This document shows, piece after piece, positions 1 through 32,955 of a stretch of DNA of 32,955 nt. Numbering within the stretch: the stretch's first letter is position 1; every line of letters begins with the position of its first letter. A program made the translations under genes and the position numbers. This DNA comes from Pseudomonadota bacterium. GTDB lineage: Bacteria > Pseudomonadota > Gammaproteobacteria > Burkholderiales > JAKAFK01. The notes under the pieces were generated by a model. The model saw only the letters and a list, made by a program, of their open reading frames with translations, made no database searches and had not been told where the DNA came from. Location: positions 1 to 32,955 of the forward strand of contig JAKAFK010000046.1 of NCBI GenBank assembly GCA_021817985.1, in the 5' to 3' direction.

Positions 1-9
1 TTCCGATCT
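1..9. other. Probable Illumina adapter remnant at contig edge
   Basis: The first nine bases, TTCCGATCT, equal the last nine bases of the standard Illumina adapter (ending GCTCTTCCGATCT). The reading frame of the first gene supports this. Read through the junction it gives P-I-Y-N-E-L-N-Q-Q, while receiver domains of hybrid kinases normally read E-D-N-E-L-N-Q at this point. Replacing the adapter-derived T at base 9 with G would restore the expected Asp codon. I infer that genuine sequence begins at base 10. Confidence 0.75.
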
Positions 10-1010
10 ACAACGAACTCAATCAGCAGGTGGCGACCGCCCTGCTTGAGGGGGCGGACCTCGTGGTGGAGGTGGCGGCCAACGGGCAAGAGGCGCTCGC
101 CGCCCTCGGCGCGTCCGACTACGACGTGGTGCTCATGGATGTCCAGATGCCGGTGATGGACGGGTTCGAGGCGACGCGCCGCCTGCGCGCCGATCCTCGG
201 CTTGCCCGCCTGCCGGTGATCGCGATGACCGCGCACGCCATGCAGGGCGCCCAGGCGGCGTGTCTGGCCGCGGGCATGAACGATTATGTCGCCAAGCCGA
301 TCGACCCGGAGGCCCTATTTTCCGCGCTGGCGCGCTGGATCGGCGCAAGTGCGGACGCCTCCGGGCGCGCCCCGCGCCCGCCTGGGAAATCGGACTATCG
401 CCTTCCGGCCACCTTGCCCGGCGTCGACATCGGCGAGGGGTTGGCCCGGCTCAACGGAAATGAGGCGCTCTATGCGCGGCTGCTCAAAAGCTTTCCCGAG
501 CGGTATGTCTGTGTGCCGCGGGAGATCCGCCAGGCCCTGGCGGACGGGGCATCGGAACGGGCGGCCCAACTCGCGCATACCGTCAAGGGCGTGGCGGGCA
601 ACTTGGCGCTTTCCGGAGTATTCGAGCGCGCGTCCCACCTGGAAGATGCCCTGAGAGGGCCTTCCGGGAGCGCGCTGGATGCGCACCTCGCGGGGCTTGA
701 CGAGGAGATGGCCCGCGTGGCGAGCGTCCTCGGTGCGCTGATGCCCGATGATGACGTGGCGCCGACCGGCCCGCCCGACGCGGCGGCACTTCGGGCGGGC
801 CTTGCGGAGCTGGCGGGGCTGATCGAAGACAACAATCTGGACGCCGCGCAATGCTTCGGCGCGCTCATGCAGCGCTTCGGCGCGCAAGTCCTGGATCCGG
901 CTTGGCGCACGCTGGAGGACAGCATTGCCCGCTTCGACTTCGATGCCGCGAGGCTCGCCCTGGAGGCGCTGGAGGCCGCTTTGCCCCAAGATCCTGCCGA
1001 GGGACGCTGA
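10..1010 (+). CDS. Hybrid sensor kinase, C-terminal part (receiver + Hpt), 5' partial
   Basis: This is the tail of a multi-step phosphorelay kinase; the sensor and kinase domains lie off the contig. Counting residues from the GTG at base 30, the receiver domain runs to about 105, with the phospho-acceptor Asp37 in VLMDVQMPVMDG and Lys89 in YVAKPIDP. A linker leads to an Hpt domain (about 125-215) with His183 in AHTVKGVAGN. About 80 further helical residues follow, as in other kinases that end in Hpt. The open frame extends upstream of the GTG to the window edge, so the GTG is not a real start. The next gene, a receiver-diguanylate cyclase, begins 6 bp downstream. Phosphate could pass from this Hpt to that receiver, which is an inference from adjacency. 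The N-terminal acidic residues of the receiver are lost at the contig edge. Confidence 0.88.
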
Positions 1011-1016
1011 ATCCCA

Positions 1017-1961
1017 ATGGACACGCAGACCGCGCACAGCATCCTGATCGTCGACGATTCCCCCGAGAATCTCACGGTTCTCGGGGCGCTGCTGCGGACG
1101 GAGTACACCATACGCGTGGCGACCAACGGAGAAAAGGCGCTGCGCATCGCCCAATCCGACGACCCGCCCGACCTGATCCTGCTCGACATCATGATGCCCG
1201 GCGTGAACGGGTACGACGTCTGCCGCCAACTCAAGGACGATCCGCGCACCGCATCCATTCCGGTGATCTTTGTGACGGCGATGACCCATGAGACAGACGA
1301 AGTCAAGGGTTTCGAAGCGGGGGCGGTCGACTACATCACGAAGCCCTTCAGCCCCATCGTCGTGCGTGCGCGCGTGCGCACCCACGTCGAGCTGAAGTGC
1401 TATCGCGATTTCCTGGTCCACACCTCCTATGGCGATGGGCTGACCGCGGTGCCCAATCGCCGCCGATTCGAGGACTACTACGCCCACATCTGGACGGCGG
1501 CGGCGGGCCGGGTGAGGCCCGTGTCGTTGATCATGATCGATGTCGATTATTTCAAGCCGTTCAATGACCATTACGGTCACCAGGAGGGGGATGCCTGCCT
1601 GAGGGCGATTGCGCAGGAGCTTTCCGGATCGCTGAACCGCAAGACGGACCTCTTTGCGCGGTATGGCGGGGAGGAATTCGTCTGCCTGCTGCCGGGCACC
1701 GAAGCCGAAGGCGCCCTGCAGGTTGCGGAGCGATTCCGCGCAGCCGTCCTGGCGCTCGCCATCCCCCATGCCGGCTCGCCGGTCAGCGACTGGGTCACGA
1801 TCAGCGTCGGCGTGGCGGCCGCTCATTGCGGTGGCGAACTATCGCCCCGGGATCTGGTCGCGCATGCCGACGAGGCGCTCTATCAGGCGAAGGCGGGGGG
1901 CAGAAACCAAGTGCGCCTCCATGGCGCCGAGGAAACGCCTGCAGTACCGTGTGCACGCTGA
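1017..1961 (+). CDS. Response regulator diguanylate cyclase (REC-GGDEF)
   Basis: This 314-residue cytoplasmic protein is predicted to make cyclic di-GMP from two GTP when phosphorylated. The receiver domain (about 8-125) has the acidic pair DD in IVDDSPEN, phospho-acceptor Asp57 in LLDIMMPG and Lys109 in ITKPF. The GGDEF domain (about 135-305) has VPNRRRFE, DVDYFKPFNDHYGH and the active-site loop GGEEF at 217-221. An inhibitory I-site, RKTD at 208-211, lies exactly five residues before GGEEF, so product feedback inhibition is likely. GGEEF is a known active variant. The ATG is 6 bp after the kinase stop, which suggests an operon and a phosphorelay pair. It is a PleD/WspR-like class but with a single receiver. 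Confidence 0.93.
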   Translation: MDTQTAHSILIVDDSPENLTVLGALLRTEYTIRVATNGEKALRIAQSDDPPDLILLDIMMPGVNGYDVCRQLKDDPRTASIPVIFVTAMTHETDEVKGFEAGAVDYITKPFSPIVVRARVRTHVELKCYRDFLVHTSYGDGLTAVPNRRRFEDYYAHIWTAAAGRVRPVSLIMIDVDYFKPFNDHYGHQEGDACLRAIAQELSGSLNRKTDLFARYGGEEFVCLLPGTEAEGALQVAERFRAAVLALAIPHAGSPVSDWVTISVGVAAAHCGGELSPRDLVAHADEALYQAKAGGRNQVRLHGAEETPAVPCAR

Positions 1962-1990
1962 GGATCCGGCGTAAGCGGGCGCGCGCCGGC

Positions 1991-2488
1991 TCACGGCTGC
2001 ATCTCGAGATCGTCCTTGAGGACGGCGAGCCCCGCCGCCGCGCAGCGCTCGTCGAGCCGTCCCTCGGGTGTGCCGCTGACGCCGATGGCCCCATAGAAGA
2101 TGCCGCCCGCTTCGATCGGAACCGCCCCCCCGGAAAAGGCCAGATGCTCGCCCGCCTGCGCCAAGGGCGAGTGCGCACGGGTTCGCTCCAGCGCCGTTCC
2201 CTTGGCTTCGAACATGGCGCTCGTGTAAGCCTTGTCGAAGCTGATCCTGAGGGCCACCGGCGGGGCGAGCGTGTCGCGCAGGGCCACCTGCGTGATCCCG
2301 TCGCGGTCGACGACGGTCACGGCCACTTGATAGCCGGCCTTCCGGCAGGCGGCGATCGCCCCGCGGGCCATCTGGGTCGCGCTGTCCAAGGTGAGCTGGG
2401 CCACATGGACGGCAAGCGCCTCATCCGCCTGCGCGGACAGGCAGGGGATCGATAACGCGGCGATAGCCGCCACTGCGAGACGACGCAT
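1991..2488 (-). CDS. Secreted GlcG/HbpS-like (DUF336) protein
   Basis: This 165-residue protein belongs to the GlcG/HbpS (haem-degrading-like, DUF336) family. An N-terminal signal peptide (MRRLAVAAIAALSIPCLSAQA, likely cut before DEA) predicts export to the periplasm. The family core is visible: helix LTLDSATQMARGAIAACRK, strand VAVTVVDRDG, the region RISFDKAYTSAMF, and the glycine-rich IEAGGIFYGAIGVSG. The start chosen is the ATG preceded by AAGGAGG at good spacing; the open frame continues much further upstream without support. Family members bind haem or cobalamin-like cofactors or act as accessory proteins, but the true substrate is unknown. It lies between two cyclic di-GMP genes and may be a sensory partner, which is only positional inference. 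Confidence 0.85.
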   Translation of the reverse strand: MRRLAVAAIAALSIPCLSAQADEALAVHVAQLTLDSATQMARGAIAACRKAGYQVAVTVVDRDGITQVALRDTLAPPVALRISFDKAYTSAMFEAKGTALERTRAHSPLAQAGEHLAFSGGAVPIEAGGIFYGAIGVSGTPEGRLDERCAAAGLAVLKDDLEMQP

Positions 2489-2571
2489 GAGGCCTCCTTG
2501 TCGATGGCAATGCCCAATCCCAAACGCCGCCCGCACGGCCTTCGAGCGGCAGACCCCCAAGGCGGCGCGGT

Positions 2572-4815
2572 CTAGGCCTTGCACAGGCGGATGAACTCGG
2601 GAGCCTGCAGCGGGCGGGCGCACAGGTACCCCTGGTACTGGTCGCAGCCGTAAGCCGCAAGGCGTGCGAGCTGCGCCGGAGTTTCCACGCCCTCCGCCAG
2701 CACGGTGATCTGAAGCACGTGGCCCAGATGGACGATGGCGCCTACGATGGCGGCGTTGTCGTCGTCTTGCACCACGTCCCGCACGAAGGAGCGGTCGACC
2801 TTGAGCTTGTCCGGCGCAAGGCGCTTGAGATAGCGCAGGCTCGAATAGCCAGTGCCGAAATCGTCGATCGAGAGCTTGACCCCGAGGTCCTTGAGGCGCT
2901 GAACGGTGGCCGCGACGGCCTCCATGTCGTGCAGCAGAACGGACTCGGTGAGTTCCAGCTCGAGCTGCCCCGGCGCGAGGCGCGCGCGGTCCAGGGCGCG
3001 CGCCACGGTCTCCACGATATCGCCGCGCCGGAACTGCAGCGCCGAGATGTTGACCGCAATGATCATGGACGGCAGCGCACAGGTGCCCTGCCATTCGGCC
3101 ATCTGCCGGCACGCCTCGTTGAGGACCCATTCGCCGATGGGAATGATGAGCCCGCTGCGCTCCGCGAGGGGAATGAATTCCGCCGGGGAGACAATGCCCC
3201 GCTCGGGATGGCGCCATCGCAGCAGGGCCTCTGCCCCGACGATGCGTCCGCTGGCGATGTCGATTTGGGGTTGGTAATAGAGTTCGAATTCCCGCTTCCT
3301 CGAGGCTTCGTGCAGCTGCCCCAGGAGACGCATGTTCTCCAGGGCGTTGACGTTCATCCTCTCGGAGAAGAAGCGGTAGGTGTTGCGGCCCGCCTCCTTG
3401 GCGTCGTTCAGGGCGGCGGCCGCCTGCTTGAGCAGGACGTCGAGCTCCTGGCCGTCGCCGGGGAAGAGGCTGATGCCGATCGTGAACGACGTGTTCACGT
3501 CTTGCCCGTCAAGCGGGAAGGGCTCGGCAAACGACGCGAGGATACCTTGGGCGATGGCCGAGACGCTGGGCACGTCCCTGACCTCGGGGACCACGACGAC
3601 GAACTCGTCGCCGGCTTGGCGGCTCACGGTATCGCTCGCGCGCAACGATCTGCGCAGGCGCTCGACGGCGAGCACGAGCAGCCGATCCCCATGATCGTGG
3701 CCAAACGCTTCGTTGATCTGCTTGAAATGGTCGAGGTCGAGGAGCAGGATGGCCACCCAGGAGCGGCTGCGCTGGGACAAGGCTTTCGCCTGTTCGAAAC
3801 GGTCTTGCAGGAGAAGCCGGTTGGGCAGCCGCGTGAGCGGGTCGTGATAGGCCAGAAATTCCAACCGCCGCAACGCTTCCTCGTGTTCGAACCGGGTGCG
3901 CAGGGATTCGATCCCGTAGGCCAGGTTGTTGGCGAGTTCTTCCAGGAGCGCGACTTCTTCGGGGTTGAACGCATAGGGTTCGCGCGAATAGATGGTGAGC
4001 GCGCCCAGTACCCGCTGCTGGCCCGTCAGCGGCAGCGCGATGCTCGACTGATAGCCTTGCGCGAGGGCAGCCGCCCGCCAGGGGTCCATCTTCAGATTGG
4101 TCAGGCAATGCGGGTTGACGACCGCGCGGGCCTGGCGGATGGCGGTACCCACCGGACCTTGGCCGCGCGGCTCGTCGGCCCAGGTGATCTTGACCTCGTC
4201 CACGTACCCATCGCCGTCGCCGAAGCGGGCGACCGGCCGCACGGTCTTGGCCATGTCGCGCTCGGCGAAGCCCACCCAGCACATGGAGTATCCGCCGATT
4301 TCGACCGCGAGACGGCAAATGTCGTCAAGCAGCAGATCCTCTTCCGTTGCCCGCACCAAGGCCGTGTTGCAATCGCTCAGAAGCCTGAACGCGCGTGCCA
4401 GCCGTATTTGCGCCTGGCGCGCGAGATCGCCGTCGGTGATGTCCTCGTAGAGCCCCAGCACGCCGATGACCTCCTGGGTTTCCGGGTTCCGCAGGGGCCA
4501 CTTGGAGACGCGCAGCTGGACGCGTGTGCCGTCGGGCATCGTCCGCGACTCCTCGAAGCCGAGCTTGGCGCGGCCGGTCGCCATCACGTGACAGTCGTCG
4601 GCGCGATGCACCTGCGCTTGGTCTTTCCAGGAGAACTCGTCGTCGGTCTTGCCGACCAGGGCATGGGGGTCGGCGATGCCGGCCGACGCGGCGAAGAGGG
4701 CGTTGCAGCCCCGATAGCGGGAGTGGATGTCCTTCCAGTAAACCCGCTGGGGAAGCGCATCGAGGATCTGCTGCAAAAGGGGAAAGGCCGGGTGCTCAAA
4801 GAAAGATGAATCCAT
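2572..4815 (-). CDS. PAS-GAF-GGDEF-EAL cyclic di-GMP protein
   Basis: This 747-residue soluble protein carries two sensor domains and both cyclic di-GMP enzyme domains. Order: PAS (about 10-128), GAF (about 140-308), GGDEF (about 318-485), EAL (about 495-747). The GGDEF active loop reads AGDEF (401-405) instead of GGDEF. The metal and substrate motifs DLDHFKQINEAFGH and an I-site RASD five residues upstream are present. The EAL domain looks fully active: EAL at 529-531, VNIS, LELTES, IDDFGTGYSSL, LAEGVET and YQGY are all kept. I infer a phosphodiesterase, with the AGDEF domain either regulatory (GTP binding) or still active; AGDEF cyclases that work are known, such as VCA0965 of Vibrio cholerae. 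The start MDSSFFEHP was chosen because the PAS domain begins just after it; the frame stays open upstream to 5031 over low-quality sequence. Confidence 0.92.
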   Translation of the reverse strand: MDSSFFEHPAFPLLQQILDALPQRVYWKDIHSRYRGCNALFAASAGIADPHALVGKTDDEFSWKDQAQVHRADDCHVMATGRAKLGFEESRTMPDGTRVQLRVSKWPLRNPETQEVIGVLGLYEDITDGDLARQAQIRLARAFRLLSDCNTALVRATEEDLLLDDICRLAVEIGGYSMCWVGFAERDMAKTVRPVARFGDGDGYVDEVKITWADEPRGQGPVGTAIRQARAVVNPHCLTNLKMDPWRAAALAQGYQSSIALPLTGQQRVLGALTIYSREPYAFNPEEVALLEELANNLAYGIESLRTRFEHEEALRRLEFLAYHDPLTRLPNRLLLQDRFEQAKALSQRSRSWVAILLLDLDHFKQINEAFGHDHGDRLLVLAVERLRRSLRASDTVSRQAGDEFVVVVPEVRDVPSVSAIAQGILASFAEPFPLDGQDVNTSFTIGISLFPGDGQELDVLLKQAAAALNDAKEAGRNTYRFFSERMNVNALENMRLLGQLHEASRKREFELYYQPQIDIASGRIVGAEALLRWRHPERGIVSPAEFIPLAERSGLIIPIGEWVLNEACRQMAEWQGTCALPSMIIAVNISALQFRRGDIVETVARALDRARLAPGQLELELTESVLLHDMEAVAATVQRLKDLGVKLSIDDFGTGYSSLRYLKRLAPDKLKVDRSFVRDVVQDDDNAAIVGAIVHLGHVLQITVLAEGVETPAQLARLAAYGCDQYQGYLCARPLQAPEFIRLCKA

Positions 4816-5012
4816 CCAGGGGCTGGTCTCCGTGCAGGGCCGCCTTTTGGCCGCTAAGTGAGCTTGCGCACAGAGAGGGTACCAGCTTCTGCGGGGCAAG
4901 CAACAGGCGACGACGAGAGAACCGCTCCGGGCCCTCTCGGGGTGAAACAAAGAGGCGCGACGGCCGTGCCGGCAGGGCGCCTTCGTCCTCGCCTTCAGTC
5001 CGGGCGCCTGCC

Positions 5013-5507
5013 TTAGCGGTCGTGTCGCCAACCGGGGCCGTCCGAACCCGGGTTATCCCCGCCGCGATCATCGTAATGTCGGCGGCCATCATCGCCGCGC
5101 CGCCAATCGCGCCGATCCCCCTCGCGATCGCGGTGGCGCCAGTGCTCATCGCCGCGGGCCCAGCCGTGCTGCTCGCGGTAGCGGGGTGCATATTCACGCT
5201 GGTACCAGCTGTCGCGCACGAAATAAACGCGCCGGCCGCACGCATGGTAGAAACGGCAGTGTTCGGCCCAGTGCCTTTGCCAGCCCGGCGGCACCCGCAG
5301 ATAGACCGGAGGCCCGTACACGGGTCCCGGCGCCACCACGATCGGCCGCGGATAGATGACTTCCGGCGGAGGAAAGCCGCCGACATTGATCTGGCCATAG
5401 AATCCCGGTTCGCCGATGCTGACGGAAAGGCCGACGTGGGCGGAAGCAACAGCCGAGAACGCGGCTGCGGCAACGCCCGCGATCAGCGTCATGAGCAAGC
5501 GATTCAT
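5013..5507 (-). CDS. Secreted conserved hypothetical protein, His/Arg/Asp-rich C-terminus
   Basis: This 164-residue protein starts at MNRLLMTLIAGV, with a GGGGGA ribosome-binding site just upstream and a signal peptide probably cut after ASA before HVGL. The mature N-terminal part is proline- and tyrosine-rich (PRPIVVAPGPVYGPPVYLRV), followed by a module with two cysteines (HCRFYHACGRRVYFVRDSWY). The last 50 residues are highly charged, with repeated H-R-D-R-D-W and R-R-G-D-D-G patterns, and look disordered. Similar small exported proteins are common in betaproteobacteria without a known role. It may be periplasmic; metal binding by the His/Asp-rich tail is possible but unproven. Confidence 0.8.
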   Translation of the reverse strand: MNRLLMTLIAGVAAAAFSAVASAHVGLSVSIGEPGFYGQINVGGFPPPEVIYPRPIVVAPGPVYGPPVYLRVPPGWQRHWAEHCRFYHACGRRVYFVRDSWYQREYAPRYREQHGWARGDEHWRHRDREGDRRDWRRGDDGRRHYDDRGGDNPGSDGPGWRHDR

Positions 5508-5671
5508 GGTAATCCCCCTTACGGACATGGACGACGGCAGCGCCTGGCGGCGCAAACGCATGATAATGGAATGGGATGGGGGCTACAACGCCGGCCTTGC
5601 GGGCGTCCCCGCGCCCGCACCGGGCATTAAGGTGCAACGCATTGATCATTCAATGGGATTGGGTGCCGCGG

Positions 5672-5693
5672 GTGAACATTACGGAATGTTCAC
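5672..5693. promoter_or_regulatory. 22-bp perfect inverted repeat, candidate operator
   Basis: GTGAACATT and AATGTTCAC form perfect 9-bp arms around a 4-base ACGG spacer. It lies in the 365-bp gap 5508-5872, 165 bp upstream of the secreted-protein gene that starts at 5507 and downstream of the histidine phosphatase gene. No T-run follows on either strand, so a terminator is unlikely. I see no gene in the rest of the gap, which becomes locally less GC-rich around 5630-5700, as promoters do. The bound regulator is unknown. Confidence 0.45.
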
Positions 5694-5872
5694 GATCGAC
5701 GAATGGCAAAGACGGCGGGTCGACGCAGCGTGCTGGGACAGACGGGCGCGCGAACGGATACCGCCCGGCACCGCTTGGCGATCGTGGGCAAACCTGTCGC
5801 CGCGCGCGACACCGGGGGCGGTGATGGCACCAAACGGTTCGTCACGCCCTCCGGGGGCGGCCATCTCGCGAG

Positions 5873-6469
5873 TTACCCGCGAATATGATGGGCATCGTTC
5901 CAAAGGCGGATGACCGGCTCGGCGGGGCCGTGTTCGTAGCCGAGGATGCTCAGGGCGGCTGTGCCGAGGTGGAAGCACCGGCTTGCCGCGGGATCGAGCC
6001 CCAGCCAGGAGGCGGCCAGCAACCGGAGGAAGTGGCCATGGGAGAATACCAGCGTATCGCCATCCAGGCGGCGCAGTCGGTCGACGACGCGGTCCGCCCG
6101 CGCCGCTGCCACCGCAAGCGATTCGCCCTCGGGGCAGCCATCCCTGAATATCTCCCACCCGGGACGCGATTGCCGGATCTCAGGCGTGGTCTTCCCCTCG
6201 TAGATGCCGTAGTCCCATTCGACGAGATCCTCGTCGGCGATGGCCTTTTCGCCAAAGCCGGCCAGTGCGCAGGTGCGCGAAGCCCGTTGCAGCGGACTCA
6301 CGAAAACCCTGGTAAAGATTTTGCCGGCGAGCCGTTCGCCCAGCCGCTGCGCGTCTTGCTCGCCCTGGGCGGTGAGCGGGACGTCCGTGCGTCCGGTGTG
6401 GCGCCCTGCCGCACTCCATGGTGTTTCCCCGTGGCGTGCGACATAGAGTTGAGGCAACCGCGCGTTCAT
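5873..6469 (-). CDS. Histidine phosphatase family protein (phosphoglycerate mutase-like)
   Basis: This 198-residue protein belongs to the two-histidine phosphatase superfamily. The catalytic motif RHGE sits at residues 12-15 (LYVARHGETPWS) and accepts the phosphate on His13. The second catalytic His is in LVFSHGHFLRLLA, and the SPLQRASRT segment carries the usual phosphate-binding Arg. The acid/base region is DEDLVEWDYGIYEGK. The length and the G-R-H-T-G-R-T-D-V-P-L-T pattern resemble broad-specificity phosphatases and sugar-phosphatases of the GpmB/CobC type. No cobalamin genes are nearby, so the substrate is open. The gene stands alone, about 215 bp downstream of mlaC on the same strand. 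Confidence 0.9.
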   Translation of the reverse strand: MNARLPQLYVARHGETPWSAAGRHTGRTDVPLTAQGEQDAQRLGERLAGKIFTRVFVSPLQRASRTCALAGFGEKAIADEDLVEWDYGIYEGKTTPEIRQSRPGWEIFRDGCPEGESLAVAAARADRVVDRLRRLDGDTLVFSHGHFLRLLAASWLGLDPAASRCFHLGTAALSILGYEHGPAEPVIRLWNDAHHIRG

Positions 6470-6684
6470 CCTGTGCTCCCCTGGGTGCGCTGCGTGGACT
6501 CGCTTTGCCCTTGCCCCTTCCTTGAGGGGATGGCGGGTTTCTACATGTTAGGCGACGCACGCAAAAATCCGCAATCTGGGGTTGTATTCAGGGGCAGTCC
6601 TCGGCTGTCGAAGTGGCGGAACGAGGCCTCGGGCGGCCCGGCGCCGTCGAGCCGGTCGCGCGGCTTGCCCAACGGCGTCCACGC

Positions 6685-7296
6685 TCAGCCGCTGTGGCGA
6701 GCGCCCGACAGGGACGCATTTTTGCGCGCCAACACGCGGATCAGGCCATTGACTCCGGAGCGCTGGATTTCGTCTGCGAAGGAGTTGCGGTAGTTGATGA
6801 CGAGGCTGACCCCGTCGACCACCACATCATAGACTTTCCATCCGTTCGGCATCTTCTGCATGTGGTAGTCGATGGGCACCCGCTGACCGCCACGCTCCAC
6901 GAAAATCATTCGCACGGTCGCATAGGATGCGGCAGGGTTGAGCGCGAGCGGTTCGTATTGAATGGTCTGATTGCGATAGCGCGACATGGCGTTGGCATAG
7001 GTATTCACCAGAAGATCGCGAAATTGCCGCGTCAGCAACGCTTGCTGCTGCGGCGTGGCTCGCCGCCAGTATTGCCCGAGGGCCAGCCGCGTCATGTGCG
7101 TGAAGTCGAAGTCCGGTGCGATTTTCTCCAGAATCGCGGAACGAGGTTGATGCGCGTGGCCGTGGGTCTCTTTAAGCAGGGCGATGACCTCCTGTGAGGT
7201 GGTCTTCACCAACACGTCAGGCGAGGCGATGTCCGCCGCTTGGACAGAAACGGCGAACATGCACGCGGCGAGCACCGACATCATCCGAAAAGCCAT
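6685..7296 (-). CDS. mlaC: MlaC/Ttg2D-type phospholipid-binding protein
   Basis: This 203-residue periplasmic protein of the MlaC (toluene tolerance Ttg2D) family ferries phospholipids between the outer-membrane MlaA complex and the inner-membrane MlaFEDB ABC transporter. It has a signal peptide (MAFRMMSVLAACMFAVSVQA before ADIAS) and the family hallmarks: P-D-F-D-F-T-H-M-T-R-L-A-L-G, QQALLTRQFRDLLVNTYANA, and W-K-V-Y-D-V-V-V-D-G-V-S-L-V-I-N-Y-R. The start ATG follows GAAAGGAT. No mlaA, B, D, E or F gene is nearby, so this is an orphan copy or a separated part of the system. Immediately upstream the accessory island begins. Confidence 0.9.
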   Translation of the reverse strand: MAFRMMSVLAACMFAVSVQAADIASPDVLVKTTSQEVIALLKETHGHAHQPRSAILEKIAPDFDFTHMTRLALGQYWRRATPQQQALLTRQFRDLLVNTYANAMSRYRNQTIQYEPLALNPAASYATVRMIFVERGGQRVPIDYHMQKMPNGWKVYDVVVDGVSLVINYRNSFADEIQRSGVNGLIRVLARKNASLSGARHSG

Positions 7297-7980
7297 GTTT
7301 TATCCTTTCTCGAGCTGTTCAGGTTTCGTGAGCCCTTGCACGCGCCCACCCGGGATTTGCTGCATCAATCGTCATTCGGCGGTGCCGGCCGCACCCGTCC
7401 CGCATTGAGGATCCGATTCGGGACGTTCGGCCCAAGACCCACGATCTGTCGCGCAGGCACGGCGGAAGTATCGAGACCAGTGCCCCTGCGCTGTCGGAAA
7501 CGACGGGCCGCTCGGCTTGGGACCAAAGCCTCAGGCTGGCGGCGGCCTATCCCGGAAGCAGGCTCGAGACAAGGGCGTGTTTTCTCGACTGGGCGTAGAT
7601 GGCGTTCAGGCTCCCCAGCGCAAAGCCTGCGAGCCCAGAGCGGGCTGGGCGCGGCCATCAGGCAAAGCGCGGTGTCAACGGCTCTCCCCCCCGGGGCATA
7701 AGCCAAATCCATGCCAGCATCTGTCGCACCCTGTTTATAAGCCATTATTGGACCTATTGGGATGCTCTTCGAATGCGCAAAATTGAGCAGCTCTGCAAGA
7801 ATTGTCTGCAGAGGCTGCAGGCCGAGGCCAATGCGGGTGCTCCGCGAGCAGCGCTTTCGGGCGGTGAGAACGATGGCGCGGAAACGCGTCTTTCTGCTGC
7901 GACCTGCAAGTCGCATAAGTTTCTGTTTCACAGGAGGTTATATGATCTGATGAAACCGGCCGTTCCATCGGCCGTTCCCT
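7297..7980. other. Gene-free stretch, left edge of accessory island
   Basis: No convincing gene is seen in these 684 bp. The 188-codon minus frame at 7365-7931 has arginine- and proline-rich, non-protein-like composition. Another minus frame gives a short protein-like piece (LAGFALGSLNAIYAQ around 7620), but a stop breaks it soon after. This may be a decayed gene. The part from about 7730 is less GC-rich. A short tandem CGGCCGTTCC occurs around 7960-7980. Confidence 0.4.
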
Positions 7981-7989
7981 ACCCGGCAC

Positions 7990-8434
7990 GTTGATTTGGT
8001 AAATCGGCGTGAAGCTCTGGGGACAATGTAGCCGCTGAGGTATCAGAACGTCAAACCGCGAGGGGCGACGGAATCCGCCAGCACCAAGGCAGAGAGGCGC
8101 TAGGGGCGAGTGGGTACGACCAACACACGTGAACTTTCGATAAACGCCGTTACGCGTGACAAGCCAAAGGTGCTGAAAGGCTTGAACCAAAAGGTATGCG
8201 GTCGGGTATGACCTCCCTCAGAAATGGGGTCATCATGGACAAAGCACCGCCGGCGAACTGGAAGGGTCCGCACCGCTCGGAAACTTATGTGGAACAGGGT
8301 AAACCAGTAGTGCCGCCGGATACCCTCCGCGCATGGGTGCGGACATCAAGTTGCTGAACGAAATTCTTCTCAAAGACGCGAACGATCGGCGTATGCGCTT
8401 CAAGAATGGGGCCGACGGGCCATCGTTCACATGA
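7990..8434 (+). mobile_element. Candidate group II intron fragment (5' RNA part, no reverse transcriptase)
   Basis: The segment reads as structured RNA rather than protein. Short helices follow one another: CTGA/TCAG at 8035-8046, AAGCC/GGCTT at 8161-8183, TGACC/GGTCA at 8209-8232, TCCGC/GCGGA at 8326-8343. The text around 8281-8310 (CTTATGTGGAACAGGGTAAA) and 8328-8345 resembles, from memory, the domain I-III region that precedes the reverse transcriptase gene in bacterial group II introns. No reverse transcriptase frame and no credible domain V follow, so it would be a truncated remnant. Ends are approximate. The family call rests on recall and was not tested by alignment. Confidence 0.4.
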
Positions 8435-8647
8435 CACATGCCCCGAGCACAATGGTGCCGAACCGTATGCGTGCGATCGTCAGCCGGTAGACGTCCGGGT
8501 TGTTCGCCATGCTCCGGACGCCTCGGGCTCTTGTGGGCATAAGCCGGTATACGAGACGCCCAGAGGTCCCTCTCCCCCATGTGACTTCGGGTCGCAGATA
8601 ACCTGGCGTATGGCCTCGGCGATCGCGTTCATATCCTTTCTGATTTT

Positions 8648-8986
8648 TCACAGCTGGATCAGCGCCACGATCTTCGCCAGCACCTCACCCAGGATGTCAT
8701 CGCCTACCGCCGCCACCCTCACGGCCCGCCGCACAACCCAATCCAGACTGGCTACTTGGTCCGAGAGCACGGCACCCGTAACCGGGCCTTCGGGCAACAA
8801 CACCTCGAAGGGATAACCCTTCACCTTGTTGGTGATGGGGCACACCACAGCGAGGTTCGTCTTGCCGTTGTACCCCTTGGTGGACAGCACCAGGGCCGGA
8901 CGGCGACCGGACTGTTCGTGGCCCGCTTGTGGGTTGAAGTCGAGCCATACGATGTCGCCGCGCTCCGGCACGAACTTCGCCACCAT
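8648..8986 (-). CDS. mazF: MazF/PemK-type endoribonuclease toxin
   Basis: This 112-residue protein of the MazF/PemK family is the toxin of a type II toxin-antitoxin pair; it cuts mRNA. Family motifs are clear: PERGDIVWLDF near the N-terminus, the catalytic region H-E-Q-S-G-R-R-P-A-L-V-L-S, CPITNKVKGYPFEV, and VLSDQVASLDW. The start MVAKFVPERG was chosen because its ATG overlaps the antitoxin stop by one base (TGATG), a sign of translational coupling. The open frame runs about 12 codons further upstream inside the antitoxin gene. All key regions are present and the length is normal, so the toxin is probably functional. It lies in an island of broken mobile elements. Confidence 0.93.
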   Translation of the reverse strand: MVAKFVPERGDIVWLDFNPQAGHEQSGRRPALVLSTKGYNGKTNLAVVCPITNKVKGYPFEVLLPEGPVTGAVLSDQVASLDWVVRRAVRVAAVGDDILGEVLAKIVALIQL

Positions 8987-9231
8987 CAGGACACCACCTC
9001 GCGTCCCACCGGGTGCCCCCAATCCATGGCCTCGTGGCGGTTCTCTTTGGTGATGCCCGCCAACAGGTCATCCAGCTTATAGACCGGTTTAGCCGACGGT
9101 TCGATCACGATCCGGCCGTCTTCGGTCCTGAGTTCCACAGGGGCGCCCACAGCTAGGCTCAATTGCGCCAGCATTGAGGCAGGAAGCCGCACCACAGCTG
9201 AGTTACCCCACTTCTTGATTTCGGTTCGCAT
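8986..9231 (-). CDS. mazE: MazE/PemI-type antitoxin (AbrB fold)
   Basis: This 81-residue antitoxin is first in the operon. Its N-terminal AbrB/MazE DNA-binding swapped-hairpin motif is typical: MRTEIKKWGNSAVVRLP, then ALG-like segment LSLAVGAPVELRTEDGRIVIEP. The C-terminal tail (KLDDLLAGITKENRHEAMDW) is the part that in this family wraps around and blocks MazF. The start is the ATG before R-T-E-I; upstream codons in the frame lie in the promoter region, so the longer frame is not used. Antitoxin and toxin overlap as TGATG. As in other mazEF loci, the MazE-MazF complex probably represses its own promoter. Confidence 0.92.
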   Translation of the reverse strand: MRTEIKKWGNSAVVRLPASMLAQLSLAVGAPVELRTEDGRIVIEPSAKPVYKLDDLLAGITKENRHEAMDWGHPVGREVVS

Positions 9232-9256
9232 CACAATGCCTCGCTCTAGTCCAAAC

Positions 9257-9293
9257 GTAGCTACATTGTATCCTCGTCTCGCCAATGTTGCAA
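9257..9293 (-). promoter_or_regulatory. mazEF promoter with start-site palindrome
   Basis: On the minus strand there is a -35 TTGCAA (9288-9293), a 17-bp spacer and a -10 TACAAT (9265-9270), a good sigma-70 match. The perfect 8-bp palindrome GTAGCTAC (9257-9264) follows directly, at about the transcription start, where a MazE-MazF complex could bind. The mazE ATG lies about 26 bp downstream of the predicted start site. Confidence 0.7.
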
Positions 9294-9497
9294 CAGATGT
9301 CGCTACCGTATTTCAGTCATCATCGATCGGATCCGATTACGCCTGCGTGGTTTGATGAGTAAAGGTGGGATACGATGCGGAATATAAGGCCGGTCTCCCC
9401 TGTTATGGTGAAAAGTGTGAGAACTTCCCACGATATCAGAAGAGTACTGGCCTTTCCTACATCTGGAATGTCTCGCGGCAAAACAGGGACGGTGCTC

Positions 9498-9767
9498 TCA
9501 GACGACCAAAAAGAACCTGGGAAAATCGGGGGCTTTGAACCTTAGGAAGCGACCGACGTTACACGCAAGGAACTCGTTCACGGCGGCGGACGCTGCGGCC
9601 ATGTTGAGCGAGATCACGGCCGGCCGGTCTACGCTCACGCCTTTAATGTACCCCTCGCGTTTCAAGCGCTCGTATTCCTGTGGGCTGTCGCGCCGCATTA
9701 ACGCCGCCTCGAGATCTCCTTGGTCATAGACGCGCCGACTTTTGAGGCTGGAGCCACCCGGTTGCAC
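9498..9767 (-). pseudogene. ThiF-family gene fragment (C-terminal part)
   Basis: The frame encodes about 89 residues. Its middle (VYDQGDLEAALMRR, then EGYIKGVSVDRPAVISLNMA and A-S-A-A-V-N-E-F-L-A) matches, from memory, the C-terminal end of the adenylating domain in ThiF/HesA/MoeB-like proteins, where P-V-I-S-x-N and A-V-N-E-F-L-A are conserved. The nucleotide-binding and catalytic parts are missing: the frame begins right beside the IS3-type transposase remnant at 9772. The last 20 residues (CNVGRFLRFKAPDFP and on) do not look like the family, so the 3' end also seems replaced. It is most likely a dead fragment cut at both ends. Confidence 0.55.
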
Positions 9768-9771
9768 GGTA

Positions 9772-9907
9772 TGGATTGCTAAGGAACCCCTGGGCTATAT
9801 ACCTCCAGCAGAAGCTGAGGCAAACTACTACCGGCAACTCGCCAGTCAGGCCGCCATCACGGCATGACTTAAACCAACCAGCCTCCACGGATCCTGGGAC
9901 GGTTCAG
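9772..9907 (+). mobile_element. IS3-type transposase 3' end and terminus, remnant
   Basis: In the plus strand the frame from 9772 reads W-I-A-K-E-P-L-G-Y-I-P-P-A-E-A-E-A-N-Y-Y and ends R-Q-L-A-S-Q-A-A-I-T-A with a TGA at 9865-9867. This is the typical C-terminus of the orfB transposase of one IS3-family group (L-G-Y-x-P-P-A-E-A-E-x-x-Y-Y). The bases after the stop (CTTAAACCAACCAGCCTCCA to about 9907) fit the terminal part of such elements, where L-K-P-x-S-L can be read. The DDE catalytic part and left end are missing. Its left limit abuts the ThiF fragment. Confidence 0.65.
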
Positions 9908-10051
9908 TGCAGGTGAAGTCAGTGTGGCGGATCGTGGCCGAGTTTTCATGTATCCTACGTGCAGCCTCACCTCCTGCCGAAAAGTGGCTGCTTGGGCGCT
10001 CCCGGACTCTGGCGCCTTCCCTTTCGAAATACACCATAGTATGGCTGCCAT

Positions 10052-11296
10052 ATGACACATACGCCGCCGCGCGATATTCTGGACGCGCCCGATGTTGCCC
10101 GCGAGATCGTCTCAATCTACGATCTTTTACTCAACCGCAATCCTGACGCTGCCGAGTTCCATGAAGGAATGCTGAGTCTGCTTTCTGGAATCCAGCGTGA
10201 CGAATTTTTCCGCCAACTCGCCGGAACTGACGAAGCAAGCGAGCGCTTCCTGAACAACCCAAACTTTGGATTGTTGATCAATCGACTCCTCGACTCCACA
10301 GGCCAACGAACGGGCATTCAGAGGAAGCCGCACATTGCGTGGAAGGCTGAGCATAGGCCGTTGTGCAGCGATGACCCGGTCAGCATCATGCAGATCGAGT
10401 TAACGAATGAGTGCCCGTTTCGATGTGTCATGTGCCCTCGTACGAAGCACATGACGCGTGCCACGGGGCGTATGGATTTCCATCTTTTTCGCAAAATCAT
10501 TGACGAACTTGCCACCATTCGCCCGGACTACGCCCGCACGCAACCCCCGATCTGGCTTCACCATTTTGGCGAAAGCCTGATCCATCCCCAGTTTGGCGAA
10601 TTCATTCGCTATGCCAAGTCGCACGGCATTCCGACGGCAATGTCGATCAACCCGCTGATGCTTAACGAACGTATTTCAGCGGAGTTGCTGGACGCCGAAC
10701 CGCAGGCACTCTACCTGTCCCTCGACGGACATGACGACGCCAGCTTTGAGCGGATTCGTGGCATACCAAGGGCCTACGAGAAGTCCCGTCAGAGGTTGCT
10801 GCGATTCCTTGAACACAAGGTAGACCTCGGCGTAAAAACTCATATGACATTGTCGGTTATTGATTTCGTCCTTAATGGCGACGAAGGCAGCAGTCAACGG
10901 GTCAAATTGGAGAATTATTGGCGAGCCGTCCCTGGCGTGGACGAATTCCTATGGAAAGCCTACGGGACATTTTCGGGCGAAATAGCGCGCATCAACGAGC
11001 TTGCCTGCCCATCAGAAGCGGTGCAAATAGCCCGCCGCTACAAGGATGTATTCCGGGTCACCTGCGATTTTCCTTGGCGGCGAATGGTTGTCACCTGGAC
11101 TGGGTCAGTTGTTCCCTGCTGCCACGATTACGACGTAAAGATGCCGCTCGGTGACTTGCGTACTCAGAGCCTCGAGGAAATCTGGAACGGAGAAAAAATG
11201 CTGGCGTTGCGCCAAGAACTTATCTCCGGTGAGATTGCCAACCCTGTCTGCCGCGACTGTGAACATCGCTACAAAAACAATCCGCGTGACGAATAA
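10052..11296 (+). CDS. Radical SAM/SPASM protein with DUF4214-like N-terminal domain
   Basis: This 414-residue protein has three parts. Residues about 13-75 resemble DUF4214 (EIVSIYDLLLNRNPDAAEF ... EFFRQL ... FLNNPNF), a helical repeat found in surface and glycan-linked proteins. Residues about 112-310 form a radical SAM core with the CxxxCxxC cluster motif C121-C125-C128 (TNECPFRCVMCPR). The C-terminus is a SPASM-like auxiliary iron-sulfur domain with C338, C356, C357, C400 and C403 (VVPCCHDYDVKMPLGDL; VCRDCEHR). Radical SAM/SPASM enzymes modify peptides, cofactors or sugars; no precursor peptide or glycan gene is adjacent, so the substrate is unknown. The gene is visibly less GC-rich than its neighbours and stands between two IS3-type remnants, which suggests transfer. 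The start lacks a strong ribosome-binding site. Confidence 0.85.
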   Translation: MTHTPPRDILDAPDVAREIVSIYDLLLNRNPDAAEFHEGMLSLLSGIQRDEFFRQLAGTDEASERFLNNPNFGLLINRLLDSTGQRTGIQRKPHIAWKAEHRPLCSDDPVSIMQIELTNECPFRCVMCPRTKHMTRATGRMDFHLFRKIIDELATIRPDYARTQPPIWLHHFGESLIHPQFGEFIRYAKSHGIPTAMSINPLMLNERISAELLDAEPQALYLSLDGHDDASFERIRGIPRAYEKSRQRLLRFLEHKVDLGVKTHMTLSVIDFVLNGDEGSSQRVKLENYWRAVPGVDEFLWKAYGTFSGEIARINELACPSEAVQIARRYKDVFRVTCDFPWRRMVVTWTGSVVPCCHDYDVKMPLGDLRTQSLEEIWNGEKMLALRQELISGEIANPVCRDCEHRYKNNPRDE

Positions 11297-11371
11297 GGAA
11301 GCAGATCCACGCTCAGATTATGCTGCTTGACCCGCACGGGCCTCAAGGCAATTTCTCCGGTTGGACCCCGA

Positions 11372-11417
11372 TGGCCACTTCAAATTCCCCCACCTGTGGC
11401 CGGGTCAAATTCCCCCA
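11372..11417. repeat. Two near-identical 21-bp direct repeats, IS-end-like
   Basis: TGGCC-ACT-TCAAATTCCCCCA (11372-11392) is followed after four bases by TGGCC-GGG-TCAAATTCCCCCA (11397-11417). Closely spaced repeated sites of this kind occur at the ends of some insertion sequences as transposase-binding sites; repeats with this TGGCC/TCAAATTCCCC flavour are seen, from memory, at termini of IS21-type elements. It adjoins the transposase remnant that follows. Confidence 0.5.
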
Positions 11418-11558
11418 GGTTTCACAGTTGAACAACCTTGCTGCACGAACTCGTTCGGGGGCAGGTCAGGCGAGACTGCTGTGCGGCCGTACCTCGTTGT
11501 AATGCCGCCGCCATTGCTCGATGACGAACCAGCGTGTCCGTTCGGTGATCCGAGAAAG
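11405..11558 (-). mobile_element. IS3-type transposase C-terminal remnant, frameshifted
   Basis: Read on the minus strand from 11558, the frame gives L-S-R-I-T-E-R-T-R-W-F-V-I-E-Q, then WRRHYNEVRPHSSLA and a stop at 11466-11468. In another frame the sequence continues L-P-P-N-E-F-V-Q-Q. The joined text N-E-V-R-P-H-S-S-L-A-(Y)-L-P-P-N-E-F is the classic C-terminus of IS3-family integrase cores. One extra base near 11465 explains the break. The catalytic D-D-E part is absent. Its orientation is opposite to the other remnant at 9772-9907. Confidence 0.7.
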
Positions 11559-11583
11559 TTCACCCAGAAATAATCACGTAGGT

Positions 11584-11608
11584 TACAATCAGCATCGCAA
11601 TTAATTGC
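11584..11608 (+). promoter_or_regulatory. Promoter and palindromic operator of the marR-emrAB operon
   Basis: A -10-like TACAAT (11584-11589) is followed by a perfect 12-bp palindrome GCAATTAATTGC (11597-11608), 16 bp before the marR ATG. A -35 is poor (TTCACC at 19 bp spacing). MarR/EmrR proteins bind palindromes at their own promoters, often with TTGC/GCAA ends, so this is a good candidate for autorepression of the whole operon. Confidence 0.55.
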
Positions 11609-11624
11609 CGTCCGGGAGTGGCGC

Positions 11625-12116
11625 ATGGAGCAGGGATTTCAAGTCTTCGAACGGGGCATCGACCGGGTGGCCGAGGCGCTTCCCGAGCTTCCGAGGCAAC
11701 AGGTGATCCTTACAAGGCTCTATTTCTTCCTTTTCCGCAGGCTCAACGACGGCCTCAACCGCATGCTCTCCGACCATGGCCTCAATACCACCACGATGCT
11801 GGCGCTGACGATGATTTATGCCCGGCCGGACCACAAGATCATTCCGTCCGACTTGAGCCTCGCGCTCACCTCATCGCGCACAAACGTCACCCGGCTTGCC
11901 GACGAGCTGGTCGCCAATGGCTGGGTGGAGCGGCAGGCGTGTCACGAGGATCGGCGCAAGATCTTTCTCTGCCTGACTTCACTCGGATGCTCGCGCGTCG
12001 AGAAAGTCCTCCCGCGCCAGTGGGAGCACGTCAAACAGGTCTGGAGTTGCCTGAGCCCGGAGGAAGCCACCCTCTTCGAGTCCTTGCTTAGAAAGCTCCT
12101 GGGTCATCTGGAATAG
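11625..12116 (+). CDS. MarR/EmrR family transcriptional repressor
   Basis: This 163-residue winged-helix regulator heads the efflux operon. The MarR fold is visible: helices FFLFRRLNDGLNRMLSDHGL, the DNA-recognition region S-D-L-S-L-A-L-T-S-S-R-T-N-V-T-R-L-A-D-E-L, and the wing with the conserved D-R-R-K (CHEDRRKIFLCLT). Family members such as EmrR/MprA repress their linked pump and are released by phenolic or lipophilic drugs. The downstream gene starts 13 bp after the stop, so regulator and pump are co-transcribed. The palindrome at 11597-11608 is the likely operator. Codon use returns to the GC-rich host pattern here, which marks the right edge of the accessory island. Confidence 0.9.
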   Translation: MEQGFQVFERGIDRVAEALPELPRQQVILTRLYFFLFRRLNDGLNRMLSDHGLNTTTMLALTMIYARPDHKIIPSDLSLALTSSRTNVTRLADELVANGWVERQACHEDRRKIFLCLTSLGCSRVEKVLPRQWEHVKQVWSCLSPEEATLFESLLRKLLGHLE

Positions 12117-12129
12117 CCTAGAGTCCCTC

Positions 12130-13629
12130 ATGATGCCTTCCGTCCGCCCGACCCGCACTCCCCTTCGCGCTGCGCTCGCCGCAGGCCTGGCGCTGTTGGG
12201 CAGCGGCTGCGCGACGTTGCCGCACGACGGTGCCCGTAGCCGATTGTCCCAGCCCTACTCCGTCCGGCGGGAGGTTCAGGCGCTGAGCGCCGCCGGCCTC
12301 TCGCGCCGCGATGCGTGGCCGGCGCCCCGCTGGTGGCGCGCGTTCCGCGACCCCCAGCTCGATCGCATCGTGGCCGAGGGCTTGGCGGGCAACCCGACGC
12401 TCAAGGTGGCGGCCGCCCGCCTGCGGCTGGCGGAATCCCAGGCGGCGCTCGCGCGCGCCGCCACTTTGCCCTCACTCGACGCCCAAGGGGAGATCGACCG
12501 TCAGCGCCTGAGCGACAATGGCCTCATCCCGCCCCCGTTCGCGGGGGCTGCGCTGACCACCGGCCAGCTGGCGCTCAACGCCAGCTACGATCTGGACTGG
12601 TGGGGCAAGAACCGCGCGGCGCTGCGGGCCGCCTTGAGCGAGGCCCGGGCGGCCCGGGCGGAGAGCGCCGCAGCGCGCCTGCTGCTCAGCACGGCAGTGG
12701 TCGGCGCCTATGTCTCCTTGCAGGCGGACGGCGAGCGCCTGGACGTGGCCAAGCACGCCGCCGCCGACCGAAAGGCCTTGGCCCTGCTCGTGGACGCCCG
12801 CGTCGACCACGGGCTCGAGGACGTCTCGGCTTTCGATGAGGCGGCTGCGGCGCGCGAGCGGGCGCACGCGCAGGTGATCGCCGCGCAAGCGGCCGTCGCG
12901 CTGGATCGGCAGCGGTTGGGCGTCCTGATCGGCAAGGGCCCCGATGCAGGGGCCGGCATCGCCATGCCCCGCCTGTCGCTTCCGGCCGCCCTGACGGTGC
13001 CCGAGCGGCTGCCTTTGGAGCTGCTGGCACGGCGTCCGGACTTGGCTGCCCAGCGCGCGCGTGTCGAGGCGGCTGCGCAACGCATCCACGTGGCGCGGGC
13101 AGGATTCTACCCGGACATCAACCTGGCTGCGATGGTGGGACAGCAAAGCTTCACCCTGGGCCAGCTGCTCGCGCCGAGCAGCCGCATGGGCTCGATCGGG
13201 ATTGCGGTCGACTTGCCGATTTTTGACGGCGGGCGCCTGAGGGCGGTCCTGCACGCGCGCAACGCCGAGTACGACGCCGCGGTCGAGACCTATAACGAAC
13301 TGCTGCTCACGGCGGCGGGCGAGGTCGCCCATGCGCTGACGCGACTCCAGGCCGTGGCCCGCGAAGGCCGGGCGCAGCGGGCTGCCGAAGCGAAGGCAAA
13401 GCAGGCCTATGGGCTGGCGAGGGTGCGCTATACCCATGGGCTCAGCAGCTATCTCGATGTGCTGCAAGCGGAACAAGAGCTTCTTGCGGCACACGAGGCC
13501 GTCGTCGCCGTCCGGGAGGCAGAACTCCATGCGCGCGTCGAGCTCGTGCAGGCGCTCGGCGGCGGTTTTGTGGCTTCCGGCCGCCGGCCGGCCACCGGTC
13601 CAACAAGGGGATCCCATGCCAGACAATGA
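12130..13629 (+). CDS. NodT-family outer-membrane efflux lipoprotein (TolC-like)
   Basis: This 499-residue outer-membrane channel belongs to the OprM/NodT branch of the TolC family. The N-terminus has a lipoprotein signal ending in a lipobox with Cys27 (LALLGSGCATL). Two repeated efflux domains follow: the first with WWRAFRDPQLDRIVAEGLAG and N-P-T-L-K-V-A-A-A-R-L-R, the second with ARRPDLAAQRARVEAAAQRI. The typical G-x-x-x-x-P and DLDWWGKNRAALRAAL motifs are present. With the following EmrA and EmrB it makes a full MFS-type tripartite pump. The end overlaps emrA by 14 bp. A second ATG follows directly after the first; either may be used. Confidence 0.93.
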   Translation: MMPSVRPTRTPLRAALAAGLALLGSGCATLPHDGARSRLSQPYSVRREVQALSAAGLSRRDAWPAPRWWRAFRDPQLDRIVAEGLAGNPTLKVAAARLRLAESQAALARAATLPSLDAQGEIDRQRLSDNGLIPPPFAGAALTTGQLALNASYDLDWWGKNRAALRAALSEARAARAESAAARLLLSTAVVGAYVSLQADGERLDVAKHAAADRKALALLVDARVDHGLEDVSAFDEAAAARERAHAQVIAAQAAVALDRQRLGVLIGKGPDAGAGIAMPRLSLPAALTVPERLPLELLARRPDLAAQRARVEAAAQRIHVARAGFYPDINLAAMVGQQSFTLGQLLAPSSRMGSIGIAVDLPIFDGGRLRAVLHARNAEYDAAVETYNELLLTAAGEVAHALTRLQAVAREGRAQRAAEAKAKQAYGLARVRYTHGLSSYLDVLQAEQELLAAHEAVVAVREAELHARVELVQALGGGFVASGRRPATGPTRGSHARQ

Positions 13630-14815
13630 ATCGGAGGCAACCCGAATGCCCGGTACCTCCAAGCGCCCGGCGCCGCCCAATGCCCGGCGCCGGCGACTGC
13701 TGGTCGGCCTGACGCTGGCGATCGTTGTCGCCGCCGCCGGCGCTTTTGCCTACTGGTGGCTCGTGGCGCGCTATCGCGTGACCACCGATGACGCCTATGT
13801 CGGCGGGAACATTGTGCCGGTGGCGCCACAGACCGAAGGAACGGTGGTGTCCATTGCGGCCGACAATACCGATCACGTGAGCCAAGGACAACTGCTGGTG
13901 AGGCTGGATGCCGCCGACCGCAGGCTTGCCCTCAAGGTGGCCGAATCGCGGCTTGCGCGTGCCGTGCGCCAGGGGCGGCAGCTCTATTCGACGGTGCGCG
14001 AGCTCAAAGCGGAACTCGCGGTGCGCGCGAACGACGTCCGGCGCGCACGGGAGGACTGGGTGCGCCGACAGGCGCTCATCGGGCTGAAGGCCGTCTCCCG
14101 GGAGGATCTCGAGCATGCGCGACGGGCCTACGAGGCCGCCGTGTCGGCGCAAGGCGCGGCGCGCGCGCGCCTGCGGGTCGCGACGGCCATGACCGAGGGC
14201 ATCCCGCTGCTGCGCCAGCCGGCCATCCTCGCGGCCGAAGACCGCCTGCGCCAAGCCTATCTGGACTTGCGCCGCACGCGGATCGAAGCCCCGGTGACAG
14301 GGTATGTGGCCGAGCGCACCGTCCAGGTCGGCGGGCGGGTGCACGAAGGACAGCCGCTCATGGCGATCATTCCGCTCAATCACCTGTGGGTCGACGCCAA
14401 CCTCAAGGAAAACCAGCTCGACCGCGTGCGCATCGGGCAGCCGGTGGTGCTCACGTCCGACGTCTACGGCAGTTCGGTGCGTTTCCACGGACGCGTGGAG
14501 GGCCTGGGGGCGGGCACCGGCAGCGTGTTTTCCGTGCTGCCCCCGCAGAACGCGAGCGGGAACTGGATCAAGATCGTGCAGCGGGTGCCGGTGCGCATCG
14601 CCCTCGACCCCGCCGCGCTCAAGCGCCATCCGTTGCGGGTCGGCCTGTCGATGGACGTGAGCATCGACACCCACAACCTCGCCCTGCCGATGCTCGCCGG
14701 GCCAAGCGCGCCGCGCACGCGCTACCAGACCCCGATCTATCACGCCGCCGATGCCCCCGCCGAGCGCATCATCGCGGCGATCGTGCACGCCAGCCTGGGA
14801 TCGGCGGCCCGTTAG
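13616..14815 (+). CDS. emrA: EmrA-type membrane fusion (HlyD family) protein
   Basis: This 399-residue periplasmic adaptor links the inner-membrane transporter to the outer-membrane channel. A single N-terminal transmembrane helix (about 24-46, LLVGLTLAIVVAAAGAFAYWW) anchors it. The barrel-sandwich/lipoyl half-motifs are seen in TTDDAYVGGNIVPVAPQTEG and RIEAPVTGYVAERTVQVG. Between them lies a long alpha-helical hairpin, and DANLKENQLDRVRIGQPVV is typical of EmrA. The start MPDNESEATR is preceded by AAGGGG and overlaps the NodT gene by 14 bp. The frame is open well upstream inside NodT, but that is shadow sequence. The 17-bp gap to emrB supports one operon. Confidence 0.93.
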   Translation: MPDNESEATRMPGTSKRPAPPNARRRRLLVGLTLAIVVAAAGAFAYWWLVARYRVTTDDAYVGGNIVPVAPQTEGTVVSIAADNTDHVSQGQLLVRLDAADRRLALKVAESRLARAVRQGRQLYSTVRELKAELAVRANDVRRAREDWVRRQALIGLKAVSREDLEHARRAYEAAVSAQGAARARLRVATAMTEGIPLLRQPAILAAEDRLRQAYLDLRRTRIEAPVTGYVAERTVQVGGRVHEGQPLMAIIPLNHLWVDANLKENQLDRVRIGQPVVLTSDVYGSSVRFHGRVEGLGAGTGSVFSVLPPQNASGNWIKIVQRVPVRIALDPAALKRHPLRVGLSMDVSIDTHNLALPMLAGPSAPRTRYQTPIYHAADAPAERIIAAIVHASLGSAAR

Positions 14816-14832
14816 CGCAAGGAGGCGCGGAT

Positions 14833-16371
14833 ATGGCGGAAAGAGCGCCCCTGCACGGCTCGGCGCTGGTCCTCGTGACCCTGGCGATGGGGCTGGGCGC
14901 GTTCATGCAGGTCCTCGACACGTCCATCGCCAACGTCTCGATCCCGGCGATTGCGGGCGACCTCGCGGTGAGCCCGGATCAGGGCACCTGGGTGATCACC
15001 TCGTTTGCCGTGAGCAATGCGATCGTCCTCCCGATCACCGGCTGGCTTGCCAAACGGGTGGGCGAAGTCCGCCTGTTCATCCTGTCCACGCTGGCGTTCA
15101 GCATCGCCTCCTGGCTGTGCGGGCTGGCGCCGAATCTGCCGCTCCTGGTCTTCTTCCGTGTCCTTCAGGGGGCGGTGGCCGGCCCCATGATCCCGATGAG
15201 CCAAACGCTGCTGCTGTCCAACTATCCTCCGCACAAACGCGGCATGGCGCTGGCCCTGTGGTCCATGACGGTGGTCACCGCGCCGATCTTCGGCCCCATC
15301 CTGGGCGGCTGGATCACCGACAACATCAGCTGGCCGTGGATCTTCTACATCAACATCCCGGTCGGCATGTTTTCCGCCTACCTGACTTGGCAGCTTTTGC
15401 GCCATCGCGAGACGGAGATCGTGAGAAGGCCCGTCGACATCGTCGGGCTGGCGCTCCTGGCGATCGGGATCGGCAGCTTGCAAGTGTTGTTGGACAAGGG
15501 CAACGACCTCGACTGGTTCGGCTCCACGACCATCGACGCCCTGGCGGTCGTCGCGGCCGTAGCCCTAGGCTATTTCGTCGTCTGGGAACTCACCGAGAAG
15601 CATCCGGTCGTCGACCTGCATCTGTTTTCGCGGCGCAACTTCGCCGTCGGGACGCTGACCCTGAGTCTGGGTTACCTCACGTTCTTCGGCAACGTCGTGG
15701 TCTTCCCCCTCTGGCTGCAGACCCAGATGGGCTACACGGCGACATGGGCGGGGCTTGCGGCGGCGCCTATCGGCCTGCTGTCCATCGTCTTCTCGCCGAT
15801 CGTGGGGCGCAATTTGCACAAATTCGACTTGCGCATCCTGACCAGCGTCGCATTCCTGGTGTTCGCAGCGGTCTCGTTCTGGGCGTCAGGCTTCGACACC
15901 AGCGTGAGCTATGCCGAACTCGTGGCGCCCCGGCTCGTGCAGGGGATCGGCATGGCGTTCTTCTTCGTGCCGCTGGTGAGCATCACCCTCTCGGGCATCC
16001 CGGCGGAGCAGGTGGCGAGCGCCTCGGGCATCTCGAATTTCGCGCGCATTCTGGCGGGAAGCTTCGGCACGTCCCTGAGCATCACGCTGTGGACTCGCCG
16101 CGCCCAATTCCACCAAGCCATGCTCACCGACCCCCTGACGCCGTACAGCCCAGTGGCCACCCACGCCCTGGACCTCCTGCGTGAGCGAGGATTGTCCAGC
16201 GGGGGGGCGCTGGCAGTCCTGGCGCGAACCCTCGTCCAGCAGGCGGTGATGCTGGCCACCAACGACGTGCTCTGGCTTTCCGGCTGCATCTTTCTTGCCC
16301 TTCTCGCCGCCGTATGGCTTGCGCGCCCGCCGTTCATGGTGGGCGGCGGCGCGGGCTCGGACGCCCACTGA
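14833..16371 (+). CDS. emrB: EmrB-type drug:proton antiporter (MFS, DHA2 family)
   Basis: This 512-residue inner-membrane transporter has about 14 predicted helices. It begins at MAERAPLHG after a strong AAGGAGG site. DHA2 motifs are present: LDTSIANVSIP (28-38), GWLAKRVGEVRLF (motif A-like), R-V-L-Q-G-A-V-A-G-P (motif B), and P-I-F-G-P-I-L-G-G-W (motif C of antiporters, about 151-160). It should use the proton gradient to expel lipophilic toxicants through EmrA and the NodT channel. The actual substrate is unknown. About 150 bp of intergenic sequence follow, containing GC-rich inverted repeats such as GGCGGCCGCC near 16424 but no clear terminator. Confidence 0.94.
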   Translation: MAERAPLHGSALVLVTLAMGLGAFMQVLDTSIANVSIPAIAGDLAVSPDQGTWVITSFAVSNAIVLPITGWLAKRVGEVRLFILSTLAFSIASWLCGLAPNLPLLVFFRVLQGAVAGPMIPMSQTLLLSNYPPHKRGMALALWSMTVVTAPIFGPILGGWITDNISWPWIFYINIPVGMFSAYLTWQLLRHRETEIVRRPVDIVGLALLAIGIGSLQVLLDKGNDLDWFGSTTIDALAVVAAVALGYFVVWELTEKHPVVDLHLFSRRNFAVGTLTLSLGYLTFFGNVVVFPLWLQTQMGYTATWAGLAAAPIGLLSIVFSPIVGRNLHKFDLRILTSVAFLVFAAVSFWASGFDTSVSYAELVAPRLVQGIGMAFFFVPLVSITLSGIPAEQVASASGISNFARILAGSFGTSLSITLWTRRAQFHQAMLTDPLTPYSPVATHALDLLRERGLSSGGALAVLARTLVQQAVMLATNDVLWLSGCIFLALLAAVWLARPPFMVGGGAGSDAH

Positions 16372-16521
16372 GGGCGCCGCCGAAGCCCGCCCGCCGGGGG
16401 GCGAGGCCCGCGATCACGAGGACGGCGGCCGCCGTTCGCCTGCGCTAGAATTCGGAGTAAGGCGGCGTCTGCCCGGAAGGCGTCCGCCGTCTGCCCCCCC
16501 CTTCTGCAAAAGGAGGCCCTC

Positions 16522-16683
16522 ATGCCTGTCACGCTGACTTTGCGTCTTGCGCCCCTGGTATCGCTCATCGCCGGCATTCTCATTCTGCTCGTTCCGCGCC
16601 TGCTCAATTACATCGTCGCCATCTATCTCATCATCATCGGCCTTCTCGGGCTGTATGGCGCCGGCGGGCTGCACATGCGATAG
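16522..16683 (+). CDS. DUF3096 small membrane protein
   Basis: This 53-residue protein has a strong ribosome-binding site (AAAAGGAGG) seven bases before the ATG. It has two hydrophobic helices: LAPLVSLIAGILILLVP and then LNYIVAIYLIIIGLLGLYG. The pattern L-x-x-L-I-A-G-I-L-I-L-x-x-P-R-L-L-N-Y-I-V-A-I-Y-L-I is the signature of DUF3096, a family of about 45-55 residues of unknown function that is common in proteobacteria. It lies between emrB and the BlaI-type repressor on the same strand and may be independently expressed. It is short enough to be missed by gene callers. Confidence 0.85.
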   Translation: MPVTLTLRLAPLVSLIAGILILLVPRLLNYIVAIYLIIIGLLGLYGAGGLHMR

Positions 16684-16691
16684 CGGCCCCC

Positions 16692-16720
16692 TTGCGGGGC
16701 TACGACGCGCGTCGTAGAAT
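16692..16720 (+). promoter_or_regulatory. blaI-type promoter with 18-bp perfect palindrome operator
   Basis: A -35 TTGCGG (16692-16697), a 17-bp spacer and a -10 TAGAAT (16715-16720) precede the BlaI-type gene. The perfect palindrome CTACGACGCGCGTCGTAG (16700-16717) fills the spacer and covers half of the -10. BlaI/MecI/CopY repressors bind dyads with TAC...GTA arms at their own promoters, so bound repressor would exclude RNA polymerase. The predicted start site (about 16727) coincides with the ATG, so the mRNA would be almost leaderless. Confidence 0.7.
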
Positions 16721-16726
16721 GTGAGC

Positions 16727-17122
16727 ATGCCTTCCTTTCGCCTGCCTGCCGACGATCTCGAGTACGCTGTCCTCGTCGAACTCTGGCAGCTCGGCACCGC
16801 TTCGGTGCGCGATCTGCACGAGCGGCTGGGCAGGCCGCAGGGGCTCGTCTACACGACGACCGCCAAGGTGGTTGACCGGCTGCGGGAGAAGGGGCTGATC
16901 GACCGTCTCCGCAAGGGCCACGCCTATCTCTACAGCCCGCGCGTCGCGCGCGAGGAGGTCGAGCGGGCGAGGGCGCGCAACGCGGTGAAGCGCCTTCTGG
17001 GCCCGGTCCCGCATGCGGCGGTGGCGGCCCTCGTGGAAGCGGTGGATGCGGTCGATCCGGCGCTGCTCGATGCGCTCGAGCGCGCCGTTGCGGCGCGGAG
17101 GAAATCGAAGCATGGGACGTGA
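16727..17122 (+). CDS. BlaI/MecI/CopY-family transcriptional repressor
   Basis: This 131-residue winged-helix repressor belongs to the BlaI/MecI/CopY (penicillinase repressor) family. The DNA-binding half is clear: LEYAVLVELWQLGTASVRDL, then Q-G-L-V-Y-T-T-T-A-K-V-V-D-R-L-R-E-K-G-L-I and the wing R-L-R-K-G-H-A-Y-L-Y-S-P. The C-terminal dimer helices follow (about 75-131). In this family proteolysis or metal release ends repression. The ATG at 16727 is preferred to the GTG at 16721 because the promoter -10 lies just upstream. The stop overlaps the M56 protease gene by 11 bp, so the two are translated together as the sensor-repressor pair BlaR1-BlaI is. Confidence 0.88.
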   Translation: MPSFRLPADDLEYAVLVELWQLGTASVRDLHERLGRPQGLVYTTTAKVVDRLREKGLIDRLRKGHAYLYSPRVAREEVERARARNAVKRLLGPVPHAAVAALVEAVDAVDPALLDALERAVAARRKSKHGT

Positions 17123-17996
17123 GTGGCTGCTGTCCGTGTTGATCATCGCCCTCGGCGGGTTGTCGACGCAGGCCTTGGCATGGCTCCCCGGGACGGACGA
17201 GCCGCACGCGGACGCACACGCGCGTGAGCGCGCCTGCTGGTACACGCTCTGGCAGCCCGTCGTGCCGATGCTGCTGATCGCGGCCGGACTGTGCGGCTGG
17301 GCGCTCACGCAACCGGACCCGGTGCCCGACCGCCTCGAGCCCTGGGGGCTCTATGGCGCGTGGCTGCCTTTCGCGCTGATCTTCGGGCGCGCCAGTCTGC
17401 GCGCCGTCTGGGCGCTCCTGCGCAGCCCCGCCGAATGCGGCATCGCCACCGTCGGATTCCTGCAGCCGCAAGTCGTGTTCTCCCCGTTCCTGGCCAAAGG
17501 TCTCGAGGATCGCGTGATCCGGGCGGCGCTCGGCCACGAGGCGGCGCACGCGCGGCATCGCGACCCGGTGCGGATCTGGCTCGCGCAGCTCGTCACCGAT
17601 CTCCAATGGCCCTGGCCTGCCGCCGCGAGGCGCCTCGACCGCTGGATGGAGGCCCTGGAGCTCGCGCGCGACGATGAGGCGAGGGCGGGCGGTATAGAAG
17701 GCGCGGATCTCGCCGCCGCCGTACTGGCGACGGTGCGTTTTCTCGGCCGCGCCGCGCCGCCTTGGGGGGGGATCGAACGCGCCCACGCCCGCCTGGTCGG
17801 CGACTCCCAGGCGTTGCAAGAGCGCGTCTCCCGCCTGCTGACGCCGCTCCCGGCCGCCTCGAACGGCCGCCACAGGCCCTGCCTGCGCCCGGCGATCGCC
17901 GTGCTGCTGATGGCCGCCGCGCTGCTTGCGGCCACGGGGCTCGGCATCGTCTACGGCGAGCGTCTCGTGCAGCCGCTGTTGGCCCTGACCCTATGA
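17112..17996 (+). CDS. BlaR1-like M56 zinc metalloprotease without sensor domain
   Basis: This 294-residue membrane protein overlaps the repressor gene by 11 bp. Hydrophobic segments at about 5-24, 48-66 and 78-95 precede the zinc protease motif HEAAH (142-146), with a likely third ligand Glu183 in E-L-A-R-D-D-E-A. A last helix lies at about 261-285. This matches the M56 (BlaR1/MecR1) protease core. BlaR1 proteins usually have a large C-terminal penicillin-binding sensor domain of about 250 residues; here nothing follows the final helix. It may sense membrane or cell-wall stress directly, or rely on a partner. It probably inactivates the repressor encoded upstream, by inference from the family and the overlap. 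Confidence 0.82.
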   Translation: MGREWLLSVLIIALGGLSTQALAWLPGTDEPHADAHARERACWYTLWQPVVPMLLIAAGLCGWALTQPDPVPDRLEPWGLYGAWLPFALIFGRASLRAVWALLRSPAECGIATVGFLQPQVVFSPFLAKGLEDRVIRAALGHEAAHARHRDPVRIWLAQLVTDLQWPWPAAARRLDRWMEALELARDDEARAGGIEGADLAAAVLATVRFLGRAAPPWGGIERAHARLVGDSQALQERVSRLLTPLPAASNGRHRPCLRPAIAVLLMAAALLAATGLGIVYGERLVQPLLALTL

Positions 17997-18306
17997 CGCT
18001 GCGGGCCGCGCGGCGCCATGGCCGTCGATTGGGCGACCCGACGATCGATCCGGAAACCCCTGTCCCGCGCATCTCGATGAGACCATAAGCCCGGCGGACC
18101 AGCTTTTGGCCGCAGGCAAAATCATGCGATCCCGGCTTGCGCTCCTGGGTCCGAGGCAATGCCCCGGCCGCCCAGGGGAACGCGATCCGCTCGCAGGCAT
18201 CTTGCGAACCTTGGACGGACAGGCACATCTAACGGATGGGACGGGCCGCCGGGCGATAGACGGCGAGCAGCCGTCGAGCCTGCAGGCTTCCAATCGGCGG
18301 ACGGCC
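17997..18306. other. Intergenic stretch without recognised gene
   Basis: No convincing gene is seen in these 310 bp. The frame of the DUF488 gene stays open through most of it (from 18106), but the predicted peptide there is unlike the family. No strong promoter or terminator is evident. Confidence 0.4.
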
Positions 18307-18858
18307 ATGACCGAGAATGCCGAGCGCGACCCGACGATCCTCACCATCGGCCATTCGACGATGCCGATCGAGCATTTCATCGACGTGCTGCGCGCGCACG
18401 ACGTCACTTTGCTCGCCGACGTGCGCACTGTGCCGCGCTCTCGGCACAACCCGCAATTCAACCGCGATGCCTTGCCCAAGGCGCTGGAGGGGGCGGGCAT
18501 CGGTTACGAGCATATGGCGGGTCTCGGCGGGCTGCGGCATGCGCGCGCCGATTCGCCCAACCAGGCCTGGCGCAACCTCTCGTTTCGAGGCTTTGCCGAC
18601 TACATGCAAACGGGCGAGTTCGCGGACAGCCTCCAGCACCTCATCGACGTCTCCCGCCGCGCGCGCGTCGCGCTGATGTGCGCCGAGGCTGTTCCCTGGC
18701 GGTGCCATCGCTCCTTGATCGCCGATGCGCTGGTTGCGCGCGGCGTGCCGGTGGAGCACATCATGGGCGCCACGCGGCGCCAGGCGCATGCGCTCACCCC
18801 TTGGGCACACGTCGAGCGCGCGCGCGTGAGTTACCCTGCGTCCGGCGCTCGAACGTGA
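18307..18858 (+). CDS. DUF488 family protein
   Basis: This 183-residue cytoplasmic protein belongs to DUF488. Hallmarks are LTIGHSTMPIEHFIDVLR at the N-terminus, L-L-A-D-V-R-T-V-P-R-S-R-H-N-P-Q-F, YEHMAGLGGLR in the middle, and the conserved cysteine motif C-A-E-A-V-P-W-R-C-H-R-S-L-I-A-D. In DUF488 the C-x(n)-C-H-R motif is strongly kept and suggests a catalytic or metal role, but no function is established. The start MTENAERDP is the last ATG before the first conserved strand; the frame is open about 67 codons upstream with no family similarity. Confidence 0.88.
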   Translation: MTENAERDPTILTIGHSTMPIEHFIDVLRAHDVTLLADVRTVPRSRHNPQFNRDALPKALEGAGIGYEHMAGLGGLRHARADSPNQAWRNLSFRGFADYMQTGEFADSLQHLIDVSRRARVALMCAEAVPWRCHRSLIADALVARGVPVEHIMGATRRQAHALTPWAHVERARVSYPASGART

Positions 18859-18936
18859 GTCCATCCCCCCCCGCACGGCGGTCCTCCGCCCGGAAGGCTG
18901 CGCCCGACCCTCCCCGGATCGATCCCATGGGCCGCG

Positions 18937-19134
18937 GCTCTTTCGCTCGTCGTGCCTTGTGGCGAGCGTATCGCCGACGAACCGTTCCGGCGAGCCGAAC
19001 CAGCCGTGCCGCGAAAGTGCCCGGCCGTCGCGGTCATAGACCATGAAGGTGGGCGTGGAGGGGATGTCGAGGCAGCGCATGAGTTCGGACGCGGCGTAGG
19101 TGCGCCCCCGACACTGCGACCATGACCTCGTCAA
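18937..19134 (-). pseudogene. Thioredoxin-fold fragment
   Basis: On the minus strand the residues E-L-M-R-C-L-D-I-P-S-T-P-T-F-M-V-Y-D-R-D-G-R, then HGWFGSPERFVGDTLA, match the C-terminal half of thioredoxin-like proteins, with the cis-Pro in STPTF, the strand-turn VYDRDGR and the closing helix. The CxxC half is not readable upstream in any single frame, and after about 18937 the frame continues without family likeness. I read it as a decayed remnant. The remaining gene-free sequence (18859-18936 and 19135-19451) shows nothing I can name. Confidence 0.5.
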
Positions 19135-19451
19135 GGGCGTGCAGATGCGCTGCCGGGGGTGCGATGTCCCTGCGGATCCGGCAGGTCGCTCGGGCGGGTC
19201 CGGAGACTATCGCCGCCGCAAGACAGGCAGCGATGCAAGAGGTGCGCTATCGCATGCAATTCCAAGGGGGCCGGGGAGGGGGTTGGGCGCGGCAAAGATC
19301 CGCATAGGATGCGCCGTTGGAGGTGCACCTTCGCCCGGGCTTCGGCTTGCGGACGCCGTGTCCGGGGAAGGTGCCCCATCCGCTATTCGCGGCGTGACAG
19401 GAACGCGCAGGTCGAAGGCCCCTGCCTCGCCCTTGTCATGGCCGCGGGTTT

Positions 19452-19997
19452 TCAGGCCTTCTTCGCGAGGCTGCCGACCGGAAGAATGCTCTTGCCCATC
19501 GCCGAATTGATCACGTGCACCGCGCCCAGATAGAAGCCGACCGCCGCGACGATCATGAACAGCACGCTGCCCAGGTCGCTATTGCCGATCGCCATGAGGA
19601 CAAACGCGCCGCACAGCAGCCCGAAGAGCAGCACGAGCCCGATGTTCGAGCGCAGCGACGCCAGGAAGAAGATCAGGGTGATCAACGCCATCAGCCAGAA
19701 CCATACCGCCATCAGCTCCGGCGCGCCCTTCATGGTCGCTTCGAGGCCGCCCGTCAGGGCCGCGATCGCGAAGCTCAGGAAAAACGATCCGTACGTGAAG
19801 AATACCGTGGCGATATACGAGTTGGGCATCTGATAGGTCATGCTGCCGCTGACATACATCGCCGCCGCACCGAACCCGAAGGCCAGCGCCAGCAATGTGC
19901 CCATCCCCGCCATCGGGATCATGCCATGGAACATGGCACCGATGATGAACAAGGGCACGGCAAACCCGAACAAACCTATAGCAATAGGATCCTTCAT
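19452..19997 (-). CDS. SatP/YaaH-type acetate/succinate transporter
   Basis: This 181-residue inner-membrane protein of the GPR1/FUN34/YaaH family (AceTr) has six hydrophobic helices. Members import acetate or succinate with protons, or act as acetate channels. The family motif N-P-A-P-L-G-L at the N-terminus is altered to D-P-I-A-I-G-L here (residues 3-9). Other hallmarks remain: GFGAAAMYVSGSMTYQMPNS and Y-G-S-F-F-L-S-F-A. The start lies behind a GGAGGAGG site. It is transcribed alone, opposite to its left neighbour. The altered motif makes the substrate uncertain. Confidence 0.85.
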   Translation of the reverse strand: MKDPIAIGLFGFAVPLFIIGAMFHGMIPMAGMGTLLALAFGFGAAAMYVSGSMTYQMPNSYIATVFFTYGSFFLSFAIAALTGGLEATMKGAPELMAVWFWLMALITLIFFLASLRSNIGLVLLFGLLCGAFVLMAIGNSDLGSVLFMIVAAVGFYLGAVHVINSAMGKSILPVGSLAKKA

Positions 19998-20561
19998 GAG
20001 ACCTCCTCCGGTTTTTGGTTATGTGTCGGTCAAACCTGTGGGTTCGACCGCCCTAAACCAGAGCAGGAAATATACCAGCAGAATACCCTAATATGCCTAT
20101 AGCTCCCAGGGCGGGGTCGACCGGGAGCCCAGAGCCCCGTCCGGTCACGCGACCGGCCCACCAGAATCTCGCTCAAAGGATATATACATCTTGTTTTCAA
20201 TCTGACGGGCTAGACAAATCGTCATGTCAAACAATCGGTTGTCATGACACCTGGGCATGCCCTGTCAGCGATAATGCCGTTGTCCCATTCGGAGCCCACC
20301 CACTGGAATGGCGTGAGCGGCGTGTCCGCCCATCGCTCTAAGCGGCGCGCTCGTCCCGGCGCCGGCGTCGCCCCGCCCGCTCATGTCGACGGGCGAGCGG
20401 CTCGCGGGAGGGCCTAAGAGGCGCACCAGAATGCGCGTAAGACCCGAAAACGGCCATAGGGTGCCGGCGGAATGCGGCGACCCTTAGAGACTTCCCGGTT
20501 GGCGCAAGCGGCCGGGGCGTCCGGGCGGGCTCTCCCGCCCTTGGGCCGCGCGAACGAGGCC
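19998..20561. other. Upstream region of the SatP-type gene; no gene seen
   Basis: No gene is supported in these 564 bp. The section nearest the transporter (20000-20260) is AT-richer and should hold its promoter. A near-perfect inverted repeat, TCATGTCAA/TTGTCATGA (20222-20247, one mismatch, 8-bp spacer), could be another protein-binding site. From about 20340 the sequence is GC-rich and repetitive without clear coding signal. Confidence 0.4.
20027..20050 (-). promoter_or_regulatory. Inverted repeat in the SatP-type leader
   Basis: CGGTCAAACC and GGTTCGACCG form 10-bp arms with one mismatch around TGTG. The dyad is 30 bp upstream of the start codon at 19997, so it is either an operator or a hairpin in the 5' leader. 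No T-run follows, so it is not a typical terminator. Confidence 0.45.
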
Positions 20562-20894
20562 TTAGGGCGCCGCCAGGCGCTTTTCCAGACGCTTGGCGAA
20601 GACCGTCATTTCCTTGGCGGCCTGCTTGTCGCCCCGCGCCTCGGCAACTTCGATGCCTTGGCGGTACGCCGCGAGCGCCTGCGCCTCGTGGCCGGCCTGC
20701 TCGAGGGCGCGCGCAAGGAGCTTCCATGCGGCGGAATACTTGGGGTCGCGCGCCACGGCCTCGTGCAGGTGCGTCGCCGCCGGCTCCGGGGCGCCCGCCT
20801 TCAGGTACTCCGCGCCCAGGCTGAAGCGAAGGAGCGCGCTGTCCTTGCCGCTTGCGAGCATCTTTTCCAGATTGGCGATAATCGGTGTCGTCAT
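20562..20894 (-). CDS. Small TPR-repeat protein
   Basis: This 110-residue soluble protein is almost all tetratricopeptide repeats. Helical pairs are seen in ALLRFSLGAEYLKAGAPEPA, HLHEAVARDPKYSAAWKLLA and ALEQAGHEAQALAAYRQGIE, with the TPR pattern of W/L-G-Y-A-F-A-P. The C-terminal helix is basic (AKRLEKRLAAP). Such small TPR proteins act as protein-binding adaptors; no partner is obvious. It is on the same strand as the ntrYX operon but 386 bp past ntrX, so it probably has its own promoter. Confidence 0.85.
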   Translation of the reverse strand: MTTPIIANLEKMLASGKDSALLRFSLGAEYLKAGAPEPAATHLHEAVARDPKYSAAWKLLARALEQAGHEAQALAAYRQGIEVAEARGDKQAAKEMTVFAKRLEKRLAAP

Positions 20895-21280
20895 CCAGTT
20901 GCGCGGGAAACCCCGCCATTCGGCGAGGAGGGATAGCGCGCCGCCTCTCGAGGCGGCCAGTTCCCGCTTCTCCTTAGGCCAAAGCTATCCTTGGGTTGAA
21001 ATCCGACCGGTCTCAGTCAAACAGCCAGCCTGATCCCGGCCTTTTAAACGCAACGGCCCCACCGAAACCCCAAGCCGAGGCGTTCTGGCGCGACCAGACG
21101 AAACGCCCTCATCTTCGGGTGTTTGCCGCCCAGCCCTTCGATCGGCGGGTGGCGAGATTCGGGCAGGACGATCGCCTCTCGCACCCGACGCGCGATGGGC
21201 GCACTCGTCATGGGGGGCATCCTCGGCCGGCGCCGCCCGATGCCAACGCCTCTCCTTGTGCCCGAGCGCGAAGCCCGGCG
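20895..21280. other. Gap between TPR gene and ntrX
   Basis: No firm gene. A hairpin-forming repeat CCGCCTCTCGAGGCGG lies at 20941-20956, about 46 bp upstream of the TPR start, without a T-run. A 55-codon minus-strand frame (21044-21211) exists but has no supporting ribosome-binding site or similarity that I recognise. Confidence 0.4.
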
Positions 21281-22543
21281 TCAGCCTTCCGCGCTGTCCC
21301 GCTTGGAAAAGCGGATGCCGAGCTGCTTGAGCTTGCGGTACAGATGGGTGCGCTCGAGCCCGACCTTGTCCGCCACCCGGCTCATGTTGCCGGATTCCTC
21401 GCGAATGTGATGCTCGAAGTAGATGCGCTCGAAGGCGTCCCGGGCCTCCCGCAACGGCAGGTCGAGGCGCAGCGGCGTGCCCGTGGACGGCCCTGCGCTG
21501 AATTGCGACAGCGTGCGGCTGACGTCCTCCTGGGTGATTTCCTCGTTGAGGGCGGTGACCACCAGGGTCCGGACGATATTGTTGAGCTGCGCGATGTTGC
21601 CGGGCCAGTCGTAGTTGCGCAGCGCATTCAGCGCGCCCGTGGAGAGCTGCCGCAGGGGCGCTTCCTTCGTTTCGACGAGCTGGGTGAGCAGCCGGGTCGC
21701 GAGGTAGGGGACATCCTCCCGGTGGTCCCGCAGGCTCGGCAGTTTGATGGTCAATCCGCTCAATGCCTGGAAGAGGGCCTCGTCGAAGCTCCCGCTGTCG
21801 ACCAGGGCGGGCAGGCTGCGTGAGGTTGCCGCCACGAGGCGCACGTTGAACCGGTCGAGCTTTCCCAAGGCGAGCAAAAGGCCTTTCTGCTCGACCTTGG
21901 CCAGATCGGCCACCTCGTGCAGGTAGAGCAGGCCATCCTTCGCCTGGGCGAGCAGTTCCATCGGCGCCTCCCCCAACACGCTCAGCGACTCCGGCGCGAT
22001 GAAGGGCGTGTTGGGAAGATGCAGGAAGTGCGCGCACGACTCGGCGCCCGCCCCGCGCTCGCCCACGAGAAGGAGGGGGACGCTGAGGTTCGCGACCTGC
22101 GAGAGCTGCTTCTTGAGCGTATCGATGAGGGGACTCTTGCCGAGGCTCGCCAGGGTCAACGCCTGAGGGCTGGGGATTTCACCCTTCCGGAGCGCGCGTC
22201 CGACCGTGCCGAGCAGCTTTTGCAGTCCGATGGGCTTTTCCAGGAAGTCAAATGCGCCGATGCGCGTCGCCTCGACCGCGGTGTCGATGGTCGCATGGCC
22301 CGACATCATGACGACCGGCATGGTGAGCTGCCCGGACGCCGCCCATTCCTTGAGGAGCGTGATGCCGTCGCTGTCGGGCATCCAGATGTCGAGCAGGACC
22401 ATGTCCGGGCGGTGCTGGTTGCGGAAGGCCCGGGCCTGGGTGGCGCTTTCGGCTAGGCGCACCTGGTGTCCTTCGTCCTGCAGAATCTCAAGCAGCAGCT
22501 CACGGATGCCGACTTCGTCATCCACGACCAGAATTTCGCTCAT
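21281..22543 (-). CDS. ntrX: NtrX-type response regulator with degenerate AAA+ domain
   Basis: This 420-residue regulator pairs with NtrY. The receiver domain (1-120) has D8-D9, phospho-acceptor Asp52 (LLDIWMPD) and Lys103 (LEKPIG). The central sigma-54-activator-like AAA+ domain is degenerate: the Walker A region reads GERGAGAES (161-169), without the Lys of GxxGxGKE; the Walker B region reads LLYLHE; the GAFTGA loop is absent. It therefore cannot be a normal sigma-54 activator. The Fis-type helix-turn-helix at the C-terminus is intact (NMSRVADKVGLERTHLYRKL). Loss of GAFTGA is known in some betaproteobacterial NtrX proteins, which then act as DNA-binding regulators. The start overlaps the NtrY stop (ATGA). 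Confidence 0.92.
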   Translation of the reverse strand: MSEILVVDDEVGIRELLLEILQDEGHQVRLAESATQARAFRNQHRPDMVLLDIWMPDSDGITLLKEWAASGQLTMPVVMMSGHATIDTAVEATRIGAFDFLEKPIGLQKLLGTVGRALRKGEIPSPQALTLASLGKSPLIDTLKKQLSQVANLSVPLLLVGERGAGAESCAHFLHLPNTPFIAPESLSVLGEAPMELLAQAKDGLLYLHEVADLAKVEQKGLLLALGKLDRFNVRLVAATSRSLPALVDSGSFDEALFQALSGLTIKLPSLRDHREDVPYLATRLLTQLVETKEAPLRQLSTGALNALRNYDWPGNIAQLNNIVRTLVVTALNEEITQEDVSRTLSQFSAGPSTGTPLRLDLPLREARDAFERIYFEHHIREESGNMSRVADKVGLERTHLYRKLKQLGIRFSKRDSAEG

Positions 22544-24669
22544 GCCGGGTGCTCCATGCGAGGCAACGCAATGCATACGGCCGTGCCGGTGGGTTGCAAG
22601 TCCTCTATATGTACCATTCCCTGATGCTCCTCGACGATCTTTTTGACGACGGCGAGTCCGAGCCCGGTGCCCTTGGATTTGGTGGTCACGTACGGCTCGA
22701 AGATGCGTCCCTTGATGTGCTCGGGGACCCCGCTGCCGTTGTCGCTGACGATGAGCTTGACCCAGGGGCCGCTCGCCTCCGTGTGCACGAGCACCCGTGG
22801 CCGCGATTGGGTGGAGGTGGCGTCCTGCGCGTTCTGCAGCAGGTTGTGGATGACCTGGCGCAGCAGCGTCACATCGCCGCGCACCGGCGGCAGGCGATCG
22901 GACAGATCAAGCCGCATCGCATCTCCGGTCGATTCGTAAAGGACGGCGACCTCCCTCACCAACGCGTTCAAGTCCAGGGCGGCCGCGTTCACGGAAGGTG
23001 CGCGCGCATAATTCTTGAAGGCGTCCACCATGTTCTTCATCGCATTGACCTGGGCGACGATGGTCCGGGTCGCCCGCGCCAGCATTTCCCCGTCGCTGGG
23101 CGAGAGCTTGTCGGCCAGCTTATGTTCCAGGCGCTCCGCGGACAGCTGGATCGGCGTCAGCGGATTCTTGATCTCGTGCGCGAGCCGCCGCGCGACTTCT
23201 CCCCATGCGGCATCGCGCTGCGCCTGCAGCAGGTCGGTGACGTCGTCGAACACGAGCACGTAGCCGCTGTCGGCGCCCGCCGAAAAGCGCGTGCCGCGCG
23301 CGAGCAGAACCCGGGTGGAGGGACCGCGGGCGAACTCGATCTGGCGCTGCCACGGGCGCTCGCCGTGCTCCAAAAACTCCTGCGAGACGCGCATGGCGAA
23401 TTCGCTCAATCCCGTGCCCGGGCCGCCCCACTCGAACAGCCTGAGGCCCTGCGTGGCGGCGACCCCGACGCCCAGAATCTCGATCGCGACGGGGTTCATG
23501 GTGCGCAGATAAAGGTGTTCGTCGAAGGCGAGCACCCCCGACGAAAGGTTGGCGAGAACGCTTTCCAGGTAGGCCTTCGCCGTCTCCACTTGCTGCTGGT
23601 TGACTTCCGCCGCCTCGCGCGCGTCCGCCAACTGGCGTGTCATGCTGTTGAACGACTGCATCAGTGCCCCCAGCTCGTCGCGGGTCTGCACGGGATGCAT
23701 CAGCGTGAAGTCGCCCTTGGCGACCGCCCGTGTGCCCTCGGCGAGCAGCCCGAGCGGCGCGCTCAGCCGCTCGGACAGCAGGAAGGCCAGCGCCATCGCC
23801 GAAAACAGCGCGAGGAGAAGGGTCAGTGTGAGCGTCAGGCCGTACAGGCGCTTGAGGCCCAGGCGCGCCACCGACAGCTCTTCGTAGGCGCGGTAGACCG
23901 ACTGCACCGCGTCGGCATCGTGCGCAAGGCGCGTCGGGACCGGTTGGATGAGCTCCAGGACGAGCATGTCCTCGGTGAGGCTCAGGACATCGACCGGGAC
24001 GACCGCCCGGAGAAACAGCCCCTTGTCCGGCGAAGACTCCAGCGCGCTGTACGGGCGCTGCTGGCGCACCTGCTGCAAAATGGAGGGGTCCGGCGGATTC
24101 GGCGCCAGCGAAGGCGCGCCGTCCCCCCCGGAAAAGGCGACGACATGGCCCTCCTGGTCGAACAAGGCGGCTTCCTGGACGCCCATCTGTTCGCGCAGCC
24201 GGTCGAGCGTGTAGAGGCGGCGGGCGGCCGGCTGATCGGCCAATGAAAACGCCATGCTGGTCGCCTTCTTGGCGAGGTCGACACGCAGGTTGTCGAGGGC
24301 GGTCTGGCCAAGGCTCAAGCCGCTGTAGAGGGCGTTGTCCACCCGCACGTTGAACCACGAATCGATGGAGCGGGTGAGAAATTGCACCGAGATGCCGTAC
24401 ACGATCGCCCCGGGCAGGAGCGCCATGACCGAGAACATGAGGAGAATGCGCAGCGTCAGCTTGGCGCCGAAGACCCGGGCCCGGATCCGGCGCTTGAGAT
24501 GCCATAGCTGATAGACGATGAGCAGGAGGAGCGAGACCGCCAGCACCCCGCCCAGGCCCAGCAGCAGCGGGTAGTCCTGGGCGAAGAGCGGCGTATTGGC
24601 GCTCGCCTTGGACAGCAGGAAAAGGAGCACGGCGCCCAGCACGGTGCTGAGGACCACGAGATATCGCAT
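22540..24669 (-). CDS. ntrY: NtrY-type membrane sensor histidine kinase
   Basis: This 709-residue kinase has N-terminal membrane helices (about 5-22, 33-56, 85-108), an extracytoplasmic section, another helix near 275-295 and a HAMP domain (about 297-350). A PAS domain (about 365-470) leads to the HisKA motif R-L-A-H-E-I-K-N-P-L-T-P-I-Q-L with the phosphorylated His. The ATPase boxes follow: HNLLQNAQDA (N box), VSDNGSGVPE (G1) and TKSKGTGLGLAVV (G2). In other bacteria NtrYX links nitrogen, oxygen or redox status to gene expression, including respiration. The 18-bp gap to the DUF4390 gene and the 4-bp overlap with ntrX place it in the def-fmt-rsmB operon. Confidence 0.94.
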   Translation of the reverse strand: MRYLVVLSTVLGAVLLFLLSKASANTPLFAQDYPLLLGLGGVLAVSLLLLIVYQLWHLKRRIRARVFGAKLTLRILLMFSVMALLPGAIVYGISVQFLTRSIDSWFNVRVDNALYSGLSLGQTALDNLRVDLAKKATSMAFSLADQPAARRLYTLDRLREQMGVQEAALFDQEGHVVAFSGGDGAPSLAPNPPDPSILQQVRQQRPYSALESSPDKGLFLRAVVPVDVLSLTEDMLVLELIQPVPTRLAHDADAVQSVYRAYEELSVARLGLKRLYGLTLTLTLLLALFSAMALAFLLSERLSAPLGLLAEGTRAVAKGDFTLMHPVQTRDELGALMQSFNSMTRQLADAREAAEVNQQQVETAKAYLESVLANLSSGVLAFDEHLYLRTMNPVAIEILGVGVAATQGLRLFEWGGPGTGLSEFAMRVSQEFLEHGERPWQRQIEFARGPSTRVLLARGTRFSAGADSGYVLVFDDVTDLLQAQRDAAWGEVARRLAHEIKNPLTPIQLSAERLEHKLADKLSPSDGEMLARATRTIVAQVNAMKNMVDAFKNYARAPSVNAAALDLNALVREVAVLYESTGDAMRLDLSDRLPPVRGDVTLLRQVIHNLLQNAQDATSTQSRPRVLVHTEASGPWVKLIVSDNGSGVPEHIKGRIFEPYVTTKSKGTGLGLAVVKKIVEEHQGMVHIEDLQPTGTAVCIALPRMEHPA

Positions 24670-24687
24670 GGCGCTAGGCCGCCTCGT

Positions 24688-25293
24688 TCAAGGGGAAAGC
24701 GGCCAGACGAACCACCCTGAATCCAGGTTCCAGTCGTCGGAGGCCAGCGCGTTGATCTGCAGCGGCTTGGGCAGGCTGGAGACGTCGAGGAACAGGCGAA
24801 GCCCGGCTTGATAGGCCGTATTGCGCTCCAGGCGCGAGCGGTCGAGCACCTGCCAGTCGCGCACGCGGGCGAGATCGTCCCTGGCCGCCTCGAAGCTCGC
24901 GAAATTCTTGTGTACCCCGTCGACGCTCACTTCGTACTGGCGCGTGAGCGCATCGTAGCTCAGGCGGACGGTCTGCGAGACGTGGGCCACCTCCCGGCTG
25001 AACCAATAGCTGTGGGGCCGGGTGACGTCGAAATCGATTTCGAAGACGAGCGGCACCCCTTTGCTCAAGGCGCTCTTAAGGGATGGGCTGAAGTGGATGT
25101 CGAAGTCCGCGTCGAGCCGGTAGACCGCGTCCACGAGCGTGAGATCGGCGGACCGGACCGTGATGCCGTCGGCGCGGGCGGCGCTCGCGTGGATCGCCAG
25201 GAGCCACAGCCCGGCCGCCACGAGGGCGCGCGCCTTGCCGGCCAGGCAGGACCCAGCACTAGCGCTTTTCCAGGAGCGCGTAATAGAACCCAT
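24688..25293 (-). CDS. DUF4390 family exported protein
   Basis: This protein of about 201 residues belongs to DUF4390, a family nearly always found between rsmB and ntrY in betaproteobacteria. Family features are I-T-V-R-S-A-D-L-T-L-V-D-A-V-Y-R-L-D-A-D-F, the P-L-V-F-E-I-D-F-D-V-T-R segment, and the C-terminal W-x-L-D-S-G-W-F. A signal peptide precedes D-G-I-T-V (ALVAAGLWLLAIHASAARA). The start is uncertain: the chosen ATG overlaps rsmB by 35 bp, another ATG is four codons upstream, and a GTG at the signal peptide core is possible. The protein is probably periplasmic; the function is unknown. Confidence 0.82.
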   Translation of the reverse strand: MGSITRSWKSASAGSCLAGKARALVAAGLWLLAIHASAARADGITVRSADLTLVDAVYRLDADFDIHFSPSLKSALSKGVPLVFEIDFDVTRPHSYWFSREVAHVSQTVRLSYDALTRQYEVSVDGVHKNFASFEAARDDLARVRDWQVLDRSRLERNTAYQAGLRLFLDVSSLPKPLQINALASDDWNLDSGWFVWPLSP

Positions 25294-26545
25294 CGTGTCG
25301 CTCATCGGGCAGCAGCTGCCCGCCAGGTGTGGACGGCAAAAGAACGGCATCGGGGTGCCGCGCCAGAAACGCTTCGATTTGTTGCCCGTTTTCCTCGGCA
25401 AAGACCGAACAGGTCACGTACAACAATTTACCATCCCGGGCGAGGCAACGCCACAGCGCATCCAGGATGCGCCGCTGTGTCTGCGCGAACTTGAGGAGAT
25501 CCTCCTCGCGGCGCAGCCATTTGATGTCGGGGTGCCGGCGCACCACCCCCGAGGCCGAACAGGGCACGTCCGCCAGGATGCGGTCGAACGGCTGCCCGTC
25601 CCACCAGCCCTCGGGCGCGCCGGCATCGCCCTCGACCACCCGCGCCTCGATCCTGAGGCGCGCGAGCGTCGCGCGCACTTGGGCGAGGCGTTGCGCGGAC
25701 TGATCGAGAGCGGTCAGCTCGAGCGCGTTGCGCTCGGCCAGATGCGCCGTCTTGCCCCCCGGGGCGCTGCAGGCGTCCAGCACCCGCTCGCCGTCGCGGG
25801 CGTCGAGCACTTCGGCGGCATACTGCGCGCCGAGGTCCTGGACCGAGACGAGGCCCTCGCCAAAGCCCGGCAGGCGCTCCACCGGCACCGGCTTGGGAAG
25901 CCACAGCGCGACCTCGCCGATCGGTTGCCCTTCGATGCCTGCCGTCGCGAGGCGCTCGAGGTAATGCTCCGGCGTGCACAGCCGGCGGTTGACCCGCAGG
26001 GTCATCAGGGGGTGGCGATTGTTCACCGCGAGCAGGTCTTCCCATTGGGCGGGATACTGCTGCTTGAGCTTGTCGATCCACCACTGGGGGTGCGAATAGC
26101 GCGCCGCCTCGGAGGCGCAGGCCGCCTGTCCGACCTCCGGTCCCCGGCGCAGGAAGGCGCGCAAGATGGCGTTGACCAGCCCATGGGCGCGGCCGTGGCC
26201 AACGCTGCGCGCCGCCTCGACCGCCTGGTCCACCACGGTGTACGGCGTGACGTTGGTCGACTCGAGCTGGTAGAGCGCGACCAGCAGCAAGCACTGCACC
26301 GGGGCCTCGCGCACCGGCTTGGTGGCCAGGACCTCGAGCTCGGCCTTGAGCCGCCCATAGAATCGCACGGTGCCGAAGCTCAGGTCCTGGATTGCCGCCC
26401 GCTGCTCGGGCGCGAGCCCGGGCGTGTCGGCCCATAGCTTCCGCAACGTGGTCTCGAGATTGCGCCCATTGAGCACGTGCTCGACCACCCCCGCGGCAAG
26501 GCGCTGGACGTCGCATAGCGCGGCGGGACGTCGTGGGCTAGACAT
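25259..26545 (-). CDS. rsmB: 16S rRNA (cytosine-967-C5) methyltransferase RsmB
   Basis: This 428-residue enzyme methylates C967 of 16S rRNA, using S-adenosylmethionine. The N-terminal NusB-like RNA-binding domain (about 10-140) is followed by the Rossmann methyltransferase. The SAM-binding motif is [17 protein letters not shown]; the catalytic cysteines are in [15 protein letters not shown] and Y-V-T-C-S-V-F. The ATG overlaps the fmt stop by 8 bp, as in the common fmt-rsmB arrangement. The length is normal for the family (about 430). The end overlaps the DUF4390 gene. Confidence 0.96.
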
Positions 26546-27464
26546 CGAAGCGACCGCCCGCCGCCAGCGGGTGTCCGGCGAGGAAGTCCCCGGCCGCGAG
26601 CGGTTTGCCGCCGGGCTTTTGCAGCACCTCGAGCGTCAGCGCGCCCTCCCCGCAGGCGACGACGATGCCTGCCCGGTCGGCGCGCAGGATGACCCCCGGC
26701 TCGCCGCGCCCGCTCACCGGGCTCGCCGCCCACAGGCGCAGCCACTCGTCACCGATGCGGGCATGCGCGACAGGAAACGGATTGAACGCCCTCACCGCGC
26801 GGGCGATCTGCGCCGCATCCTGGCGCCAGTCGACGGCGCCCTCCGCCTTGCTCAGCTTGGCCGCGTAGGTCGCCCCCGCGGGGTCCTGCGGGTGCGGCGG
26901 CAACGCGCCTTCCTCGAGGCCGGCGAGCGCCTCGACGACAAGCTGGCCGCCCAGTGCGGCCAGCTTGTCGTGCAGGCTGTGCGCCGTGTCCGAGGGTCCG
27001 ATCGGCAATGCCCGCGCGAGCAGCACGTCGCCGGTATCCAGCCCCTCGTCCATCTGCATGATGCTGATCCCGGTCTCGCGGTCGCCGGCGAGCAGCGCGC
27101 GCTGGATCGGCGCCGCCCCTCGCCAGCGGGGCAGCAGGGAGGCGTGGATGTTGAGGCAGCCCAAGGCGGGGATGGCGAGGCAGGCGGCCGGCAGGATGAG
27201 GCCGTAGGCCGCGACCACCATCACGTCGGGGGCCGCCGCCCGCAGGGGTTCGAGGGCGGCCGGGTCCTTCAGGGTGAGCGGCTGCGCGAGCGGCAGCCCG
27301 TGCGCGGCCGCCACCGCCTTGACCGCGCTTACGGCGGTTTTCATGCCGCGCCCGCGCGGGCGGTCCGGCTGCGTGAGCACCAGCACGACTTCATGCTTCG
27401 CGCCCAGGATCGCGGCGAGCGCTTGGGCAGCGAATTCGGGGGTTCCGGCAAAGGCGACCCGCAT
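26538..27464 (-). CDS. fmt: Methionyl-tRNA formyltransferase
   Basis: This 308-residue enzyme formylates Met-tRNA for initiation of translation, using 10-formyltetrahydrofolate. N-terminal [13 protein letters not shown] and D-R-P-R-G-R-G-M are diagnostic. The formyl-transfer site with Asn/His/Asp is seen in [18 protein letters not shown] and [12 protein letters not shown]. The C-terminal OB-like domain follows (about 205-308). It lies one base downstream of def, the gene for the enzyme that removes the formyl group, so make and unmake are co-expressed. Confidence 0.97.
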
Positions 27465-27465
27465 G

Positions 27466-27969
27466 CTACATGGTCTCGCGCAGCCGCTTCCGCAGCCGGG
27501 TCTGGATGCGGGTCTGCTTCAGGCGCGACAGGTACTCGACGAATACTTTGCCTTGCAGATGGTCCATTTCATGTTGAATGCATACGGCGAGCAGCCCTTC
27601 CGCGTCGAGCGCGAAGGGTTGGCCTTCCCGGTCCAGGGCGCGCACCGAAATGGCTTCGGCCCGGGTGACCCGTTCGTAGACGCCGGGCACGGACAGGCAG
27701 CCTTCCTCGCGCTCGCAGCGCCCCCGGCTGGCGGTGATCTCGGGGTTGATGAGCACGAGCAGGCTATCGCGCGCCTCCGAGACGTCGATCACGATGATTC
27801 GCCGGTGAACGTCGACCTGCGTCGCGGCCAGTCCGATGCCGGGCGCCGCGTACATGGTCTCGGCCATGTCCTTGATCAGCGCGCGCACCTGCGCGTCCAC
27901 GGCCTTGACCGGTGCCGCCACCTTGTGGAGGCGCTCGTCGGGATAATACAGAAGATTGAGGATCGCCAT
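27466..27969 (-). CDS. def: Peptide deformylase
   Basis: This 167-residue metalloenzyme removes the formyl group from new proteins. All three family motifs are present: [10 protein letters not shown] (motif 1, about 44-53), EGCLSVPG (motif 2 with metal ligand Cys91), and [12 protein letters not shown] (motif 3, HExxH at 133-137). The ATG is the first gene of the predicted operon def-fmt-rsmB-DUF4390-ntrY-ntrX. The upstream region faces the LysM gene. Confidence 0.97.
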
Positions 27970-27983
27970 ATGCTTGCTACTTT

Positions 27984-28046
27984 AACGGATTGCATGCAGA
28001 ATTTCAGACAATGCACGAAATTTATTCAAGTTTAAACGGATTGCAT
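27984..28046. repeat. Paired 12-bp direct repeat in the divergent def/LysM promoter region
   Basis: AACGGATTGCAT occurs at 27984-27995 and again at 28035-28046, both preceded by TTTA-like bases, 51 bp apart. The 129-bp gap is much less GC-rich than its surroundings and must hold promoters for both operons. The second copy ends about eight bases before a -10-like TAGACT (28055-28060) for the LysM gene. The repeat may bind a shared regulator. Confidence 0.5.
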
Positions 28047-28098
28047 AACCGTGATAGACTGCGTGCAGCGTGAAAAGTTTACATCATCGGGGCCGTCC

Positions 28099-29214
28099 AT
28101 GCGCTATGTTATTCCTGCTTTGATGCTTCTCGGACTCTTCTCCGCGGCGGCTCGCGCCCAGACGCTTGAGCTGGCGCCGCATGCGCCGAAGCGCTATGTC
28201 GTGGTCAAGGGCGATACGCTGTGGGGCATCTCGGGCCGCTTTCTCAAGCGCCCGTGGCGCTGGCCCGAGATCTGGCACATGAACCGGGCGGAGATCGACA
28301 ATCCCCACTGGATTTATCCGGGCAACGTGATCGTGCTCGAGTACGTGAACGGCGAGCCCCGCCTGCGGCTGGAGAACGGCCAAGGCACCGCGGGCCTCGA
28401 GATCGTCCGCCTCGCGCCGAAAGTCCGCGCGTCACGCATCGAATCGCCGATCCCGGCCATCCCGGCGGCGGCCATCGGGCCCTTCCTCGCGCGGCCGTTG
28501 CTGGTCGACAAGAAGAGCCTGGCCGCCGCCCCGGTGATCGTGGGCACCGAGGACGAGCGCGTCATCCTGGGGCCGGGGGACACGGCGTACGCGGAAGGCG
28601 TCGCGCCTGCCGACGGAACCGACTACCAGATCTACCGCCAGGGCCGGCGCCTGACCGATCCGCAGACCCACCAGCTCCTGGGCTACCAAGCGGTTTATCT
28701 CGGCGATGCGCGGGTGACCCGCTTCGGGCATCCGTCCACCATCGAGATCACCAGCGTCACGCAGGAAGTCGATCCGGGCGACCGCTTGATCCCGAGGCCG
28801 AAGGACGCCGCGTTTCCCAATTTCGTGCCGCAGGCGCCGAGCCGGCCGGTCGAGGGGCAGATCGTGTCCTCCTACGGCGCGATGGGCGTGGGCCAGTATG
28901 CCGTGATTGCGATCGACCGCGGCACCGACGCCGGACTCGCGCCGGGCGACGTGCTCGCCATCTATCACCGCGGCGCCGTCGTGCCCAGTCTCGCGTGCGG
29001 CAAGCCCGGCGTGCACGTCGCCGTGAATGACCACGTCTCCCCCGCCGCCCAGTACCGCAGCGACTGCCCCACCCCGGCCGCGAAGACCGTCCGGCTGCCC
29101 GACGAGCGTGCGGGGCTCGCCATGGTGTTCCGCGTGTTCGACAAGGTCTCCTATGCCCTGGTCCTGCGCGCAAGCCGCCCGATCTACGTCCTGGACGACG
29201 TCAAGAACCCGTAA
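28099..29214 (+). CDS. Exported LysM-domain peptidoglycan-binding protein
   Basis: This 371-residue exported protein has a signal peptide (cleaved after AAARA, about residue 20) and one LysM domain right after it (about 31-78): Y-V-V-V-K-G-D-T-L-W-G-I-S-G-R-F, then W-P-E-I-W-H-M-N and I-D-N-P-H-W-I-Y-P-G-N-V-I-V-L. The remaining 290 residues carry beta-strand segments typical of this betaproteobacterial family, which sits next to def and dprA/smg. It probably binds peptidoglycan in the periplasm. The start MRYVIPALMLL was chosen because the signal peptide begins there; the frame is open 16 codons upstream. Confidence 0.9.
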   Translation: MRYVIPALMLLGLFSAAARAQTLELAPHAPKRYVVVKGDTLWGISGRFLKRPWRWPEIWHMNRAEIDNPHWIYPGNVIVLEYVNGEPRLRLENGQGTAGLEIVRLAPKVRASRIESPIPAIPAAAIGPFLARPLLVDKKSLAAAPVIVGTEDERVILGPGDTAYAEGVAPADGTDYQIYRQGRRLTDPQTHQLLGYQAVYLGDARVTRFGHPSTIEITSVTQEVDPGDRLIPRPKDAAFPNFVPQAPSRPVEGQIVSSYGAMGVGQYAVIAIDRGTDAGLAPGDVLAIYHRGAVVPSLACGKPGVHVAVNDHVSPAAQYRSDCPTPAAKTVRLPDERAGLAMVFRVFDKVSYALVLRASRPIYVLDDVKNP

Positions 29215-29372
29215 GGGCCACCCGGCGCGGCATCGCGGTTCATGCGATGCCCGCCCGTCTTGACGGCGAGCACCGTTTCCGCCATCCTACCGTCGCGACC
29301 CCTGCGCGGCCGCGCGCGTGCGATGCGCCGCAGCCCGGCATGACGCACCCTTCGTGTTAGCTTAGGACAGCC

Positions 29373-29837
29373 ATGTTCGAAATCCTGGTCTACCTGTTCG
29401 AGAACTACTTCGTGGCCGAGGAATTCGTCTCCCCCGACCAGGACTCGCTGGCGGTGAAATTGACGGCGGCCGGGTTCGAGAGCGACGAAATCAGCCAGGC
29501 GCTCGATTGGCTGAGCGTGCTCGAAGACTTCGCCAAGGGCGAGAATCCGCCGGCATGGTCGGCCACCCGCTCGGTGCGCCTCTACAGCGATCTCGAGATG
29601 CGGCGCCTCGATACCGAGGGGCGCGGCTTCCTCGAGTTCCTCTCGCTGGCCGGCGTCTTGCAGCCGGTCGAGCGCGAATGGGTCATCGACCGGGTGCTGG
29701 CTTTGCCCGACGAGGAAATCTTCCTGGACCAGATCAAATGGACCGTTCTCATGGTTCTGTGGTCGCAAGGCCGGACCAAGGATCCGATCTTCCTGGAGGA
29801 CCTCCTGTTCGGCGAATCGCCCGCGAAACTGCACTGA
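29373..29837 (+). CDS. smg: Smg (DUF494) family protein
   Basis: This 154-residue acidic protein matches the Smg/DUF494 family: M-F-E-I-L-V-Y-L-F-E-N-Y at the start, LTAAGFESDEISQALDWL in the middle and the C-terminal D-Q-I-K-W-T-V-L-M-V-L-W-S-Q. In Escherichia coli smg lies beside dprA (smf), and in betaproteobacteria it lies between dprA and topA. Here dprA is missing. The function of Smg is not established. The gap to topA is 73 bp, and both are on the same strand. Confidence 0.93.
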   Translation: MFEILVYLFENYFVAEEFVSPDQDSLAVKLTAAGFESDEISQALDWLSVLEDFAKGENPPAWSATRSVRLYSDLEMRRLDTEGRGFLEFLSLAGVLQPVEREWVIDRVLALPDEEIFLDQIKWTVLMVLWSQGRTKDPIFLEDLLFGESPAKLH

Positions 29838-29910
29838 AACCACCCGGCCGCTTGCCACCCGCCGAATTTGTTCTTATCATCCTGCGCTTTGCCAACCGGT
29901 TTAAAGCCGC

Positions 29911-32196
29911 ATGTCCTCGAACCTGCTGATCGTCGAATCCCCCTCCAAGGCCAAGACCCTGAAGAAGTATCTGGGCAAGGACTTCGAGGTGCTGGCGTCC
30001 TATGGCCACGTGCGAGACCTGGTCCCCAAGCAGGGGGCGGTCGACACGGAGCACGGCTTTGCCATGAAGTATCAGCTCATCGAGCGCAACAGCAAGCACG
30101 TGGACAGCATCGCCAAGGCCGTCAAGGAGGCCTCGCACGTCTATCTCGCGACCGACCCGGACCGCGAAGGGGAGGCGATCGCCTGGCATATCGCCGAGAT
30201 TTTGAAGGCCCGGAAGGCGCTGGCCGGCAAGTCGGTCTCCCGGGTGGTCTTCCACGAGATCACGCAAGGCGCCGTGCAGGCGGCCGTGGCCGCGCCCCGC
30301 AGCATCGCCATGCCGCTCGTCAACGCGCAGCAGGCCCGCCGGGCGCTCGATTATCTGGTGGGCTTCAATCTGTCGCCGCTGCTGTGGCGGAAGATCCGTC
30401 GCGGGCTGTCCGCCGGGCGCGTGCAAAGCCCAGCGCTGCGCCTGATCGTCGAGCGCGAGCTGGAGATCGAGGCGTTCAAGGCGCAGGAATACTGGACGGT
30501 GCACCTCGACAGCCACAAGGGGCGGCAGAAGTTTACCGGCAAGCTGTTCCAGTACCGCGGCCGGAAGCTCGATCAGTTCGATCTTGCGTCGGAAGCCGCC
30601 CAGGCGGAGGCCGTCGCGCACCTCGTGGCGGAAGCCCAGGGCTCGGCGCGCGTCGCCAAGCTGGAAAAGAGGAAGAAGCAGCGCCATGCCGCGGCGCCGT
30701 TCACCACCTCCACCCTGCAGCAGGAGGCCGTGCGCAAGCTCGGCTTTTCCACCGACCGCGCCATGCGCGTGGCCCAGCAGCTCTATGAGGGCATCGACAC
30801 CGGGTCGGGCCTTGTCGGGCTCATCACCTACATGCGCACGGACTCGGTCAATCTCGCGCAAGAGGCGGTCGCGGAACTGCGTGAATACATCGCCGCGCAA
30901 TTCTCGCCCGAGTATCTGCCCAAGGAAGCGCTCACGTATCGCTCGAGCGCCAAGAACGCCCAGGAGGCCCATGAGGCGATCCGGCCGACCTCGATCGCGC
31001 GCACGCCGGATGCGGTGCGCGGTGCGCTCACCGCGGATCAGGCGAAGCTCTACGAGATGATCTGGAAGCGCACGCTCGCCTCCCAGATGAGCTCGGCCCG
31101 CTACGATACCGTGAGCGTCGACCTCGAGATCGGCGCCGACAGCCTGTTCCGCGCGAGCGGGCAGACGCTGACCTTCCCCGGCTTCATCGCCGTCTACCAG
31201 GAAGGGGAGGACGAGGCCGCGGAGGAAGGGGAAAGCCGCCTGCCGCCGTTCGAGCTGGATGAGCGCGTGCCCGTCGATGCCCTCCGGGGCGAGCAGCACT
31301 TCACCCAGCCGCCGCCCCGCTACACCGAGGCGAGCCTGGTCAAGACGCTGGAGGAGTATGGCATCGGCCGTCCCTCCACCTACGCGTCGATCATCTCCAC
31401 GCTGCTCGACCGGGAATACGTCGTCCTCGAGAAGAAGCGCTTCCAGCCGACCGACGTGGGCCGCGTCGTCAACAAGTTCCTCACCGAGCACTTCACGCGC
31501 TACGTCGACTACGATTTCACCGCCAAGCTCGAGGACAGCCTGGATCAGATCTCCACCGGCAAGCGGGAGTGGATCCCGGTGCTGGAGAGCTTCTGGGGCG
31601 GCTTCAAGTCGCTCGTCGACGAAAAGCAAAGCCTCTCGCGCAAGGAGGTCACCCAGGAACTCCTGGAGGAGGCTTGTCCCAAGTGCGGCCAACCGCTCAC
31701 GACCCGACTGGGCAAGCGGGGCAAGTTCGTCGGCTGCTCGGCCTATCCCGCCTGCGACTATACGCGAAGCCTGGCCGACGAGGGGCCCGCGCCCGCGCCG
31801 GAGGTCGTCGAAGGGCGCGTATGCCCTCAGTGCGGGTCCCCCCTGGTGATCAAGGCCGGCCCTTACGGCCGCTTCATCGGCTGCTCCGGCTATCCCAAGT
31901 GCAAGTATATCGAACCGCTGGAAAAGCCCAAGGATACCCAGGTCCAATGCCCGGAATGCGGCAAGGGGACGCTGATCGAGCGCAAGAGCCGATACGGCAA
32001 GCTCTTCTACTCCTGCAGCACCTACCCGGCCTGCAAGTATGCGGTGTGGAATCCGCCGATCGCCGAGCCGTGCCCGCGCTGCGGTTCGCCCATCCTCACG
32101 CTCAAGACGACCAAGCGGCGCGGTACGGAGAAGGTGTGCCCGAACAAGGAGTGCGGCTATTCGGAGCCTGTGCCGGCGGCTGAAGAGCCCTCGTAG
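29911..32196 (+). CDS. topA: DNA topoisomerase I
   Basis: This 761-residue type IA topoisomerase relaxes negative supercoils. The TOPRIM domain comes first (LLIVESPSKAKTLKKYLG; TDPDREGEAIAWHIAE with the metal-binding D-x-D-x-E). The active-site Tyr307 sits in GLITYMRTDSVN. Later parts include the conserved A-H-E-A-I-R-P-T and G-I-G-R-P-S-T-Y-A motifs. The C-terminus (about 589-760) carries four Cys4 zinc ribbons: CPKCGQP, CPQCGSP, CPECGKG and CPRCGSP, each with a second Cys pair. Length and domain order are normal. Confidence 0.97.
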   Translation: MSSNLLIVESPSKAKTLKKYLGKDFEVLASYGHVRDLVPKQGAVDTEHGFAMKYQLIERNSKHVDSIAKAVKEASHVYLATDPDREGEAIAWHIAEILKARKALAGKSVSRVVFHEITQGAVQAAVAAPRSIAMPLVNAQQARRALDYLVGFNLSPLLWRKIRRGLSAGRVQSPALRLIVERELEIEAFKAQEYWTVHLDSHKGRQKFTGKLFQYRGRKLDQFDLASEAAQAEAVAHLVAEAQGSARVAKLEKRKKQRHAAAPFTTSTLQQEAVRKLGFSTDRAMRVAQQLYEGIDTGSGLVGLITYMRTDSVNLAQEAVAELREYIAAQFSPEYLPKEALTYRSSAKNAQEAHEAIRPTSIARTPDAVRGALTADQAKLYEMIWKRTLASQMSSARYDTVSVDLEIGADSLFRASGQTLTFPGFIAVYQEGEDEAAEEGESRLPPFELDERVPVDALRGEQHFTQPPPRYTEASLVKTLEEYGIGRPSTYASIISTLLDREYVVLEKKRFQPTDVGRVVNKFLTEHFTRYVDYDFTAKLEDSLDQISTGKREWIPVLESFWGGFKSLVDEKQSLSRKEVTQELLEEACPKCGQPLTTRLGKRGKFVGCSAYPACDYTRSLADEGPAPAPEVVEGRVCPQCGSPLVIKAGPYGRFIGCSGYPKCKYIEPLEKPKDTQVQCPECGKGTLIERKSRYGKLFYSCSTYPACKYAVWNPPIAEPCPRCGSPILTLKTTKRRGTEKVCPNKECGYSEPVPAAEEPS

Positions 32197-32536
32197 GGAT
32201 CGCATCTCCGGGAAGGCGCCGGCGGACGGGGCCTGACACCGGCCAGGGGCGGGGCGCAGGCCCCTGTCTCGTCTCCAGACCTGATGCCTCTCCCGTCCCG
32301 CGCCGCACGGACGACCTCCCAGACCCGTTGCTCCGAGGGCCGGAGAATTCCCCGCCCCGGCAGTGGCCCCAGGCCTTGCGCGGAAGCGCCAGGGGGGCCG
32401 TCAGGAACATCGCCGTCAGCGGGTTCCCCGCGATGCGCCGGCCGGGATGAACGCGACCGGGAACCAGGGAAGAGAGCCTCGATGACCTTCAAGCCGCACG
32501 GGATCGCCGATCCCCGCCCGCACCTGGGTGGCGCCC
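32197..32536. other. Intergenic region after topA
   Basis: No gene is supported in these 340 bp; frames here are arginine- and proline-rich. It carries the hairpin described separately and should hold the promoter of the PAS-domain gene, but no clear -10/-35 pair stands out. Confidence 0.4.
32244..32266 (+). terminator. GC-rich hairpin downstream of topA, weak terminator candidate
   Basis: CAGGGGC (32244-32250) pairs with GCCCCTG (32260-32266) around a 9-base loop. It starts 47 bp after the topA stop. The trailing sequence (TCTCGTCTCC) has few T's, so intrinsic termination would be inefficient. Confidence 0.35.
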
Positions 32537-32955
32537 ATGGATGACCCGGACATCAACCAGGATCGTTTGGCGCTCGCGCTGGAGGCGGCGGAACTCGACC
32601 TTTGGGAGAACGATCTGCTCTCCGGGCGGGTGACCCGCAAGGCCACCAGGATCTTCGAGCGGCTCGGGTACACCGAAGCGGAAGCGATGGGGCACCTGGA
32701 TGACCTCTTCGCCATCGTGCATCCGGATGACGTCCCTTTGGTCAAGGCCGCGGTCGCCGACCATTTTTCCGGCGCCACCGCGAATTACCGGTGCGAGTTC
32801 AGGGTGCGTAGCGCGACCGGCGCGTGGGTGTGGTTCGCCAACTACGGCAAGATCATGGATCGAGGGGGAGCGACCCCCGGCCGGCGGTTCATCGGGGTGA
32901 CCTTCAATATCGACGAGCGCAAGCGCAAGGAACACGAGATCTCCCTGCTCAACAG
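32537..32955 (+). CDS. PAS-domain sensory protein, N-terminal part (3' partial)
   Basis: The frame from this ATG stays open to the contig end and gives 139 residues. A PAS_3-type fold is visible: LALALEAAELDLWENDLLSG, then F-E-R-L-G-Y-T-E-A-E-A, I-V-H-P-D-D-V-P-L-V, Y-R-C-E-F-R-V-R and W-V-W-F-A-N-Y-G-K-I, ending with the PAC-like F-I-G-V-T-F-N-I-D-E-R-K-R-K-E. The last residues form the coiled linker that usually leads to another PAS, GGDEF or kinase domain, which is off the contig. The start codon choice is supported by the position of the PAS helix; the upstream sequence is non-coding. Confidence 0.82.
   Translation, partial: MDDPDINQDRLALALEAAELDLWENDLLSGRVTRKATRIFERLGYTEAEAMGHLDDLFAIVHPDDVPLVKAAVADHFSGATANYRCEFRVRSATGAWVWFANYGKIMDRGGATPGRRFIGVTFNIDERKRKEHEISLLN

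Follow-up and report, generated by a model that had tools for sequence, protein, structure and literature searches.

An orphan radical SAM enzyme of BtrN-like twitch type with a DUF4214-like N-terminus: a candidate surface-glycan sugar enzyme of apparently foreign origin in a Burkholderiales genome

The window analysed here, a stretch of 32,955 nucleotides that makes up the whole of contig C45 of a Burkholderiales draft genome (184 contigs), contains a solitary gene for a radical SAM enzyme between remnants of insertion sequences. The locus raises the question of which chemistry and which class of substrate can be predicted for this enzyme, and of where its gene came from. We favour, with a probability of roughly 0.6, the reading that the gene encodes a BtrN-like radical SAM enzyme of the twitch type that modifies a surface-glycan sugar (a sugar nucleotide or a glycan-bound sugar), and that it was acquired horizontally as a single gene. 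The features of the locus are summarized in Table 1.

Table 1. The enzyme gene, its domains and its flanking elements (positions in the window)
Feature	Position	Strand	Basis or remark
IS3-type transposase tail remnant, left	9798..9907	+	92% identical to same-genome stretches with rve and HTH_21 ORFs
Radical SAM/twitch enzyme gene with DUF4214-like N-terminus, 414 aa	10052..11296	+	ORF, Pfam, alignment
DUF4214-like segment, residues about 12-66; Pfam model positions 26-72 only (later part)	10085..10249	+	below Pfam cut-off
Radical SAM core, residues 115-263; cluster Cys121/125/128	10394..10840	+	Pfam, alignment
SPASM-family 'twitch' domain, residues 338-404; C338, C356, C400 and C403 as proposed auxiliary-cluster ligands	11063..11263	+	Pfam, conservation
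Short repeat common to other contigs, right	11364..11419		right-hand element 11364..11527 listed (-)
IS3-type transposase tail, right	11413..11527	-	93% identical to same-genome stretches with rve and HTH_21 ORFs

The enzyme gene is intact (no internal stops), as the original prediction had it, and the open frame comprises 418 codons in total, so that the start of translation cannot be located much further upstream. Two Pfam domains were assigned above their cut-offs, Radical_SAM (PF04055; E 1.8e-12, 48.2 bits, cut-off 29.5) and SPASM (PF13186; E 4.7e-18, 65.7 bits, cut-off 21.5). With NCBIfam, the best 25 of 40 matched families (PqqE, mycofactocin, AhbD heme synthase, tungsten-enzyme maturase and others) all scored under their curated cut-offs. 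A scan of the 352 bases before the gene (9700-10051, + strand) for sigma-70-type sites gave no promoter-like site.

The cysteines of the CxxxCxxC motif (C121, C125 and C128) are conserved in 13 of 13 aligned sequences, together with C338, C356, C357, C400 and C403; in a wider set the invariant cysteines (24 of 24) are C121, C125, C128, C338, C356, C400 and C403. Such a pattern is consistent with a radical SAM cluster plus a single four-cysteine auxiliary cluster (twitch type), both of which are predicted. The 'several auxiliary cysteines' noted originally are present and invariant, but they fit a single four-cysteine cluster only. A full two-cluster SPASM enzyme was considered and rejected, since only four auxiliary cysteines are invariant in the 24 relatives and C357 is invariant in the closer 13 alone.

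The catalytic part is BtrN-like (twitch), as judged from sequence comparison and from the predicted fold. BtrN (2-deoxy-scyllo-inosamine dehydrogenase of the butirosin pathway; 4M7T, 4M7S) was the top PDB match with the single sequence (E 1.6e-14) and also with a profile (E 2e-37, 132.2 bits), for which the best chain other than BtrN was SkfB (E 9.6e-20). The predicted model of the full protein has a mean pLDDT of 77.1, with most of residues 111-270 and 341-390 near or above 90 and with low values for residues 301-340 and the N-terminus. With this model, BtrN was retrieved first by Foldseek (E 5.7e-12), followed by DesII, and first by VIA (Z 21.0, rmsd 3.0, 228 aligned), where DesII (Z 20.1, within 1 Z) is tied with BtrN by the rule of the tool. 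SpeY and AprD4, radical SAM enzymes of aminoglycoside pathways, were present in the structure lists with weaker matches than BtrN (SpeY, Z 13.1 in VIA; AprD4, E 9.5e-5 in Foldseek). BtrN and the window protein have in common a CxxxCxxC core followed by a four-cysteine twitch domain, at 17-24% identity in structural alignments; C357 and H358 of the window protein align with F and E in BtrN, and the BtrN chain of 270 aa, unlike the window protein, has no space for a DUF4214-like front. In PMC9012708, BtrN is described with one auxiliary cluster of four cysteines and with an aminocyclitol of an antibiotic pathway as substrate.

A scan of 84,980 species genomes yielded 19 loci with relatives of the enzyme, of which the closest eleven (L004-L014) were taken and eight weaker ones (L015-L022) left out; the eleven are from Azospirillum, Asticcacaulis, Niveispirillum, Nitrospinota, Elusimicrobiota and Woesearchaeota records, with 39-52% identity over the best segment. 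Together with two plasmid loci, of Azospirillum TSA2s (L031, 47.5%) and Roseibium (L032, 34.4%), they constitute the 13 close relatives; 12 of 23 matching plasmid records were opened. The radical SAM/SPASM enzymes of Azospirillum TSA2s (WP_169054779.1) and Roseibium (WP_289809013.1) belong to the same family as the window protein (48% and 34% identity) and share its invariant cysteines, but their genes lie among or near sugar genes, and a DUF4214-like N-terminus was not found in them. In a tree of 24 rows, the window protein grouped with the Azospirillum, Asticcacaulis/Niveispirillum, Nitrospinota and Elusimicrobiota rows (99/98), outside a nine-row subgroup of these (91/85) and on an end branch of 0.96.

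The genome context of the homologues, to which the original prediction had looked for shared glycan or peptide genes, was found to be of a glycan type at 12 of the 13 close-relative loci (at least one carbohydrate gene within the stretch available); this is a common kind of context and not a pathway of proven function. The one locus with no carbohydrate gene, L013, is a contig of 10.7 kb. Glycosyltransferase genes are near the enzyme gene at L004, L006, L008, L010, L011 and L014 (L011 by its 98.8% identity to L010), and DegT aminotransferase genes at no fewer than seven of the 13 loci (L005, L007, L009, L010, L012, L031 and L032; all but L006 were tested); the Roseibium locus also contains heptose genes. 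As a yardstick, the 11 DegT matches in the 3.97 Mb of the host correspond to about 5% per 20 kb, compared with 7 of 13 loci, which is a rough estimate with no matched control. The counts overstate the independence of the loci, because the Azospirillum loci are related and L010 and L011 are nearly identical. The latter two, in Asticcacaulis and Niveispirillum bins, have 98.8-99.7% protein identity over their common cluster, which indicates a recent transfer or a mis-binned contig.

Among ten more distant plasmid relatives, seven were found in glycan-type loci (L034, L035, L036, L161, L162, L164 and L165) and three without an obvious glycan locus (L033, L160 and L163). The Brachyspira hyodysenteriae plasmid locus (L164) comprises seven radical SAM/SPASM genes and sugar genes within 17 kb; in PMC4267127, one block of a Brachyspira plasmid that includes a radical SAM gene is linked to genes for rhamnose and glycosylation. 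The literature searches made retrieved no work that joins radical SAM/SPASM enzymes with O-antigen and glycosyltransferases.

Two other gene associations were observed at these loci. A conserved protein is encoded directly 3' of the radical SAM gene at seven of the 13 loci (L005, L006, L008, L009, L010, L011 and L013), whose FkbM match is sub-threshold at best (L005), with none in the first part of the L011 protein. CsgG-type (curli assembly) domains are encoded near the radical SAM gene in Elusimicrobiota (L007, 214-2250) and on the Azospirillum plasmid (L031, 10546-12141), which may be coincidence.

A set of three genes, for the radical SAM enzyme, a methyltransferase and a DegT aminotransferase, recurs at L005, L009, L010, L031 and L007, in Azospirillum, one Asticcacaulis bin and one Elusimicrobiota bin. 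In the Elusimicrobiota locus (L007), the enzyme gene is directly followed by the gene for the methyltransferase (extended at its C-terminus by a part that looks cupin-like by eye) and the DegT gene; at the other four loci, the methyltransferase and DegT genes adjoin each other, separated from the enzyme gene by about 2 to 13 kb. The Elusimicrobiota and Azospirillum (L005) proteins are 59% (DegT) and 43% (methyltransferase) identical. The closest solved relatives of the Azospirillum aminotransferase are perosamine synthetases (E 3.9e-95), and those of its methyltransferase are CalS10, an N,N-dimethyltransferase and an N-methyltransferase. The Elusimicrobiota methyltransferase has an unnamed SAM methyltransferase as its top solved match, followed by seven N-methyl- or N,N-dimethyltransferases, of which four are named for dTDP-3-amino-3,6-dideoxyglucose. 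In NCBIfam, the methyltransferases score best with a model of daptide (RiPP) methyltransferases, without reaching its threshold (for L005, 86.3 compared with 175).

For the enzyme itself, the reaction is most likely a BtrN-like alcohol dehydrogenation, reaction and substrate class both being deduced from BtrN and from the neighbourhoods of the relatives. A [4Fe-4S] cluster on C121/C125/C128 would cleave SAM to the 5'-deoxyadenosyl radical, which would abstract a hydrogen from a hydroxyl-bearing carbon; by homology to BtrN, the substrate radical would then be converted to a ketone, with its electron passing to the auxiliary cluster on C338/C356/C400/C403. In the relatives, to judge by the company of their genes, the nearby DegT aminotransferase could aminate this ketone and the methyltransferase could N-methylate the amine. 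Originally, substrate and role of the enzyme had been called unknown and the enzyme the best candidate for an undescribed activity; this is too open, since the BtrN likeness and the neighbourhoods of the relatives narrow the chemistry and the substrate class, without fixing the reaction.

It is possible, though we doubt it, that the protein is a sugar enzyme of the same context with DesII-, AprD4- or NeoN-like chemistry, one that deaminates, deoxygenates or epimerises an amino or hydroxy sugar; the auxiliary cluster would then play an assisting part, with no net two-electron oxidation. DesII (8HZV, 8HZY) resembles the window protein in the fold of the core and of the C-terminal domain, and its second place in Foldseek and its tie with BtrN in VIA mean that dehydrogenation is not singled out by the fold. 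In desosamine biosynthesis, DesII keeps company with DegT aminotransferases and amino-sugar N-methyltransferases, and the company of the relatives described above matches this. In sequence, however, DesII scored well under BtrN (E 1.7e-4 with the single sequence; 60.6 bits with the profile, about 70 bits less), and the NCBIfam DesII model (TIGR04426) gave 23.4 for the window protein, far under its cut-off of 450.

In contrast to the genes of its relatives, the window gene has no recognised glycan gene nearby in the window, nor was a precursor-like peptide gene recognised beside it among ORFs of at least 60 aa, as had been stated originally. Also as predicted, it is flanked by two transposase tails in opposite orientation, which face each other around it; the rve and HTH_21 pair in the matching same-genome ORFs we take to be that of an IS3-type transposase. 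The additional claim that no transporter is beside the gene was wrong: a typical multidrug-efflux operon, with a MarR regulator followed by outer-membrane efflux, HlyD-type and MFS genes (11625-16368, + strand), starts about 330 bases downstream of the enzyme gene, past the right tail, and because of this operon the original observation is confirmed only in part. A MazE-like antitoxin and PemK/MazF-like toxin pair (8648-9285, - strand) lies between the left tail and a group II intron D1-D4-7 remnant (7956-8100; Rfam RF02012, 95 bits). The region 7898-8323 is about 72-77% identical to plasmid records (best 30 of 1963).

The GC content of the enzyme gene is 0.542 and its GC3 is 0.628, compared with means of 0.670 and 0.848 (minima, 0.601 and 0.785) for ten chosen window genes, which bears out the lower GC and foreign composition of the original prediction; the MazEF-like genes, outside this ten-gene set, are under its mean as well (GC/GC3 of 0.643/0.792 and 0.583/0.660), so that low GC is not confined to the enzyme gene. 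Elsewhere in the host, a low-GC (0.51-0.56) surface-glycan cluster is located at about 24000-41000 of contig C8 (L168/L169); its ten tested ORFs include NeuB, two DegT, Epimerase_2 (UDP-GlcNAc 2-epimerase) and ABC transporter genes. Nine ORFs of this O-antigen-like cluster have a mean GC of 0.542 and GC3 of 0.624 (ranges, 0.491-0.586 and 0.541-0.726), the same as the enzyme gene; the tenth, a GT2 gene whose surroundings have a GC of about 0.6, was left out of this composition set. The composition of the enzyme gene thus fits a surface-glycan origin, without proof of it.

Among 60 genomes searched, own genome included, a match to the enzyme at E<=1e-20 was found in the own genome only; in a phylum sample of 398 genomes two matched at E 1e-40, and in a class sample of 369 genomes three matched at E 1e-60 (own genome included in both). 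A phage gene was rejected as an explanation, with a search of 50,697 phage records giving nothing at E 1e-5; matches on viral contigs cover the C-terminal domain only (8 loci) or, in a second search, are distant (27% identity for the best among 80 of 142 matches). The enzyme gene is thus apparently foreign, and was probably acquired horizontally as a single gene.

No close DegT orthologue was found in the host draft (matches of 30-36% identity), where the methyltransferase of the set gave short and unconvincing matches only (best E 8e-9 over 78 residues). As these partners were not found, the enzyme would here work in trans or on a different sugar, or be idle, and its present activity is uncertain. 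A second, fragmentary SPASM-type gene, with two stops and at a contig end, was observed on host contig C183 (190-564, - strand; L002/L171), at 28% identity to the window protein.

The gene may accordingly be an immigrant that arrived with mobile elements and whose frame was kept without substrate or partners in the host, an explanation to which we give limited credence. The orphan position between IS3-type remnants, the confinement to the own genome among the 60 searched, the partners not found in the draft and the lack of a promoter-like site just upstream are all in its favour; however, neither the frame nor the conserved motifs are damaged, partners could be missing from a draft of 184 contigs, and the NeuB- and DegT-containing cluster of the host could be served in trans. 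The probabilities given to these readings overlap, for an idle gene is compatible with descent from a sugar enzyme.

That the enzyme is a RiPP maturase acting on a peptide is very improbable: the SPASM-family domain, the SkfB, SuiB, ChlB and sactipeptide-enzyme entries of the structure lists (ranked under BtrN and DesII) and the sub-threshold daptide match of the relatives' methyltransferases would speak for it, but the cysteine pattern fits one auxiliary cluster and not two, no precursor-like ORF was seen beside the gene among those of at least 60 aa, no peptide-recognition domain was found in the Pfam matches (three families) or the best 25 of 40 NCBIfam matches, and the relatives are located with sugar genes.

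A surface-glycan enzyme of BtrN-like type is the reading that we retain; the lack of a recognised glycan gene near it in the window, the host partners that were not found, the tie with DesII, the daptide-model match, the L013 locus, the three plasmid loci that are not obviously of glycan type, the kinship among the counted loci and the lack of a promoter-like site just upstream count against it.

The N-terminus sets the window protein apart from its relatives. The original prediction of a DUF4214-like domain was sustained as a likeness: with residues 1-108 as query, Pfam DUF4214 (PF13946) matched residues 21-66 with 16.2 bits (E 0.011), under its cut-off of 23.2, and with 12.9 bits when the whole protein was used. 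A DUF4214 profile was also built for the same order, from 18 of 30 fetched loci (8 of 100 genomes of the order carry the family); it gave 23.2 bits for the window segment, compared with 4.9 bits for the best of 2000 shuffles, and hhalign aligned the segment to it with a probability of 92% (residues 12-65). By sequence, the N-terminus is thus DUF4214-like, partial and divergent, beyond chance, and no formal member of the Pfam family. In the PDB, residues 1-108 had no match better than E 0.65. The predicted model of residues 1-100 alone (mean pLDDT 46.9) was too poor for a fold search, and in the full model pLDDT was about 50-67 for residues 1-80 and about 36-41 for residues 81-100; the structure-comparison lists barely probe this part.

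DUF4214 was not found in any of the 12 relatives aligned with the window protein. Among 105 radical SAM ORFs in 85 loci, 36 have more than 50 aa before the domain, and the four DUF4214 matches among these all stem from the window gene, which is contained in several overlapping loci (L001, L069, L073 and L157), so that no other relative showed the fusion; this negative result rests on a relaxed threshold, a stricter first one having missed the segment of the window protein itself. Sequence searches with the N-terminus gave a sole plasmid match, in an unannotated record (E 0.3), and in the phylum a sole other match, a 695-codon frame that by eye encodes a repeat protein (E 0.006). No work joining DUF4214 with radical SAM enzymes was found in the literature searches made.

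In one protein of the same order (L042), DUF4214 lies N-terminal of a GT2 glycosyltransferase domain, and because of this pairing the DUF4214-like front of the window enzyme may be a docking or accessory segment; DUF4214 is found as well in many other open frames of the order, of up to 4478 codons, so that this precedent is no rule. The unusual parts of the system are this front and the recurring gene set of the relatives. The interpretation attached to the locus at first was half right: the gene is an orphan and encodes a fusion enzyme of foreign origin, yet the class of chemistry and of substrate can be predicted. A bolder proposal, which we consider unlikely, places the window protein in a small family of radical SAM enzymes that is transferred from phylum to phylum and that, jointly with an aminotransferase resembling perosamine synthetases and an N-methyltransferase of the amino-sugar type, makes an undescribed (N-methylated) amino sugar for surface glycans; the window copy would have gained its DUF4214-like module, which would dock it to the glycan machinery of the host, where the enzyme would tailor the glycan in trans.

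Twitch-type radical SAM sugar enzymes of known reaction are mostly from antibiotic pathways. The gene set that recurs in Azospirillum, the Asticcacaulis bin and the Elusimicrobiota bin would extend twitch sugar chemistry to ordinary cell-surface sugars, and the window copy adds a possible DUF4214 tether.
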